From Verrucomicrobiota bacterium (lineage in GTDB: Bacteria; Verrucomicrobiota; Verrucomicrobiia; Opitutales; Opitutaceae): DNA of 64,000 nt. Below are positions 1 to 64,000 of this stretch, in pieces. The notes under the pieces were generated by a model that was given only the letters and a program-made list of their open reading frames with translations, was not told the origin of the DNA and made no database searches. The stretch covers positions 62,001 to 126,000 of the forward strand of contig JACRKC010000073.1 in the NCBI GenBank assembly GCA_016235555.1, given 5' to 3'. Numbering within the stretch: position 1 is the first letter of the stretch; the number at the start of each line of letters is the position of its first letter. A program made the translations under genes and the position numbers.

Positions 1-973
1 CCACCCAACGCTCGACGCGACCGTCCGCCGGTTCGGTATCGACCGCGGCGAGGTCGGCGCACACGCGGAGCATGGCTTTCAGGGTGACCGGTTTCGTGAC
101 CATGTAACCGCTGTCGCCCCACGCTTCGCCCCAGACCTGCGCGCCTGCCTTCAGGAAGTCGCGCACCACGGCGTAGTATTTCGCCGCCGCGCGCTTGTCG
201 GTGCCCTCGGCCTCGATCTGCTTCCACGCGAGCTTCACCCAGCGGTGCAGTTCGTTGAAAAGCTCGGCCTGCAAAATCCATTTCTCCTGCTTGCTGCGGC
301 CGCCCAGGCGGTTGATGCGGTAGCGCAACGGCGAGTCGCCTTCGCTGTAGAGCATTTCGGCGATGTGCGCGGCGAAACGCCGGTCCGGCTCGGCCCACGA
401 CACGCGCTCGTAGAGATCCACGAGGTGGCTCTTGTTGATGCGTGTCGGCGTGGAGTTGATGATCACGAACATCTCCGTGGCGAAATCCTCCGTGCGCCCG
501 TCGAAAATCACGCACGGCACGGAAATATTCTTCGCGTCGTCCGGATGCGTGCGCTCGAAAAACTGGAGCGCGGCGAGCCGGTGCTGTCCGTCGATGATGA
601 GAAATTTCTCGTCGGGTTCCTGCAACTGCCCCACGCCGCTGCCATCGTCCCAGGCCCGGAAGTTGAGCTTTTGCGGCGTGAAGAGCAGCACCACGCCGGG
701 AATCGGCGGCTGTGTGATCGCGGTCTCGTAGAAATTACGGATGGCGCCGACCTTCGCGCGCGACATCTGCCGCTGAAAGGCTTTGTCGCTGCGTTCGATG
801 CGGGCGATGAACTGGCCGACATCGTCGTCGGCTGCGACCGCCTCGGGTTGGATGCCTTCGCCGCCCTCCTCGTAAAACCGGCTGATGAACCGCACCTTGG
901 TGAGCAATTGCTCCGACGGATACGAAGCGAAGTAGAAGATGGCGTCTTTCTGGCGGATTTGGGTGGCGATCAT
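1..973 (-). CDS. DGQHR-domain protein (DndB-like), C-terminus cut by window edge
   Basis: The minus strand is open from an ATG at 973 to the window edge, giving 324 residues without a stop. Residues around 128-135 read FLIIDGQHRLAAL, the hallmark DGQHR motif, followed by an FVIINSTPTRIN stretch of the kind that follows it in this family. The DGQHR family includes DndB, the regulator of DNA phosphorothioation (Dnd) systems, but also many stand-alone proteins of unknown role. The opening MIATQIRQKDAIFYFASYP fits a complete N-terminus. Partner genes such as dndC, dndD or dndE would lie beyond the left edge and cannot be seen, so a defence role is inference only. The upstream neighbour is a palindromic repeat at 1128-1200, and the next gene on the same strand is a pectate lyase. 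Confidence 0.8.
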   Translation of the reverse strand, partial: MIATQIRQKDAIFYFASYPSEQLLTKVRFISRFYEEGGEGIQPEAVAADDDVGQFIARIERSDKAFQRQMSRAKVGAIRNFYETAITQPPIPGVVLLFTPQKLNFRAWDDGSGVGQLQEPDEKFLIIDGQHRLAALQFFERTHPDDAKNISVPCVIFDGRTEDFATEMFVIINSTPTRINKSHLVDLYERVSWAEPDRRFAAHIAEMLYSEGDSPLRYRINRLGGRSKQEKWILQAELFNELHRWVKLAWKQIEAEGTDKRAAAKYYAVVRDFLKAGAQVWGEAWGDSGYMVTKPVTLKAMLRVCADLAAVDTEPADGRVERWV

Positions 974-1127
974 GGTGGGAGCCTCGGGTTGACAGACAGT
1001 GAGCGGAGCCGCGACGTGCGGACGCCTGCGATGCATAAGCCGGCCGCAGCCAGGGAGCAAGTTCCGTTCCCGCAACCAGCCGGTGTCGGGCGCAACCCAA
1101 ACTGATGTCAGTTCTCGAAGGCCTCGG

Positions 1128-1200
1128 TTGTAGCGGCGGTCTATGACCGCTGTCGTTGCGGCAAGGGGATTCGTTCGGCGATCACAGACCGCCGCAACAA
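1128..1200. repeat. REPIN-like palindromic repeat, GGTCTGTGACC class
   Basis: The left arm (1128-1150, beginning TTGTAGCGGCGGTCTATGAC) is mirrored by the right arm (1180-1200) with only two mismatches over about 20 bases. The left arm itself contains a small GCGGTC/GACCGC hairpin. The core matches the elements at 16391-16463 and 35305-35374, so it belongs to a dispersed family. It separates the DGQHR gene from the pectate lyase gene. Confidence 0.75.
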
Positions 1201-1245
1201 AGCACTGACCGCAGTTTGCGTCTCACCCGCTGGCGACGGCGCGTT

Positions 1246-3579
1246 TCACCGCGGCGCCGTCGGCGCCTGCCAGCGCACGCGCAGCAACGCGGCCTCGGCT
1301 TCGTCGGCGGGCACGATGACGCCGATAAATTCGCGATTCGCGCTATCGATCACATTTCGCCCGCCGTCACGATAATCGGCCAGCGTCGTGCCGGCCGGCA
1401 CGTAGCCGGCGGGCATCACCGCCGAGTCGGTCACCGGCCAACTGCCGATCCCACTGCTCGCCGCCGGGGTATTCCATGCAAAGCTTTCCGGCGAAACGGC
1501 ACGGTCGAAGCCGAGGTCCACCGGCGACGACGAAGCCGGGAACGACTCCCAATTGTTGCTCCGCAACACCGTGATAAACCCGAGCGGCTCGATGCCGATC
1601 TGGTTGTTCACCGCCAACCTGAGCCCCTCGAAATGTGAATCCTCCACGCGGACGGCAGCGCCAGAGGTGGCGGCCACACCACTGAGCACCAGGCCAAACA
1701 CGCCGCGCCCGGCCCCGCTCTCCGCGATCAGATTAAACACGTGCGCGTTGCCGAAGCGCAGGCGCGGCATGCGCTGGTCGACGTTGAGATACCAGTTGTG
1801 GTGAAACGTGACATTGAGGTAGCCGAGATCGTGGGCGCGCGTGTTGGCGTCGGTGCCGTTGCCAACGAGGTTGGACTTCTGCTGGAACGATTCCTTCGCG
1901 AAAATCTCCGCCATGCTGCGGGTGGCGCGCAGCGAGTTGTAATACGGGAAGCTCGCGCGGTTTGCCTCGAGGTAGTCGAGCTGCCGCCGCAACCAGCGCA
2001 CCGACTCGCCGCTGATCGCGCCGCCGATCTTGCACCACGACACGGTCACGAGATCGGTCCCGTGCACGATGTCGACCGTGCCGTCGTAGGCCTTTTCAAA
2101 ATCGCAGTGATCGATCCAAAGGTGATGGGCGCGCGAGGTGACCGTCGCTCCGGACGACGAACTCTGGAGCGCGATATAGTCCCAGCCGTTGCGATCGTAG
2201 GCGCCGGCCGTCGCGTCGTCCCATTCCCAGAGTTCGCGGAACTTCAGGTTGCGGAGCGCGATGTTGGACTTGCCGTCGACCGTGAGTGAGCCGCGCCGGA
2301 AGCCGCCATTGCCGTAGGCGGAGTAAAGGGTCTTGTTCGAGCCGATCGCGAGTATCCCCACCGTGCCGCTCGTGCGGCCCGCGGTGAACAGATCGGGATG
2401 GGCGATGGCCGTGGAGCCATTGTTGGGCCGGCCGAAACGCGACAGGTCGATCATGGTGTTGATCTCGACGACGAGCGGCTGGTCGCTGCTGAAGGCGGCT
2501 TGGAGTTGGGCGGGCGTCGTGGTTGCCAGCACAGCGTCGTCGACGATCCAGAAATTACCGGTGCGTGTGGCGGGATTGTAGGGCATGGTCGGCGTGCCGC
2601 CCCCGGTGAGTGTCGGCGTGCCGTGTCCACTCACGCGCGCAAATCCCACCAGATCGAACGCGCGGGACGGCAGCGGCGCGCGATAAGCCGCGGTATCGTA
2701 GACCTCGATCAGCGCCACGCCACCGGCTTCGGGTGCCTCGACGACCTGCGCCGTGTAGGCGCCGGCGGCGCGCGGGAGCAGCAGCGCGGAATCCTTCATC
2801 CCTGACCCGAAGAAAAACGCGCCGCTGTTCCGCGCGACTGCGCTAATCTGATAGGGGTTGGCGTTGCCCTCCCAGTCGTCGTTGTAGGCGATGCCCGTGC
2901 CGTTTTGAAAAACCTCCAACCGCGGATCCACCAGTGCCCCGGCAACGCCAAAATACCCAGTCGCCAGCATCGGTCCCGCGGCACGCACGAGCAGGCGGTT
3001 GCCACCGTCGCCAGCCACCACGAAGCCCGCAATCAGCGTCGACGGTCCCGTGCCGGCCCGCGCGCGAGTCGAAAGGTTGACGAGCTGCGAGTCGGAAGCC
3101 GGATCAGCGTCGTAAACTTCGACCAGGGCGACGCCCGCCGCGACTTCAGTGCGTGCCGGAGAGACCGTCGCACTGTAGTTGCCCGGGGCGAGTGTGACGA
3201 GGAGCGCCGCGTCGTTGCTGCCCGTCGCAAAGGCAAACGCTCCGACCGCCCCCGCCGCTTGCACAATCGCCGACGCATCGGTGCCAGCGTCCCAGCGGGA
3301 GTTGACGCCGAGGGCAACCGTGCCGCGGAACAACTCGAGCCGCACCTCCGCCAGCGCGCCAACCACACCGACGCCCGCGAGCGCAGGGCCCGCCCCGCGC
3401 AGGAGAATTCTCTTCGGCGCAGTGCCCGTGATCACAAAACCGGCGGTCAGTGCATCCGCCCCCGCACCGGCGACGGCACGGGAGGAGATATTAACCAGGC
3501 GCCCTGCACCCAGTGCCGTTGAAGACGACATCAGGATCAACGCCACGATGGTCCGGAGCAGTGTGACCTTGGTCGTCAT
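1246..3579 (-). CDS. Secreted pectate lyase, family PL1, with two N-terminal RLVN-type domains
   Basis: This 777-residue protein begins MTTKVTLLRTIVALILMSSS, a clear signal peptide; the frame stays open upstream to 3951, but that part is arginine-rich and antisense-like, and an AAGG lies just before the ATG at 3579. Residues about 27-155 and 160-290 are two copies of a domain with the pattern RLVNISSRA..G...L.AGFVI......LLRGAGP, common in Opitutaceae secreted proteins. The C-terminal half is a parallel beta-helix pectate lyase: HLWIDHCDFEKAYDG, VTVSWCKIGG and VTFHHNWYLNVDQRMPRLRFG match the PL1 calcium-site and catalytic-arginine region. The expected role is beta-elimination of polygalacturonan outside the cytoplasm. 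No pectin-pathway genes flank it. Confidence 0.85.
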   Translation of the reverse strand: MTTKVTLLRTIVALILMSSSTALGAGRLVNISSRAVAGAGADALTAGFVITGTAPKRILLRGAGPALAGVGVVGALAEVRLELFRGTVALGVNSRWDAGTDASAIVQAAGAVGAFAFATGSNDAALLVTLAPGNYSATVSPARTEVAAGVALVEVYDADPASDSQLVNLSTRARAGTGPSTLIAGFVVAGDGGNRLLVRAAGPMLATGYFGVAGALVDPRLEVFQNGTGIAYNDDWEGNANPYQISAVARNSGAFFFGSGMKDSALLLPRAAGAYTAQVVEAPEAGGVALIEVYDTAAYRAPLPSRAFDLVGFARVSGHGTPTLTGGGTPTMPYNPATRTGNFWIVDDAVLATTTPAQLQAAFSSDQPLVVEINTMIDLSRFGRPNNGSTAIAHPDLFTAGRTSGTVGILAIGSNKTLYSAYGNGGFRRGSLTVDGKSNIALRNLKFRELWEWDDATAGAYDRNGWDYIALQSSSSGATVTSRAHHLWIDHCDFEKAYDGTVDIVHGTDLVTVSWCKIGGAISGESVRWLRRQLDYLEANRASFPYYNSLRATRSMAEIFAKESFQQKSNLVGNGTDANTRAHDLGYLNVTFHHNWYLNVDQRMPRLRFGNAHVFNLIAESGAGRGVFGLVLSGVAATSGAAVRVEDSHFEGLRLAVNNQIGIEPLGFITVLRSNNWESFPASSSPVDLGFDRAVSPESFAWNTPAASSGIGSWPVTDSAVMPAGYVPAGTTLADYRDGGRNVIDSANREFIGVIVPADEAEAALLRVRWQAPTAPR

Positions 3580-3626
3580 GGCGCAGCCTTTCGGCAAAGA
3601 GCGCGGTCGTGGTGCCGCACTGCTGC

Positions 3627-4841
3627 TCAGAAAGTATGCACGAACAGCCCCGAGCGCAGCTTCGGCTCGAACCAGGTGCTTTTCGGCGGCATGATCTGGC
3701 CTGCATCGGCGATGTCCATCAGCTGGTCGAGCGTCACCGGGAACATCGAGAACGCCACGCCGCCGTGCGTATCGACTCGCTTCACGAGCTCGGCGGTGCC
3801 GCGGATGCCCCCGACGAAATCGATGCGCTTGCTCGTGCGCACATCCTCGATGCCGAGCACGGACGCAAGGAGCTTGTCCTGGAGCACACTCACGTCGAGG
3901 CGGCCGACCGGGTCGGCCTTCGGATCGACCGGGCACTTCAGGCCATACCATTTTCTTCCAAGATACATGCTCACCCGGCCGACCGCGGTGGGCGACGGCG
4001 CGGCGCTTTCCTCGAGGCCGAAGAAGGCCTCCGCTTTCGCGAGCAGCGCCTCGGGGGTGAGGCCGTTGAGATCGAGAACGATGCGGTTGTAGGGCAGGAT
4101 CTTCAGTTCGCTCGCCGGAAAGAGCACGCTGAGGAACCAGTTGTAGTCCTCATGGCCGGTGTGCGTCGGATTGCGCTCGCGGCGAAGACGGGCGACCCGC
4201 GCCGCACTCGCGGCGCGGTGATGACCATCGGCGATATAGCTCACCGGCACCTCGCCAAACGCCTTCACCCACTCGGCGCCGCCGGCGATCCGCCACACGG
4301 TGTGGCGGATGCCGTCGGCTGCGGTGAAGTCATGCTGCGGGAGTTCGGTGACTTTGCGCGCAACGAGCGCGTTGAGCACCGCGGTGTCGCGATAGGTCAG
4401 AAAAATCGGGCCGGTGTTGGCGCTGAGCGTGTCGACCAGGCGGGTGCGGTCGTCCTCCTTGTCCTTCCGCGTCTTCTCGTGCTTCTTGATGATCTCCGCG
4501 TCGTAGTCCTCGACGTGGCACACGGCGACGAGACCGCGCTGACGGTGCGTGCCCATCGTCTGCTGGTAGAGGTAAAGACACGGCTCGGTCTCGCGCACGA
4601 GCACGCCGTCGCGCTGCAACCGCAGAAAGTTTTCGTTGGCTCGCGCGTAGACGGCGTCGGCGTAGGGATTCGTTTCCTTCGGCAGATCGATCTCGGCGCG
4701 GTCAACGTGAAGGAGGCTGCGGGGTTTGCCGGCGGCGAGCGCCGCGGCTTCGGCGGCGTCGACGACATCATAGGGCACGCACGCCACTTCGGGCGCGTGT
4801 GCGGGCACCGGGACCAGACCTTGAAAAGCGCGGATTCGCAT
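3627..4841 (-). CDS. DUF1015 family protein
   Basis: This 404-residue protein opens MRIRAFQGLVPVPAHAPEVACVPYDVV, the characteristic start of DUF1015, and carries the family's YIADGHHRAASAA motif near residue 200. DUF1015 proteins are widespread and poorly characterised; the DGHHR loop is reminiscent of ParB/SerK-type nucleotide-binding folds, so a kinase-like activity is possible but unproven. No signal peptide or membrane segment is visible, so it should be cytoplasmic. It is the first gene of its strand here, with 266 bp of non-coding DNA to the divergent ABC-2 permease gene, which probably holds both promoters. It lies 47 bp upstream of the pectate lyase gene but no functional link is apparent. 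Confidence 0.85.
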   Translation of the reverse strand: MRIRAFQGLVPVPAHAPEVACVPYDVVDAAEAAALAAGKPRSLLHVDRAEIDLPKETNPYADAVYARANENFLRLQRDGVLVRETEPCLYLYQQTMGTHRQRGLVAVCHVEDYDAEIIKKHEKTRKDKEDDRTRLVDTLSANTGPIFLTYRDTAVLNALVARKVTELPQHDFTAADGIRHTVWRIAGGAEWVKAFGEVPVSYIADGHHRAASAARVARLRRERNPTHTGHEDYNWFLSVLFPASELKILPYNRIVLDLNGLTPEALLAKAEAFFGLEESAAPSPTAVGRVSMYLGRKWYGLKCPVDPKADPVGRLDVSVLQDKLLASVLGIEDVRTSKRIDFVGGIRGTAELVKRVDTHGGVAFSMFPVTLDQLMDIADAGQIMPPKSTWFEPKLRSGLFVHTF

Positions 4842-5107
4842 GGTGGAAACAAAGGGAGTGGTTTGGCGGCGGAATCCGGGGAAGACACGGAAAAAGTGTC
4901 CGCGCGCGTGTCATTGGCACGGCCTTCCGGTCTGGTTCCGCAACTGTCGGTCAGCTCGCTTGCGAGCACGGTTAGGCGCACGCCCGCGCGCTGGCCGACG
5001 CGGGAACGACTGGTGCATTCCCACCGGAATACCATGGTGTCATTGGCCACGAACGCGGGATTGCCAGTGGCGGAAACCGTGTTTCCGTGGTTGGCGCGTC
5101 ACCGCCG

Positions 5108-5917
5108 ATGCTTTCCTCGCTGAACAAATACCGCCATGCCTTCCTCGTCGGACTCCAGAGCAATCTGGTCTACCGGTGGAATTTCGCCGCGCGCGGGTTC
5201 TTTTCACTGTTTCATCTCGCCGTGGTGTTTATCCTCTGGGGCGCCGCGTATGCCGGCTCGCCGAGCATCGGCGGCTTCGATTTCGGCCAGACCCTCACCT
5301 ACTTCGTCACGCTGCTCGTCCTCCAGTTCTTCATCGGCGCTTTCAATGAGGATTACCAGATCAGCGAGGAAATCCGCAACGGCCTCATCAACCAGTTCCT
5401 GCTGAAGCCGATCAACTACTTCCTCTACCGGTTCAGTATTTTCGTCAGCGCCCGCCTCGTGTCCGGCGTGCTGATTTTGGTGCCCCTGGTCGTCGCCCTT
5501 CCCTTCATCGGGCCATACCTCACCTTCCCGCACGAGTTGTGGCGGCTCCCCGTCGGCCTCGCCGCCACGCTGCTCTCGGCGATGGTGCAATTCAGCATCG
5601 CCTACTGTTTCGGGATGCTGACGTTCTGGTTTTTGGAGATTCAGGGCTTCGTGATTCTCTCGATGGCGATCGAGGTCCTGCTCGGCGGGCAGATGTTTCC
5701 GCTCGACCTGATGCCGGCGTGGATCTTCCGCATCGCCCAGTTCCTGCCGTTTTATTATCAGGCGTATTTTCCGGGGGCGATTTTCACCGGGCGCATCGGC
5801 GCCGATCTCGCGGCGCATTGGCTCGCCATCGAGCTGTTCTGGGTGCTCGCGCTGCTCGGCCTCAACCAGCTGCTCTGGGTGCGCGGTCTGCGCCGCCACA
5901 CCGCCGTCGGCGGCTGA
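5108..5917 (+). CDS. ABC-2 type transporter permease (first of pair)
   Basis: About 269 residues with roughly six hydrophobic segments (for example LFHLAVVFILWGAAYAG, LTYFVTLLVLQFFIGAF and LVSGVLILVPLVVALPFIG). The EDYQISEEIRNGLINQFLLK stretch resembles the conserved cytoplasmic region of the ABC2_membrane_6 permeases, which usually occur as tandem permease pairs with a separate ATPase. The start at 5108 (MLSSLNKYRHAFL) is preferred; an in-frame ATG exists at 5087. The second permease begins 5 bp after the stop, so the two should assemble as one heterodimeric membrane unit. No ATPase gene lies beside them. Substrate unknown. Confidence 0.8.
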   Translation: MLSSLNKYRHAFLVGLQSNLVYRWNFAARGFFSLFHLAVVFILWGAAYAGSPSIGGFDFGQTLTYFVTLLVLQFFIGAFNEDYQISEEIRNGLINQFLLKPINYFLYRFSIFVSARLVSGVLILVPLVVALPFIGPYLTFPHELWRLPVGLAATLLSAMVQFSIAYCFGMLTFWFLEIQGFVILSMAIEVLLGGQMFPLDLMPAWIFRIAQFLPFYYQAYFPGAIFTGRIGADLAAHWLAIELFWVLALLGLNQLLWVRGLRRHTAVGG

Positions 5918-5922
5918 ACCTC

Positions 5923-6720
5923 ATGCTCCACTATCTGAAAATCTGGCTCGCCAGCGCCCGCTACTCGATCGTGCGGACGCTGATGTTCCGCGGCGACTTC
6001 TTCGTGTGGTCGCTCGTCGAGTTTTTCTGGATGTCGGTCAACCTGCTCATGGTGTCGGTCATTTTCCGGCACACCGACTCCGTCGCCGGGTGGAGCAAAT
6101 ACGAGATGATCCTGCTCGTCGGCACCTCGATGCTGATCCAACGGCTGCTGATGGGCTTCTTCTGGAGCAGCATTTTCGAGATGGGCCGCAACATCCGCAG
6201 CGGCTACTTCGACTTCTTCCTCGCGCAGCCCGGGAACGTGATGTTCATGGCCACGACCCGCAAACTCGACCCCGACGGACTCATCAACGCCTTCGTCGCC
6301 ATCGGCGTCGTCGCCTACGCGGCCCGCGAGCTTGGGGTGCACTTCGACGCCGCGACGATCGTCACGTATCTCTTCATGGTGCTGTGCGGGCTCGTGATCC
6401 ATTACAGCATTCTGGTGCTGTCCATCTCCATGGCCTTCTGGCTCACGAGCGCGCACGGCATCGAGGGCAGCTATTTCACGGTCACCGAATTTTCGCGGCT
6501 GCCCAAGGAGGCGTTCAAGGGCCTCGTCACACGCGTGCTGTTCGTCTGGGCGCTGCCGGTCGTGGTCGTCAGCAACACCCCCGCGCGTCTGCTGCTGCCC
6601 CGCTACGGCTTCGACTGGCGCTGGGCCGGCACGCTGTTCGCATTTTCGGCCCTGTGGTTCGGCCTCGCCGTGCTCGTCTTCCACCGCGGCCTCCGCCGCT
6701 ACGCCAGTGCCAGCTCATGA
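5923..6720 (+). CDS. ABC-2 type transporter permease (second of pair)
   Basis: A 265-residue membrane protein starting MLHYLKIWLASARYSIVRTL, with the motif GRNIRSGYFDFFLAQPGN near residues 86-103, equivalent to the EEIRNGLINQFLLKP stretch of the preceding gene. About six transmembrane segments are visible. It follows the first permease after 5 bp and its TGA overlaps the ATG of rnc (ATGA at 6717-6720), so translation of rnc is probably coupled to it. It is the expected heterodimer partner of the first permease. No ATP-binding subunit is encoded in the operon; the nearest ABC ATPase (20969-21907) already has its own permease. Confidence 0.8.
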   Translation: MLHYLKIWLASARYSIVRTLMFRGDFFVWSLVEFFWMSVNLLMVSVIFRHTDSVAGWSKYEMILLVGTSMLIQRLLMGFFWSSIFEMGRNIRSGYFDFFLAQPGNVMFMATTRKLDPDGLINAFVAIGVVAYAARELGVHFDAATIVTYLFMVLCGLVIHYSILVLSISMAFWLTSAHGIEGSYFTVTEFSRLPKEAFKGLVTRVLFVWALPVVVVSNTPARLLLPRYGFDWRWAGTLFAFSALWFGLAVLVFHRGLRRYASASS

Positions 6721-7400
6721 GTGATCCGCTTGCCCAACTTCAAACCCGTCTCGGCTACACGTTTCGCGACCCCGGCCTGCTCGAGCGCGCGGTCACGCAC
6801 CCCTCGGTCGCGCAGGACCAACCGGCCGCCGAAAGCAACCAGCGGCTCGAATTCCTCGGCGACTCGGTGCTGCAACTCATGCTGACGCAGGCCCTCTTCG
6901 AGCTGTATCCCGCGGAACGCGAAGGCGTGCTCAGCACCCGGCGCGCGGCCCTCGCCAACGGCACGTTTCTCGCCCAGCTCGCCCGCGAGATCGGGCTCGA
7001 TGCCTGCCTCCGCTTGTCGGCCAGCGACGACACGCTCGGCACCCGGCATCGGGTGTCCGCGCTGGAGGATGCCTTCGAGGCGCTCGTCGGCGCGGTGTTT
7101 GTCGACGGCGGACTGGACGAGGCGAAACGCGTGATCCTCCCGATCTACGGTTCCCTGGCCGAGCGACTGGCCGTCGTCGAGTCCGTCGCCAACCCCAAGG
7201 GCCGCCTGCAGGAAATCGTGCAGCCCATCCATGGCAACGAGGCGATCCGCTACGAGGTGCTGGGCACCACCGGCGTCGAGCACGCCCGCGAATACGAAGT
7301 CGCCGTCTACCTCCTCGAACGCCAGCTCGGCACCGGGCGGGGGACCTCGAAGAAGCTCGCCGAGGAAGCCGCCGCGCGTGAGGCGCTGCGGAACCTGTAG
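6717..7400 (+). CDS. rnc: Ribonuclease III
   Basis: A 227-residue double-strand-specific endoribonuclease that processes rRNA precursors and structured mRNAs. Residues 41-50 are NQRLEFLGDS, the RNase III signature with the metal-binding Glu and Asp; a second acidic site, EDAFEALVGAVFVDGG, follows at about 117-132. The C-terminal third (NPKGRLQEIVQ to EEAAAREALRNL) is a double-stranded RNA-binding domain. The start ATG overlaps the TGA of the upstream permease. The TAG stop lies in the GTAGG that begins the palindromic repeat at 7397-7460, so the repeat's left edge supplies the gene's last codon. Usual family length; no missing catalytic residues. Confidence 0.95.
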   Translation: MSDPLAQLQTRLGYTFRDPGLLERAVTHPSVAQDQPAAESNQRLEFLGDSVLQLMLTQALFELYPAEREGVLSTRRAALANGTFLAQLAREIGLDACLRLSASDDTLGTRHRVSALEDAFEALVGAVFVDGGLDEAKRVILPIYGSLAERLAVVESVANPKGRLQEIVQPIHGNEAIRYEVLGTTGVEHAREYEVAVYLLERQLGTGRGTSKKLAEEAAAREALRNL

Positions 7401-7460
7401 GCCGGGCTTTACGCCCGACATCACGTTCGTCGTCATGTCGGGCGTAAAGCCCGACCCACC
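7397..7460. repeat. REPIN-like palindromic repeat, GGGCTTTACGCCC class
   Basis: The arms GTCGGGCTTTACGCCCGACAT (right arm read on minus) and its near-identical left copy face each other between the rnc stop and the mfd start. The left edge, GTAGG, contains the rnc stop codon and the right edge ends one base before the mfd ATG at 7462. The same core recurs inside the nested element at 33017-33066. The rnc-mfd mRNA would form a stable hairpin here, which may affect mfd translation or 3' processing of rnc mRNA. Confidence 0.85.
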
Positions 7461-7461
7461 C

Positions 7462-10400
7462 ATGCCCGCCACGCTGCGCCACAAGCTCACCGGCGTCTGC
7501 CCGCCCGCGCGCGGCGCCGTCATCGCCGAGCTGTTGCGCTCCCACCTCGCGCCCGTGTGGCTCGTCGTCGCGGACGACCTGAAGACGGCCGAGCATCTGG
7601 CGGAGGACGCGGCGTTCTTTCACGCGGCCTCCGGCGCGACCCGCCCGCTCACCACGCTGATCTTTCCCGAATCCATGCCCGACACGCGCGACATGCGCGA
7701 AGCATTTGCCGCCTCCAGCGATCGACTCACGGTGCTCTCGCGTCTGCGGGCGACGCGCGGCATGGCGAGCGCGCCCGACACGCTGCTCATCGTCACCACG
7801 CCGGCCGCGCTCCTCCAACCCGTGCCGGCACTCGAGGAGTTCGCGACCCGTGAACTCACCCTCACGCGCGGGCAGTCCCAGCCGTTCCACGGCCTGCTCG
7901 AGCAACTGCGCGCGCTCGACTACGACTCGGAGGCCGTGTGCGAAGCGCCCGGCCATTATGCGATCCGCGGCGGTATCGTCGACCTCTACCCCGTCACCGC
8001 CACCATACCCTACCGCCTCGATTTCTTCGGCGACGAGATCGAATCGATCCGCGAGTTTGATCCGGTCACGCAACGCTCCGGCGCCACCGTCGACACGATC
8101 CGCATCGCCGCTTCGCCGCGTGTGCGGCTCGGCGAATCGAAGACCGGCCTCGCCGACTACCTCTCGCCCGCCACGCACCTGTTGTTCGTCGAGCCGGCGG
8201 CGCTCGACGAGGAGTTCAGCGCGTTTGCCCGCGAGGGCTCCGATCCGCTCAGCCCGCTGCTGGCCCGGGCGGCCGCGCTGTTCGCCGTGAGCGACCTCGA
8301 CGAGGCGAGTGCGTTATTCGAACATGATGCAATCGAGACGATGTGGGACACCGAGAGTCTTGCCCACCATCGCAGCTACCCGGACGATGCGCTCGTCGCG
8401 CAGGAACGCCTGCAAGTCGAAGAGGATGCGAGGCGCCGGTTCCTCCACCACGTCGCCGCCTGGGCCAAAGCCGGCTACGCCGTGTCCATCGTCGCCGCCA
8501 AGGACGGCGAGGAAAAACGCATCCGCGAAATCCTCGACGAGGACGCCGCACTCCGCCTGCTGCGCCCGCACTTCCTGCGTGGCACGCTCAATGAGGGCTT
8601 TCGCATCACGTTTCGAAATTCGGTTCAGCTCAACGTGGCACGGGCCTCCCGACCCGTGAGTGCTGCACCCGGGTCGGGAGACCCGTGCCACACCGGCCTC
8701 GTCGTTGTCACCGAAACCGAAATTTTCGGCCGCCAACGCCAACGTCGGCCGGCACTCAACCCCCGCGCTCTCGCGCAACGCGCCCAGATCGATCAACTGC
8801 TTGATTTCTCAGAATTGGTGGAAGGCGACTTCGTCGTCCATCTCCAGCACGGCATCGCGCTGTTTCGCGGACTGACCAAACTCGATACAGCGCAGGGGGT
8901 GCGCGAGGTCATCTCGCTGGAGTTCGACGACCACGTGACGCTGCACGTGCCACTGCAGGAGTCGCACCTCGTCAGCCGGTATGTGGGGTTGAGCAAAGCC
9001 CGCCCGCAGCTCGGCCGCATCGGCTCCAACCGCTGGGAAAAAGTCCGCGCCGCCGCCGAGCGCGCCACCGTCGATCTCGCTGCTGAGTTGCTGCGCATCC
9101 ACGCCGCCCGGGAGGCGGAACCGGGCTTCGCCTTCTCCGAGGATACGGCGTGGCAGAAGGAATTCGAAGCGTCGTTCCCATTTACCGAGACGCGCGATCA
9201 GCTCCGCGCGATCCAGGACGCGAAGGCTGACATGGAGCGCACGCGCCCGATGGATCGGCTCATCTGTGGCGATGTCGGCTTCGGCAAAACCGAGGTGGCG
9301 ATCCGCGCGGCCTTCAAGGCCGTGCAAGGCGGCCGGCAGGTGGCGCTCCTTGTGCCGACCACCGTGCTCGCGCAGCAGCACCTCAACACCTTTCGCGAAC
9401 GCATGGCCGGCTATCCCGTGGCCATCGAGATGCTCAGCCGTTTCCGCTCGCCTGCGGAACAGAAAAAAATTCTGACCGCCACCGCCTGCGGCCAGGTCGA
9501 TATCCTGATCGGCACGCATCGCCTGTTGCAGGCCGATGTCCAGTTCAAGGAGCTGGGCCTGGTCGTGATCGACGAGGAGCAGCGGTTCGGCGTGAAGCAC
9601 AAGGAGGTCTTCAAGCGCATGCGCTCGATCGTCGATGTGCTGTCGATGAGCGCCACGCCGATCCCGCGCACCCTCTACCTCGCGCTCACCGGGGCACGTG
9701 ACCTGAGCGTGATCGAGACCGCGCCGACCAACCGCCACCCGATCCAGACCATCGTCAAGACCTACGACGAGAAAGTCATCGTCGACGCGGTGCACCATGA
9801 GATCCGCCGCGGCGGTCAGGTGTTCTATCTCCACAATCGCGTCCAGACCATCGACCTCGTCGCGGCGCGACTGCGGGAACTGCTGCCGGAGCTGAGCATC
9901 GGCGTCGGACACGGCCAGATGGGACCGCACGAGCTGGAGCACGTGATGACCGACTTCGTGGCCGGCCGTTACCACCTGCTCGTCTGCACGACGATCATCG
10001 AGAGCGGCCTCGATATCCCCAACTGCAACACGATCTTTATCGAGGGCGCGGACCGCTTCGGGCTCTCGCAGCTCTACCAGCTCCGCGGGCGCGTCGGGCG
10101 CTTCAAGCACCAGGCCTACGCCTACCTCCTGCTTCACCGCCACACGCGGCTGCTCGAGGTCGCCCGGCAACGACTCACCGCCATGCGCCAGCATAACCAG
10201 CTCGGCGCCGGCTTCCGCATCGCGATGCGCGACCTTGAGCTGCGCGGCGCCGGCAACCTCCTCGGCGCCGAGCAGAGCGGACACATCGTGGGCGTGGGGT
10301 TCGAGCTTTACTGCCAGCTCCTCCGCCAGTCGGTCGCGCGACTCAAAGGCGAAAAGACCGCCGCGGCCATCCGCGCTAGCGTGAAGCTCGACTTCGTCTT

Positions 10401-10887
10401 CGTTGGCGAGGCGGCCGGCGCCGGATCAAACGCTCCGGCCGCCCGTGGTCGTCACGTCGACGGCTACACGGCCCTCCGCGACGCCGAGGTCGCGGCCGGG
10501 GGCGACGCCATCGCCAAAATTCAGGCCCGGCTCCCCTCCTCCTACATCGCCGAAACGCGCCTGCGCATCGACTTCTACCGCAGGCTGGCCATGGCCGACG
10601 CGTTGCCCGCCCTGAACCAGATCGAGGCCGACCTGCGCGACCGCTTCGGAAAATTTGGCGACGAGGTGCGCGCGCTGCTCCTCATCACGGAGATTCGCAT
10701 CCGGGCGGAACAAAAGGGCATCGTCTCCGTCGAAACCGAGTCTACCCGCCTGAAGTGCCTCCGGAACAGCGGTCGGCGTGACGATTGGGTGCAAGTCGGC
10801 GCCCGGTTTCCAAGGTTGACCGCCCCGAAGCCACTTCTACGTTTGAGGGAAATTATCGCGTTCCTGAACAATTTGCCGACTCCATGA
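7462..10887 (+). CDS. mfd: Transcription-repair coupling factor Mfd
   Basis: This 1141-residue protein matches the usual length of Mfd, the ATP-dependent translocase that removes RNA polymerase stalled at DNA lesions and recruits the UvrABC system. Visible parts are the UvrB-like N-terminal module (PGHYAIRGGIVDLYP, YRLDFFGDEIESIREFD), the polymerase-interaction region (FVVHLQHGIALFRGL), helicase motif I GDVGFGKTEVA at about 602-612, motif II VVIDEEQRFGVKH, and motif VI QLRGRVGR. The start at 7462 (MPATLRHKL) follows the repeat directly. Residues 392-411 are encoded by a palindromic repeat inserted in frame (8635-8692) just before the conserved VVVTETEIFG. The TGA overlaps the next ATG (10884-10887). 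uvrB lies at 33155-35194. Confidence 0.95.
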   Translation: MPATLRHKLTGVCPPARGAVIAELLRSHLAPVWLVVADDLKTAEHLAEDAAFFHAASGATRPLTTLIFPESMPDTRDMREAFAASSDRLTVLSRLRATRGMASAPDTLLIVTTPAALLQPVPALEEFATRELTLTRGQSQPFHGLLEQLRALDYDSEAVCEAPGHYAIRGGIVDLYPVTATIPYRLDFFGDEIESIREFDPVTQRSGATVDTIRIAASPRVRLGESKTGLADYLSPATHLLFVEPAALDEEFSAFAREGSDPLSPLLARAAALFAVSDLDEASALFEHDAIETMWDTESLAHHRSYPDDALVAQERLQVEEDARRRFLHHVAAWAKAGYAVSIVAAKDGEEKRIREILDEDAALRLLRPHFLRGTLNEGFRITFRNSVQLNVARASRPVSAAPGSGDPCHTGLVVVTETEIFGRQRQRRPALNPRALAQRAQIDQLLDFSELVEGDFVVHLQHGIALFRGLTKLDTAQGVREVISLEFDDHVTLHVPLQESHLVSRYVGLSKARPQLGRIGSNRWEKVRAAAERATVDLAAELLRIHAAREAEPGFAFSEDTAWQKEFEASFPFTETRDQLRAIQDAKADMERTRPMDRLICGDVGFGKTEVAIRAAFKAVQGGRQVALLVPTTVLAQQHLNTFRERMAGYPVAIEMLSRFRSPAEQKKILTATACGQVDILIGTHRLLQADVQFKELGLVVIDEEQRFGVKHKEVFKRMRSIVDVLSMSATPIPRTLYLALTGARDLSVIETAPTNRHPIQTIVKTYDEKVIVDAVHHEIRRGGQVFYLHNRVQTIDLVAARLRELLPELSIGVGHGQMGPHELEHVMTDFVAGRYHLLVCTTIIESGLDIPNCNTIFIEGADRFGLSQLYQLRGRVGRFKHQAYAYLLLHRHTRLLEVARQRLTAMRQHNQLGAGFRIAMRDLELRGAGNLLGAEQSGHIVGVGFELYCQLLRQSVARLKGEKTAAAIRASVKLDFVFVGEAAGAGSNAPAARGRHVDGYTALRDAEVAAGGDAIAKIQARLPSSYIAETRLRIDFYRRLAMADALPALNQIEADLRDRFGKFGDEVRALLLITEIRIRAEQKGIVSVETESTRLKCLRNSGRRDDWVQVGARFPRLTAPKPLLRLREIIAFLNNLPTP
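8635..8692 (+). repeat. REPIN-like palindrome inside mfd, translated in frame
   Basis: The left arm (8635-8656, GTGGCACGGGCCTCCCGACC and two more bases) matches the reverse complement of the right arm (8671-8692) at 21 of 22 positions. The element encodes residues 392-411 of Mfd, VARASRPVSAAPGSGDPCHT, with no stop or frameshift. Its architecture matches the intergenic repeats in this window, although its core class (GGTCTCCCGACC) is seen only once here. Confidence 0.85.
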
Positions 10888-11906
10888 CGTTCCGCCGTTG
10901 CCTCGCCGCCAGCCTGATTGCCCTGCTGCCCCGCCTCCTGTCGGGTGCGCAAGCCCCCGCTTCCGCGGCCCCCGCCGCCGGCGGTTCGGCCGCCGACAGT
11001 CTCAATCTCCGCTTCGCCAACGGCATCGTCGCTGTCGCCGAGGACAAGGTTATCACGGTCGCCGATGTTAATCGCGAAATCATGCCGCTCGTCGCCGGTC
11101 TCCAGCGCGATGCCCGCAACCAGCAGGACTTCGACCAGAAGCTTCAGCAGCTCGAAGACAGCGTCATCCAGGAACTCATCGACCGCGTCCTCATCATCAA
11201 GGAATTCAAGAAGGACGAAAAGAAGCACATCCCGCAGGCGTTCGTCGACAACCGCATTGCCGACACCCTGAGCGACCAGTTCGACAACGACCGCTCCAAG
11301 TTCCTCGCCTACCTTCGTTCCCGCGGCCAGACGATCCGCGAATACCGCAAAGAGGTCGAGGAGGACATCATTTACCACTACATGCAGGGCCAGCAGCGCA
11401 AGTCGCAGAGCATCGTCAGCCCCGTGCGCATCGAGACCTTCTACAAGGAAAACAAGGACCGGTTTTATCAGGAAGACGCCGTGCATCTGCGGCTCATCCA
11501 GCTTTCCCGCGGCGACGATGACACTGACGCCACGCTCCTCACCAAGGGCAACGACCTCCTCGCGAAAATGAAGGATGGCGCCAAATTTGAGGATCTCGCG
11601 AAGGAGTATTCCAAGGACACCCGCCGCTCCAAGGGCGGCGATTGGGGCTGGATGCCGCGCTCCAACCTCAAGGAGGAATTCAGCAAGCCCGTTTTCTCGA
11701 TGAAGAAGGGCGAGTGCTCCCAGCCGATCGTCCTGCCCGAAGGCTGCTACCTGCTTTTCGTCGAGGACCGGAAATACGCCGGCATCAAGCCGATCGACGA
11801 AGCGCGCGATGAGATCGAGCGCATCCTCATCCAGCAGATGACGCACGCCAACCAGGAGCGCTGGCTGGAGCGCCTCCGTCGCAACGGCTACATAAAGCAC
11901 TACTGA
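10884..11906 (+). CDS. SurA-like periplasmic peptidyl-prolyl isomerase
   Basis: A 340-residue protein with an N-terminal signal sequence (MTFRRCLAASLIALLPRLLSGAQA), a SurA-type N-terminal chaperone region (VIQELIDRVLIIKEF, followed by EYRKEVEEDIIYHYM), and one parvulin domain at about residues 200-295 (HLRLIQLSRG, FEDLAKEYSKDTRRSKGGDWGW, FSMKKGECSQPI). Family proteins assist outer-membrane protein folding in the periplasm. SurA of E. coli has two parvulin domains; this one has a single copy. Its ATG overlaps the mfd stop, so it is probably co-expressed with mfd. High Lys and Glu content in the C-terminal part distinguishes it from its neighbours. Confidence 0.85.
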   Translation: MTFRRCLAASLIALLPRLLSGAQAPASAAPAAGGSAADSLNLRFANGIVAVAEDKVITVADVNREIMPLVAGLQRDARNQQDFDQKLQQLEDSVIQELIDRVLIIKEFKKDEKKHIPQAFVDNRIADTLSDQFDNDRSKFLAYLRSRGQTIREYRKEVEEDIIYHYMQGQQRKSQSIVSPVRIETFYKENKDRFYQEDAVHLRLIQLSRGDDDTDATLLTKGNDLLAKMKDGAKFEDLAKEYSKDTRRSKGGDWGWMPRSNLKEEFSKPVFSMKKGECSQPIVLPEGCYLLFVEDRKYAGIKPIDEARDEIERILIQQMTHANQERWLERLRRNGYIKHY

Positions 11907-11937
11907 GTCGCGCGGCCGCCTTCAACCGCGAGCGGTT

Positions 11938-12486
11938 TCAGTCCTGCGCTACGGCGAGCGGTTTCGCCGGCGACTCCGCGATGGCTCGCGCGATGACGCT
12001 CTCGCCGTCCGCGGGTCGAAACGCGCGAACCACGATGCCGACCAGATTGCCCCGCCGCACGAGCGTCGCATCCGGCTCGGCATTGCCCATGCCTTTCGCC
12101 AGCCACCCCAGGTCAGATTTCTCGATCAGCGAATGGGCCACGAGTCGCCCGTGGTCACCGACGAACACCACGGTCATGCCGACGCTCAACTCCGCCGGCC
12201 GTGCACGGCGCACGACCAGCACCGTGCGATCCGGATAAAGCGGCAGCATGGAATTGCCCGAACCCACCACCACTTCGCAATCCGGCTGGTTCGCCGCGTA
12301 GGCTTCGGCGAGCCGCCACGCCCGGCGGGCTGCCGCCGGCTCGACCGCCGGCGACCTCAGTTCGACCACCGCCTGCGAGACCTTTGGGCTATTCGAGGCC
12401 GCACACCCCGACAACCCGGCCACGACAGGCGCGATCATCAGAAAAGCAGACGCCGCGGGCCACGGACGCTGGAGGGAAAAACGCAC
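11938..12486 (-). CDS. Signal-peptidase/LexA-fold lipoprotein
   Basis: Starting at GTG 12486, the 182-residue protein has an n-region with Arg, a hydrophobic core (AASAFLMIAPVVAGL) and an LSGC lipobox near residue 29, so it is predicted to be a lipoprotein. The mature part carries VVVGSGNSMLPLYPD, matching the catalytic-Ser box (SMxP) of S24/S26 peptidases, then LSVGMTVVFVGDHGRLVAHSLIE, which occupies the position of the second box. A His is present there instead of the usual bacterial general-base Lys, as in SipW/archaeal-type signal peptidases. Function is unknown; protease activity is uncertain. An upstream in-frame ATG at 12618 would remove the signal peptide from the terminus. It is divergent from radC. 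Confidence 0.65.
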   Translation of the reverse strand: MRFSLQRPWPAASAFLMIAPVVAGLSGCAASNSPKVSQAVVELRSPAVEPAAARRAWRLAEAYAANQPDCEVVVGSGNSMLPLYPDRTVLVVRRARPAELSVGMTVVFVGDHGRLVAHSLIEKSDLGWLAKGMGNAEPDATLVRRGNLVGIVVRAFRPADGESVIARAIAESPAKPLAVAQD

Positions 12487-12652
12487 GGGCGAAGCGTAGC
12501 ACCGGTTTGCGACATCGCACCATAGGGACAAGCCACGATGGCGTCGGAAAATATCACCCAGCTGCCATCCCCCGGATGATCGCAACGCAGCATTGGCAAA
12601 CGGCGCACCGACCGCCACAAACCCTGCCGTGTCCCCCGACCCCGATTATCCG

Positions 12653-13354
12653 ATGTCGAATCGCTTGCGCTCGATGGCCGTGGGCGAGCGCCCGCAAGAA
12701 CGCCTCGAGCGCCATGGTGCGTCCGCGCTGAGCGACACGGAATTGCTCGCCATGCTGCTGCGGAGCGGCACGCGCGGGCAGGACGTGCTCACTCTCGCCG
12801 GCCGGCTGATCGCCGAGGCAGGGTCGTTGGGCGGATTGCTTTCCTGGAGCGAGCAGGATTTCCGCCGCCTCAAGGGAATCGGCCACGTCAAGGCGCTTCA
12901 GCTTGTAACTGTGATGGAGGTCGCGGCGCGCGTCGCCAATCGCAACCACGACCGCGAGCCATTGCTGAACCGCGCCGATCTGGTTCACGCCTACTTCCAG
13001 CCGCTGTTGATCGGGCTGGACGTCGAAAAATTTTGGGCGCTTTGCCTGAATCGCAAGAATCGCCTCATCAAGCGCGTCGAGATCACCTCGGGCACCGCCA
13101 CCGCCTCGCTGGCGCATCCCCGGGAGGTGTTTCGCGCTGCGATCCGGGAGTCGGCGTGTTCAGTAATCTGCGTGCACAATCACCCAAGCGGTGATCCCGC
13201 TCCCAGCGCGCAGGACAATCACGTCACGCGCGTCCTGCGCGAGGCCGCCCGCACCATCGACATCACACTCATCGACCACATCATCGTTGGCCGGGCCGCC
13301 GCCGATCCCTTGGGCCGGGGCTACTTCAGCTACCGCGAAGCCGGACTCGTCTGA
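12653..13354 (+). CDS. radC: RadC/YicR family JAB-domain protein
   Basis: A 233-residue protein with an N-terminal helix-hairpin-helix region (about 65-95, FRRLKGIGHVKALQLV) and a C-terminal JAB/MPN metalloprotease-like domain whose JAMM motif HNHPSGDPAPSAQD spans about 175-188 (two His and the Asp present). RadC was historically linked to DNA repair, but its biochemical role is unresolved and the JAB domain is also found in mobile-element proteins. The start MSNRLRSMAVGERP at 12653 aligns with other RadC N-termini; an in-frame ATG at 12593 is less likely. It is divergently oriented from the signal-peptidase-like gene with 166 bp between the starts. Confidence 0.85.
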   Translation: MSNRLRSMAVGERPQERLERHGASALSDTELLAMLLRSGTRGQDVLTLAGRLIAEAGSLGGLLSWSEQDFRRLKGIGHVKALQLVTVMEVAARVANRNHDREPLLNRADLVHAYFQPLLIGLDVEKFWALCLNRKNRLIKRVEITSGTATASLAHPREVFRAAIRESACSVICVHNHPSGDPAPSAQDNHVTRVLREAARTIDITLIDHIIVGRAAADPLGRGYFSYREAGLV

Positions 13355-13403
13355 AAGCGTGGCTGGTGCCGCGGCCTGCCTTGCGGGCGTTCATCGCGTG
13401 AAA

Positions 13404-13426
13404 GGACAGGTCATAGGCTGCCCTAC
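13404..13426. repeat. Degraded half-copy of the GGTCTGTGACC-class repeat
   Basis: GGACAGGTCATAGGCTGCCC followed by TAC resembles the right arm of the elements at 16391-16463 and 35305-35374 (GCAGGTCACAGACCTGCCCTAC type) with several substitutions. No matching left arm is visible, so this is probably a decayed remnant downstream of radC. Confidence 0.4.
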
Positions 13427-13569
13427 ACGCGGGACCGGCCGTGCAACAGATGCTTTCACGCCGCGCCGATGAAATATCACTTACCCATCTCCGCCGCCCG
13501 ATCCCGCCCCCGGCCTTTGTCCTCGCAGACGCTCCACGTTCGGCTAGAGCTTCGCCAATTCCGTTCTGT

Positions 13570-14727
13570 ATGACGACTCGCTCCTGTTTTGCCTGCCTGC
13601 TGCCGTTCGCCGGACTGGTGATCAGCACCTTTGCCGCCGAAGGGCCGACCCGGCCCCTTCCAACCCAGATCACCTCGCAATCGTTTGGGCAGTTGCCGGA
13701 CGGCCGCACCGCGCGGCTCTTCCAGCTGCAGAGCCCGGCTGGTTTGCGTGCCGACATCACCGACTACGGCGCGATCGTTGTCCGGCTCCTTGTGCCCGAC
13801 CGCGAGGGACGTTTGGTGGATGTAATTCTGGGCGGCGACTCGGTCGGTGCCTATGCCGCCCGTGTGCCGGCCGCCGCGATCATCGGCCGCGTGGCCAATC
13901 GCATCGCCGGTGCTAAATTCACGCTCGACGGCAAGACCTACACCCTCGCCGCCAACTCCGGCCTCAACCACATCCATGGGGGCCGTCTCGGATTCGACAA
14001 AATCTTCTGGCAGACCGAGTCCACCACGCAATCCGGCCAGCCGGCCGTGCGGCTGCGCTATTTGAGCAAGGACGGTGACGGCGGTTATCCGGGCAACCTT
14101 GAGGTCGCGGTGACTTACTCCCTCACAGCCGATCGCGGCCTGCGGATCGACTATCAGGCCACCGCCGATCAGGCCACGCCGGTTAACCTCACCAATCATG
14201 CGTATTTCAACTTGAAGGGCGAAGGCCACGGCGACGTGCTCGACCACGAGTTGGTCATCTACGCGCGGCGTTTCACCCCGACCGACGCGACGCTGATCCC
14301 GTCGGGGGAAATCGCCCCGGTGACCGGCACGCCGCTCGACTTCACCACCGTGCGGCGCATCGGTGATCGCATTCGCGACTCGCACGACCTCATCCGCATC
14401 GCCCGCGGCTACGATCACAATTTCGTGCTCGATAACTACCGGCCTGGCGCGACCGAGCCTTCCCTTGCCGCCGTGGTCCGTGAACCTGCTTCCGGCCTGA
14501 TCATGGAAGTGCTGACGACCGAGCCCGGCGTCCAGCTCTACACCGCGAATCACTTCAACGGCAGTGTGCGCGGAAAGTCCGGCCAGCCCTACGTCGTCCA
14601 TGGCGCTCTCTGCCTCGAGACCCAGCATTACCCCGACTCGGTCAACCAGCCGGCCTTTCCCTCCACGATTCTTCGTCCTGGCCAGACCTTCCGCTCCACG
14701 ACCATCTACCGCTTTCCCCGACCGTAG
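13570..14727 (+). CDS. galM: Aldose 1-epimerase, exported
   Basis: A 385-residue protein that should interconvert alpha and beta anomers of galactose, glucose or related aldoses. The start at 13570 gives a signal peptide (MTTRSCFACLLPFAGLVISTFA), so it is probably periplasmic, unlike the cytoplasmic E. coli GalM. Family motifs are NRIAGAKFTLDGKTYTLAAN, GLNHIHGG, VNLTNHAYFNLKG with the catalytic His, GYDHNFVL, TTEPGVQLYT and CLETQHYPDS with the catalytic Glu near the end. The ORF can be extended to 13441 but that part is not conserved. It stands alone between radC and the cupin-led sugar operon and may prepare sugars for uptake. Confidence 0.9.
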   Translation: MTTRSCFACLLPFAGLVISTFAAEGPTRPLPTQITSQSFGQLPDGRTARLFQLQSPAGLRADITDYGAIVVRLLVPDREGRLVDVILGGDSVGAYAARVPAAAIIGRVANRIAGAKFTLDGKTYTLAANSGLNHIHGGRLGFDKIFWQTESTTQSGQPAVRLRYLSKDGDGGYPGNLEVAVTYSLTADRGLRIDYQATADQATPVNLTNHAYFNLKGEGHGDVLDHELVIYARRFTPTDATLIPSGEIAPVTGTPLDFTTVRRIGDRIRDSHDLIRIARGYDHNFVLDNYRPGATEPSLAAVVREPASGLIMEVLTTEPGVQLYTANHFNGSVRGKSGQPYVVHGALCLETQHYPDSVNQPAFPSTILRPGQTFRSTTIYRFPRP

Positions 14728-15123
14728 GGGAAGCGCCATAGCGTGTCCACGGGCGCGCCCAAAGAGCCGGCGCCCGCACCGCGAAAAACCGCGCGCGTCC
14801 GCCATCAATCACCACCTCAGCAGCCTCGCCCCGGGCTGGCCGGGCGTCAGCGCCCACTTATACCATTTACGTTGCGGTTTGGCATTGTCGGCCCGACCGG
14901 TGGCCGGGCAGCCCGCCAACGTGCGGACCCTGCAAATCCAAAGTGCCGAAGCGCCATGCAACCGGCATTACGCCCCTGCCAGCCCCCTCATCGAGGAACC
15001 ATCGTAAAGATTGAGGTCTTGGCGTGTGACTGAAGCTTTTCGCTTCACATCGCGACCCTAACGTATCTCCCTAGCTGGTAACGTCGCCGCTCCGCGCGAC
15101 CGCCCCGCCCCCTCTTTCGCTCC
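14728..15123. other. 396-bp intergenic region, likely promoter of the cupin/Gfo-Idh operon
   Basis: No convincing gene or RNA is visible. Near the right end, TGAAGC and GCTTCA face each other around a short spacer (15031-15047), 77 bp before the next ATG. This could be a regulator site or part of a small hairpin. No T-run follows, so it is not an obvious terminator. No promoter boxes could be assigned with confidence. Confidence 0.3.
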
Positions 15124-16389
15124 ATGCCAAACGTCACCGATCTCAAACCGGTCAAAAAGAATGTCCAAGGCCTCGTCGAGGCCGAGCTCTCCGCCACTGG
15201 CGGTCTGTTGCGCCTCGCCCCCGCGTGGGTGCCGCGCTCGTTCCTCCAGCCCGGCCTGCGCATCAAACTTCACCCCGACGATACCTACGCCTACGGCCTC
15301 AACCGCGGCGGCATCGACGAGCGCTGGTTCGCGTCGACCACACCGACCGCCAACGAAGGCCGCGCGTGGGACGAAGGCCTCTCGTGGTGTGTCGTCGGCG
15401 ACAAGAAATTCACGCTCCAGCAGGCCGTCGCCGACACCGGCGCCACGCTCGTCGGCAACGCGATTTGGAAGAAATACAAGCGCTGGCCGGTTTACTCGAA
15501 GTTCTTCGACAACATGGGGCCCATCCCGCACCACATGCACCAGAACGCCAGGCAGGCGAAGCTGGTCGGCCAGGAGGGCAAGCCCGAGTCGTATTATTTC
15601 CCGCCGCAGCACAACAACGTCGGCAACAATTTTCCCTACACGTTCATGGGCCTCGAGCCCGGCACCACGAAGGAACAGGTCCGCCAGTGCATCGCCAACT
15701 GGAACAAGGGCGACAACGGCATCCTCGATCTCTCGAAAGCCTACCACCTCAAGGCCGGCACCGGCTGGCTCATCGATCCGTGCATCCTCCACGCGCCCGG
15801 TTCGCTCTGCACTTACGAGCCGCAGTGGGGTTCGGATGTATTCGGCATGTATCAAAATCTCGTCGAAGGCCGCGAAGTGCCGTGGTCGCTCCTCGTGAAA
15901 GATATGCCGAAATCGAAGCACCAGGACATCGACTTCATCGTCGACCAGCTCGATTGGGACAAAAACGTCGACCCCAACTTCAAGGACAACCACTACCTCG
16001 AACCCGTCCCCGTCGCCGACACGCGCGCCGCCGGCTATGTCGACCGCTGGATCGTCTACGGCAAGGTCGACAACTTCCAGTATTTCACCGCCAAGGAACT
16101 CACGGTCGAGCCCGGCGCGAAATGCACCATCACGGACAACGGCGCCTACGGCCTCATCTGCGTGCAAGGCCGCGGTGCGATCAACGGCCAGACCCTAAAC
16201 TCGCCCAAGTTGATCCGCTTCACCGAACTCACCGAAGACGAATACTTCTGCACCGAGTCCGGCGCGAAGGCCGGCGTCACGTTCGAGAACACCAGCACCA
16301 CCGAACCGCTCGTGTGCCTCCGCTACTTCGGTCCCGAAGTGAACCCCGACGCCCCCGCGATGGGCGCCTACCGCAAGAACAAATTCTGA
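15124..16389 (+). CDS. Cupin-fold sugar isomerase, class I mannose-6-phosphate-isomerase-like
   Basis: A 421-residue soluble protein. Metal-site residues typical of the type I phosphomannose isomerase fold are visible: GPIPHHMHQ (His 137 and 139), GKPESYYF (Glu 155) and GWLIDPCILHAPGS (His 223). A second cupin half follows (YFTAKELTVEPGAKCTI, NGAYGLICVQGRGAING). The sequence is longer than and clearly different from ManA, and there is no reason to assume a phosphosugar substrate. It heads a three-gene plus-strand set with a TIM-barrel isomerase (16488) and a Gfo/Idh dehydrogenase (17645), each separated by a palindromic repeat. The three most likely act together on an unphosphorylated sugar or anhydrosugar; the exact reaction is unknown. 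Confidence 0.7.
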   Translation: MPNVTDLKPVKKNVQGLVEAELSATGGLLRLAPAWVPRSFLQPGLRIKLHPDDTYAYGLNRGGIDERWFASTTPTANEGRAWDEGLSWCVVGDKKFTLQQAVADTGATLVGNAIWKKYKRWPVYSKFFDNMGPIPHHMHQNARQAKLVGQEGKPESYYFPPQHNNVGNNFPYTFMGLEPGTTKEQVRQCIANWNKGDNGILDLSKAYHLKAGTGWLIDPCILHAPGSLCTYEPQWGSDVFGMYQNLVEGREVPWSLLVKDMPKSKHQDIDFIVDQLDWDKNVDPNFKDNHYLEPVPVADTRAAGYVDRWIVYGKVDNFQYFTAKELTVEPGAKCTITDNGAYGLICVQGRGAINGQTLNSPKLIRFTELTEDEYFCTESGAKAGVTFENTSTTEPLVCLRYFGPEVNPDAPAMGAYRKNKF

Positions 16390-16390
16390 A

Positions 16391-16463
16391 GTAGCAGGGC
16401 GGGTCTGTGACCCGCCCTCGCAAATCCCGCATTTTCCAAGGGCAGGTCACAGACCCGCCCTAC
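16391..16463. repeat. REPIN-like palindromic repeat, GGTCTGTGACC class
   Basis: The left arm GTAGCAGGGCGGGTCTGTGA (continuing CCCGCCC) and the right arm ending GACCCGCCCTAC are inverted copies. Each arm is itself a hairpin. It begins two bases after the stop of the cupin gene and ends 24 bp before the next ATG, inside what should be one operon. Confidence 0.85.
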
Positions 16464-16487
16464 TTTCCAAACCTCAATCCCCCTCCT

Positions 16488-17528
<1,041 letters not shown>

Positions 17529-17545
17529 AATCTCAAACCTCATTC

Positions 17546-17624
17546 ACCACGGATTACACGGATTATCACGGATGGATTCGCGCGTCGCTTCTCTGAATCC
17601 GTGTTCATCTGCGTAATCCGTGGT
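17546..17624. repeat. Palindromic repeat, ACCACGGATTACACGGAT class
   Basis: The left arm starts ACCACGGATTACACGGATTA and the right arm ends GCGTAATCCGTGGT; the two are inverted near-copies around a short spacer. It is AT-richer than its surroundings. It lies 17 bp after the TIM-barrel gene and 20 bp before the Gfo/Idh gene. Confidence 0.8.
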
Positions 17625-17644
17625 TAAAAAATTCTCTTCTCCCC

Positions 17645-18790
17645 ATGTCCAAAAAACCACTTCGCATCGGCCTCATCGGCTACAGCTTCATGGGCCGCGC
17701 TCACTCGAACGCGTTCCACCAGGTCAACCACTTCTTCCCCTCCAGCTACGAGCTCGTCCCGCAGGCCGTCTGCGGTCGCAACGAAGCCGCCGCAAAGGAA
17801 TTCGCCGAGAAGTGGGGCTACAAATCCGTCGAAACCGACTGGAAAAAACTCATCGCCCGCGACGACATCGATGTGATCGACGTCGCCACACCGAACAACC
17901 TCCACGCCGAGCAGGTCATCGCCGCTGCCAAGGCCGGCAAGATGATCCTCTGCGAAAAGCCCCTCGGCCTCAATGGCGCCGAGGCGAAGAAGATGGTCGA
18001 CGCCGTCAAGAAGGCCGGCGTCCCCAACATGGTCTGGTATAACTACCGCCGCTGCCCCGCCGTCGTCCTCGCGAAACAGCTCATCGACGCCGGCAAGCTC
18101 GGCAAAGTGTTCCACTACCGCGCGAACTTTCTCCAGGACTGGACCATCAGCCCCGAACTCCCGCAGGGCGGCACCGGCCTCTGGCGCCTCGACGTGAAAG
18201 TCGCCGGCTCCGGCGTCACGGGCGATTTGCTCGCGCATTGCATCGATACCGCGCTCTGGCTCAACGGCGGCATCAAGGACGTGAGCGCGATGACCGAAAC
18301 CTTCATCAAGGAGCGCAAACACAACCTCACCGGCAAAGTGGAAAAAGTCGGCATCGACGATGCATGCCTCTTCCACTGCCACTTCAACAACGGCTCGCTC
18401 GGCCTTTTCGAGTCGACCCGCTACGCCCGCGGCCACAAGGCGCTCTACACCTTCGAAATCAACGGCGAGAAGATGAGTCTCAAGTGGGACCTCCACGATC
18501 TGCACCGTCTCCAGATCTTCGACCACAGCGACGACGGTCAGGAGCGCGGCTGGAAGAGTGTGCATGTCTCCGACGGCGACCATCCCTACTGCGGCAAGTG
18601 GTGGGTGCCCGGCCTCCAGCTCGGCTACGAGCACAGCTTCGTGCACGCGATGGTCGAGTTCATCCAGGGCCTCGAGAGCGGCAAGGGCTGCACCCCGAAC
18701 TTCAAGGACGGCCTCGCCACCGACTACGTCGTCGACGCCGTGCTCGCCTCCGCGAAGGCGCGGAAGTGGGTCAAGGTCAAACAGGCCTGA
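17645..18790 (+). CDS. Gfo/Idh/MocA oxidoreductase, levoglucosan-dehydrogenase-like
   Basis: A 381-residue NAD(P)-dependent sugar dehydrogenase. The Rossmann motif is [17 protein letters not shown] at about 7-23; [19 protein letters not shown] and the EKPL motif with catalytic Lys (CEKPLGLNG) follow, then [20 protein letters not shown] and the C-terminal sheet with [20 protein letters not shown]. From memory, GFMGKAHS, NYRRTPAVALAKK, the LQDW segment and the P-LGIGY segment of actinobacterial levoglucosan dehydrogenase align well with these, so C3 oxidation of an anhydrosugar or glycoside is a reasonable guess. No signal peptide. It is the last gene of the cupin/TIM-barrel set and is followed by a hairpin and a probable terminator. 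Confidence 0.8.
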
Positions 18791-18807
18791 GTGACGGTGA
18801 TTCTCGA

Positions 18808-18826
18808 ACGGGGCGAGACGCCCCGT
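18808..18826. repeat. Perfect 8-bp GC-rich hairpin
   Basis: ACGGGGCG-AGA-CGCCCCGT is a perfect palindrome with a 3-base loop, 18 bp downstream of the Gfo/Idh stop codon. It resembles one arm of the dispersed palindromic repeats. It may protect the operon mRNA 3' end together with the terminator just downstream. Confidence 0.55.
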
Positions 18827-18832
18827 CCAGGT

Positions 18833-18863
18833 GGCTGGGGCGTTTTGCCTCAGCCATTTTTTT
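18833..18863 (+). terminator. Intrinsic terminator after the Gfo/Idh operon
   Basis: GGCTGGGGC and GCCTCAGCC form a 9-bp stem with one wobble and a GTTTT loop, followed by A and a run of seven T residues. Its position after the last gene of the plus-strand operon and before a convergent gene fits a Rho-independent terminator. Confidence 0.75.
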
Positions 18864-18917
18864 CATCCGACACCGACTCTCACCGTTCGCCACCGTCGCG
18901 GGGCTGCGTTGCGCCGT

Positions 18918-19568
18918 TCAGTTTTTTCCGCGTTGCGCCACGAGCCACCAGAGGCCCCACGATGCCGCCAGCGCCGCCGCAAAGGCGATGCACGCGGTCG
19001 CAAACGAGTCGTCCGCCGCCACTGAATAGATCGCAGCCACGAGGAAATTGGGCACCAGCGTCACCGCAAATATCCTCCGCACCGGCACGCCGGCCGCCGC
19101 GGCGAGAATCACCGTTGTCTCCGCCATCACCGGCACGCTGCGCCAGCACGCGAGTGTCAGCGCAAGGCGTTTCTGCAGATTGTCCCGCAGCCGGGCCAGC
19201 TCCGCATCGGGAAAAAACTTCGGCGCGATGCGGCCCACTGCTGCCCGTCCGATCCACGCGGAAGCGAGCACGCCGGCTGACAGCCCCGCCGTGCCTCCCA
19301 CGATGCCGGCCAGCCGGCCGGCCTTGGCGGCAAGAAACATGATCACCAGGGTCGACGGCACCGGCGCGACCGAATCGGCGGCCAGCAGCGCAATCGCGAT
19401 GAGCGTAAGCGCGCCGGCCTGCTGCTCGCGCGACTTGAGCAGTGGCAGCACAAAATCCTCGCCGAAGATCGCGAAGGGCAGGCACACCACCGCGATCACC
19501 ACGCAGATGAAGCAGGTGGCCTTGACCGTGGTTGAGGCAGGTTGTTTCACGCGGAGGCGGGGCGGCAC
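18918..19568 (-). CDS. VTT/DedA-like membrane protein
   Basis: About 216 residues with four to five hydrophobic segments (CFICVVIAVVCLPFAIFG, TLIAIALLAADSVAPVPSTL, IVGGTAGLSAGVLASAWIGR, VPNFLVAAIYSVA, AFAAALAASWGLWWLVA). APVPSTLVIMFLAAKAG followed by a G-rich segment and GR matches the conserved core of VTT/DedA-superfamily proteins, and WRSVPVMAETTVILAAAAGV fits the second conserved region. Family members act in lipid scrambling or membrane homeostasis. The start is uncertain: GTG 19568 directly follows the upstream TAA (19571-19569), while GTG 19550 (VKQPAST) is equally plausible. It is the last gene of the minus-strand ABC operon. Confidence 0.65.
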   Translation of the reverse strand: MPPRLRVKQPASTTVKATCFICVVIAVVCLPFAIFGEDFVLPLLKSREQQAGALTLIAIALLAADSVAPVPSTLVIMFLAAKAGRLAGIVGGTAGLSAGVLASAWIGRAAVGRIAPKFFPDAELARLRDNLQKRLALTLACWRSVPVMAETTVILAAAAGVPVRRIFAVTLVPNFLVAAIYSVAADDSFATACIAFAAALAASWGLWWLVAQRGKN

Positions 19569-20972
19569 TTACTCAGGTTTTCTCCCCGAGAGTCGTTCGA
19601 TGAATTTGGTCGCATAAATGTAAACCCGCTCACGCACCAGCATCGGGTCGCCCGCGCCCCCCGGAATGCCCAGATCGGATATATCGTCGATCACCCTGCC
19701 CTCCTCCGGATGCAGCACGATCCATGTGAGCAGCTTGATCAACTTTTCCTTCGGGTAACTATCGGTGAGGTGCTGCAGCACCACGCGCGGAAGATAACGC
19801 TCCACCGGCATCTGGATCGCGTCGGGCACCGCGCAGACGTAGAGGAGATTGCGCACACACTGCACCTCGTCGGGCTCGCTCGCGGGCGGCCAGGCGAGCA
19901 GCTTGGTGCGCACCCCCTCGACCTGGTCGCGCACGAACTCATCCGGTTCCTCGTCGATCGGGGCGATGGGCGACACGACTCCGTGGTCCGGCGGCATGCG
20001 AAAATCGAGCGCGGCCACATCCTTGTCCGTGATCGTCATCCACGGTGGCTCCGGCGGCTTGGCGACGACTGGCGGTGGCGGGGTGGAAGCGACCACGGGA
20101 GGGGGCGGCGTGACGGCTGCGTCCGCCGGCGGCGGTGATGCGGGCTTGGTGATCACCCGTCCCCGTGTCTCCGCCGAAAATCCAATCGCGGCCCACGCGG
20201 CGAGCACGGCGATCAGCCAGGCCTTGCCACCACTCGCGAGAAACCGCTGCTGTCCATCCCAGCGGAACAGCTTTCCGCCCGCCAGAATTCCCGCACCGCC
20301 AATCACCGCGAGGGCCAGCAGCGGGAAGCGCACCGCGCCGAGGCCGCCGCCGTTCACGCAGCTTTGCAACGCCTCGACCGCGTAGCGCCCGGGGAAAAAC
20401 GCCGAAAGGTGCTGCGCCCACTCCGGCAGACTCTCGAGTCGCACCGCCACGCCGCCGATGATCAGCATCGGCAGGAAAATGCACTGCCCCAGCGCCTGCA
20501 CCGCCGGCACGGTGTCCGCCAGCGCCGCGATCACGAGCCCGAGCCCGATGAAGGCAAACGCCACGAGCGTGAACGCCGCCCACAGCCCGAGCGGATGCGC
20601 CGGCGCCGTCATCCCCACGGCAAGCGCCACGGCGAGTTGCAGCAGCCCCGCGCTCAACACGATCACGTAGCGCGCGACGGCGGTGCTCACGACCACCGTC
20701 CAGGTCGGCACCGGTGTGAGCCGGTAGCGCCGCCACACCCCGCGCTCGCGCTCGCTCACCAAGGTCGTCGGCAGCCCGAAGCAAGCGCCCCCGAGCACAC
20801 TCACCGTCAGCAGCTCGCCCATGTGCCGCAGCAGCGGCACGCTTTCGTAGCGATACAGCACCCAGAAGGCGGCCAGGAAAATCAGGGGGAACAGATAGCC
20901 GTAGGCCAGGGCCATGGTGTTGCGCGCGTGCAGGCGCACAGTGGCCGCCAGATGGCGCCGCAGGCCGTTCAT
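19569..20972 (-). CDS. ABC-2 permease with proline-rich linker and extra C-terminal domain
   Basis: The first ~250 residues are an ABC2_membrane-type permease with six hydrophobic segments (AYGYLFPLIFLAAFWVLYRY, VIVLSAGLLQLAVALAVG, LGQCIFLPMLIIGGVAV and others) and the ERERGVWRRYRLTPVP cytoplasmic motif typical of multidrug/NodJ-like exporters. After a further membrane segment (AWLIAVLAAWAAIGF) comes a proline-rich linker (residues about 305-335, repeated TPPPPVVA) and then a soluble domain of about 135 residues with no recognised motif, ending TKFIERLSGRKPE. At 467 residues it is about 200 longer than ordinary permeases of this type. Its ATG overlaps the stop of the ATPase gene, so the two subunits are translationally coupled. 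Confidence 0.75.
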   Translation of the reverse strand: MNGLRRHLAATVRLHARNTMALAYGYLFPLIFLAAFWVLYRYESVPLLRHMGELLTVSVLGGACFGLPTTLVSERERGVWRRYRLTPVPTWTVVVSTAVARYVIVLSAGLLQLAVALAVGMTAPAHPLGLWAAFTLVAFAFIGLGLVIAALADTVPAVQALGQCIFLPMLIIGGVAVRLESLPEWAQHLSAFFPGRYAVEALQSCVNGGGLGAVRFPLLALAVIGGAGILAGGKLFRWDGQQRFLASGGKAWLIAVLAAWAAIGFSAETRGRVITKPASPPPADAAVTPPPPVVASTPPPPVVAKPPEPPWMTITDKDVAALDFRMPPDHGVVSPIAPIDEEPDEFVRDQVEGVRTKLLAWPPASEPDEVQCVRNLLYVCAVPDAIQMPVERYLPRVVLQHLTDSYPKEKLIKLLTWIVLHPEEGRVIDDISDLGIPGGAGDPMLVRERVYIYATKFIERLSGRKPE

Positions 20973-21907
20973 CGGCGGCCCTCCCCCGCCCCCGCGCGGT
21001 CGGTGCGCCGCGTGAGCTGCAGGAATGCATCTTCGAGCGAGGGTTGATCCACCGTCAGGCTGATCAGCCGGATGCCCTGTCCTCGCAGCACCACTGCCAG
21101 CTCGCCGAGCGCGGTCGTCGCATCCGTGGTGTGAAACATCGCCCGCGTGCCTTCGATCGCGATATCCGTGATCCCGCACCGCGCCGGCCAACCCGCCACA
21201 TCGATGACGCGGTCGGTGGCCAAAATCACCACCTGGGTGCGGCTCATCTCCCCCAGGAGGCTCCCGGGCTCCCCCCGGGCCAGAATCCGGCCGTGGTCGA
21301 TGATCGCGACCTGATCACATAGTTCCTCAGCTTCAGCCAGGTCGTGCGTCGTCAACAGCACGGTGCACCCCTCGGACTGCATTTTTCGGATCTCCGCACG
21401 CAATTCACGGCGCGCCTGGGTGTCGAGCCCCGCCGTCGGCTCGTCGAGCACCACCAGTTCGGGACGGTTCACGAACGCCAGGGCGAGCGCCAGTCGCTGC
21501 TTCTCTCCGCCCGACAACGTCGCAAAGCGCGCATCCGCTTTCGCGCGAAGGTCGAACCGCCGTAGCAAATCCGCCGTGTCCTCCCGCTGGCGATAAAAGG
21601 CCCCCAGCAACTCGATCGCTTCGCGGGGGGTGATCGCCTCTTGGAGTGCGGTGGCCTGCAGCGCCACCCCGATCCGCTGCTTCATCTCCCGCGGCTCACG
21701 ACGGACATCGATGCCACAGACCTCGATATATCCTTCGTCGGGTTCGCGCAGACCGATGATGCACTCGACCGTGGTCGTCTTGCCGGCCCCGTTGGGGCCA
21801 AGCAGACCGAAGATCGTGCCGCGCGCCACCTCCAGGTTGATCCCATCGACCGCACGCGTCGCGCCATAGGCTTTGCGAAGGTCTCGGACGATGACTTGGG
21901 CGGGCAT
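20969..21907 (-). CDS. ABC transporter ATP-binding protein
   Basis: A 312-residue ABC ATPase of the CcmA/NodI-DrrA type: Walker A GPNGAGKTT at about 40, Q-loop region, signature LSGGEKQRL, Walker B ELVVLDEPTAGLD and H-loop TTHDLAEAEELCD. The C-terminal 90 residues follow the pattern of drug/polysaccharide exporters (ILARGEPGSLLGEM). The start at 21907 (MPAQVIVRDLRKAYG) is preferred; an ATG at 21955 would add 16 residues. It is the first gene of a three-gene minus-strand unit (ATPase, permease, VTT-like protein) and overlaps the permease by 4 bp. Substrate unknown. Confidence 0.88.
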   Translation of the reverse strand: MPAQVIVRDLRKAYGATRAVDGINLEVARGTIFGLLGPNGAGKTTTVECIIGLREPDEGYIEVCGIDVRREPREMKQRIGVALQATALQEAITPREAIELLGAFYRQREDTADLLRRFDLRAKADARFATLSGGEKQRLALALAFVNRPELVVLDEPTAGLDTQARRELRAEIRKMQSEGCTVLLTTHDLAEAEELCDQVAIIDHGRILARGEPGSLLGEMSRTQVVILATDRVIDVAGWPARCGITDIAIEGTRAMFHTTDATTALGELAVVLRGQGIRLISLTVDQPSLEDAFLQLTRRTDRAGAGEGRR

Positions 21908-21994
21908 GGGCGACGGCGGAGTGTCGTCGATAGGCGGTGCCCCACGGTTGAACAAGCCGATTCCTGCGCACCCAACCCGGGCGCGGCCGGGCCG

Positions 21995-22801
21995 TCAGCG
22001 GCCCTTCACCGATCGGCGCGAGATTTTCGGCCGCGGCGTTTGGGCGGCGACCATGGTGGCGTCGTCGCTCATTCCCTTTTTGATGAAGTCGACGCCGGGC
22101 GACGGCGTCCGCACCTTGATATCCTTCGCCACCACGGAGTCTTTTCCGATCATCTCCACCGTAGCAGAGGCGATGATCGGAAGATATTTCCGGAGATCCT
22201 TGCTCTCATCCTCGGTGCTGCTGTGGATGCTCCACAATTGCGCCGGAGGTTTTCCCTCCGCGGCTGGTTTGTTGTCCCGTGCGGTGATGCGGAGGTATTT
22301 TTCGTAAACGACCACTTCGCGCGGCACTTCATCAAAGCCCACGAGTTCGGTGCGTGGTGGCTCGTAGACCGCCACGGTGCGGGTGCTCGTGACGCCCCGG
22401 CTGCTGGTGACGGGCACCTGTTCATAGCGCACGCCGCCTCCCACCTGGGCATAAACCGGCACGCTCACACGCTCGATCTTGGTGCGCGGAGCGGCCACAC
22501 CATAATCGAGTTCGACAATCATGTCCGCCGTCTCAGCCGTGGGTGCCTCGTAAAGCCCGCGACCGGACAGCGCCGTCTTGATAAACTCCGCCGCTTCCTG
22601 GTGGCGCAGGCTGTCGTCGGCGAGCGCGGCCCCCTTGCTGTGCAGCTTGTAGGATTGGGCCTCCGCGCTTGCGACCGCATCAGCCTTGGAAACCGCGTCG
22701 ACTTTCACGCGGTAGGTCGTTCCGGTGCACCCGGCGCACAGCACTGCCACGGCCATCGGACACCACGCCAGCGCACTACTGCCGGAGGGACTCGCTTTCA
22801 T
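21995..22801 (-). CDS. Lipoprotein of unknown function
   Basis: A 268-residue protein with a lipoprotein signal ending LCAGC near residue 25. No family was recognised. The mature region is mostly soluble, with a central segment rich in Val and Tyr (RVSVPVYAQVGGGVRYEQVP) and a basic C-terminus (RPKISRRSVKGR). It lies 88 bp downstream of another lipoprotein gene (22890-23576) on the same strand. Both are divergent from the ExbB/vWA cassette, so a role at the envelope alongside that cassette is possible but only suggested by position. Confidence 0.7.
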   Translation of the reverse strand: MKASPSGSSALAWCPMAVAVLCAGCTGTTYRVKVDAVSKADAVASAEAQSYKLHSKGAALADDSLRHQEAAEFIKTALSGRGLYEAPTAETADMIVELDYGVAAPRTKIERVSVPVYAQVGGGVRYEQVPVTSSRGVTSTRTVAVYEPPRTELVGFDEVPREVVVYEKYLRITARDNKPAAEGKPPAQLWSIHSSTEDESKDLRKYLPIIASATVEMIGKDSVVAKDIKVRTPSPGVDFIKKGMSDDATMVAAQTPRPKISRRSVKGR

Positions 22802-22889
22802 GGCACTTTTTGGGGTTGGGGTTCATGTGGGGTAATCTGGCGGTGCGCATCCGTGGCTCGGTGACGGCAGGAACCGTGCCGCTCGGCCG

Positions 22890-23576
22890 CTAGTTTCCTG
22901 GCTTCACCGCGGCCGATGGTGCCGGTGGCGATGCCTCGAGTTTCTTTTCGGCCGTCGTCGGGACCGCTGACGCCTTGGCCGTCGGGTCTTCACCTTTGAG
23001 GCGGGCGAGTTCCTCCTCCAATTGCGCGATCTTGGCCTCGGTCTGCAGCGTCTTCTCCTTCGCATCATCCAAGGCCAGTTTCTTGGCCTTCGCTGCGGCC
23101 CGTTCGTCCTCCAGCCGCTTCAGCCGGTCCTTCACGGACTCGAGTTTCTTCTGGGCGTCGTTCAGCTCGATGTCGGAGATGCGGAAGCCTTGGGCGATCG
23201 CGAGTTCCTCCTCCATCTCCGCTTTGCGGCGCGCTTCTTCACTCCGCTTTTTTGCGAGATCCTGCTGGTAGGCCCGCTCCTGCGCCAGCCGGTCCTGTTC
23301 TTTGCGGTCTTTCGCTTCCTGCACGAGACCGACGATGCCGCCGATCAATGCGCCGGCGCCGGCGCCGACCGCCGCACCGGTGCCCGTGCCCATGCTGCTG
23401 TTGCTGCCGACGACCGCACCGCCCAGGCCACCGATCACCGCGCCGGTGCCGGCGTTCGACGCGGTCTTTGACGGCGCCACGCCCGACGAACAGGCGCTGG
23501 TGAACAAAACCGCGCACGCGACGGCGGCGCAGCCGGTGTGTTTTAGTCTCGAATGGGGAACGGGGAACAGCGACAT
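22890..23576 (-). CDS. Glycine-zipper lipoprotein with coiled coil
   Basis: A 228-residue protein with a lipoprotein signal (CAVLFTSAC near residue 29), a glycine-zipper membrane segment at about 42-85 (GTGAVIGGLGGAVVG then GTGAAVGAGAGALIGGIVG), and a long charged region at about 88-200 rich in Glu, Lys and Ala with heptad-like spacing, likely a coiled coil. The tail is Pro/Ala-rich. Glycine-zipper lipoproteins of this kind (for example SlyB- or YMGG-type) act in the envelope. It starts 202 bp from the divergent ExbB-like gene, so the two probably share a regulatory region. Confidence 0.75.
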   Translation of the reverse strand: MSLFPVPHSRLKHTGCAAVACAVLFTSACSSGVAPSKTASNAGTGAVIGGLGGAVVGSNSSMGTGTGAAVGAGAGALIGGIVGLVQEAKDRKEQDRLAQERAYQQDLAKKRSEEARRKAEMEEELAIAQGFRISDIELNDAQKKLESVKDRLKRLEDERAAAKAKKLALDDAKEKTLQTEAKIAQLEEELARLKGEDPTAKASAVPTTAEKKLEASPPAPSAAVKPGN

Positions 23577-23778
23577 GACAAAAATGAGTGATTAAGTTGC
23601 CGGCGTTTGGACTCGCGCTATCCTAACAGGGTCCGCTTTTTTCTCAAACGAGCGTATGCGATTACCCCCGATGCCCACCCCTGCAACGCAGCACGTTGCA
23701 TCTCACGCGGGCCGTTTCGTTTGAACATTTTGGACATACTCTTCGTCCCACTCGTCTTGCTGACCAAATCCTAGCCCT

Positions 23779-24633
23779 ATGACTTCCAAAAACAAGGGGT
23801 TTCTTTCCCTCGAGTTCCTGGTGCCGATCTTCGCGTTCGTCACCTCGGTCGTCTCGATTCACTTTCTCTACAAGTTCGTGGTCACGCCACGGGCGCATGA
23901 GTTGGAGCTCCGGCGCAGTGTGTTGATGAAGCAAGGCGCCATCGACAGCAGTGAAGTCAAGGCCCGGTCGGTCTTCCTGGTGATCAAGGATCTCGAGCCC
24001 CAGTTCGAGATCGTGTTCACCTTCTGGGGGCTGATGATCCTCGGCTACAAAATGGCCCAGGTGCAGCGGGAGCGGGCGATGTTCAAGCACGACCTGCTCC
24101 GCCTCCATCCCGGCGAGCGCGTGATTCCGGAAGATGCGCTGGATCGATACAAGGAAATCAAAAATACGCTCGAGCGGCGGCCGGAATGGCGCGACCGCCT
24201 GCTGGCCGAGTGCCAGCTCGCCGCCCTGCACCGCTTTCACGCCACGTCCTCGATCCAGGACGCCGCCAACGCCGTGCGCGAACGCGCCGAACTTGCCGCC
24301 GACCACCTCGACTCGGGCCTCGGTCTGGTCCGCTACATCGCGTGGGCGATTCCGGCCATCGGGTTCATCGGCACGGTGCGCGGCATCGGCGATGCCCTGA
24401 CGTTCGCCGAGCAGGCGATCAAGGGCGACATCTCAGCCGTCACGACGTGGCTGGGTCTCGCGTTCAACTCCACGTTCGTCGGCCTGGCTCTCTGCATCGT
24501 GTTGATGTTTGTGTTGCATCTGGTGCAGGGACTGCAGGAGTCGCTGGTCATCGATACCCAGACCCACTGCCGGGACAAACTCATCGACCTGATGAAGGTG
24601 CCCACGAAGGAAGAGTCCGCCACCTTTGCCTGA
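23779..24633 (+). CDS. MotA/TolQ/ExbB-like proton-channel protein
   Basis: A 284-residue membrane protein with four predicted segments: about 12-34, 76-93, 183-202 and 223-250. The last two carry the MotA_ExbB pattern: IPAIGFIGTVRGIGDALTFA and TTWLGLAFNSTFVGLALCIV, with the Pro/Gly of the third helix and the Thr/Ser of the fourth helix expected near a proton path. The 90-residue cytoplasmic loop is charged. ExbB, TolQ and MotA form pentamers that turn proton flow into force on a partner with an Asp-bearing single helix. No ExbD or MotB gene is present, but the two downstream vWA proteins have an Asp at the start of their only helix. First gene of a four-gene operon. Confidence 0.82.
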   Translation: MTSKNKGFLSLEFLVPIFAFVTSVVSIHFLYKFVVTPRAHELELRRSVLMKQGAIDSSEVKARSVFLVIKDLEPQFEIVFTFWGLMILGYKMAQVQRERAMFKHDLLRLHPGERVIPEDALDRYKEIKNTLERRPEWRDRLLAECQLAALHRFHATSSIQDAANAVRERAELAADHLDSGLGLVRYIAWAIPAIGFIGTVRGIGDALTFAEQAIKGDISAVTTWLGLAFNSTFVGLALCIVLMFVLHLVQGLQESLVIDTQTHCRDKLIDLMKVPTKEESATFA

Positions 24634-24644
24634 ACCTTCCGCCC

Positions 24645-26129
24645 ATGCCCAATACGCTCGGACTGGAACTCTGCGACGCCGGCTTCATCACCGCCAGTTG
24701 CGCCCAAGGTGAACCCGCCCTCCTCGGCATCCCCGATCGCACCGGCGCCACGGACTGGCCCGGATTCGTGTATCATGAGGGTGCGGACTACACCTTCGGG
24801 CGCGCCGCCGAGGACATGTGGTTCGTCCACCCCCGGAGGGTCGCGCACACCTTTTGGTCCAAGCTCGCCCATGAGCCCTCCGCGCTCACCGTCGCCGGCA
24901 AGCCGCCCTCGTTTTCCGAGCTCGCTTTCTTTTTTCTTCGCGAGTTCGCCCAGCGCCTCGCCGCGACCGCCGGTCCTTGCGAAAAGCTCGTTCTCGCGGT
25001 GCCCGGCGCTTATCTGAAGGATACCGCCACCGAGGACGAAAAGATCGGCCTGCTGCTCGGCATGGCGGATGAGTTGAAGCTTCCGCTGGCCGGCATCGTG
25101 GATCTGGGCTGTGCCGCGCTGTGCGATCCGCGCTCGCCGGGTTTCAACGTCGCCCTGCCCATTGTGGTGGTGGATGTGCAACAGGAGGGCACGGATTTTT
25201 CCCTGTTCGCCGTCGACGAACAACTCGAGCGCCAGCATTTCCTTCATCTGCCCAACTCCGGTTACGTGCCGCTGTTCAAGCATCTCACGGCGGCGATGGG
25301 AAATCGTTTCCTCCGGCACACGGCGTTCGACATCCTGGAGGATGGCCGGATCGAGCAGACCTTTTTTCGCCAGACCAAGAATTTCTTCCTCGGAGGCGCC
25401 GCGGAGCACCGGTATCAAATCAACACCGCCACGCGCAACTATGAGATGCTCGCCAAGCAGGACCAGCTGGCCGGCGATGCGCAGGCGTTCATCAACACCC
25501 TCGTCCAGGCCCTCCACTCATTCCTCGATCACGCCGCGCAGACTCCGGCCCTCTGCACGGTCGCGCTGACGGCGCGCACCTCCGCCCTGCCCGGAATCGA
25601 TGCGCGCTTGAAGGCGGCGGGGTTCGGCCGCCAGTTGCGCCTCCACCCCGGTGCCGCCGCGTGCGGTGCCGCGCGAATCGGGTTTAACCGCCTGCAGGTG
25701 CCGGCCGACATCTCCGAAGTCTCGGTCGCCATTTCGGTTCCACTCAGTGACACCCGCCGGCTCGCCGCCGCGGCCTGCGAAACCAGACTGCACAAAGCCC
25801 GCCACGCGGGGGCGCCGCCGCTGCCGACCCATGCCATCGTCGACGGCATCGGCCACGACCTCGCGGGCCACGGCGCCTTCACGATCGGCGGCGCCGGTTC
25901 GGGTGCGCACCTCGTTTTGCCTGATTCGTTTTCCCACTCGGCCGACGCCTCGGTTGCCCTGGTCCGCGAAAATGGCCGCGTGTGGTTCGTCGAGCCGCCC
26001 GGGCCCGGCACAGGCGGCGCCGCCTCCCGCATCCCGCTCGGGGCGGGTGATCGGCTGGCGTTGCGCTGCGGAACGGCGGCGGCCGAAATTCTCTTCGCGC
26101 ACTGCCCGTCGCCGGGGTCCAGCCGCTAG
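24645..26129 (+). CDS. Divergent actin/Hsp70-fold protein with FHA-like C-terminal domain
   Basis: A 494-residue soluble protein. The N-terminal ~370 residues look like a strongly diverged ASKHA (Hsp70/FtsA) fold: TLGLELCDAGFITAS at the start (phosphate-1-like), and PIVVVDVQQEGTDFSLFAVD at about 167-186 (phosphate-2-like, but the usual DxGGGT glycines are replaced). The last ~90 residues, with FTIGGAGSGAHLVLPD, FSHSADASVALVRENGRVWF and IPLGAGDRLALRCG, follow the FHA fold order, although the Arg and Ser/His that read phosphothreonine are not clearly preserved. It lies 11 bp after the channel gene and 18 bp before the first vWA gene. ATP use and phospho-peptide binding are guesses. Confidence 0.55.
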   Translation: MPNTLGLELCDAGFITASCAQGEPALLGIPDRTGATDWPGFVYHEGADYTFGRAAEDMWFVHPRRVAHTFWSKLAHEPSALTVAGKPPSFSELAFFFLREFAQRLAATAGPCEKLVLAVPGAYLKDTATEDEKIGLLLGMADELKLPLAGIVDLGCAALCDPRSPGFNVALPIVVVDVQQEGTDFSLFAVDEQLERQHFLHLPNSGYVPLFKHLTAAMGNRFLRHTAFDILEDGRIEQTFFRQTKNFFLGGAAEHRYQINTATRNYEMLAKQDQLAGDAQAFINTLVQALHSFLDHAAQTPALCTVALTARTSALPGIDARLKAAGFGRQLRLHPGAAACGAARIGFNRLQVPADISEVSVAISVPLSDTRRLAAAACETRLHKARHAGAPPLPTHAIVDGIGHDLAGHGAFTIGGAGSGAHLVLPDSFSHSADASVALVRENGRVWFVEPPGPGTGGAASRIPLGAGDRLALRCGTAAAEILFAHCPSPGSSR

Positions 26130-26147
26130 GCCGCCGGGGTTTCCCTC

Positions 26148-27215
26148 ATGTCCGTCGCCGCCAAACGCCGCGAAACCGAGGTCTTCTCCCTCGCCTTCCT
26201 CGACTGCATCTGCTGCGGCTTCGGCGCCGTTCTGCTCGTTTTCATCCTCTCGATCAGCCAGAAGATCAACATCGACAAGACCGATGTCGACGAACTGAAG
26301 GCCCGCGTCGACCAGATGAAGCGCGACGTCAACCTCAGTCAGGCGGAAATCGATCGCCTGGCAAAAATCCTCGCGGCCGCACAGCTCGAGCTGGAAGACG
26401 AAAACTCGAAGAACAATCGCGACCAGCTCAAGCTGACCGATCGCCAGCGTGAACTGCTGCTCATGCTCCAGCAGACCGGAGCGATGAAGGATGCCCTCGA
26501 CCGCCTGCTCGGCGAGAAAAAGGCCCTGCCGACGGAGGACCACGCACCGATTCCCATCCCCAATGTCGACCGGCGCCAATACCTCACCGGGGTGAAACTC
26601 CACGGCGAGTTTGTGGTTTTTCTGGTCCGCGCTTCCGGCTCCATGCTGGACGAGACCATCGAAGGCGCCACGAACCGTCTCACCGATCCCGATGTAAAAA
26701 AACGCGAAGCCCCGAAGTGGCGCCGCACCATTCATGCCCTGCAGTGGATGATCGCGTCGCTCGACCCGGCGACGCGTTTCCAGATTTTTTTCTACAACGA
26801 CGAGACCACCTGTGTGCTCGAAAACCGCGCCGACGAGTGGTTCAGCACGACCGACAAGAAGACCGTCGGGGAGATCGTGAAGCGACTCGACACGGTCGTC
26901 CCGCAGGGAGGCGCCAATCTCGAGCGGGCCTTCACCACCGTGCGGTATCTCCCGAAACTGCCCGACAGCATCGTGCTGTTTACCGATGGTCTCCCCACCA
27001 GGAGCGATTCCCTGCCCTTCGACGGCGACGTGGGCCCCGAGCAGCGGATCCGATTCTTCGAGGTCGCGAAAACGCAACTGCCGCCGCATATCCCGGTCAG
27101 CACGATCCTGTTTCCCTTCTCCGGCGACCCCGCCGGCCCGGCCATTTTCTGGGAACTCGCCAACGCCACCCGCGGCGCCCTCGTCAGCCCGTCCAAATCC
27201 TGGCCCGACACATGA
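26148..27215 (+). CDS. Membrane-anchored vWA protein with degenerate MIDAS
   Basis: A 355-residue protein with one N-terminal membrane helix (about 12-36, LAFLDCICCGFGAVLLVFIL), a coiled coil at about 45-125, and a vWA domain from about 150 to the end. The metal-binding MIDAS motif should read DxSxS, but the sequence here is VRASGSML: Arg 161 (codon 26628-26630) replaces the metal-ligand Asp. The later TDGLPTR loop (VLFTDG) is conserved. It is paralogous to the next gene, whose MIDAS is intact, so the pair could form an asymmetric dimer. Asp 19 lies within the membrane helix. Its TGA overlaps the next ATG (27212-27215). Confidence 0.8.
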   Translation: MSVAAKRRETEVFSLAFLDCICCGFGAVLLVFILSISQKINIDKTDVDELKARVDQMKRDVNLSQAEIDRLAKILAAAQLELEDENSKNNRDQLKLTDRQRELLLMLQQTGAMKDALDRLLGEKKALPTEDHAPIPIPNVDRRQYLTGVKLHGEFVVFLVRASGSMLDETIEGATNRLTDPDVKKREAPKWRRTIHALQWMIASLDPATRFQIFFYNDETTCVLENRADEWFSTTDKKTVGEIVKRLDTVVPQGGANLERAFTTVRYLPKLPDSIVLFTDGLPTRSDSLPFDGDVGPEQRIRFFEVAKTQLPPHIPVSTILFPFSGDPAGPAIFWELANATRGALVSPSKSWPDT

Positions 27216-28213
27216 TCCGCCGCCGTCCCACCCAGGTCTTCAGCCTCGCGTTCCTCGACTGCATTTGCTGCGGCTTCGGCGCGGTCATCCTCATCTTTGT
27301 CCTGAGCATCGACTCCAAGGAAAAGGAAAAACTGCACCTGCTCGAGGATCTGCGGAAGATCATGGCCGCCCAGCTCGCCCAGCTCGCCCAGCTCAAGGCC
27401 AACCGTGACGACCTCGATCGCAGCAACGCCCGGGTGGCCCAGCTGGTGATCGATGCCCGGCTGAAAAACGACACGATTCACGCCCTGCTCGCCGACCTGG
27501 ATCGAAAAATCTCCAGCGAGAAAAAAGGCCAGGAGGCGTTGCTGGTCGATATCGACGAACTCAAAAAGGAAATCGCGGCCCGCCAGAAGAAGCCCGAGAT
27601 GGTCCTGCCCGACGTGAAACCAGCGCCCGTCGGCCTCACGGTGGGCCAGAATTACATCGCGTTTGTGATCGATACTTCCGGCTCCATGCGCGACCCGAAC
27701 ACCGGCGGTCTCTGGAGCATCGCCATCCGCAAGATTGAAGAGGTGCTCGACGTCTATCCCCAGGTCTCCGGCATCCAGGTGCTCAACGCGGACGGCGGAT
27801 TCGTGCTCGGCACGCGGGGGGGCACCGGCTGGCTTCCCGACAACCGCGAGGTGCGCGACCAGATCAAACGCACGCTCCGCCGCTACGATCAGGACACCAT
27901 CTCCAATCCCGTCCCGGGGATCTACCGCGTCCTCCGTTCCCTCTACAACAAGGACGATCCCAACATGAAACTCGGCATCTACGTTTTCGGTGACGAGTTC
28001 ACCGAGACCGCCGACGCGGTGATCAGGCGGCTCGACGAATTGAATCCCGAGGACGAGAACGGCAACCGCAAGGTCGTGATCAACGCCGTGGGTTTTCCGA
28101 CGACCATTCGGTTTACCTTTTCGATGGGCAACACGGGCGTGAAGTTCGCCAATCTCATGCGTGAAGTCTGCTTCCGCCACGGGGGGGCCTTTATCGCCCT
28201 CCAGGATTTGTAG
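27212..28213 (+). CDS. Membrane-anchored vWA protein with intact MIDAS
   Basis: A 333-residue protein with the same layout as the preceding gene: an N-terminal helix LAFLDCICCGFGAVILIFVL (about 12-31, Asp 16), a coiled coil at about 35-125, then a vWA domain. FVIDTSGSMRDP at about 151-162 gives a full DxSxS MIDAS, so metal-dependent ligand binding is likely. The domain has a long insertion around residues 185-245 (GWLPDNREVRDQIKRTLRRY). A TAG stop lies in GTAGCGG, similar to repeat edges elsewhere, but no clear palindrome follows. Last gene of the four-gene cassette; with the channel protein it may form a proton-driven envelope machine. Confidence 0.85.
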   Translation: MIRRRPTQVFSLAFLDCICCGFGAVILIFVLSIDSKEKEKLHLLEDLRKIMAAQLAQLAQLKANRDDLDRSNARVAQLVIDARLKNDTIHALLADLDRKISSEKKGQEALLVDIDELKKEIAARQKKPEMVLPDVKPAPVGLTVGQNYIAFVIDTSGSMRDPNTGGLWSIAIRKIEEVLDVYPQVSGIQVLNADGGFVLGTRGGTGWLPDNREVRDQIKRTLRRYDQDTISNPVPGIYRVLRSLYNKDDPNMKLGIYVFGDEFTETADAVIRRLDELNPEDENGNRKVVINAVGFPTTIRFTFSMGNTGVKFANLMREVCFRHGGAFIALQDL

Positions 28214-28296
28214 CGGAACGCTTCGCCGCGGCGCCCGTGGGCGGCTTACTCCATGATTGTCCTTTGGCGCCGCGCCGGCTCCACTCCCGGCGTCTC

Positions 28297-28962
28297 ATGT
28301 CCTCGAAGCACGCTCCGCTCCTTGCTCCGTCCCTGCTCGCCGGCGACCATGCCAATCTCGCCGCCAGCGTCCGCCTCGTCGAAGACCTGCGCCTCCCCTG
28401 GCTGCACTGCGACATCATGGATGGACATTTCGTGCCGAATCTCACCTTCGGTCCCGAGACGCTCGCCGCCCTGCGTCGCGCCGGCTCGAAACTCTTCTTC
28501 GACACGCACCTCATGCTCAGCGAGCCGCACCGCTACGTCGAACCCTTCGCCAAGGCCGGCGCCAACCTCATCAGCATCCACATCGAGCCCGACTACGACC
28601 ACACGGCCACGCTGACCCGCATCCGCGCCCTCGGCTGCCAGTGCGGCATCGTCCTCAACCCGGGCACGCCCGCCCGCGCCGTCGAGAAAGTCCTCCCCCT
28701 CGTTGACCTCGTGCTCGTGATGACCGTGCAGCCCGGCTTCGGCGGGCAGAGTTTCCGCCGGGATATGCTGCCGAAAATCGAGCAGCTCCGCGATTGGCGC
28801 GCGGCGCGCGGCCTGGCTTTTCGCCTCGAAGTCGACGGCGGGGTGGATCTGCACACCGGCCCCGAGTGCGCCGCGGCGGGGGCCGACACCTTTGTCGCCG
28901 GCTCCGCCTTCTTCCGTGCCGCCGACAAGCCGGCCTTTGCCACCGCCTTCTCGCGACTGTAG
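28297..28962 (+). CDS. rpe: Ribulose-phosphate 3-epimerase
   Basis: A 221-residue TIM-barrel enzyme that interconverts ribulose 5-phosphate and xylulose 5-phosphate in the pentose phosphate pathway. Motifs are LLAPSLLAGD at the start, HCDIMDGHFVPNLTFGP (metal and catalytic Asp), FDTHLMLSEP, MTVQPGFGGQSFRRDM and VDGGV with the second catalytic Asp. The start at 28297 (MSSKHAPLLAPS) is preferred over 28237, whose extra residues are not conserved. It follows the vWA cassette by 83 bp and is probably independent of it. The stop TAG overlaps a GTAG. Confidence 0.93.
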   Translation: MSSKHAPLLAPSLLAGDHANLAASVRLVEDLRLPWLHCDIMDGHFVPNLTFGPETLAALRRAGSKLFFDTHLMLSEPHRYVEPFAKAGANLISIHIEPDYDHTATLTRIRALGCQCGIVLNPGTPARAVEKVLPLVDLVLVMTVQPGFGGQSFRRDMLPKIEQLRDWRAARGLAFRLEVDGGVDLHTGPECAAAGADTFVAGSAFFRAADKPAFATAFSRL

Positions 28963-29004
28963 CGTGGCCCGCGCGCTGGCGGTCGACGGCCCGCCTCCCC
29001 TCTC

Positions 29005-29454
29005 ATGCCCCACGAACTAAGCCACGGCGACTACCTCATCTCCGACGATCCCACCCGTCTCGACCCCGTGGCGGTGCAGGCCTACCTCACGCGCAGCTAC
29101 TGGGCCGAAGGCATCTCGCTTGAGACCGTGGCGCGCTCGATGCAGCACTCGCTCTGCCTCGGGATCTACGCACCGGGCGGCGCCCAGATCGGCCTCGTTC
29201 GCGTGGTCACGGATTACACCACCTTTGCTTACCTGTGCGACGTCTACGTTCTCGAGTCCCATCGCGGGCAGGGTTTGTCGATCGCCGCGATGCACGCGAT
29301 GGAGTCCCACCCACGCCTGCAAAATCTCCGGCGCCATCATCTGGTCACGCAGGACGCCCATGGTCTCTATGAAAAATTCGGCTTCAAGGTCGTAGCTCAG
29401 CCCGGGCGTCATATGGAAAAACGCAACCCGGAGGTCTACCGACCGTCGCGTTAG
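29005..29454 (+). CDS. GNAT family N-acetyltransferase
   Basis: A 149-residue protein with the GNAT acetyl-CoA site: DVYVLESHRGQGLSIAAMHAM (the RGQGLS version of the Q/RxxGxG/A loop) and LVTQDAHGLYEKFGFKVV at the end. The N-terminal SYWAEGISLETVARSMQHS matches a common small-acetyltransferase subgroup of unknown substrate. It follows rpe by 42 bp and may be co-transcribed. Convergent with the binding-protein gene downstream. Confidence 0.85.
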   Translation: MPHELSHGDYLISDDPTRLDPVAVQAYLTRSYWAEGISLETVARSMQHSLCLGIYAPGGAQIGLVRVVTDYTTFAYLCDVYVLESHRGQGLSIAAMHAMESHPRLQNLRRHHLVTQDAHGLYEKFGFKVVAQPGRHMEKRNPEVYRPSR

Positions 29455-29484
29455 TGTCGCGACCCGGAGGCTTCGTGACAGGTA

Positions 29485-29524
29485 GTCGCGAACGCCCGCG
29501 AGCGGACCGCTCGCCACTCGCGAC
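29485..29524. repeat. Nested inverted repeat between convergent genes
   Basis: GTCGCGA and TCGCGAC (29485-29491 and 29518-29524) flank an inner perfect hairpin GCGAGCGG-A-CCGCTCGC (29498-29514). There is no T-run on either side. It may act as a transcript-end hairpin for both convergent genes, or be a decayed palindromic repeat. Confidence 0.45.
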
Positions 29525-29583
29525 CGCTCGCCGCCGCCGGGCTGCGCCACGCCGCGTTTCTTTTGGTCGCTCCGCCGGCTCGG

Positions 29584-31176
29584 CTATTTCCCATCCCGCG
29601 CGATCGCCTCCGCCGCGCGATATTGCCGGCGGAATCGTCCGCCCAACTCGGTCGCCATCCGCACCTCCTCGACCTTGTTTTTCGCGCCCAAGGTTCGGCG
29701 GATGCTGCCGTTCACCTGCTCATAGTCGACCGCCGACAACTCGGCCAGGGCTGCGTTCGCGCGCGCGCGGCGGTCGGGCGGGGCCGCGGCGATCGCCGCA
29801 CTGGCGGCCTGCAACTCCGCATGACTGTCGAGGCACATGACTCGCACCACGAAGGCCAGCTCGCGAAACAGGTGTGCCGTCCACTCCGGCCGGTAAACCA
29901 GCGGCGCCGGATCGTCGAACGGCGCCGCGTCGGGATCGCTGCGCCGCGGCTTCCACTCGGCGTGCGCGTAGAAATCGCGTCGCACCGGCAGCCGGCGCAG
30001 GGCGAAACGCTCCGGCCCGCCGGGCACGCCCGGCTGGAAATTCCACAGTTTCTGCGCGTCGAGCGTCAGCGTATATTCGACGAACAGCTCCGCGACCTCG
30101 CGGTGCGGCGCTCCGCGCAGGATCGCGATCGGATCGACCGAGTTCACCGTGCCGCCCTGCGGTGTCACGAAAACCAGACGCGAGGCGCCGCGATTCGCCA
30201 CGACCCCGGCCTGGGCGCGGCCGTAAAAATCGATGCAGATTCCCGCCGCGCAATCGCCCTGCGCCACGTCGATCGGCGGCTTCTGCGAGGAGTCGGTGAA
30301 ATAGCGCGCGTTCGCCGCCAGTCGCTGGATGAGGCGCAGTCCATCGCGCCAGCCCGCGCGCACCGCCTGTGCTTCATCGGCCCCGCCGGCCGCCGCGAGG
30401 TGCGCGTGGATTTGCTGCTGGATCATGTTTTCGAACGCCTTTGCCATCGAGCTGCTCTTTGTCGGGTCAGCCAGCGCGAGCGACCCGGCGTAGCGCGGAT
30501 CGGCGAGATCGCTCCAGGCCTGCGGTGCGGGCAGGCCCAGCCGCGCGAGCGCATCAACATTATAGAGGATCCCGTAGCTGCTGATCACGTTGCCGAACCA
30601 GCGGTCCGCCTCGTCCCGGTATTGCTCGCCGGTGAAACGCGCCGGGATCACGGCATCGTCGAACCACTCGGGGTGCGCCCGACGCACGCGCGCCGGCACG
30701 ATGCGCCCGGCCGCGGCCTCGCGCACGTAGTCGTAACTGCCCCCGCCAAAAAATACGTCGATCCCGCAGCTCACCTCCGAAGCGAGGAACGCTGCCCGGG
30801 CCTCGCGCGCCTCCGGTGCCGCCTGCGGGGCGAGGCGGTTGTCGGTAAACCCCGCCTGCACCTCGGTGCTCCAGGGCTTCCCGGGTTGGCGCGTCCAATG
30901 CAGCCGGAACGCCGCCAGATACTCCGACTCCAGGAACCGTGTGATCTCACTCGTCCCGCCGAGCACGCGCCAGTCCACCCGGGCCGTGCGGCCCGTGCGC
31001 GCGCGATACCATCCGGCAAACCCCCGCGCGAATTCCGAGCGGATCGCCTCGTTGTGCGGAGTGATGACGACCACCGTGTCGTCCGCGGGGGCCAGCGCGG
31101 GTTTGGCCGGCCGCACGGCAAACGGCAGTGCCACCACGGCGAGCAACGCCACCCCGAGGCCCAGTCTCGCGAGCAT
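29584..31176 (-). CDS. ABC transporter periplasmic binding protein (iron/polyamine type)
   Basis: A 530-residue protein with an N-terminal hydrophobic export signal (MLARLGLGVALLAVVALPF) and the fold of family-1 extracellular solute-binding proteins: VVVITPHNEAIRSEFARGF, GIDVFFGGGSYDYVREA, NVISSYGILYNVDAL and AWSDLADPRYAGSLALADP. The last pattern resembles Fe3+ and 2-aminoethylphosphonate binders. It is longer than usual because of a C-terminal extension of about 150 residues after the binding core. It lies 6 bp downstream of the ATPase gene (31183-32253), but the expected permease gene is missing from this locus. Confidence 0.8.
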   Translation of the reverse strand: MLARLGLGVALLAVVALPFAVRPAKPALAPADDTVVVITPHNEAIRSEFARGFAGWYRARTGRTARVDWRVLGGTSEITRFLESEYLAAFRLHWTRQPGKPWSTEVQAGFTDNRLAPQAAPEAREARAAFLASEVSCGIDVFFGGGSYDYVREAAAGRIVPARVRRAHPEWFDDAVIPARFTGEQYRDEADRWFGNVISSYGILYNVDALARLGLPAPQAWSDLADPRYAGSLALADPTKSSSMAKAFENMIQQQIHAHLAAAGGADEAQAVRAGWRDGLRLIQRLAANARYFTDSSQKPPIDVAQGDCAAGICIDFYGRAQAGVVANRGASRLVFVTPQGGTVNSVDPIAILRGAPHREVAELFVEYTLTLDAQKLWNFQPGVPGGPERFALRRLPVRRDFYAHAEWKPRRSDPDAAPFDDPAPLVYRPEWTAHLFRELAFVVRVMCLDSHAELQAASAAIAAAPPDRRARANAALAELSAVDYEQVNGSIRRTLGAKNKVEEVRMATELGGRFRRQYRAAEAIARDGK

Positions 31177-31182
31177 GCCGGT

Positions 31183-32253
31183 TTACTCCGCCAGCACCAC
31201 CACGTCATCCGGCGCGGCACTCGCAAACAGCTCGCCGCGCAACGCATCGTCGATGAACCGCGGATTCAGCTCGAGAATCTTCAGGGTCTGCCCGCCCGCC
31301 ACAAAACCGTATTGGGCGACCTCGCCCAGATAAACCGCTTCGCCAACCCGGCCCTTCACGGCGTTCGTGTCCGGTGCCTCGCGGCTTAGTTTCCAGCACT
31401 CGGGCCGCACCGACAGCGTCACGATGGCGCCGGCGGCCGGCGGCTGCGCGGGATTGCCCAGCACCCCTTCGAAACGCCCGCATGGAGTCTCCACCTGCGC
31501 GCGGCCGGCCTCGAGGGCCGTCAGTTTCCCCGTGATAAAATCGGTCTCCCCGATGAAGTTGGCCACCGTCCGGCACACTGGTTGCCGGTAAACCTCCCGG
31601 GGCGCCCCCACCTGCAGCACGCGCCCATGCTCCAGAATCGCCATGCGATCGGCGATCGAGAGCGCCTCTTTCTGGTCGTGCGTGACATAGACCGTCGTCA
31701 GCCCCGACTCCTTGCACACGCGCCGGATTTCGGCCCGCATTTCGAGCCGCAGCCTGGCGTCGAGATTCGACAGCGGCTCGTCGAGCAGCAGACAGCGCGG
31801 CCGGATCACGAGCGCCCGCGCGAGCGCCACGCGCTGTTGTTGGCCACCCGACAGTTCGTTCGGCTTGCGGGCCGCATACGTGCCCATGCGCACCGATTCC
31901 AGCGCCTCGCCCACGCGCCGCGTGATCTCGTCGCGCGGCACGCGCCGCTCTTCCAGACCGAAGGCGACGTTCTCCGCCACCGTCATGTGCGGCCAGAGCG
32001 CGTAACTCTGAAACATCATTCCCGTGTTCCGCTTGTGCGGTTCGAGGCGCGTCACGTCCTCCTCGCCGAACCGAATCCGGCCTTCGTCCGGGACGTGAAA
32101 ACCGGCGAGACTGCGCAGCAGGGTCGTCTTGCCGCAGCCACTCGGCCCGAGGAGGAAAAACAGCTCCCCCGGCGCGATCGCGAGGTCGAGACCGTGCAGC
32201 GCCAACGTGGAGCCGAAGCGCTTGGTGAGTTTCTCGACGCGGATGGCAATCAT
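31183..32253 (-). CDS. ABC transporter ATP-binding protein (Fe3+/polyamine type)
   Basis: A 356-residue ATPase of the CysA/PotA/FbpC class: Walker A GPSGCGKTT, Q-loop MMFQSYALWPHMTV, signature LSGGQQQRVALARAL, Walker B CLLLDEPLSNLD, H-loop VYVTHDQKEAL, and a TOBE-type C-terminal domain (about 245-356). The start MIAIRVEKLTKRFG at 32253 is preferred; ATG 32271 adds six residues. It is followed after 6 bp by its periplasmic binding protein. It is divergent from hpt. Confidence 0.88.
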   Translation of the reverse strand: MIAIRVEKLTKRFGSTLALHGLDLAIAPGELFFLLGPSGCGKTTLLRSLAGFHVPDEGRIRFGEEDVTRLEPHKRNTGMMFQSYALWPHMTVAENVAFGLEERRVPRDEITRRVGEALESVRMGTYAARKPNELSGGQQQRVALARALVIRPRCLLLDEPLSNLDARLRLEMRAEIRRVCKESGLTTVYVTHDQKEALSIADRMAILEHGRVLQVGAPREVYRQPVCRTVANFIGETDFITGKLTALEAGRAQVETPCGRFEGVLGNPAQPPAAGAIVTLSVRPECWKLSREAPDTNAVKGRVGEAVYLGEVAQYGFVAGGQTLKILELNPRFIDDALRGELFASAAPDDVVVLAE

Positions 32254-32402
32254 CAGGTTTTTGCTCTGCAAAAAACTAAGAGAGCCGGATTCTGGCGAGC
32301 GATCTCAAAAGCACGCCGCCTCCCCGGCCACGCGTGACGCCGCTCACCCCTCGGACGAAAAAACAAGTGACATCAGGTTTTCGCGCGGCGAAAACCTCCC
32401 CG

Positions 32403-32957
32403 ATGCCCACGAAGAAAATCCACCCCGATCTCGCGAGTGTTTTGCTCACCGAAACGCAGATTGCGCGGCGCGTGAACGCGCTCGGCCGCGAACTCAAGAA
32501 ACTCTACGGCGACGAGGAGATCACCATTGTCACGATCATGAACGGCGCGCTGCTCTTCACCGCCGACCTCATCCGCGCGATCGACAACCCCGTCCGCATC
32601 GACTGCATCCGCACCACGAGTTACGGCGCCGGCACCGAATCGCACGGCGCCCCCAAGCTCGTCCACGGCCTGACGCTCGACATGAACGGCCGCCACGTGC
32701 TGCTGCTCGACGACATCCTCGACACCGGCAAGACCCTCTCGCTCATCTCGGACATGATCCGCGGCGTGCACCCCGCGAGTCTGCGCGTGTGCGTGTTGCT
32801 CGACAAAAAGGCGCGCCGCGTGGTGCCGTTCGAAGCGGACCTCGTGGGTTTCCAGATTCCCGACAAATTCGTCGTCGGCTACGGCCTCGATTTCGCCGAG
32901 CGCTACCGCAACTTGAAGATGATCGGCGTGCTGAAGCCCGAGACGCAAAAGGCCTGA
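32403..32957 (+). CDS. hpt: Hypoxanthine phosphoribosyltransferase
   Basis: A 184-residue purine-salvage enzyme that forms IMP or GMP from hypoxanthine or guanine and PRPP. The PRPP-binding motif VLLLDDILDTGKTL is at about 100-113 and the other family motifs are present (IVTIMNGALLFTADLIRAI, IRTTSYGAGTES, PDKFVVGYGLDFAERYRNL). The start at 32403 (MPTKKIHPDL) is preferred over 32334. Followed by a nested palindromic repeat (32986-33100). Confidence 0.92.
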   Translation: MPTKKIHPDLASVLLTETQIARRVNALGRELKKLYGDEEITIVTIMNGALLFTADLIRAIDNPVRIDCIRTTSYGAGTESHGAPKLVHGLTLDMNGRHVLLLDDILDTGKTLSLISDMIRGVHPASLRVCVLLDKKARRVVPFEADLVGFQIPDKFVVGYGLDFAERYRNLKMIGVLKPETQKA

Positions 32958-32985
32958 CCGGCGCCCGCGACTCCGCCCGGTTTGG

Positions 32986-33100
32986 GGTGGAGCGCGTTGA
33001 GCTCAACGCGCTTTTTGTGGGAGGGGCTTTACGCCCCGACGAGTCGCGGGATAAACCCGCCTCCACATTCAAAACCAGCGCGTTGGGGTCAACGCGCTCC
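32986..33100. repeat. REPIN-like repeat (GGAGCGCGTTGA class) interrupted by a second element
   Basis: The outer arms GGTGGAGCGCGTTGAGCTCA and the right arm 33075-33100 (read on minus GGAGCGCGTTGACCCCAACG) are inverted copies. Between them lies a complete second palindrome (33017-33066). The outer class also occurs at 54856-54929 and 57204-57278. Confidence 0.8.
33017..33066. repeat. Inner palindromic repeat nested in the 32986-33100 element
   Basis: GTGGGAGGGGCTTTACGCCC (continuing CGA) faces an inverted copy ending CGGGATAAACCCGCCTCCAC. Its core GGGCTTTACGCCC is that of the rnc-mfd element at 7397-7460. Its location inside another palindrome implies two successive insertions. Confidence 0.75.
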
Positions 33101-33154
33101 ATCGCTGCACCGCGCGGTCACGAATAAGCGCGAGTTCAACTGCACGGTTCCGGC

Positions 33155-35194
<2,040 letters not shown>

Positions 35195-35304
35195 CGCCCA
35201 CCGAAAACCACCCGCCGTGAGTTCGCAACTCCGCCCTGCGCCGTGATCGCGCGGGCTAGAAGCTGTCATGCACTCTGTCCGAGAAGACGGAGACGGACTC
35301 CGAG

Positions 35305-35374
35305 GTAGGGCAGGTCTGTGACCTGCTCTTTCACGCGGTGAGTGCTCGCGGGGCGGGTCACAGGCCCGCCCTAC
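35305..35374. repeat. REPIN-like palindromic repeat, GGTCTGTGACC class
   Basis: GTAGGGCAGGTCTGTGACCT (continuing GCTC) and its inverted copy ending GGCCCGCCCTAC. Each arm is a small hairpin. It separates the uvrB start region from the TonB-receptor stop, 38 bp before the latter. Same family as 1128-1200 and 16391-16463. Confidence 0.85.
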
Positions 35375-35411
35375 TCCCAGCCACCGCTCCGCGCAAAGTT
35401 CATGACAGGCT

Positions 35412-38400
35412 CTAGAACGCGCCCTTCACGCCGAAGGTCCAGAGGCCGCCAAAGGTGTTGCGCCGGCTGAACTTCGCCCAGCCGGGCGTATTCGGGCCGT
35501 AGTGCAGCGTGTCCTCGGCCTGGGCGCCGATGTTGCGGATCGAGAAGAAGACGCCGAATTCGGGGCGCAGGTAGTATTCGCCGCTCACGTCGATGTAGCG
35601 GCGCGCGGCGAAATACGCGAAACTGCCCGGCTCGATGCTCCGGTTCGAGCCGATCGGACCACGGCGCTGGAGGCCGCGGTAGTTCCAGTTGGCGCGAAGG
35701 TTGAATTTCGTCCGCGTGAGGCTGAGGCCCCAGTTGGTGGTGAGCGGCGTGAGATCCTGAAACGTCTCCACCGGGCCCGTCGCATGCTGCATGGAAGTGT
35801 TGAAGAAGACCTGCACGCCGCGCGCCCAGTTGGGCAGGAACGTGAGCGCCTGCTTGTAATCGAGCTCGGCCCCGGCCGTGTGGATCATGTCCGCGATGTT
35901 ATACTGCGTGTTGACCTCGAACGGCCCATAGACGGTGGCATCCAGATCGTAGAGCGCGAGGAACTCCGGCGTCGCCGCAAACACGGTGTTGCCGAAAAAG
36001 TTTTTGAAATCGCGCTTGAAGCCGCCGATCGAAATCTGGCCGACCTTCTCGAAGTAGTATTCGAGGCGGACCTTGTAGGTCTGCGCGGACCAGGCCTTGA
36101 GGCCGACGTTGTTGACGCTGATCCGATTGCCGCTGCTCGCGCCCTGTTCGACGTCGGGCAGCGTGAGCGCGCCGGCATATTGATTGAAGTTGGGCCGCCC
36201 GACCGAGGTGTAATACGAGCCGCGGAGAATCACGTTCTCCCGCAGGTTGTAGCTCGCGTTGAGACTCGGGAAGAGCCGGAGGTATTCCTTCTCGGGTTTC
36301 AGCGCGCGGTCGAGGAACGTGAGCTGCGAAATCGCGAGCGCGTTGGCCGCCGTGTTGGGAATGATCAGCAGCGGGCTGCCGCTGCTGCCGCGGACGAACT
36401 TGCCCGCCGCGTCACGCTGGTAGTTCAGCGTGTTGTCCTGGAGCGAGCCCTGCGCCTTGACGTTGGTCTGCTCGGCGCGGAGACCGCCGACGAGCTTGAG
36501 CCGGCTGTCGAAGAACGAGGCATCGGCGCGAAGGAAAACCGAGGAGATGATTTCAGAGGCGAGCTTGGAGTTGGCGACGTTCGAACGGTAGCCGTTGTTG
36601 GTGTCGACGCTGAAGTAGGCCGGGGTGTCGCGGTAGAGCTGGTAGTATTTTTCGTTGTTGATCCATTGGATCGACGGGAAGCCGAACCCCGCCGGGCGCG
36701 CCGAGAAGCTCTCGTCGAGCACCGCGCTGGCGGCATCGTCGTTGCCGACGGGCGTCGTGCTGCCGCGACCGTCGCGGCCGAGGAAGCTGTAGTGTGTCGT
36801 GCCGCTGCGCACGTCGCGCCGCGTGGTGCGCACGTCGAAGCCGGTCTTGAGGGCGATGGGCACGCCCTGCACTTCGAGGTCGCGGCGGACGTTGCCATAG
36901 GCGGTGATCTTCTCGTCGTAGGCCTTGGCCTGGACCGAGGTCGCGCTCGCGAGCGAGTAGGTGCCGAGGTTGTAGATGTCGACAGGGGCGCCGGCCGCAT
37001 CGAACGCCGTGATCGCGCCGGGACGCAGGGCGTTGATGTTGTCGAAGTTGATCGTGAGTCCGGTGCGGGTCGACGTGCCGTTGTTGAACTGGCCCTTGTC
37101 GACGTCCATGTAGTGAATGCGCGAGTTGGAGTAGCCGAGCCCGGCGTCGATCTTCCACTGGCGGCCATCGTGACGATAGCTGAGCGTGGGCATGACCGTG
37201 CGGCCGGGACGGAGCCGGGAATCGTTGATGACGTTGGTGAGCGTGCTCTGGCCGACGGCGCCGTGCGTGAAGGTCGGTCCCCAGTTGCCGGGCAGCACGC
37301 GCGTGATGCCGATGCGCAGCTCGCGGTTGGCGAAGGCCTCGCCGAGGTAGGCGTATTGCAGCGAGAACGAGAGGCGGTCGTTGGGGCCGAGCCGGTAGTC
37401 GAGCGTCGTGCCGAGGGAGTAACGCGTGGTGGTCTTCGCGCCGTTGCGGAGCGTGTAGTCGGTGAGGTAGGGATTGTCGGCCGTGGTGTCGGGGAAGGCG
37501 CCCGGCGTGCCGTTGGCCGCGGGCGTGCTCGTGCCGCTCGAGACGCCCCGGCGGCTGTTCACGGAGGAGCCCTGCGGGGTGTATTGCAGCGAGTAGCCGC
37601 CGGACACGGTGAAGCCGAATTTCCGGTTCACCGGCACGATGGCGGAGAAATCGAAACCGGGGAGCACTTTGTGCGATGGCTTCCACATCGGGCCCGGCGT
37701 TTCCCGCAGCGAGCGTTCCGTGTTCCGCATGAGCAGCGACACGCTGTAGCGGTAGACGGGACGCGAGCGCTCGAACGCGCTGCGCGGAACGAAGTTCACC
37801 GAGCCCGCCAGCGCCGAACCGGTGGACTCCGGCGTGGGCGACTGCATCACCTCGATCCGTGCGATGCTGTTGATGGAAACCTGATCGAGTTCGACCGTGC
37901 GCGCGGTGCTCGCCGCCGAAGCGCTCGCGAGGTCGAATCCGCCGAATGTGATCGGGATGTTGCCAGCGGGGACGCCGTTGATCGACACGCGGCGGGCGTC
38001 GCCGCCCGTGTAGTCGCTGGTCATGCCCGGCAGGAACTTCATGAACTCGCCCACGCTGCCGTCGGCGATGCTGCCGAATTCGTCCGCGGACACGACATTG
38101 ACCAGATTCGGCGCGAAGCGCTGCTCGTTGATCGCGATCGCGGCGCCATCCATCTGGCGTGACGAGGAGACCACGAACTGGTCGAGCTTCACCGTTTCGT
38201 CCGCGCCGCCGGCCCGGGCTCCGACGCCGCCCAGCGTGATGTCCCGCTGCACCGTTGCGCCCGCCGCGACCGGCACGACCTCGACGTGCCCCGCCGTGCC
38301 GGTGAAGAACACCCGCAGCTTCACGCTGCCGGCGGGCACATTGGCCAGGCGATATTGGCCGGTCGCGTCGGTCAGTGTCTCGAGCTTGGTGCCCTCGATG

Positions 38401-38567
38401 CTCAGATGCGCCTTGTCGACGTATTCTCCGCGCCGGGCGTCGAAGACACGGCCCTCGATTGTGCCGGAGCTGGAACTCTGCGCCTGCAGTCCGACGCACA
38501 GCGCGAGCAGTCCGGCAATGGTGAAACCAAGGCGGGTGAAAAATGACAGCGAAGGTAGGTAGTTCAT
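35412..38567 (-). CDS. TonB-dependent receptor
   Basis: A 1051-residue outer-membrane receptor. A signal peptide (to about residue 29) is followed by a carboxypeptidase-regulatory-like fold (about 34-115, [33 protein letters not shown]), a plug domain (about 135-265, [50 protein letters not shown]) and the beta-barrel, ending in Phe (TFGVKGAF). There is no classic FecR-interaction domain. The LacI-type regulator gene lies immediately upstream on the same strand, suggesting regulated uptake of an oligosaccharide. Ligand unknown. A palindrome at 38687-38702 in the 171-bp gap could be the operator. Confidence 0.92.
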
Positions 38568-38686
38568 GACGGTTCTCTTGGTGCGGTCTGATCCGTAGCG
38601 GCGGCGTGGCGGTGATGAGATGCCGCGCCGATGGGGCGAACACCCCTGACCTACGCCCGCCCCGGCGGCGCGTAAAGTGGCGCAGC

Positions 38687-38702
38687 AGGTAAATCGTTAC
38701 CT
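38687..38702. promoter_or_regulatory. Candidate LacI-family operator
   Basis: AGGTAAATCGTTACCT is an inverted repeat (AGGTAA and TTACCT around ATCG) located 120 bp upstream of the TonB-receptor start and 37 bp downstream of the LacI gene. LacI-family operators are typically 14-20-bp palindromes, though usually with a symmetric CG centre, which is off here. The position suits control of the receptor by the neighbouring regulator. Confidence 0.45.
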
Positions 38703-38738
38703 AAACCCGCCCGCCGTGCGGGACTGGCACCGGTGACA

Positions 38739-39806
38739 CTACCGCGTCGGCGTCCGTCGCATCTCGCGTTTTGCCGGTTTTCCCTGCGGCCCGCGCACAG
38801 TTCGTCCTTCGTTCCACACGCCCTCGATGGTCAGCGTGACCGGCTCACCGGGGATGCCGGTTTCGTGTCGTTCGACCATGTTGATGAGCTGATCCACCGC
38901 GACCGCGCCCATCGCCGCGGGATTCTGGCGGATGCCCGAAAGCGGACTGCCGGCATGCGCCACCGACAGACTGAGCAACCCGATGCCGGATGATCCGCCG
39001 ATTCCCCGGCGCGCCAGGTCGGCGATCTGCTCCTCCAGAAAGAGCCCGATCACCACATCCACCCGTTCGCGCCGCGCCCAGCGGACAATGTCGTCGGGGC
39101 GCCAGCGCGTCGGAAGCAGCAGCGGATTGATCAACTCAAAGCCGAGCTTCGCACACGCCACCATATATGCGCCCTCCCAGCGGTATTCGAGGCGGACGGT
39201 GGTCGGCTCATCCAACGTGAAACCGGGCCGGCGATACCCGCGGCGCCGGCACTCCTGCATCGCCAGCATCATCGACTGGTGGTGATCGTTGCTCGTGCGG
39301 TGAAAGATCGGACTCGCGAGGCTGAGGCCGTGGGCCACGACCGAGAAGCCCGCCCACGGCAAGTCGAGTTTGGCGCCATGGGCCGGAAACGGATTGAACA
39401 ACATGCCGCTGATCCCGCGCGCACACAGGACTTCGCAGAAACGTTCGCCGCTCATGCCGTCGCGATGGAGCCAGAAGGGCGAAAGCAGATAGCCACGCTG
39501 TTCCGCCCGCGTCCGGGCGCCCGTGTAGAGCGCGCGAAAGAACGCCTCGATCTGCCAGCCGCGCTCCGTGGGATACGCGGTCACGTAGGCGAGGGTCGGT
39601 TGCGCTGCGACCGCGGCCCGGCGCTTCCGGCGGTTACGCATGAGCGCCGAGATGAAGGGATGCAGGCGATAGCCCATCTGTTCCGCGATGCGCCGCACCC
39701 GCTCGCGCGTGCTGGCGGGAATCGTGGGCACGCCGTGCAGACATTTTGACACGGTCGCCACCGACGTCCGGGCCCGCACCGCCACATCGCGCATCGTGAT
39801 CGGCAT
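38739..39806 (-). CDS. LacI-family transcriptional regulator
   Basis: A 355-residue regulator with an N-terminal helix-turn-helix (about 4-25, MRDVAVRARTSVATVSKCLHG) and a periplasmic-binding-protein-like sensor domain (LAYVTAYPTERGWQIEAFFR and ISGMLFNPFPAHGAKLDLPW, then GIRQNPAAMGAVAVDQLINM at the end). Family members bind a small sugar and release DNA. It lies immediately upstream of the TonB receptor in the same direction, so the receptor is its likely target, perhaps with autoregulation. The sensor ligand cannot be read from the sequence. Confidence 0.9.
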   Translation of the reverse strand: MPITMRDVAVRARTSVATVSKCLHGVPTIPASTRERVRRIAEQMGYRLHPFISALMRNRRKRRAAVAAQPTLAYVTAYPTERGWQIEAFFRALYTGARTRAEQRGYLLSPFWLHRDGMSGERFCEVLCARGISGMLFNPFPAHGAKLDLPWAGFSVVAHGLSLASPIFHRTSNDHHQSMMLAMQECRRRGYRRPGFTLDEPTTVRLEYRWEGAYMVACAKLGFELINPLLLPTRWRPDDIVRWARRERVDVVIGLFLEEQIADLARRGIGGSSGIGLLSLSVAHAGSPLSGIRQNPAAMGAVAVDQLINMVERHETGIPGEPVTLTIEGVWNEGRTVRGPQGKPAKREMRRTPTR

Positions 39807-39848
39807 GGGAACGTCCTCGCGGTGCTCAGGAAACGACGGCCGGCGGCT

Positions 39849-41288
39849 TCACAGGCCGAAAATCTTCATCACGCCGCTTGCGACGCCGGCCCAGAAACGA
39901 CGGGCACCGGCGGCGTCACCCGCGGCGGACACCTGTTGGCAGAGAAAGATGCCCCGCCCCTCGAAGAGATCGTCGAACAGCGGATTCATGCCGCGGAAAT
40001 AACTCCAAAACGTCTCCGCACGGGCGGGCCGGTAGGCGAGATTCGGCGTGAAGCCGATCGTCGCATCCTGATTCGCCCGGCGGGCCGGCACGGTGCCGTC
40101 GTCGCGCTCCGCGAGTCGCTCGACGCGCACGCCGCGGGTGCCCGCGACGACGAGCCGGCACGGGCCGACGAACTCAAAGTAACGGAACTGCAGCGTCACC
40201 CACGCCTGCCAGCGGAAGAGCTGCCACCGCCGGCGCACGCGCAGGTGGCCCGCAGCCGGCAAGGCCACGCCCGCCAGGAAGCTTGGCCGCAGCACCAGCG
40301 ACGCGCCGTCCGGGATCGTCACCACGGCGAGTTCGCTGTGCGGGTCTCCTTGGTTGGACAACGTCACGCGTTGCTCGCCGCCGCCGCCATGGCGCATTTC
40401 GATCAGTTCGACGAGTCGCGTGGCCATGCACGTGAGCGGCATCCGCCAGTCGAGCAGCGCGCGCGTTTGCTTGGCCAGCCCCTCGTCGGAGGCCTGCAAA
40501 AACTGTTCCCGGACCCACAGCCGCTCGCCGTCGCCCAGGACGAGATCGGCCGACACACCCTGCGCCCCCACGTCCGGCAGCGTCGCAGCCGATCCGCCGA
40601 GTTGCACGGGCCGGCCGCGCGCGATGCGCGGCGCGACGAGGTAGAACATCGTGAGTTTCCCCACGGTCGGCCCCAGGAAATAGACCGCCAGCGTCACATA
40701 GACCCACCATTTCACCGGCAGCGTCAGCCAGCCGCGGCCGACCGGATGCTCCCACGCGCGTTCGAGATAGTGCAGCACCCGCGACTGCTTTTCCTCGGCC
40801 TCCTTCAGCCGCACCTCGACCTTGCCGAGCGCGATTTCGAGACCGTCGCGCTCCCAGGTCGTGCGCGTGAACTCCTGCTGCAACGCCTGGACCTTCGCCG
40901 TGATACCCAGCCGCAGCTCGGTCATCTTCGCCAACTGTTCGGCGTTAGACCTCTGCTGCTCCCGGTTGCCGACGAGCTTGTCCCACGTGCTCTCCAACTC
41001 CCGCAATTGCCCGATCACTTTGTCCGCCTGCTTGCCCCGGTCCTGTTCCGCCGTGATCTCCGCGGAGATGCGGTCCATGCGCTTGTGCACGTCGGCCAGC
41101 GCCTCCTTCACCTTCGTGCGCTCGCCGTTGATGCTACGGACGACATCGCGGCGCCATTCGTCGAAATCGACGTTATCCTTCAGGAACAGCCACAACGCGC
41201 ACGCGGCCAGCGCCAGCGCGACGATGACCGTCGCGGCGGCGCACTTGTCGAACACCCAGCGCAAGAATCTGACGATGACTTCGAGCAT
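39849..41288 (-). CDS. Membrane coiled-coil protein with AIM24-like C-terminal region (tentative)
   Basis: A 479-residue protein not confidently recognised. It has an N-terminal helix (about 14-36, KCAAATVIVALALAACALWLFL), a long charged coiled coil (about 45-180), a second helix (about 193-213, WWVYVTLAVYFLGPTVGKLTM) and a soluble C-terminal part of about 260 residues. That part has an order of strands and a conserved-looking end (FWSYFRGMNPLFDDLFEGRGIFLCQQV) that recall AIM24 proteins, but this is a weak impression. It lies 42 bp from the LacI gene end to end, probably independent. Confidence 0.6.
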   Translation of the reverse strand: MLEVIVRFLRWVFDKCAAATVIVALALAACALWLFLKDNVDFDEWRRDVVRSINGERTKVKEALADVHKRMDRISAEITAEQDRGKQADKVIGQLRELESTWDKLVGNREQQRSNAEQLAKMTELRLGITAKVQALQQEFTRTTWERDGLEIALGKVEVRLKEAEEKQSRVLHYLERAWEHPVGRGWLTLPVKWWVYVTLAVYFLGPTVGKLTMFYLVAPRIARGRPVQLGGSAATLPDVGAQGVSADLVLGDGERLWVREQFLQASDEGLAKQTRALLDWRMPLTCMATRLVELIEMRHGGGGEQRVTLSNQGDPHSELAVVTIPDGASLVLRPSFLAGVALPAAGHLRVRRRWQLFRWQAWVTLQFRYFEFVGPCRLVVAGTRGVRVERLAERDDGTVPARRANQDATIGFTPNLAYRPARAETFWSYFRGMNPLFDDLFEGRGIFLCQQVSAAGDAAGARRFWAGVASGVMKIFGL

Positions 41289-41445
41289 GTTATCACGATC
41301 GCGTTTCCGCGGAATAAGAGCGGGTCATTGAAGGCACCGGCCCACCGGAAGCCAATTGCTAATCCACCTCCCACAACCCACGCTCCGCCCCAACAAAAAA
41401 TCCTCCGGCCCCGGCGCCGGACTCAATCCAAACCCTGTCCGTCTC

Positions 41446-42720
41446 ATGTCCAAAGCGATCGTTTCCTCCCTCTACGACTCGGATGTCTTCCGCATGGCCT
41501 GCCGCCAGTTCGACAAGGCCGCCGACGCCATCAGCCTCCCCGAGGCCATCCGCGACCGCACCAAATACCCGCGCCGCTGCCTCGCCGTCTCGCTCCCCGT
41601 CAAGCGCCGCGACGGCTCGGTGACCGTCTTCGAAGGCTACCGCGTGCAGCACAACCTCTCCACCGGCCCGTCAAAGGGTGGCATCCGGTTTCACCAACAC
41701 GTCACGCTCGGCGAAGTCGCCGCGCTCGCGATGTGGATGAGTTGGAAGACCTCCCTCGTCGGCCTGCCCTACGGCGGAGCCAAGGGCGGCGTCATCGTCA
41801 ACCCGAGCGAGCTCACCGAATCCGAACTCGAGCACCTCTCGCGCCGCTACATGCAGGAGATGGTCAACTTCGTCGGCCCGCACGTCGACGTCCCCGCACC
41901 CGACGTCGGCACCAACGAAAAGATCATGGCGTGGATGATGGACACCTACTCCAACCACGTCGGCCACGTGGCAAGCGCCGTCGTCACCGGCAAACCGATC
42001 GCACTCGGCGGCTCGCAGGGCCGCCGCGAGGCCACGGGGGCCGGCGTCGCTTACCTCACAAAGAAATACCTCGAGGACCTCAAGCTCCCGGTCAACAAAG
42101 CCACCGCCGTCATCCAGGGCTTCGGCAACGTCGGCAGCGAAACCGCCCTCGCCCTCTCGAACTACGGCGCGAAGATCATCGCGATCTCCGACTACACCGG
42201 CGCCGTCTACAACCCCAAGGGCATCGACCTCAACAAGGCCCTCACCTACGTCCGCTACCAGAAGACGCTCCACGATTTCGACGGCGGCGAACCGATCTCC
42301 AACGACGCGCTGCTCGAGCTGAAATGCACCGTGCTCGCGCCGTGCGCCCTCGAACGCGTGATCACCGACAAGAACGCCGCCAAGCTCAAGTGCCGCGTGC
42401 TCGCCGAGGGTGCCAACGGCCCGACCACCAACGCCGCCGACAAAATCATCGAGGAGCGCGGCGACATCGAACTCATCCCCGACGTGCTGTGCAATTCCGG
42501 CGGCGTCATCGTCTCTTACTTCGAGTGGCTGCAAAACCTCTCGAACTACTACTGGGGCCGCGACGAAGTCCTCCAGAAACTTTTCGGCATGTTGGACAAG
42601 GCGAAAGACGCGGTCGACGCGCAGAAGCGCAAATTCAAGTTCAGCCGCCGCCTCGCCGCGCTCACGCTGGGCATCCAGCGCGTGGCCGACGCGAAGCAAA
42701 GCCGGGGGCTCTTCCCGTGA
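41446..42720 (+). CDS. Glutamate dehydrogenase (Glu/Leu/Phe/Val family)
   Basis: A 424-residue NAD(P)-dependent glutamate dehydrogenase, hexameric type. Motifs are NLSTGPSKGGIRFHQHV, SLVGLPYGGAKGGVIVNP with the catalytic Lys, VDVPAPDVGTNEKIMAWMMD, the Rossmann VIQGFGNVGSETA at about 225-237, and AEGANGPTTNAAD. It catalyses reversible deamination of glutamate to 2-oxoglutarate. The start at 41446 (MSKAIVSSLYDSDVF) is preferred over 41356. Its TGA overlaps the GTG of the ThuA gene (GTGA at 42717-42720), so the two are probably co-translated. Confidence 0.92.
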   Translation: MSKAIVSSLYDSDVFRMACRQFDKAADAISLPEAIRDRTKYPRRCLAVSLPVKRRDGSVTVFEGYRVQHNLSTGPSKGGIRFHQHVTLGEVAALAMWMSWKTSLVGLPYGGAKGGVIVNPSELTESELEHLSRRYMQEMVNFVGPHVDVPAPDVGTNEKIMAWMMDTYSNHVGHVASAVVTGKPIALGGSQGRREATGAGVAYLTKKYLEDLKLPVNKATAVIQGFGNVGSETALALSNYGAKIIAISDYTGAVYNPKGIDLNKALTYVRYQKTLHDFDGGEPISNDALLELKCTVLAPCALERVITDKNAAKLKCRVLAEGANGPTTNAADKIIEERGDIELIPDVLCNSGGVIVSYFEWLQNLSNYYWGRDEVLQKLFGMLDKAKDAVDAQKRKFKFSRRLAALTLGIQRVADAKQSRGLFP

Positions 42721-43607
42721 TCGCCGGGCGCAACGTGCTTCGCCACACCGTGGGCCTCGTGCTGTCCGCGGTCGCCGTCTCCTTTGCTCTCGGCGCAGAA
42801 AAGGCGAAATCGAAGGAACCACCCGTCGTCCGCGCCGCCGCGCGCTCTGCCGCCGATGTTGCGGCGGTGCTGAAGCTTGCCGAGCCCGCTCCGGCCGACC
42901 CGCGCCCGCTGCGCATCCTCCTCGTCGCCGGTCCAAAGGATCACGGCGCCGGCCAGCACGACTACCCGGCATGGCAGAAGGCCTGGGCGCCCTACCTCGC
43001 CCAATCGCCACGCGTCACGGTCGACACCGCGTTTCCGTGGCCCCAGCCGGAGCAACTCGCCGCGGCCGACCTGCTGGTGCTCTACCGACGCAACAAGTGG
43101 GACGCCGCGCAGCTCGCTGAATTGGAGGCATTCCAAAAACGCGGCGGCGGCTTCGTCACGATCCACTGGGCCATCGGCGCGGATGAGTTGCCCGAGCGTT
43201 TCGCCGCGCGCACCGGCCTCGCCTACCCGTCCGCGAAATACCGCCACGGCATCGTCGATCTCAGGCTCGTCACCACGCACCCGATCACACGCGGCTTCCC
43301 CGCGACCGTGCGCTTCACCGACGAGTCCTACTGGCCGCTCGTCGGCGATGCCGCACGCGTGCGCCTCCTCGGCACATCCGACGAACAGGCCGGGCTCGGC
43401 GACGCCATCCTCCCGATTCCGATCTTCTGGACGCACGAACCGGCCGGCGGCGGGCGCACCTTCGTCTGCGTCTTCGGCCACTACATGTGGACGTTCGACG
43501 ATCCGCTGTTCCGCCTGCTGCTGCTTCGCGGCATGGCCTGGGCTGCGGGCGAAACCGCCTCGCGCTTCGACGCCCTGGCCGTCAGCCCGAACCGCCACTT
43601 CGACTGA
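42717..43607 (+). CDS. ThuA-like protein, exported
   Basis: A 296-residue protein starting at GTG 42717 within the overlap with the glutamate dehydrogenase stop. The N-terminus (VIAGRNVLRHTVGLVLSAVAVSFALGA) is a signal peptide. The rest matches ThuA/TreA-type glutamine-amidotransferase-like proteins: ILLVAGPKDHGAGQHDYPAWQKAW, TAFPWPQPEQLAAADLLVLY, GGGFVTIHWAIGADELPERF, and ARVRLLGTSDEQAGLGDAI and TFVCVFGHYMWTFDDPLFRLL. ThuA genes often accompany Gfo/Idh dehydrogenases and DUF1080 proteins in keto-sugar loci, but their biochemical role remains unsettled. Confidence 0.82.
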   Translation: MIAGRNVLRHTVGLVLSAVAVSFALGAEKAKSKEPPVVRAAARSAADVAAVLKLAEPAPADPRPLRILLVAGPKDHGAGQHDYPAWQKAWAPYLAQSPRVTVDTAFPWPQPEQLAAADLLVLYRRNKWDAAQLAELEAFQKRGGGFVTIHWAIGADELPERFAARTGLAYPSAKYRHGIVDLRLVTTHPITRGFPATVRFTDESYWPLVGDAARVRLLGTSDEQAGLGDAILPIPIFWTHEPAGGGRTFVCVFGHYMWTFDDPLFRLLLLRGMAWAAGETASRFDALAVSPNRHFD

Positions 43608-43679
43608 GCGGTTACGCTCCGGTCCCGGCTAAATATTCCCTGCAACGCCCTCACCGGGGCATCGTCTCTCCGTGAACCC

Positions 43680-46202
43680 ATGAATGTTCGACGCCACCTC
43701 CCCCGCTTTGCCCGCGGCGCGGCCGCGCTGTTGTCGCTGGCTGTTTGCAGCATTTTCGCCGCTCCGCAGACGACGACGCGCGCGCCCGACGAAGACGTCA
43801 ACTCGCCGTCGTTCCGCACGCGCCAAAGCCTCGTGCCGAGCAAGGATCTCCTCCACACCGGCTGGGGCGTCACGCCCGCCGGCCAGCACGTCCGCGTGAG
43901 CGATATGGTGCTGAAGATGATCGTCGCACCCGACAAGAAGACGCTCGTCGCCGTGAGCGGCGGCTTCAGCGACACGGGCCTCACGCTCCTCGATCTCGCA
44001 ACGCAAAAGGTCACGCAGTTTCTCCCGCTCAAGGAGTCGTTCAACGGCGTGGCCTTCAGTCGCGACGGCCGCCGCATCTACGTCGCGGGGGGCGATCTCG
44101 GTGTCGTGCATGTCTTCGACTACGCCGCCGGCAAGGCCACGCCTGCCCCCGCGGTGAAACCGCAGGTCGAGTCGCGCCCGCTGTTCCTCGCCGGCCTCGC
44201 CGTGCATCCGGGCACTGGCCGGGTCTACGTCTGCAACGAGGCCAATCACGAAATCTGGGTGCTCCGCCCCGACACGCTGGCGCTCGATGGCATCATCCCC
44301 GTCGGGTTGCACCCGCACTCCTGCCTCTTCGGCGCCGACCAGCGCCACCTCTACGTGACCAACTGGGGCAGCCGCACCGTCAGCGTCGTCGACACCCAGA
44401 CCCAGCGCCGCGTGCGCGACATCACCGTCGGCCTCCGCCCCAACGATCTCGCGCTCTCCTCCGACGGCCGCCTCTTCGTCGCCTGCTCCGGCGACAACAC
44501 CGTGCACGTCATCGCCACGCGCCGCCTCGAGTCCCTCGGCGAAGCCGCGAGCCCCGCGCGGCGCCTTTGGGAGGGCACCCGCGAAGTCATCTCCACGTCG
44601 CTCTACCCGCAGTCGCTCGAAGGCAGCACGCCCAGCGGCGTCGCCGTTTCGCCCGACGGCCGCACGCTCTTCGTCGTCAACGCCGACAACAACAACGTGA
44701 TGGTCGTCGATGTTTCCAACCGCCTCGTCGAGGAGGCCGCCGCGCGCGGCGACATGCTGTCGCTCGTCAACGGCTTCATCCCCGTCGGCTGGTATCCCAC
44801 CGCGGTCGCCGTCAGCCCCGACAACCAGACGCTCTTCGTCGCCAACGGCAAAGGTCTCATGTCGCGCGAGAGTTTCCCCGCCCGCACCAGCGATCCGCGC
44901 AAGGCCAACTCCCTCCTCCCCTACGACTACACCGCGCGCATCTTCGAGGGCCACATCTCCGCCATCGCCCGCCCCGACACCGCGCAGATGGTCGCCTACA
45001 CCAACCAGGTTCGCAAAAACTCCCCCTACACGCCGGCCTCGCTCACCCACGCCCCCATCGCGAGCGAGAGCATCATTCCCGCCAAAGTCGGCGACCCGTG
45101 CCTGATCAAGCACGTGCTCTACATCATCAAGGAAAACCGCACCTACGACCAGGTGCTCGGCGACCTCAAGGACCGCAACGGCCAGCCCCTCGGCAACGGC
45201 GAGCCGCGTCTCGCCATCTTCGGCGAGAAGGTCACGCCCAACCACCACCAGCTCGCCCGCGACTACGTGCTGCTCGACAACCTTTACTCCAACTCCGAAG
45301 TGAGCATCGACGGTCACAGTTGGTGCGACGCCGCGATCGCGACCGATTTCAACCAGCGCTCGTGGATCGTGAGCTACTCGAAACACGGCAAGCTTCCCGG
45401 CAACGAGGAGATGGAGAATCCCGCCAACGGCTACCTCTGGGATCTCTGCCGCCGCCACGGCGTCAGCTACAAGAATTACGGCGAAGGCGCCCAGCGCGTT
45501 CCTTCCGCCAACCGCGGCAAATGGGGTCGCCGCACCAACAACGACCGCGACATGGACCTCGTCGACTTCTGGATCGACGATCTCAGGCAAGCCGAGAAAA
45601 CCGGCGCCCTCCCCGCCTTCACCATCATGTCGCTCGGCGAAAATCACACGAGCGGCACCACGCCCGGGGCGTTCACGCCCAACGCCGCCGTCGCCAGCAA
45701 CGACATCGGCCTCGGCAAGATCGTCGCCGCCGCCACGCGCAGCAAATTCTGGAAGGAGATGGCCATTTTCGTGATCGAGGACGACACGCAGAACGGTCCC
45801 GATCACGTCGACGCCCACCGCACGGTCGGTTTCGTCATCAGCCCCTATGTGAAACGCGGCACGGTCGACTCCACGCTCTACACCACCGCGAGCCTGCTGC
45901 GCACCATCGAGCTCATCCTCGGTCTGCCACCGCTCACGCAATACGACGCCGGCGCCACGCCCATGTTCAACAGCTTCGGTCGCGAAGCCGTGGTCGTGCC
46001 CTACGACGTGCTCAAGCCGCAGATCGACCTCCAGGAGCGCAACACCAAGAAATCGGTCTACTGGCAGGAGTCGTCGAAGATGAATTTCAAGGACTACGAC
46101 CGCGCCCCCGAAGACGCGCTCAACCGGATTCTCTGGGCCTACGCCAAGGGGCCCGACGAACCCTACCCCACGCCGATCCACGGCGCGCTCTTCACGCGGT
46201 AG
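43680..46202 (+). CDS. Beta-propeller fused to phosphoesterase domain
   Basis: An 840-residue exported protein (signal peptide to about residue 28). Residues about 60-420 contain YVTN-type propeller repeats (HPHSCLFGADQRHLYVTNWG, VSVVDTQT, SGVAVSPDGRTLFVVNADNN). Residues about 475-840 form an alkaline-phosphatase-superfamily phosphoesterase: HVLYIIKENRTYDQVLGD, then the Ser/His region DGHSWCDAAIATDF, HVDAHRTVGFVISPYVKRG. Proteins with this combination are common in Planctomycetes, Verrucomicrobia and Acidobacteria; the substrate may be a phospholipid or phosphodiester. The TAG stop (46200-46202) lies in the left edge of the repeat at 46199. The gene is convergent with the RbsC-like gene. Confidence 0.85.
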   Translation: MNVRRHLPRFARGAAALLSLAVCSIFAAPQTTTRAPDEDVNSPSFRTRQSLVPSKDLLHTGWGVTPAGQHVRVSDMVLKMIVAPDKKTLVAVSGGFSDTGLTLLDLATQKVTQFLPLKESFNGVAFSRDGRRIYVAGGDLGVVHVFDYAAGKATPAPAVKPQVESRPLFLAGLAVHPGTGRVYVCNEANHEIWVLRPDTLALDGIIPVGLHPHSCLFGADQRHLYVTNWGSRTVSVVDTQTQRRVRDITVGLRPNDLALSSDGRLFVACSGDNTVHVIATRRLESLGEAASPARRLWEGTREVISTSLYPQSLEGSTPSGVAVSPDGRTLFVVNADNNNVMVVDVSNRLVEEAAARGDMLSLVNGFIPVGWYPTAVAVSPDNQTLFVANGKGLMSRESFPARTSDPRKANSLLPYDYTARIFEGHISAIARPDTAQMVAYTNQVRKNSPYTPASLTHAPIASESIIPAKVGDPCLIKHVLYIIKENRTYDQVLGDLKDRNGQPLGNGEPRLAIFGEKVTPNHHQLARDYVLLDNLYSNSEVSIDGHSWCDAAIATDFNQRSWIVSYSKHGKLPGNEEMENPANGYLWDLCRRHGVSYKNYGEGAQRVPSANRGKWGRRTNNDRDMDLVDFWIDDLRQAEKTGALPAFTIMSLGENHTSGTTPGAFTPNAAVASNDIGLGKIVAAATRSKFWKEMAIFVIEDDTQNGPDHVDAHRTVGFVISPYVKRGTVDSTLYTTASLLRTIELILGLPPLTQYDAGATPMFNSFGREAVVVPYDVLKPQIDLQERNTKKSVYWQESSKMNFKDYDRAPEDALNRILWAYAKGPDEPYPTPIHGALFTR

Positions 46203-46280
46203 GGACGCCTCTCCGAGGCGTCCTGAGTTCCAGGCGGGACACCACCCTGCAGCCAGGACGGCTCGGAGAGCCGTCCCTAC
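46199..46280. repeat. REPIN-like palindromic repeat, GGGACGGCTCTCCGAGCC class
   Basis: GTAGGGACGCCTCTCCGAGG (left) and its inverted copy GGCTCGGAGAGCCGTCCCTAC (right arm). The left edge GTAG contains the stop codon of the phosphoesterase gene, as in rnc at 7397. It lies 6 bp from the convergent RbsC-like gene and may terminate both transcripts. Confidence 0.85.
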
Positions 46281-46286
46281 CTGGGC

Positions 46287-47246
46287 TCACGCCTGCTTCC
46301 CCTGCCGCAGCCGGTCGAGGAACACGGCCACGATGATCACGAGGCCGATGATGATCTCCTGAAAATACGTCGGCCAGCCCATCTGCTGCGAACCGTTGCG
46401 CAGCACCGCCATGATCAGCGCGCCGATCATCGAGCCGAGGATCGTGCCGACGCCGCCGTTGAGGCTCGCCCCGCCGATGATCACCGACGCGATGATGTCG
46501 AGTTCCAGCCCGATCGCCACCGTCGGATCGCCTTGCCGCAGCCGCGAGAGCTGAAACAGGCCCGCGAGCCCGAAGAAGCACCCGGCGAGCGCGTAGATCG
46601 CGATCTTCAGCCGCTGCGTCGGCACGCCGCAGAGACGCGCGGTCTGCTCATTCGAGCCGATGGAGAAAATATGCCGCCCGAACACCGTGTTGTTCAGCAC
46701 GAGCGACGTGATCACGGCCAGCACGATGGCCACCCACACGCCCGCGGGCAGCGCGTAGCTGAACGGATCCGGGGTCGTCATCCAGCCGTTGATCGGCGAG
46801 GAGTCGTAGTTGACCGTCTGGTTGTCGCCGAGCCACTTCGCCGAACCCCGCGCGACCCCGAGCGTGCCGAGGGTGATGATGAACGGCGTCATGCGCAGCC
46901 GCGCGATCGCCGTGCCGTTGAGCAAGCCGATCACGCCACCCGTGAGAATGGTCGCGAGACACGTCGGCGCCGTGCTCCAGCCGTGCTTCACCAGCAACGC
47001 GCCCACGACACTCGTGAACGCGATGCTCGAGCCCACCGAGAGATCGATGCCACCGCTCACGATGATCATCGTCATCCCGAGCGCGCCGATCGCGACGATC
47101 ACGGTCTGCGTGAGGATGATCTTGAAGTTGTGGTAGCTGAGAAACGCCTCGCGCGATTCGCCCGGGATCGCAAACAGCGCGATCACCAGGATGAGCCCGA
47201 AAAACGGCCCGGCTTTGCCCAGCATGCGCTTCGCGGTGTCGTTCAT
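46287..47246 (-). CDS. RbsC-like sugar ABC transporter permease
   Basis: A 319-residue permease of the branched-chain/ribose family (BPD_transp_2), with about eight hydrophobic segments. Motifs are TMIIVSGGIDLSVGSSIAF, TPFIITLGTLGVARG, VFGRHIFSIGSNEQTARLCGV and IASVIIGGASLNGGVGTILG, all typical of RbsC, XylH and AraH. It is the last of five minus-strand genes (GH29, FucP-like, binding protein, ATPase, permease). The gap of 153 bp to the ATPase gene contains the repeat at 47279-47373. Confidence 0.92.
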   Translation of the reverse strand: MNDTAKRMLGKAGPFFGLILVIALFAIPGESREAFLSYHNFKIILTQTVIVAIGALGMTMIIVSGGIDLSVGSSIAFTSVVGALLVKHGWSTAPTCLATILTGGVIGLLNGTAIARLRMTPFIITLGTLGVARGSAKWLGDNQTVNYDSSPINGWMTTPDPFSYALPAGVWVAIVLAVITSLVLNNTVFGRHIFSIGSNEQTARLCGVPTQRLKIAIYALAGCFFGLAGLFQLSRLRQGDPTVAIGLELDIIASVIIGGASLNGGVGTILGSMIGALIMAVLRNGSQQMGWPTYFQEIIIGLVIIVAVFLDRLRQGKQA

Positions 47247-47278
47247 CGAAAAGTCAGGCGTGCCACCGACAGGAGTTT

Positions 47279-47373
47279 GTCATTCTGAGCGGAGCGAAGA
47301 ATCCAGCCGGAGAATCGCGCCCGGCGCAGAGTTCCGGGGCTCCAATTGGATTCTTCGCTCCGCTCAGAATGAC
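47279..47373. repeat. Palindromic repeat, GTCATTCTGAGCGGAGCG class
   Basis: GTCATTCTGAGCGGAGCGAA (continuing GAATCC) is mirrored by GGATTCTTCGCTCCGCTCAG (continuing AATGAC). This sequence type is widespread in several GC-rich bacterial phyla. It lies between the ATPase and permease genes of the RbsABC-like importer. Confidence 0.85.
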
Positions 47374-47399
47374 ACCGCGGGACCATGGTTGAGTTCAAT

Positions 47400-48899
47400 T
47401 CATGCACTGCCCGTGGCCACGCGCATGATCTCCGCCTCGGTCCACTGCGGGCGCGGGCGCACCGCGGCGAGTTCGCCCCGACACATGACCCCGACCGTGT
47501 CGCACAAGCCGAGCAACTCGGGCAGGTAACTGCTCACCACGATCACCGCCTTGCCGGCCGCCGCGAGTTCGCCGATCAGCTGATAGATCTGCGCCTTGCT
47601 CCCGACGTCGATGCCGCGCGTGGGTTCATCGAGCAGGAAGATCCGCGCCGGGTGCTCCAGCAGGCGCGCGAGCGCGATCTTCTGCTGGTTGCCGCCGGAC
47701 AGCTCGCCGACGCGTTGGGTGCCGTCGCGGCATTTCACCCGCAACTCGCCGATCCAACGCTCCGCGGTCTCGCGCTGCCGCCGGCCGTTGATCCAGCCGA
47801 AGCGCCCGAAGGTCTCGTGCTTGGTGAGCGTGATGTTGTCGGCCAACGACTGCGTGAGCATGAGCCCCTCCTCCTTGCGGTTCTCGCTCAGAAACCCCAC
47901 GCCCTGCGCCCAGCGATGGTGCGGCGTCGCCGCCTCAGCCGGCGCGCCGACGATGCACACCTCGCCGCTTTCGAGTTCGTCGAGGGCGAAAATCACGCGA
48001 ACCAGATCCGTGCGCCCCGCACCGATCAGTCCCGCCAGCCCGAAGATTTCCCCGGCCCGGACGCGCAGGCTCGCCCCTTTCAACCGGAGCGGGCTCACGG
48101 CTGCTTTTACTTCGAGCACGGGTTCGCCGAGCGCATGGGCTGTGCGCGGGTAAAGATCTTTCACCTCGCGGCCGGTCATCAACGTAACGATGTGGTCGAG
48201 CGACGCCTCCTTCATCTGCCCCGCGCCCACCGTCTCCCCGTCCTTCAGCACCGTGAACCGGTCCGCGATGCGCCGGCACTCTTCGAGAAAGTGGCTGATG
48301 TAGATGATGCTCACGCCCTGCGCGCGCAGCCGCGCGATGGTCGCGAACAACCGCTCGGTGTCGGCCTGCGTGAGGCTGCTCGTGGGCTCGTCCATGATGA
48401 GCACCTGCGGCTTGGTCAGCAGCGCCCGCGCAATCTCGATCACCTGTTGCTCCGCGATGCTGAAACGTCCCGCCGGCTGGTCGAGGTCGAGCGTCTCGTG
48501 TCCGAGCAGCGCCAGCGCGGCGCGCGCACGCTCCCGCGAGGCTGTCCGGTCGATCCAGCCGCCGCGGGCCGACTCGGCGCCGAGCAGGATGTTCTCCTGC
48601 GCGGAGAGGTGCAGCGCGAGGTTGAGTTCCTGGTAGATCATCGCGACGCCTTTGAGCCGCGCGTCGTGCGGATCGGTCGGCTGGTAAGGTGCGCCGCCGA
48701 GCTCCATGGTGCCCTCGTCGGCGGCGTGCGCCCCGCTGAGGATTTTCATGAGCGTGCTCTTGCCCGCGCCGTTCTCGCCGATGAGCGCATGGACCTCCCC
48801 GGGGGCGATTTCGAGCGACACGCCACGCAGCGCCTGCGTGGCGCCGAACGACTTCTTGATCCCTGTCAGCCGCAGAGCCGCGGCGATCGTGGTCATCAC
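47400..48899 (-). CDS. RbsA-like sugar ABC transporter ATPase
   Basis: A 499-residue protein with two nucleotide-binding domains. The first has Walker A GENGAGKST, the family's Q-type signature FSIAEQQVIEIARAL and Walker B VLIMDEPTSSL. The second has the degenerate Walker A GLIGAGRTDLVR that is normal for this family, LSGGNQQKIALARLL and IFLLDEPTRGID. It powers monosaccharide import with the RbsC-like permease. Its ATG overlaps the stop of the binding-protein gene (48896-48899). Confidence 0.93.
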   Translation of the reverse strand: MMTTIAAALRLTGIKKSFGATQALRGVSLEIAPGEVHALIGENGAGKSTLMKILSGAHAADEGTMELGGAPYQPTDPHDARLKGVAMIYQELNLALHLSAQENILLGAESARGGWIDRTASRERARAALALLGHETLDLDQPAGRFSIAEQQVIEIARALLTKPQVLIMDEPTSSLTQADTERLFATIARLRAQGVSIIYISHFLEECRRIADRFTVLKDGETVGAGQMKEASLDHIVTLMTGREVKDLYPRTAHALGEPVLEVKAAVSPLRLKGASLRVRAGEIFGLAGLIGAGRTDLVRVIFALDELESGEVCIVGAPAEAATPHHRWAQGVGFLSENRKEEGLMLTQSLADNITLTKHETFGRFGWINGRRQRETAERWIGELRVKCRDGTQRVGELSGGNQQKIALARLLEHPARIFLLDEPTRGIDVGSKAQIYQLIGELAAAGKAVIVVSSYLPELLGLCDTVGVMCRGELAAVRPRPQWTEAEIMRVATGSA

Positions 48900-49870
48900 T
48901 TCAAATATTTGTCCAGCGGCGGGCGGACCATGTCGGCCATGTCGGGCGAGTTGAAATTCTCCTTCGTCACGAAGCCGACGCCCGTGTCGACCACGGCCTC
49001 GACCTTTTCGCCGCGCAGGACCGCGACGGCGTTCTTCACGCCGAGGTAGCCCATCTTCATCGGATTCTGCACCACGAGGCCCTGGATGTCGCCGGCGAGC
49101 AGCGCGGCGTTGAGGGTCTCGCCGGAATCGAAGCCCACAAGTTTCACCTTGCCCTTCGCCAGCCCCGCATCGCGCAACGCCAGCAGCATGCCCGCGGTGC
49201 CCGACTCGTTGCAGGTGAAGATGCCGTTCACCTGCTTGCCGAAGCGGTTGAGCAAATTCTCACTGACCGCCTTCGCCGTGTCGCGCGTCGCGCCCGCGTG
49301 CTGGTCGGTCGAGAGCAGTTTGATGTTCGGAAAATCCTTCTTCATCACCTCAAGGAAGCCCTCCTCGCGTGCCTCGGTGCTGGCGGAGCCGACCTGCAGG
49401 CGGAGCATGATCGCGTTGCCTTTGCCGCCGAGCAGCTTGCCGAGTTCACGCGCGGCGATGCGTCCGCCCTCGCGGTTGTCCGTGGCGATGTAGCTCGCCG
49501 GCGCCTTCGATTCGAGGCCCGAGTCGATCACGATCACGGGGATCTTGCCGCGCACGGCGGACTCGACCGGGGCCACGAGCCCGCGCTTGTCGAGCGGCGC
49601 CAGCACGATGGCGCTGACGCGCTGGCCGACGAAATTCTCCACCACCTGGATCTGCTGCTCGCGGTCGTCCTCCTTGAGCGGGCCCTTCCAGATGATCGAC
49701 ACGTTCACGCCCTGCGCTTTCAGCTCGCGCTCGGCCTTCACGGCGCCGGCGTGGATCGATTTCCAGAACTCGTGCGTCGTGCCTTTCGGAATCACAGCGA
49801 TCCGGTAGGCATCGGCGCCGGTGAGCGGCGCAATCACGGCGAGGAACAGGGCAACGAGGGTTTGCTTCAT
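48896..49870 (-). CDS. RbsB-like sugar-binding protein
   Basis: A 324-residue periplasmic protein with signal peptide MKQTLVALFLAVIAPLTGADA; the start at 49870 is preferred over 49945. The Peripla_BP_4 fold is clear: RIAVIPKGTTHEFWKSIHAGAVKAE, VSAIVLAPLDKRGLVAPVESA, VIVIDSGLESKAPASYIATDN, and GIFTCNESGTAGMLLALRDA, VQNPMKMGYLGVKNAV. Position between the FucP-like and RbsA-like genes suggests L-fucose or a related sugar as ligand, inferred from context only. Confidence 0.92.
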   Translation of the reverse strand: MKQTLVALFLAVIAPLTGADAYRIAVIPKGTTHEFWKSIHAGAVKAERELKAQGVNVSIIWKGPLKEDDREQQIQVVENFVGQRVSAIVLAPLDKRGLVAPVESAVRGKIPVIVIDSGLESKAPASYIATDNREGGRIAARELGKLLGGKGNAIMLRLQVGSASTEAREEGFLEVMKKDFPNIKLLSTDQHAGATRDTAKAVSENLLNRFGKQVNGIFTCNESGTAGMLLALRDAGLAKGKVKLVGFDSGETLNAALLAGDIQGLVVQNPMKMGYLGVKNAVAVLRGEKVEAVVDTGVGFVTKENFNSPDMADMVRPPLDKYLK

Positions 49871-50020
49871 GGGAAACGCAGAGGGGACGACGGCGATTCG
49901 GGGACGCGCAGTTAGCCAAACCCGCCTTCCGCTTGGCGAGCGCAAACATGCGGAGATTTCGGACCGCCCGGCGCCACCGCGTGCCTGGACGAAACCACGC
50001 TGGCGAAGTCACGAAGCGGG

Positions 50021-50090
50021 GTAGCAGCCGAGGTGACGAGGCTGTTTCGCGGCGTTAACCTGATCCCAGCCTCCTCACGTCGGCTGCTAC
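50021..50090. repeat. REPIN-like palindromic repeat, GTAGCAGCCGACGTGAGG class
   Basis: GTAGCAGCCGAGGTGACGAG (left) and the right arm (50067-50090, CCTCACGTCGGCTGCTAC end) are inverted copies. It lies downstream of the FucP-like gene's stop (50112) on the minus strand and upstream of the binding-protein gene. Confidence 0.85.
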
Positions 50091-50111
50091 GGCCGAACGC
50101 GTGGCTGCGCG

Positions 50112-51650
50112 TCAGTGTCCCTTGCGCGCGTCGAGGCCGACCACGCCGTCGGAGCGGCTGAGCTTCGACCACGCGAACCCGTAGAGCGCGATGAGGAGGA
50201 AGCACACGAGCGGCATCAGAAAACTCACCGACATGTTGTAGAGGTCGCCCAGCCGGCCCATGAGTTTCGGCATCAGCGCGCCGCCGGTGATCGACATCAC
50301 GATGAACGCCGACGCCTTCTTTTTCGAATCCGGCCCGAGTCCGAAGATGCCCAGCGCAAAGATCGTCGGGAACATGATCGACATGAAGAAGAACGTCCCG
50401 AACACCGCCGCGACCGAGAGCCAGCCGAGCTTTAGCACCACGATGCCGCACAGCACGAGGTTGATGAACGCATACGTGCCGAGCGCATGGTGTGCGGACG
50501 TTTTTCGCAGGATCGCCGCGCCGATGACGCGGCCGATGAAAAACAGGAAGAACCCGACGCTCAGCATCCGGCTCGCGCCCACATCGGTGAGGTGCCACGT
50601 GCCGCTCGTTTGGGCGAAACCATCCTTCAGGAACCACGCGACGAGTCCGTTGGTGCGCAATCCCTCGGAAATGGCGGGCAACTCGGAGATCATGTAGTTG
50701 ATGAAGAAACTGAAGATGCCGGCCTGTGCCGCCACATAGAGAAACTGCGCGAGGGTCGCGCCGGAGAAATGCGGATGCGCCCAGATGTTATGCGTCGTGA
50801 GCCGCTGCGAGTAGCTCCAGAGCCACACCGCGCCGACGGCCAGCGGCACGAGGAACGCCCACCCGGGCACCGCGATCTCCATCACGTAGGTGAGGATCGC
50901 ATAGAGGGAAAACACGATGACGCCCGCGCCGGCGAGCATGAGGGCAAACGCGAGACCCTTGTGCGTCGCGTGATCCGCCGGCGCGGCGGGCCCGGACTCG
51001 TCGGTATGATAAGCGTCCTCCGGCTTGATCTCCGGCAACTTGGCCCGCCAGAAGAACACCACCAGCACGAGCACGGAGATCGCGATGATGAGATACGGAA
51101 TGTAGAGTGTCTTGTTCGCCGCCTCGGCGCCGCCGGTGGTCGCGTAGAAAAAGTGCGACGCGATGATCGGCCCGGTGATCCAGCCGAAGCCGTTGAACGA
51201 TTGCGCGAGGTTGATGCGGAACGTGCCGTATTCCTTCGGACCGAGCACGGTCGTGTAGGGATTGGCCACGGTTTCGAGCACCGTGAGGCCCATCGCGACG
51301 AGACACACGCCGAGGAGGAAGGCCCAGAACTGCGCGATGTGTGTGGCCGGCACGAACCAGAAGCCGCCGAGCGCGACGAGGAACAAGCCGAAGATGATGC
51401 CGCCCTTGTAGCCGATCTTCCGCGTGAGCAGTCCGGCCGGCAGCGCCATGAGCGTGTAGCCGAAGTAGTGGGCGAACTGCACCCAGGCCGACTGCGCCTT
51501 GCTCAGGTGCAGCAGGTCCTGGAAATGCTTGTCCATCGTGTCGATCAGGCTGTTGAGGATCGCCCACAGCATGAACAAGGTGGCGACGAGGAAGAACGTG
51601 GCCGTGTGGTTCTGGCCGTCGTCGGTTTTGAAATAGCTCTTTTCAGACAT
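50112..51650 (-). CDS. FucP-like sugar:proton symporter (MFS)
   Basis: A 512-residue major-facilitator protein with about 12 membrane segments. ATFFLVATLFMLWAILNSLI, FAHYFGYTLMALPAGLLTRKIGYKGGI, GLTVLETVANPYTTVLGP (the ETxANPY motif shared by FucP and NagP) and GFGWITGPIIASHFF point to L-fucose-type proton symport. A longer-than-usual loop at about 215-240 is present. The start at 51650 (MSEKSYFKTDD) is preferred over 51761. It lies 159 bp downstream of the GH29 gene. Confidence 0.88.
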   Translation of the reverse strand: MSEKSYFKTDDGQNHTATFFLVATLFMLWAILNSLIDTMDKHFQDLLHLSKAQSAWVQFAHYFGYTLMALPAGLLTRKIGYKGGIIFGLFLVALGGFWFVPATHIAQFWAFLLGVCLVAMGLTVLETVANPYTTVLGPKEYGTFRINLAQSFNGFGWITGPIIASHFFYATTGGAEAANKTLYIPYLIIAISVLVLVVFFWRAKLPEIKPEDAYHTDESGPAAPADHATHKGLAFALMLAGAGVIVFSLYAILTYVMEIAVPGWAFLVPLAVGAVWLWSYSQRLTTHNIWAHPHFSGATLAQFLYVAAQAGIFSFFINYMISELPAISEGLRTNGLVAWFLKDGFAQTSGTWHLTDVGASRMLSVGFFLFFIGRVIGAAILRKTSAHHALGTYAFINLVLCGIVVLKLGWLSVAAVFGTFFFMSIMFPTIFALGIFGLGPDSKKKASAFIVMSITGGALMPKLMGRLGDLYNMSVSFLMPLVCFLLIALYGFAWSKLSRSDGVVGLDARKGH

Positions 51651-51809
51651 GGCGCGAACGGATGAGAGGGGCGGTTGAGCGGACGCGGAAGAGGGGAAAT
51701 TCAGGCTTGGCCGAACGCAGGCGAGGTCAACGGACCGCACGGCGCATCTCTTGCGAAACACCGCGCATCCCTCACCCGCGCCGGACGCGGGGCGCGATCA
51801 GCGCTCGAC

Positions 51810-53216
51810 CTAGTCGCCTTCGATTTCGACGACGACGACCGCGCCCATCGTGTCGAGCACGGCCATGCGCGGGACGTTGATGAGGCGCACGCCGTCCTTG
51901 TTGGTCGTGACCTTCAGCTCCTTGCGGCGGCCCATCTCGTCGATCTGGGTGACCGACTTGATCTTGTTCTTGAACGCCGGCAGCGCGAAACCGTCGCGAC
52001 CGATCTTGAAGATCGAAAAGTAGAGTTTGCCGGGCTTGGCCGTGCAGCGCCACTCGTTGCGCGCAAGGAACACCGGCTTGCCGTCGAGCCCCTTCTGCGT
52101 CGCCGCGTAGTCACCGAACTCTTCGCCGAACGGCGAGCGGCCCGCGCCGTAGACGGCCTCGCCGTTCGTTTTCAACCATTCGCCGACGGCGCGCAGGTTG
52201 TCCTGGCTCGGCTGCGGAACGACACCTTCGGCGGTCGGGCCGACGTTGAGCAGGTAGTTGCCGCCTTTGCTGACGATGTCGACGAGTTTGAAGACAAGGT
52301 CGCCGGGCGACTTCCAGTCGTGGTCGTCGGTGCGGTAGCCCCATGTGCGGTTGAGCGTCGCGGGCACCTCCCAGGCGCCATCGAGATGGGAGTTGGGGAT
52401 GGCGTTGTCGCCGGTGGAAACATAATCGCCCACGGCGCCGAGACGCCCGTCGATGAGGCAGGAGGGCTGCAGCGTGCGCACGATGTCGGTGAGGCGCTTC
52501 GGGCGATCGCCGGTCATCATCTGCGGCGTGTCGAACCAGATCAGGCACATCGGGCCGTAGTTGGTGAGAAGTTCGCGGAGCTGCGGCTCGGCTTTGTTGC
52601 GCAGGTAGGCGTCGTAGGAACCGTCCTTGTCCTTCACGGCGTTCTCCGGGAAGTCCCAGTTGTTGCCGGTGCCGCCGCGCTCATGCCAGTCCTGCGACTG
52701 CGAGTAGTAGACGCCGAAGCGGAGCCCGCGCTTGGCGCAGGCGGCGGCGAGTTCCTTGATCACATCACGCTTGAACGGCGTCGCGTCGAAGACGTTGTAG
52801 GGACTCGCGGCGGACTTGAAGAGCGCGAAGCCGTCGTGGTGCTTCGAGGTGATGACGACGTATTTCATGCCGGCGTCGGCGGCCATCTGCGCCCACGCGT
52901 CGGCGTTGAACTTCACCGGATTGAACTTCTTCGCGAGCTGCTCGTATTCCCCGACGGGGATCTTCATGCGGTTCATGATCCACTCGCCGATGCCGGGCGA
53001 GCGCCCGCCCTTCCAGTAGCCGGCCGGGATGGCGTAGAGACCCCAGTGGATGAACAGGCCGAACTTCGCCTCCTTGAACCACGCGAGCCGCGCCTCTTTG
53101 GCCGCGGGCGATTCGGGATCGGCGGCGGGCGTCTGGGCGGGGAGCGTCGACGCGAGACTGAGACAGCCGAGTGCGCACAGCGCGCCGCGGCGGAAGGAGG
53201 AGACGGGGTTGAGCAT
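51810..53216 (-). CDS. Alpha-L-fucosidase, GH29
   Basis: A 468-residue secreted enzyme (signal peptide to about residue 28) that releases terminal L-fucose. Family motifs are FGLFIHWGLYAIPAGYW, YVVITSKHHDGFALF and CLIWFDTP, where Asp 229 is the expected nucleophile; YLLNVGPTAEGVV follows. The general acid cannot be assigned by eye. It is the first gene of the five-gene fucose locus and faces the ElyC-like gene divergently. Together with the transporter genes below it implies hydrolysis of fucosylated glycans followed by fucose uptake. No fucose isomerase or kinase gene is in the window. Confidence 0.93.
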   Translation of the reverse strand: MLNPVSSFRRGALCALGCLSLASTLPAQTPAADPESPAAKEARLAWFKEAKFGLFIHWGLYAIPAGYWKGGRSPGIGEWIMNRMKIPVGEYEQLAKKFNPVKFNADAWAQMAADAGMKYVVITSKHHDGFALFKSAASPYNVFDATPFKRDVIKELAAACAKRGLRFGVYYSQSQDWHERGGTGNNWDFPENAVKDKDGSYDAYLRNKAEPQLRELLTNYGPMCLIWFDTPQMMTGDRPKRLTDIVRTLQPSCLIDGRLGAVGDYVSTGDNAIPNSHLDGAWEVPATLNRTWGYRTDDHDWKSPGDLVFKLVDIVSKGGNYLLNVGPTAEGVVPQPSQDNLRAVGEWLKTNGEAVYGAGRSPFGEEFGDYAATQKGLDGKPVFLARNEWRCTAKPGKLYFSIFKIGRDGFALPAFKNKIKSVTQIDEMGRRKELKVTTNKDGVRLINVPRMAVLDTMGAVVVVEIEGD

Positions 53217-53301
53217 GATGAAAATTGGGGAGGCTTCTCCGATGCTACCGAGCCAGGCACGCCGCCGAAATGGATAATCTTGGCAAAAGCATGTTCATTC
53301 T

Positions 53302-53329
53302 CGCCTCGCCCTTCGGCGGGGCGTTTTTT
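53302..53329 (+). terminator. Intrinsic terminator-like hairpin just upstream of the ElyC-like gene
   Basis: CGCCTCGCC-CTTC-GGCGGGGCG forms a 9-bp stem with one T-G pair, followed directly by six T residues, on the plus strand. No plus-strand gene lies upstream, so it either attenuates transcription into the ElyC-like gene 7 bp later, or blocks antisense transcripts. Confidence 0.55.
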
Positions 53330-53335
53330 CCGGCG

Positions 53336-54124
53336 ATGCTGTTTGCGCTGAAAAAATTCGTCGCGTTCTGGCTGCTGCCACTGCCGGCATGCCTGACGCT
53401 GCTGGTCGCCGGGCTGGTCCTCACCTACTCGGCCCGGCGCGCCAGACTCGGCCGCGCGCTGCTCATCACCGCCACCGGACTGCTCCTGCTCTTCAGCAAC
53501 AAGTTGGTCAGCGTCTGGTTGATTCGGCCGCTCGAAGCGCGCTATCCGGTTGTGCCGGAGCTGCGCGAGGGCACGCCGCTTCCGGCGGCGCTGGCCGCGT
53601 GCCGTTATGTGGTCGTGCTGGGTGGCGGCCACGGTGACACCCCGTGGATGCCCGCCACGCTCAAGCTCTCGGCGTCGTCGTTGGGTCGCATCACCGAGGC
53701 GGCGCGTCTGCTGCGGCAGCTGCCCGAGGCGACGTTGCTCCTGAGCGGACCACCCGCCGGCCACCAGCCCGGCCACGCCACGGTGTTTGCCCAGGCCGCC
53801 CAGACCGTGGGGATCGCCCGCGACCGCATCCGCTACATCGACAACGCACGCGACACCGAGGACGAATCGAACGCGGTCAAGCGGCTCGTGGGCGATGCTC
53901 CGGTCGCCCTCGTCACCTCGGCCTGGCACATGCCGCGCTCGGCAGCGCTATTCCGCCATGCAGGAGTCAACGCCCTGCCGTGCCCGGCCGATTTCAAGGC
54001 GAAGCCCAGCCCCGGGTTCCGTTGGAGCGATTGCGTCTGGGACACCGAGTCGCTCGACCGCAGCACGGCGGCCGTCCGCGAACGCATCGGCTATCTCTGG
54101 ATCTGGCTGCGGGGAAAAACCTGA
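53336..54124 (+). CDS. ElyC/YdcF family DUF218 protein
   Basis: A 262-residue membrane-associated protein. The start at 53336 (MLFALKKFVAFWLLPLPACL) matches the N-terminus of E. coli ElyC, which is of nearly the same length. Two N-terminal membrane helices are followed by the DUF218 domain (about 80-255): YVVVLGGGHGD, RITEAARLLRQLPEATLLLSGPP, RYIDNARDTEDESNAVKRLV and VTSAWHMPRSAALFRHAGV. ElyC acts in envelope/peptidoglycan-precursor homeostasis. Preceded by a hairpin with a T-run (53302-53329). Confidence 0.88.
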   Translation: MLFALKKFVAFWLLPLPACLTLLVAGLVLTYSARRARLGRALLITATGLLLLFSNKLVSVWLIRPLEARYPVVPELREGTPLPAALAACRYVVVLGGGHGDTPWMPATLKLSASSLGRITEAARLLRQLPEATLLLSGPPAGHQPGHATVFAQAAQTVGIARDRIRYIDNARDTEDESNAVKRLVGDAPVALVTSAWHMPRSAALFRHAGVNALPCPADFKAKPSPGFRWSDCVWDTESLDRSTAAVRERIGYLWIWLRGKT

Positions 54125-54182
54125 GTCACCCGCGAGATTTGTTTCGCAATCGTGACGCTCGCCGCCAGAGCTTTCGGGTTCC

Positions 54183-54821
54183 ATGTTTTCGCTCAAAAAA
54201 CTGCTCGGAAAAGAGGACAAGTTTTTCGATCTGCTCGAAGCGGGTGCGGAGGAAGCCAAGGCCGCCGTTTACCTTTTCAGCGGCTACCTCGAAGCCGTCG
54301 CCGCGGGGAGCTCCTCCGCCAAGCTCGACGAGTTCATCCAGACGCGGCGCAAGGAAAAGCGCATCCGGCACCAGATGACCGAGGAGTTGAGCAAGACCTT
54401 CGTCACGCCACTCGAGCGCGAGGACATCGAGGCCCTCTCCTTCGCGCTTTACCGCATTCCCAAGCAGGTCGAAAAAATCGTCGAACGGCTCTCGATCTAT
54501 CCCGGCCGCGTGCCGCACGAGGCGTTCAAGCGCCAGGCCGAGCTCATGCTGCAGGCCGCCGAAGCCGTCGTCTTCATGGTGAAACAGCTCCGCGGCGGCA
54601 CCCACATCGAAAAGATCCGCGAGGCCAACGACCGCCTGCAATTCGCCGAGGGCGAAGCCGACAAGGTCATGCTCGGCCTGCTCAAAGAACTCTACCACGG
54701 CCCCTACGACGCCAAGGAACTCGTCATCCTCCAGGAGCTCTTCGAGATGGTGGAGCAGGCCGTCGACCGCTGCCGCAACGCCGGCAACATCGTCGTCCAG
54801 ATCGTCCTCAAGCACTCGTGA
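54183..54821 (+). CDS. DUF47 (PhoU-like) Pit accessory protein
   Basis: A 212-residue all-helical PhoU-like protein (KKLLGKEDKFFDLLEAGAEEA at the start, then HQMTEELSKTFVTPLEREDIEAL and EELFEMVEQAVDRCRNAGNIV-type ending). DUF47 proteins occur beside Pit phosphate transporters and are thought to modulate them. It is 115 bp upstream of the Pit gene in the same direction, with a palindromic repeat between. No signal peptide. Confidence 0.9.
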   Translation: MFSLKKLLGKEDKFFDLLEAGAEEAKAAVYLFSGYLEAVAAGSSSAKLDEFIQTRRKEKRIRHQMTEELSKTFVTPLEREDIEALSFALYRIPKQVEKIVERLSIYPGRVPHEAFKRQAELMLQAAEAVVFMVKQLRGGTHIEKIREANDRLQFAEGEADKVMLGLLKELYHGPYDAKELVILQELFEMVEQAVDRCRNAGNIVVQIVLKHS

Positions 54822-54855
54822 AGATGGCCTCGCGTGCTGCGTTGTGCGTGTCGCG

Positions 54856-54929
54856 GGTGGAGCGCGTTGCCCCCAACGCGCTTTTCAACTCCGCCGCGGG
54901 CCAGCGCGTTGAGGACAACGCGCTCCACC
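54856..54929. repeat. REPIN-like palindromic repeat, GGAGCGCGTTGA class
   Basis: GGTGGAGCGCGTTGCCCCCA and the right arm ending ACAACGCGCTCCACC are inverted copies. It lies between the DUF47 and Pit genes of one operon, only 7 bp before the Pit start codon. Confidence 0.85.
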
Positions 54930-54936
54930 TCCACCC

Positions 54937-56004
<1,068 letters not shown>

Positions 56005-56010
56005 ACGCCG

Positions 56011-57195
56011 TCAGTCGATCGGCGCCGCCGGCAGCGTCAGGAAAAACACCGTCCCCTCGCCCGGGGCGCTTTCCACGCGCACCTCGCCGCCATGCGCCTG
56101 CACGACGTTTTTCACGATCGCGAGGCCGAGGCCCGTGCCGCCCTGCTCGCGTGAGCGCGCCTTGTCCACGCGGAAGAACCGCTCGAACACCCGCACTTTC
56201 GCCTCGGGCGGAATGCCCGGCCCGTCGTCGCGCACGCACAGTTCCACGCGGCCGGCGTCGAGCGCGCGGCCGGACACCGTCACGCGGCCGTTCTCGCGGC
56301 CGTATTTGATCGCGTTGTCGACGAGGTTGGAGAGCACCTGCCGCAGGCGCTCGGCGTCGGCACGCGCCGCGAGGCCCGGCGGCACCGCGTTCTCCAGCAC
56401 GACGCCGCGCGCCGCCGCCTTCAACTGGTAGTCGTCCACCGTGTCCTGCACCGCGGCTCGCAGCGGCACCGCCTCGAAGCGCAGTTCGATCCGTCCGGAA
56501 TCGAGTCGCGCCAGCAGCAGCAAATCGTCGATCAGCAGTGTCAGGCGGTTCGCGTGCTTGTCGATGATCTCCAGAAACCGCGTGAGCGCCGCCGGGTCGT
56601 CCTTGCCGCCGTCGATCAGGGTCTCGGCCGCGCTCTTGATCAGCGACAACGGCGTGCGCAACTCGTAGCTCACGTTGGCCACGAAATCCTGCCGCACGCC
56701 CTCCAGTTCGCGCAGCTGCGTGACGTCATGGGCCACCAACACGGCGCCCGCCGGGGCGTCGTTGGCATCGTGCAGCGCGACGGCACTGATCTGAAGCACC
56801 CGCGCGGCCGGACTTTCGAGCCGCAGTTCGTGCTGAACGACCGAGCCCTCGGCGTTTACCCGCGCGGCGAGGGCCGCGACTTCGTGGTGCCGGATCGCCT
56901 CGAGCAGTGTGCCTCCGGCCATCATGCGCGAAAATCCGAAAATCCGCTCCGCCGCCCGGTTCACGAGCGTGATCCGCCCGCGGGCATCGAGCACGATCAA
57001 GCCCTCGATCATGCTGTCGAGCATCGCCTCCATCCGCGCGGTGTGGGCGTGCAGGGTGTCGGCATGGCGCTGCTTCAGCTCGTCGAACTCGCGCTTGTGC
57101 GCCGCTGCGTCGGCCTTCCATCGCCGCCACAGCCACCACGCGGCGCCGGCGAGCGCCACGAGGGTGGCGAGGAGCGCGGTGTTGAACGTGGTCAT
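56011..57195 (-). CDS. PhoR-like sensor histidine kinase with Tyr at the phospho-acceptor site
   Basis: A 394-residue protein with an N-terminal membrane helix (about 6-24), a PAS domain (about 55-165) and a kinase core. The H-box reads FVANVSYELRTPLS, where the usual phospho-acceptor His (SHELRTP) is Tyr 177 (codon 56665-56667). The ATP-binding part looks complete: N-box LRQVLSNLVDNAIKYG, G1 DDGPGIP and G2 GGTGLGLAIVK. The general layout matches PhoR. Its neighbours are Pit and DUF47 genes, but no response-regulator gene is adjacent. Tyr in this position is known in DivL of Caulobacter. The start at 57195 is preferred to 57555, which reads through the repeat upstream. Confidence 0.88.
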   Translation of the reverse strand: MTTFNTALLATLVALAGAAWWLWRRWKADAAAHKREFDELKQRHADTLHAHTARMEAMLDSMIEGLIVLDARGRITLVNRAAERIFGFSRMMAGGTLLEAIRHHEVAALAARVNAEGSVVQHELRLESPAARVLQISAVALHDANDAPAGAVLVAHDVTQLRELEGVRQDFVANVSYELRTPLSLIKSAAETLIDGGKDDPAALTRFLEIIDKHANRLTLLIDDLLLLARLDSGRIELRFEAVPLRAAVQDTVDDYQLKAAARGVVLENAVPPGLAARADAERLRQVLSNLVDNAIKYGRENGRVTVSGRALDAGRVELCVRDDGPGIPPEAKVRVFERFFRVDKARSREQGGTGLGLAIVKNVVQAHGGEVRVESAPGEGTVFFLTLPAAPID

Positions 57196-57203
57196 GCGAT
57201 CGA

Positions 57204-57278
57204 GGTGGAGCGCGTTGACCTCAACACGCCATGACTTATCGGCAGCGCAAAAACGCGCTGAGGTCAACGCGCTCCACC
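57204..57278. repeat. REPIN-like palindromic repeat, GGAGCGCGTTGA class
   Basis: GGTGGAGCGCGTTGACCTCA and the right arm (57253-57278, ending GGTCAACGCGCTCCACC) are inverted copies. It lies 9 bp upstream of the kinase start codon, so it may lie in its 5' leader. Confidence 0.85.
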
Positions 57279-57653
57279 CGCGGACAGATTTCCTTGAGGG
57301 ACGGAAAGGGGCAACCGTGACGATCACGCGGCTCCCCGGTCCGGGTGGCTCCTGCTCGGAGGGAGGGAGGAACCCACCCGAAAGGCGAACAGGGCAGGCC
57401 GGCATTGGCAGCGGACAGCGTGGCGTTGCGCGATCCGGTGGACGACGGCGCACACCCGGCCGCGATGCACGCCGGCGAACAGCGTTTCGAGAATCAGGCG
57501 AACCTTGGCGCGCTCCCGGTCTTGCGGCGAACCTCGCAGGCCCACCCGCGGGCACGCCGCCTTTCCGGTCGATTGGTGGGGCGGATTGCGCTCCGGTTGC
57601 AGGCGCTTGCGGCGGGCGGTGCCGGTGGGTCGGGCCGATCGGCCATGCTCCGC
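57279..57653. other. 375-bp region without recognised gene, upstream of the kinase
   Basis: No convincing protein or RNA family was recognised. It holds a G-tract segment (GGAGGGAGGGAGG around 57358-57370) inside a GGGTGG/CCCACCC hairpin. The region may carry the promoter of the kinase gene and the 3' end of the convergent-side MFS transcript. Any RNA function is unproven. Confidence 0.3.
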
Positions 57654-58916
57654 CTACGCCGCCTCATCACCAGCCTGCACCCGGGCCGCGCGCGCGACGT
57701 CGCGCTTCGCGCACCAGAAGTAGCCGGCCAAAAGCGACGCCGCCGCGAGCACGAATACCACCGACAGCAGCCCGAACACGGCGCCCAGTCCGATGGTCCC
57801 TTTGAGGAGACCCGCGATCCACACGGCCGTGCCCCCCACCGCCGTCGCACCGGTGTTCATCAATCCGACCGCCGTGGATCGATAAGCGGCGGGCACGATA
57901 TCGCAGACGATCGGTTGCTCGTTCGCGTTGCCGACGCCGCGGAAAAACGAGAAGCACGCCACCATCGCCACGGTCAGCGCGAGGCCCGGATGAAACAGAA
58001 ACGCGAGCAGGAACGGGGCCGCGAGCAGATAGCCGTGCCCGTGCATCAGCATCCGCCGGCGGGTATCGCGGACCGCCGCCTGGTCGGACACCCACCCGCC
58101 GGCCATCGTGCCGAGCACGCCGGTGAACTGCAGCATCACCGCGCCCATCAAGCCCGCCATGCCCAGGCTGAGGTCAAACGTCTCTTTGAAGTAGAGCGGC
58201 AGCCAGCTCAGAAAAATCCAGACGGCGACGCCGGACAGCGCCGCCTTCGCCAGCAGGATGTGGTAGCTGGGCGTGCGCACCAGGTAGTGGAGCACCTCGC
58301 TCAGCCGGGGCTTGGCCGGCTCCGGTGCTCCCGCGCACACGGGGGCGTCGACCAACAGGGGCTGGCACAGCAATCCGAACCCGATCCCGCCCAGTCCGAG
58401 CATCCAGAAGCCGGCGCGCCAGCCAAAGTGATCCGCCATGAATCCGGCGCCGAATCCGCCCAGCACGACGCCGAGGTTCATGCCGGTCAGCAGCAGGCTG
58501 ATCGCCTTGCCGCGCGTCCCGGTGCCGTGATGGGAGGCCGTGAGCGCGATCGCCGCCGGGAGGTAAAAACTCTCGGAAACCCCCAGGGCCACGCGCAGCA
58601 CGAGCAGCGAGACCAACCCGTCCGCCAGGCCGGTGAGCGCGGTGACAAGGCTCCATAGCAGGAGGCTGACGAGCGCGATTCGCCGCCGCGAGCAGCGGTC
58701 CGCCAGGCTGCCAGCGACGGGCGAAACCAGCGCATAGCTCCATAAGAACAGCGAACCCACGAGGCCGAGTTGCTCGTCCGTCAGCCGCAGATCGGTCTGG
58801 AGCGCCGGCAGCACCGACGAAATCGCGGCCCGGTCGCCGTAATTCAACGCCGATCCCACCATCAGGAAAATGACGACCTGCCAGCGCGGCTGGACTTTGG
58901 TGAGGAGCGTTTTCAT
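57654..58916 (-). CDS. Major facilitator superfamily transporter
   Basis: A 420-residue protein with about 12 membrane segments; LTDEQLGLVGSLFLWSYALVSPVAGSLADRCSRRR contains the first MFS loop motif, and SWLPLYFKETFDLSLG and LGTMAGGWVSD the second-half motif. It resembles hexuronate- and organic-anion-type MFS members. The start at 58916 (MKTLLTKVQPRWQ) overlaps the stop of the small ORF at 58913-59251, and the longer frame from 58994 is less likely. It probably imports a sugar or sugar acid released by the upstream sialidase-like and DUF1080 proteins. Confidence 0.85.
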   Translation of the reverse strand: MKTLLTKVQPRWQVVIFLMVGSALNYGDRAAISSVLPALQTDLRLTDEQLGLVGSLFLWSYALVSPVAGSLADRCSRRRIALVSLLLWSLVTALTGLADGLVSLLVLRVALGVSESFYLPAAIALTASHHGTGTRGKAISLLLTGMNLGVVLGGFGAGFMADHFGWRAGFWMLGLGGIGFGLLCQPLLVDAPVCAGAPEPAKPRLSEVLHYLVRTPSYHILLAKAALSGVAVWIFLSWLPLYFKETFDLSLGMAGLMGAVMLQFTGVLGTMAGGWVSDQAAVRDTRRRMLMHGHGYLLAAPFLLAFLFHPGLALTVAMVACFSFFRGVGNANEQPIVCDIVPAAYRSTAVGLMNTGATAVGGTAVWIAGLLKGTIGLGAVFGLLSVVFVLAAASLLAGYFWCAKRDVARAARVQAGDEAA

Positions 58917-59251
58917 CGCCGGGTCCGCTTCGGACGTCCGATACGGATCGAGGCGCGCCGCGTATTCCCGGCCCGCGCATGACGCCGCCACCACCCGTCA
59001 TCCGCCCCTCGTGCCCGGCCCCTCCGGAAGGAATTGTCGCCGAAGGTGAGCTCGGCGGCGGCCGGATCGTCGGCCCCGGCTTTGTCGATTTCCATCGCCG
59101 TGGCGACGGCGGAAGATTCCTCCACCACGAGCCGAACGCCGCTGTTCGTCCGCTGCGTCGCCGCAACACGCCCGGTGCGCGGCCGACCGTCGGCCAGCCG
59201 GACCAGATCGAGGCGGGGATCGGCGAATAGTTGCGGCGCTTTGGCGGCCAT
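58913..59251 (-). CDS. Small ORF coupled on both sides, unknown function
   Basis: An unrecognised 112-residue frame, MAAKAPQLFADPRLDLV to GRPKRTRR, rich in Arg and Asp. Its ATG (59251-59249) shares one base with the TGA of the DUF1080 gene, and its own TGA overlaps the ATG of the MFS gene (ATGA at 58916-58913). Such double overlap is typical of translated operon members. The first ~80 residues (LADGRPRTGRVAATQRTN, AAELTFGDNSFRR) look more protein-like than the basic tail, so it may also be a decayed gene. Confidence 0.45.
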   Translation of the reverse strand: MAAKAPQLFADPRLDLVRLADGRPRTGRVAATQRTNSGVRLVVEESSAVATAMEIDKAGADDPAAAELTFGDNSFRRGRARGADDGWWRRHARAGNTRRASIRIGRPKRTRR

Positions 59252-60216
59252 CACAGCTGGATCGGTTGCAGCCAGATATTGCGGAAGCGCACCGGGCTGC
59301 CGCCGGCGCGCAGGCGGATCGGCGCGACGCCCCCGTCGTCGAGCCGGCGGCGCTCGTGCAGCGTGTGGCCGTTCAACACCACCGTCACCTCCGGGCCGGC
59401 GCCGGCCTCCGGCCGCCGGACGGTGATGTCGAAGCTCTGCCACTGGAGCGGCGGGAGGCAGGCCTCCGTCCGCGGCGCCGCGATACCGAATATCGCGCCG
59501 CAACTCCCCTTCGTCGGCTCCTGGGCGAATGAGTCGAGAATGTGAATCCGGCAGTTGCCGCCGACGACGATGCCGCTTGGGGCCCGCGCCGGCCCGCGCG
59601 CGTCCGGCTCGAATGGCAGCAGAAATTCGACGTGGAGCCGGAAGCTCCCATAGCTCGCCGTCGTGACCAGATCCGTCGCGCCCGCCTGCATGGAGCCGTC
59701 CGCGAGTTGCGGCCAGTCCGCCGCCTTTTCGTCGGCGCGGCGCCAGTGTTCCGCCGCCGAGCGCCCGGAGAGCGTGACCGCTCCGGCGGGCGCGGTGACC
59801 GGCGCGACGTCCTGCCGCTCGCGCGCGAGTTCGATCGTGCCGCTCAGTTCCGAACTGGTGAACGTGCCCGTGGCGCGATCGCCGGCCATTTCGCCGACGA
59901 GTTCGTAGGAGGCTTCATCGGTGCCCGAGGCGTATTGGTAGCGCCCGCGGAAACCGAGCCGTCCGCTCCCGCCGGCGCCCTTGATTTCGAAACGCGAACC
60001 CTGCCCGCCCATCCGCACCCACAGCGAATAGGCGCCGGCCCCGAGCGGCACCACTTGCAGCTGAAACAGGCCGGTCTCGCCACTGTCCGCGCGAAACGTC
60101 CCGGTCCACCGCCCCATGAACGGATCGCCGGCTTCGGCACCGGCGAGGAGCGCCGCGCACGCGAACGCGACTCCGGCCGACACCCACCTGCGGGCGATGG
60201 CAACGAACCGTTTCAC
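59251..60216 (-). CDS. DUF1080 (3-keto-glycoside hydrolase-type) protein, exported
   Basis: A 321-residue exported protein with a signal peptide (VKRFVAIARRWVSAGVAFACAALLAGA); GTG 60216 is the chosen start because the frame further upstream lacks a signal. The C-terminal 180 residues match DUF1080, a concanavalin-like fold: YGSFRLHVEFLLPFEP, SGIVVGGNCRIHILDSF, CGAIFGIAAPRTEACLPPLQWQSFDITV, and FRNIWLQPI. In other organisms such proteins act on 3-keto-glycosides. The N-terminal part (about 30-130) looks like a separate beta-sandwich (WTGTFRADSGETGLFQLQVVP). Part of the minus-strand operon with sialidase-like genes. Confidence 0.8.
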   Translation of the reverse strand: MKRFVAIARRWVSAGVAFACAALLAGAEAGDPFMGRWTGTFRADSGETGLFQLQVVPLGAGAYSLWVRMGGQGSRFEIKGAGGSGRLGFRGRYQYASGTDEASYELVGEMAGDRATGTFTSSELSGTIELARERQDVAPVTAPAGAVTLSGRSAAEHWRRADEKAADWPQLADGSMQAGATDLVTTASYGSFRLHVEFLLPFEPDARGPARAPSGIVVGGNCRIHILDSFAQEPTKGSCGAIFGIAAPRTEACLPPLQWQSFDITVRRPEAGAGPEVTVVLNGHTLHERRRLDDGGVAPIRLRAGGSPVRFRNIWLQPIQL

Positions 60217-60383
60217 TCGCGATCGGCCCGACACCGCGAAGCTTGCTTCGCCCTGGTTGAGGCAGCCGGGAGCCTGAGCGACGGGCGGCGCGTCCACTCG
60301 CTCACGCTCGCGGCTGCTCGAATCGGAAAATGTGGGGAGGGCATGATGGGCGGTTTTACCCCGGAGCTTGCTCTGGCGCGGCT

Positions 60384-61721
60384 TTACTTCGCGTAGAACC
60401 ACGCGATGGGCAGCACACGGACCCGGTTGGCGCGAGCCTCCGGGCCGAGGCCGAGTTTTTTCAGGAACTCCTCGTAGTCCATGCCGTAGGTTCCGGTGAT
60501 CACGTCCTTGTCGCCCGGGGTCGAGACGCCGTAGGTGATCACGGCTTTGCCATCGGCAAACGTGCAGCTCGGGTAGCTGATGCGCAGCGGTCCGGGTGCC
60601 CGGAAATAACGTTTCCGGTCGAGCGGCTGGCGGACCGGCCCCATCAGGCGGGCGCGCGGCGGATCGTCGTCGAGGCGCGTGGTGTCGTCCAGCGACTCGA
60701 GGTTCTTGAAATTCCGCCACGTGACACCGCCGTCACTGCTGATCGCGCAACTGAGGCGGTGGCGGTAGAGCCCCTCCTGGTCCTCGAGCGCGGAAATCTG
60801 GTTCCAGATCACGAGCAAATCCGCGCTGTCCGGGAGGCGGCGAAGGCTGCACGGCGCGGCCGAGGCGATGAGCGGCGTGGGCGCCACCTCGAGCCAGGTC
60901 TTTCCGCGGTCCTCCGAGTGACAACGGTAGAACCGCCCGAGATTCGTGCGCACCAGCATCAGGAGCCGCCCGTCGGCCAGCTCGGCCACGGCGGGCTCGA
61001 AGGCCGGGTAGTTGCCCTGCATGCCCTGTTCGAGCGAGACGAACACCTCGTTGTCACTGCGCTGCCAGGTGCGGCCCTCGTCGTCGGAGAAGAACACGTA
61101 GCTCACCGAGTGCCAATGCACCCAGCCGTTGGCATACTCGCCGCCGCCGCGCTTCACGACGGGCTTGCGGACGGCGAGCTTCGGGCCCTCGAGCTGCGTG
61201 TAAACGGGCATCACGATCCGGCCGCTGCCGAGCACGAGGGCGCGGTCGTTGGTGCAGGCGACGCGCTCGTTGTCGGCGTGGATCTTCACGGGCGGCGACC
61301 ACGTCTTCCCCTCGTTCCGCGAAACCGTGAAGAACACCTCGGCCACGCCCGCGACCGTCTGACCGAGCGCGCCGGATTTGAGCCGCACGAAATTCGGCGA
61401 GGCCATGCCGCCGGTCAACGGCTGGCCGTTGTCGAGCTTCAACTCGAACGGCTCGCCCCACGTCCGGCCGCCGTCGGCGGAAAGATTGCCGAGGATCGGC
61501 TTGTAGGGTTTGGCGCGCGTGCCCGGGCCCCACGTCCACAGGAGTTTCCCGTCGTTCAATGCGATCACGCTGCCGTCGCTCGGGCTGCGGGATATCTTCG
61601 TGAGCGGCACGAGGGTTTCGATCGGCTCGGCCGCGGCCACCGCGAGCGATGCCAGGCAACTCAACGCGAGCCCGCTCAGGGCGGGCCTCGCGCCCGGGGG
61701 GCGGGCAAGGTGCGGGGTCAT
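60384..61721 (-). CDS. Sialidase-fold (BNR/Asp-box) protein, second of pair
   Basis: A 445-residue exported protein (signal peptide to about residue 31). Five Asp-box motifs are visible: SADGGRTWGE, SRNEGKTWSP, SDDEGRTWQR, SEDRGKTWLE and SSDGGVTWRN. These mark a six-bladed sialidase-like propeller. The catalytic arginine triad and Tyr/Glu pair of true GH33 sialidases could not be placed with confidence, so activity on sialic acid is unproven. The start ATG overlaps the stop of the upstream homologue (61718-61721). The stop is 168 bp from the DUF1080 start. Confidence 0.82.
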   Translation of the reverse strand: MTPHLARPPGARPALSGLALSCLASLAVAAAEPIETLVPLTKISRSPSDGSVIALNDGKLLWTWGPGTRAKPYKPILGNLSADGGRTWGEPFELKLDNGQPLTGGMASPNFVRLKSGALGQTVAGVAEVFFTVSRNEGKTWSPPVKIHADNERVACTNDRALVLGSGRIVMPVYTQLEGPKLAVRKPVVKRGGGEYANGWVHWHSVSYVFFSDDEGRTWQRSDNEVFVSLEQGMQGNYPAFEPAVAELADGRLLMLVRTNLGRFYRCHSEDRGKTWLEVAPTPLIASAAPCSLRRLPDSADLLVIWNQISALEDQEGLYRHRLSCAISSDGGVTWRNFKNLESLDDTTRLDDDPPRARLMGPVRQPLDRKRYFRAPGPLRISYPSCTFADGKAVITYGVSTPGDKDVITGTYGMDYEEFLKKLGLGPEARANRVRVLPIAWFYAK

Positions 61722-63109
61722 GGTTTCGCGGGTTCGAGCGCTTCCTTGAGCTGCGGATTCGCCGCGGGCTCCTTGCCGCCGTAAAACCACGTCAGCGGCA
61801 GCACCCGCAGCACCTGGTTGTAGGACTCGGCGCTCGCGAGCTGGGCCTTCGCCGGATCCTCCTCGAAGCGCGAGTAGGTGTGCGCCACCAGCACGCGGTC
61901 CTTCGTCACGAGCACGGAGGGATAGGAAGTGCGGATCCACCCGTCGGAATCGCCGAGGTGCCGGCCATCGCGTTCGGGCGCGGGCTGCCCCGGGCTGAAG
62001 TGTAATTGCACGGGGCGCGCCGGACGCACCGGGCCGGGCTCGACGCGCGTGCCGGGCAGGAGCGAGGTGATGTTCTGGAAAAACTCCCACACGCTGCCCC
62101 CGTTGCGGCTGATCGCGGCGGATATGCGGGTGCGGTTGAAGCCGCGCATCACTTCCTCGTCGCTCTCCTGGTTCCAGACGATGAGCAGGTGGCCGTTGGG
62201 GAGCCGGCGGATCTGGCCCGGCGTCTCGGTCGCGGCGAGCGACATCGGGGTCGGGCGCGTCCACGTGACGCCGTTGTCGTTGGACCACGCCTGGTAGAGC
62301 CGGTTGAGCGAGCTGCGCATGATCATCAGGAGGCGGCCGGGGCCCACCTCGGCGACGGAGGGCTCGTTGACCTTGTCGAAGTTGGTGCTCCAGTCGTGGA
62401 GGATATAGAGCAGGCCGTCCTTGTTGCGCTTCCAGGTGCGGCCGTCGTCGTCGGAGTAGACGACATAGACGCCCATGAAGCGCGGATCGTGGAAGTGGGC
62501 GTTGGTGCTGACCCATTGGTTTTTCACGAGCCGGCCGACCGCGGGGATTTCGTTGTTGTCGGGGCCGGCGCGCTGGCCGAACGCCGCGTAAACCGGCAGC
62601 ACGATGCGGCCGGTCGAAGTGCGCAACGCCACGTCCTGCAGCAAATGCGTCTGCAGGCCGGCGGGGGTGGCGCGCACCGGCTCCTGCCACGTCTGGCCGC
62701 CGTCCTCCGAGCGCCAGAAGACGATGTGGCCGCTCCACTGCCGCTCCTCGAGCGTGGGCAGACCGGTGTCCTGTTTCATCGCGGCGAGACCGACGCCGCG
62801 GCCGGCGAGCCGCACGAGGCTGGCGCCGCCACCGCCGACCGGGTTGCCCTTCACGTCCTTGCGCTGCGTGGCCTTCGACCACGTGAGCCCGCCGTCATCG
62901 GAGGTGGTGAACGACGTGCCGGCCGCGTGCAGGATGCGCCCGCCCTCGAGTTCGACAAAGCTCGAGGCGTGGCCGAATTTCGTGAAATGCGTGGCGAGCA
63001 CCTCCTGCGGGCGCGTCATGGAAACGAGCGGCGGGTTTTGAGTCTGGGCGGCGCGGGCGCAACCCAGCGAAAGGGCGAGCAGGGCGAGCGGGGAGCGGAG
63101 TCGGTTCAT
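61718..63109 (-). CDS. Sialidase-fold (BNR/Asp-box) protein, first of pair
   Basis: A 463-residue exported protein (signal peptide MNRLRSPLALLALSLGCARA). Asp-boxes are TSDDGGLTWSK, SEDGGQTWQE, SDDDGRTWKR and SNDNGVTWTR, with a weaker SRNGGSVWEF. It shares the WFYGG/WFYAK ending and other segments with the next gene, so the two are tandem paralogues. It is the first gene after the TonB receptor (166 bp gap). Substrate unknown; a sialidase-fold enzyme acting on another sugar or sulfated glycan is equally possible. Confidence 0.82.
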   Translation of the reverse strand: MNRLRSPLALLALSLGCARAAQTQNPPLVSMTRPQEVLATHFTKFGHASSFVELEGGRILHAAGTSFTTSDDGGLTWSKATQRKDVKGNPVGGGGASLVRLAGRGVGLAAMKQDTGLPTLEERQWSGHIVFWRSEDGGQTWQEPVRATPAGLQTHLLQDVALRTSTGRIVLPVYAAFGQRAGPDNNEIPAVGRLVKNQWVSTNAHFHDPRFMGVYVVYSDDDGRTWKRNKDGLLYILHDWSTNFDKVNEPSVAEVGPGRLLMIMRSSLNRLYQAWSNDNGVTWTRPTPMSLAATETPGQIRRLPNGHLLIVWNQESDEEVMRGFNRTRISAAISRNGGSVWEFFQNITSLLPGTRVEPGPVRPARPVQLHFSPGQPAPERDGRHLGDSDGWIRTSYPSVLVTKDRVLVAHTYSRFEEDPAKAQLASAESYNQVLRVLPLTWFYGGKEPAANPQLKEALEPAKP

Positions 63110-63275
63110 GAAATTTGGGGTCGGGGGGCGCCAGCAAACTGGCAGCGGGCGCGGCGGAGCGCCATCCAAAGCGGGCATCGAATTCGATGCGGTGGCCGCG
63201 CGATCAGGCGCCGAAAAAACGGGCCCGGCGCCAGCCGTCGGCGCGCTCCGGATCGCTGCCGCCACGCGCCCCGCA

Positions 63276-64000
63276 TCAGAATTCGCCCCGCACGCCCGCA
63301 ACCATCTTCGGGCCGGTCTTGAGCGTCTGCCGGTCGGCCGCCCAGTCGGGCGTGGTGTCGTTGTGCCGGCGCAGGCCGAGGAGGTTATACTTGTCGTTGA
63401 AGTCGACGAGCGTGCCGTAGATCTCGAACCGGCGCGTGAGGCGGTATTGCAGGCTGGCCTGGTAGCTGAGGCTCGCGCGCGACCAGTCGTAGGTGTTGGC
63501 GGGTATCGTGGCGCTGGCGGCGATCAGATTGCCGCGGATTTCCTCACGGTAGGTGCTGCTGAATTTGGCGGCGAAGCGTCCGCGCGTGAAATTCACGCCC
63601 CAACTCAGGTTCGACGGGAAGAAGCCGGAGAAATCGCCCTTGTTCGGGCCGGTGACGGTGCGGCGCGTCCAGTTGGCGAACACCTGGAGGCCGCGCGCCC
63701 AGTCGGGCAGGAAGGTGAGGTTCTGCTTGTAGGCGAGTTCGATGCCGCGCAACTGCGCGTCGCCGCCGTTGCGCACGGTCGCGATCGTGTAAACGCCGGC
63801 GGCGTCGCCACCGACCACGCCATACTGATCGAGCAGGTCGGGCGTGGCCGCGGTGTTGGTCGCGACGAAGAAGCCCTTGATGTCCTTTTGGAACATGTTG
63901 ATCGAGGCGGTGACGTTTTTCAGGAGATAGGACTCGAGCGAGACATCGTAGCTGTTGGCCGACCACGGCTTCAGGCTGGTGTTGGTCACGGTGATGGTGC
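63276..64000 (-). CDS. TonB-dependent receptor, N-terminus beyond window edge
   Basis: The C-terminal 240 residues of an outer-membrane receptor running off the right edge. The frame has barrel-strand pattern and family features: LKPWSANSYDVSLESYLLKN, GVYTIATVRNGGDAQLRGIELAYKQ, FLPDWARGLQVFANWTRR, FGTLVDFNDKY-like ending and a terminal Phe (MVAGVRGEF). It resembles the receptor at 35412-38567 (for example NLTFLPDWARGLQVF versus [15 protein letters not shown]). It probably leads the operon of the sialidase-fold genes and imports the glycan product. Confidence 0.88.
   Translation of the reverse strand, partial: TITVTNTSLKPWSANSYDVSLESYLLKNVTASINMFQKDIKGFFVATNTAATPDLLDQYGVVGGDAAGVYTIATVRNGGDAQLRGIELAYKQNLTFLPDWARGLQVFANWTRRTVTGPNKGDFSGFFPSNLSWGVNFTRGRFAAKFSSTYREEIRGNLIAASATIPANTYDWSRASLSYQASLQYRLTRRFEIYGTLVDFNDKYNLLGLRRHNDTTPDWAADRQTLKTGPKMVAGVRGEF

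Follow-up and report, generated by a model that had tools for sequence, protein, structure and literature searches.

The window, a stretch of 64,000 nucleotides of Verrucomicrobiota DNA, carries a four-gene envelope cassette whose products probably form a 5:2 motor driven by protons, akin to TolQ-TolR, ExbB-ExbD and MotA-MotB, and fitted with a cytoplasmic, regulatory pseudo-Hsp70. Ion-driven 5:2 motors are few (the flagellar stator and the Ton, Tol, Gld and Zorya systems), and each serves a separate envelope task. All four genes lie on the plus strand: g1 (23779..24633) encodes a TolQ/ExbB/MotA-like channel subunit of 284 residues, g2 (24645..26129) a cytoplasmic protein of 494 residues that joins the fold of an Hsp70 nucleotide-binding domain (NBD) with degenerate ATP loops to an FHA-type tail, and g3 (26148..27215) and g4 (27212..28213) two vWA proteins of 355 and 333 residues, each of which, as judged by alignment and conservation, consists of a pore-type helix, a stalk and a vWA domain. 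As the earlier note had described, the genes are tightly spaced, with gaps of 11 bp (g1-g2) and 18 bp (g2-g3) and a 4-bp overlap of g3 and g4, and two lipoprotein genes on the minus strand diverge from them. The first of these, lipo1 (22890..23576), has opposite-strand homologues in relatives and a glycine zipper that scores 27.8 bits, below the Pfam cut-off of 28.9, while lipo2 (21995..22801) is a weak DUF4136 match with homologues of its own. Scans for promoters and terminators found nothing, and a scan for DNA repeats returned only an 83-nucleotide pore-helix stretch common to g3 and g4, in which the two genes are 80% identical.

The cassette recurs in other genomes

We gathered 98 loci by their similarity to g3 and g4, so all counts are conditional on these two genes; one of the similarity searches contributed the best 80 of at least 349 confirmed relatives. 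Three pairs of loci have near-identical g4 genes (L047/L049, L048/L125 and L086/L087), and counts were therefore also made without near-duplicates. The complete set g1-g2-g3-g4 stands in one order in 71 of the 98 loci (70 of 94 without near-duplicates), and all core genes found share one strand in every locus. The remainder includes one locus with a split g3 (L146), 12 that are cut by a contig end and 12 that hold g1-g3-g4 only. Because these last 12 lack g2, this gene is not indispensable to the cassette; in relatives from other phyla, g2 adjoins g1. Two loci yielded no g1 by tblastn despite upstream room, namely L038, which has g3-g4 only and 9 kb of upstream sequence, and L155, which has g2-g3-g4. 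The loci that lack g1 and the 12 of 98 that lack g2 count against the motor reading. Of 387 genomes searched in the phylum, 23 had a strong g4, and all 23 held both g3 and g4. Among the matches listed, the cassette is found in Verrucomicrobiota, Gammaproteobacteria and Desulfobacterales-type records, and the listed relatives include the culturable Seongchinamella and Pelagicoccus. Where g1 is present in Verrucomicrobiota (41 loci), an opposite-strand homologue of lipo1 accompanies it in 35 (33 of 38 once near-duplicates are left out), and a homologue of lipo2 in 22.

The earlier note had staked its reading on the four genes co-occurring in other genomes, and this they do. That they are merely independent neighbours has next to nothing to recommend it: the sole observation in its favor is that one Opitutales group has lost g2, and against it stand the single order and strand in the 71 complete loci and the co-occurrence of a TPR gene that need not be linked to them (see below). 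The survey rules out a chance neighbourhood.

The channel subunit resembles TolQ

The g1 protein exceeds the cut-off of the Pfam MotA_ExbB family (PF01618) with 50.2 bits as compared to 22.9. In its predicted model (pLDDT 90.9), residues 60-284 adopt the TolQ fold, preceded by an additional N-terminal helix at residues 11-51; superposition on TolQ (8odt_A) gives a Z-score of 14.6 and a deviation of 4.1 Å over 210 residues, and the matches to ZorA (Z 10.5) and MotA (6ykm_A, Z 9.1) are weaker. Two threonines, T199 in a GTV motif and T232 in an FNST motif, are each invariant in 85 of 85 sequences and align with the threonines of the GTV and IAT motifs of TolQ.

The likeness of the g1 fold to ZorA raises the question of an anti-phage role, and g1 also draws weak ZorA matches in PADLOC (best 3.4e-4, 17.7 bits). 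A Zorya-like defence system is nevertheless very improbable, as no ZorB, ZorC or ZorD was matched in g2-g4 at E-values up to 1, in keeping with the absence of these partners noted earlier, and in the relative L114 PADLOC matches the kinase only (PD-T4-6 and other kinase models). Searches for relatives of g4 in plasmids and in phage records found none, and of 112 stretches of viral contigs that matched a pattern none was confirmed as a relative. We therefore rejected Zorya and other defence systems.

The vWA proteins carry pore-type helices

At its N-terminus each vWA protein has a helix of the MotB/ExbD pore type, located at 26187..26255 in g3 and 27242..27310 in g4. Each bears an aspartate, Asp19 in g3 (26202-26204) and Asp16 in g4 (27257-27259), that occupies the same place as the aspartate of this genome's own MotB and ExbD helices and that is conserved in 93 of 93 g3 and 96 of 97 g4 sequences, the remaining one having a glutamate. 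The earlier note held that no ExbD/MotB partner is encoded. In the sense of a domain this stands, as a search of the whole cassette contig (C38) for ExbD or MotB domains found none, but the N-terminal helices of g3 and g4 themselves have the features of that partner. Elsewhere the genome does encode an ExbD, on contig C132, which has no MotA_ExbB match; this ExbD could in principle act as a partner, an observation that counts against the motor reading.

The same gene enters a different arrangement, in which the vWA proteins would be TolA/TonB-like side arms outside the g1 ring and the unlinked ExbD would be the axle. Besides the isolated position of ExbD on C132, this arrangement has a parallel in the first vWA family of such kind described in PMC12204202, which has separate tolR-like genes. 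We consider it improbable, since the pore-type aspartate is nearly invariant in both vWA helices, the SHLS motif was not seen in the g3 and g4 sequences read, and the cassette contig is devoid of ExbD. The evidence instead favors the earlier suggestion that the parts set in motion are probably the vWA proteins.

The vWA domains score below the Pfam cut-off of 27 bits (23.0 for g3 and 17.2 for g4), and vWA motifs are nonetheless evident in the alignments of both proteins. In g4 the MIDAS motif DTSGS (27671..27685, plus strand; DTSGSM with the following residue) is intact, and the DxSxS positions are conserved throughout, with Asp, Thr, Ser and the final Ser present in 97 of 97 sequences. In g3 of the window the metal site is lost, arginine replacing the MIDAS aspartate and alanine the threonine; across the g3 family, Asp occurs with Thr in 50 of 93 sequences and Glu or Arg with Ala in 43 of 93. 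This joint loss would fit a binding role of the heads over a mechanical one, and the wider inventory of vWA, FHA, TPR, kinase and PEGA domains consists of typical interaction or signalling parts. Both points suit a sensor or adhesion complex that is not a motor, in which ligand binding by the vWA heads would be relayed inward through g2 and the kinase/FHA parts, with the channel serving as a scaffold or as a regulated leak. Such a complex is unlikely in our judgment, as the full conservation of the ion-path residues suggests that ion flow is important.

An Hsp70-like fold with degenerate ATP loops

Alone, the g2 protein has no Pfam match. Its predicted model (pLDDT 92.9) reveals an Hsp70 NBD fold in residues 1-352 (24645..25700, plus strand), with a structural match to Ssz1 (7x3k_B) of Z 33.9 and 2.9 Å over 343 residues. 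The family profile, when run against the PDB, matched Hsp70s (best Ssz1, 4.3e-9) as well as the FHA domain of Ki-67 (4.8e-7). The latter corresponds to a β-rich, FHA-type tail at residues 385-487 (25797..26105, plus strand), recognized from the profile, the alignment and the strands modeled at residues 396-485. Pfam FHA was found in 3 of 11 family members scanned (best 2.8e-5). The SxxH motif of the phosphothreonine site is absent from g2 of the window, and the strict form GxSxxH is present in 16 of 50 family members.

The positions of the ATP-loop motifs were placed on g2 in what we take to be the Hsp70 register. In the phosphate-2 loop, D177 is kept in 44 of 50 family members, but the GG that should follow it is absent; the adenosine loop reads LSxRAAxLPGL, and the glycine-rich pattern of the Hsp70 phosphate-2/adenosine loops was not found. 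Judged from these residues, the motif loss would rule out g2 as a catalytic Hsp70. An apparent g2 in a genome that has no cassette (G481) proved to be a DnaK-like protein ('GIDLGTTYSS') and was removed from the g2 count. Taken with the preceding sections, the identities proposed in the earlier note, which are an ExbB/MotA-like channel, a divergent actin/Hsp70-like protein with an FHA-like tail and two vWA proteins, are borne out by the Pfam score and TolQ fold of g1, by the model and family profile of g2, and by the aligned motifs of g3 and g4.

Accessory genes in relatives

Outside Opitutales, the loci with sufficient room contain upstream TPR(+/-kinase) and PEGA/FGE genes in 39 of 39 cases and a lipoprotein gene in 37 of 39. 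The TPR gene is present in 22 of 23 cassette genomes, even when unlinked to the cassette; the hypergeometric statistics calculated for this co-occurrence ignore shared ancestry, and their input included the false g2 of G481. Both g2 and these further genes belong to the system, a point overlooked in the earlier note. Of 26 TPR proteins scanned, no more than 6 showed a kinase domain; this and the degenerate FHA motif of the window's g2 count against the motor reading.

The FGE part of the PEGA/FGE gene has GldK/PorK as its best NCBIfam match (1.4e-24, far under the cut-off of that family). In a profile search of the PDB, formylglycine-generating enzyme ranked first (4.5e-32) and PorK lower (3.4e-26), and because of this ranking a GldK-type ring is kept as an analogy only. 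No PEGA/FGE gene was found near the cassette of the window. Searched with the alignments from relatives, the window's genome gave weak partial matches only to PEGA/FGE and no match to the lipoprotein.

Proposed mechanism

In the motor that we propose, a ring of five g1 chains would enclose a g3-g4 heterodimer, whose N-terminal helices would form the axle, and the proton path would be carried by the axle aspartates and the g1 threonines. Helical stalks may extend the axle outward to the pair of vWA heads. By rotation or rocking, these heads would be moved within the periplasm against partners in the outer membrane or wall, for which the divergent lipoproteins are candidates. The g2 pseudo-ATPase most likely regulates the motor by docking at its cytoplasmic base. 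Since some relatives encode a kinase-TPR protein alongside, the FHA tail of g2 could be a reader of phosphorylation.

A more elaborate version, which we offer tentatively, is a phospho-regulated rotary machine that spans the envelope. Here a TolQ-like pentamer would turn a vWA-headed heterodimeric axle, the Hsp70-derived, FHA-tailed pseudo-ATPase would act as a cytoplasmic clutch or assembly switch, and the transmembrane TPR(+/-kinase) protein, the PEGA/FGE protein and the lipoproteins might form the sensory and periplasmic side, with the TPR protein a part of the machine even where it is encoded elsewhere. The gene list, comprising the channel, two vWA axles, pseudo-Hsp70, TPR, PEGA/FGE and lipoprotein genes, makes the function testable in culturable relatives.

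Comparison with known systems

The TolQ-TolR-TolA and ExbB-ExbD-TonB systems share with the cassette the channel fold (most closely that of TolQ) and the threonines of the GTV and IAT-type motifs. The cassette differs in that the axle helix is fused to vWA heads, g1 has an extra N-terminal helix and a cytoplasmic Hsp70-like protein is encoded; the TolR/ExbD that accompanies the channel gene in Tol-Pal and Ton was not found here. The MotA-MotB flagellar stator resembles it in the aspartate that starts the axle helix and in the additional N-terminal helix of the channel subunit, whereas its fold match is weaker, and in the cassette no peptidoglycan-binding OmpA domain was called, a vWA domain standing in its place. 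Zorya ZorA-ZorB shares the 5:2-type channel fold but differs in its ZorB, ZorC and ZorD components, and a likeness to the GldK/PorK ring of gliding and the T9SS concerns only the PEGA/FGE gene of relatives, by its sub-cut-off NCBIfam match. Within the Hsp70 family, Ssz1 is nearest by its NBD fold; in g2 the ATP loops are degenerate and the FHA-type tail replaces an evident substrate-binding domain.

The closest system is described in PMC12204202, where a TolQ-like channel with a heterologous TPH-vWA pair was proposed in 2025 from models (second vWA family, Fig. 4c-d), and where AF3 models of the TolQ-vWA core, published for the founding family, are reported to place the helices inside the TolQ-like pentamer. 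As described there, a tolQ-like gene stands beside two different vWA genes with no tolR, exbD or motB, the vWA proteins have a pore-type helix with a conserved aspartate, and the system occurs in Proteobacteria and Verrucomicrobia; the comparison is one of descriptions, the founding members being from Idiomarina. The core of our cassette, a TolQ-like channel with a heterologous vWA pair, is thus already in print, which the earlier note had missed. The passages of that article compared here make no mention of an Hsp70-like gene, a kinase, or PEGA or sulfatase-type domains, and the sole occurrence of 'FHA' in them is FhaC. Among openly licensed PMC articles, with PMC9389320, PMC12505986 and PMC12905483 searched by term, we found no precedent for an Hsp70-NBD fold with an FHA tail beside such a motor. 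If the more elaborate version is correct, no 5:2 motor before this one would have had a partner of Hsp70 fold. With its vWA-headed axle and its cytoplasmic Hsp70-fold protein, the set would be a conserved addition to the motor family, shared by Verrucomicrobiota, Gammaproteobacteria and Desulfobacterales-type bacteria at the least.

Results

The cassette consists of four plus-strand genes: g1 (23779-24633), whose TolQ/ExbB/MotA-like channel product passed the Pfam MotA_ExbB model; g2 (24645-26129), an Hsp70-like/FHA gene that lacks a Pfam match when searched alone; and g3 (26148-27215) and g4 (27212-28213), which matched Pfam vWA models below cut-off. The coordinates bear out the tight layout described in an earlier note, with gaps of 11 bp (g1/g2) and 18 bp (g2/g3) followed by a 4-bp overlap of g3 and g4. 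Two genes diverge from the cassette, one encoding a glycine-zipper lipoprotein and the other a weak DUF4136 protein (Pfam). At 14 gammaproteobacterial loci (including L107, L110 and L115) a ~240-aa glycine-zipper coiled-coil protein that resembles the former is encoded directly downstream of g4.

The co-occurrence in other genomes on which the earlier note had staked its proposal was found: among 98 loci fetched via g3/g4 similarity, 71 contain g1-g2-g3-g4, while 12 lack g2, 12 are ended by a contig edge, g3 is split in one and g1 is absent from two. The latter two, L038 and L155, hold a vWA pair without a channel gene despite the presence of upstream sequence, reflecting gene loss or misassembly. 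Within the order, g4-type matches occur in 18 of 132 genomes, 17 of which have two. Across the phylum, strong g4 matches are present in 23 of 387 genomes, with 18 genomes containing weak matches set apart; all 23 also have a g3-type match, located in G268 on a different contig from g4, and 19 have g2, the four without it belonging to one family. A scan of genome contigs confirmed at least 349 of at least 593 candidate stretches, and the best 80, which were taken on, derive from Opitutales, Kiritimatiellia, Woeseiaceae, Halieaceae, other Gammaproteobacteria and Desulfobacterales-type records.

The model of g1 (pLDDT 90.9) resembles TolQ (8odt_A), as residues 60-282 gave a Z-score of 14.6 (4.1 Å over 210 residues), with scores of 10.5 for ZorA and 9.1 for MotA; the helix at residues 11-51 is additional to the TolQ-matching region. 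Foldseek alone returned nothing for this model at E ≤0.001, the top match being TolQ-TolR (2.3e-3). The threonines of the GTV and FNST motifs, each kept in 85 of 85 sequences, align with those of GTV and IAT in TolQ.

The earlier note stated that no ExbD/MotB partner is encoded, and this holds insofar as none of the genome's five ExbD and one MotB matches lies on the cassette contig, but g3 and g4 themselves bear an ExbD/MotB-type helix with a conserved aspartate. Both begin FSLAFLDCICCGFGAV..., encoded by an 83-nt stretch that is 80% identical between the two genes. Compared with the MotB helix (VAYADFVTAMMALFMVLWIS) and the ExbD helices (IIPLIDVIFFLLATFVLF) of the same genome, the aspartate occupies the same place ahead of the hydrophobic run. 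It is present in 93/93 g3 and 96/97 g4 sequences, the remaining one having Glu (90/90 and 93/94 without near-duplicates). The segments preceding the helices are basic, which fits the expectation that the N terminus is cytoplasmic and the vWA head periplasmic. Judged by sequence, the axle would be carried by the vWA proteins. The genome encodes six MotA_ExbB proteins; contig C132 has an ExbD match without a MotA_ExbB match, and C80 an ExbB match without an ExbD match.

The g4 MIDAS motif (DxSxS) is kept in 97/97 sequences, whereas that of g3 is split between D+T (50/93) and E or R with A (43/93; R+A in the window), with no mixed cases. The two proteins are therefore unequal, and in Opitutales metal-dependent binding is likely confined to g4.

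A profile of 50 g2-family sequences matched Ssz1 (4.3e-9), DnaK and further Hsp70s in the PDB, as well as the Ki-67 FHA domain (4.8e-7). The g2 model (pLDDT 92.9) superimposes on Ssz1 with a Z-score of 33.9 (2.9 Å over 343 residues), and many Hsp70s score alike. In the first nucleotide loop Asp11 is present in 46/50 members and Gly13 in 40/50, and Asp177 occurs in 44/50; the GG of both the second loop and the adenosine loop is gone from the aligned family (n=50). Taking these loops to lie at the presumed positions of the Hsp70 motifs, we interpret g2, with its degenerate ATP-loop motifs, as a putative pseudo-ATPase. The phosphate-2 loop reads HLDLHLH in L114 and many other members (His at its three positions in 36/50, 21/50 and 35/50), an odd substitute for the Hsp70 glycine loop. 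A strict GxSxxH motif is found in the FHA tail of 16/50 members, from gammaproteobacterial and Desulfobacterales-type loci; in the window copy it has degenerated, and L109 and L160 lack it.

Outside Opitutales, all 39 loci that include g1 and have 4.7 kb or more of upstream sequence contain same-strand TPR and PEGA/FGE genes upstream, and 37 of these also contain a lipoprotein gene (~400 aa); after 90% thinning the counts are 37/37, 37/37 and 35/37, respectively. Among scanned TPR-family members (n=26), 23 have TPRs and six a protein kinase domain, and in all 18 scanned PEGA/FGE members both domains are present. The TPR homologue of several Opitutales loci is encoded downstream, on the opposite strand. 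In the window's genome it is on a separate contig (C125:69141-70715, E 7.3e-131), adjoining genes for two predicted secreted proteins of 379 and 283 aa, neither of which has an NCBIfam match; this trio (L190:5139-8827 in the window's genome) adjoins the cassette at L085, L096 and L098. At E ≤1e-40 the TPR family is present in 24 of 387 genomes, 22 of them within the 23 cassette genomes (hypergeometric 1.5e-32, shared ancestry ignored). Of the other two, G422 carries lipoprotein-TPR-PEGA-g1 at the edge of a contig, and the TPR match of G065 is weak, with no cassette genes nearby.

Discussion

Beyond the conservation, folds and gene associations observed here, we infer the stoichiometry, proton coupling, force direction and docking of g2. 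Most likely, a ring of five g1 subunits would enclose a g3-g4 axle, and protons passing the Asp/Thr pairs would turn or rock it. This motion may reach the vWA heads via stalks, enabling them to engage a partner in the periplasm or outer membrane, with g2 regulating the motor from the cytoplasmic side. Phospho-regulation would apply to only a subset of systems, as g2 is lost in one family, the Opitutales FHA motif is degenerate and kinase domains are rare.

A distant g1 relative (E 1.6e-35) is encoded on Rhizobium leguminosarum plasmid pRlBT01d (L196:2910-9383). The gene after it specifies a protein of 245 aa that has a similar pore-type helix, and the products of the genes before it by eye resemble FHA, PP2C-type phosphatase and kinase proteins. 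This set is perhaps another phospho-regulated 5:2 motor.

Three motor papers (PMC9389320, PMC12505986 and PMC12905483) make no mention of vWA or Willebrand. Section 8 of PMC12204202 (2025) describes heterologous vWA pairs encoded next to TolQ-like genes in Proteobacteria and Verrucomicrobia, with no tolR; the pairs bear the pore-type helix with its aspartate, and the complexes are modeled as 5:2. The core idea of a TolQ-like channel with a vWA pair is therefore already in print as a prediction. The text of PMC12204202 does not mention Hsp70, kinase, PEGA or sulfatase, and in searches of openly licensed PMC papers we found no report of the Hsp70-like gene or the accessory genes. The cassette is real and conserved, and there is more to it than the earlier note described.
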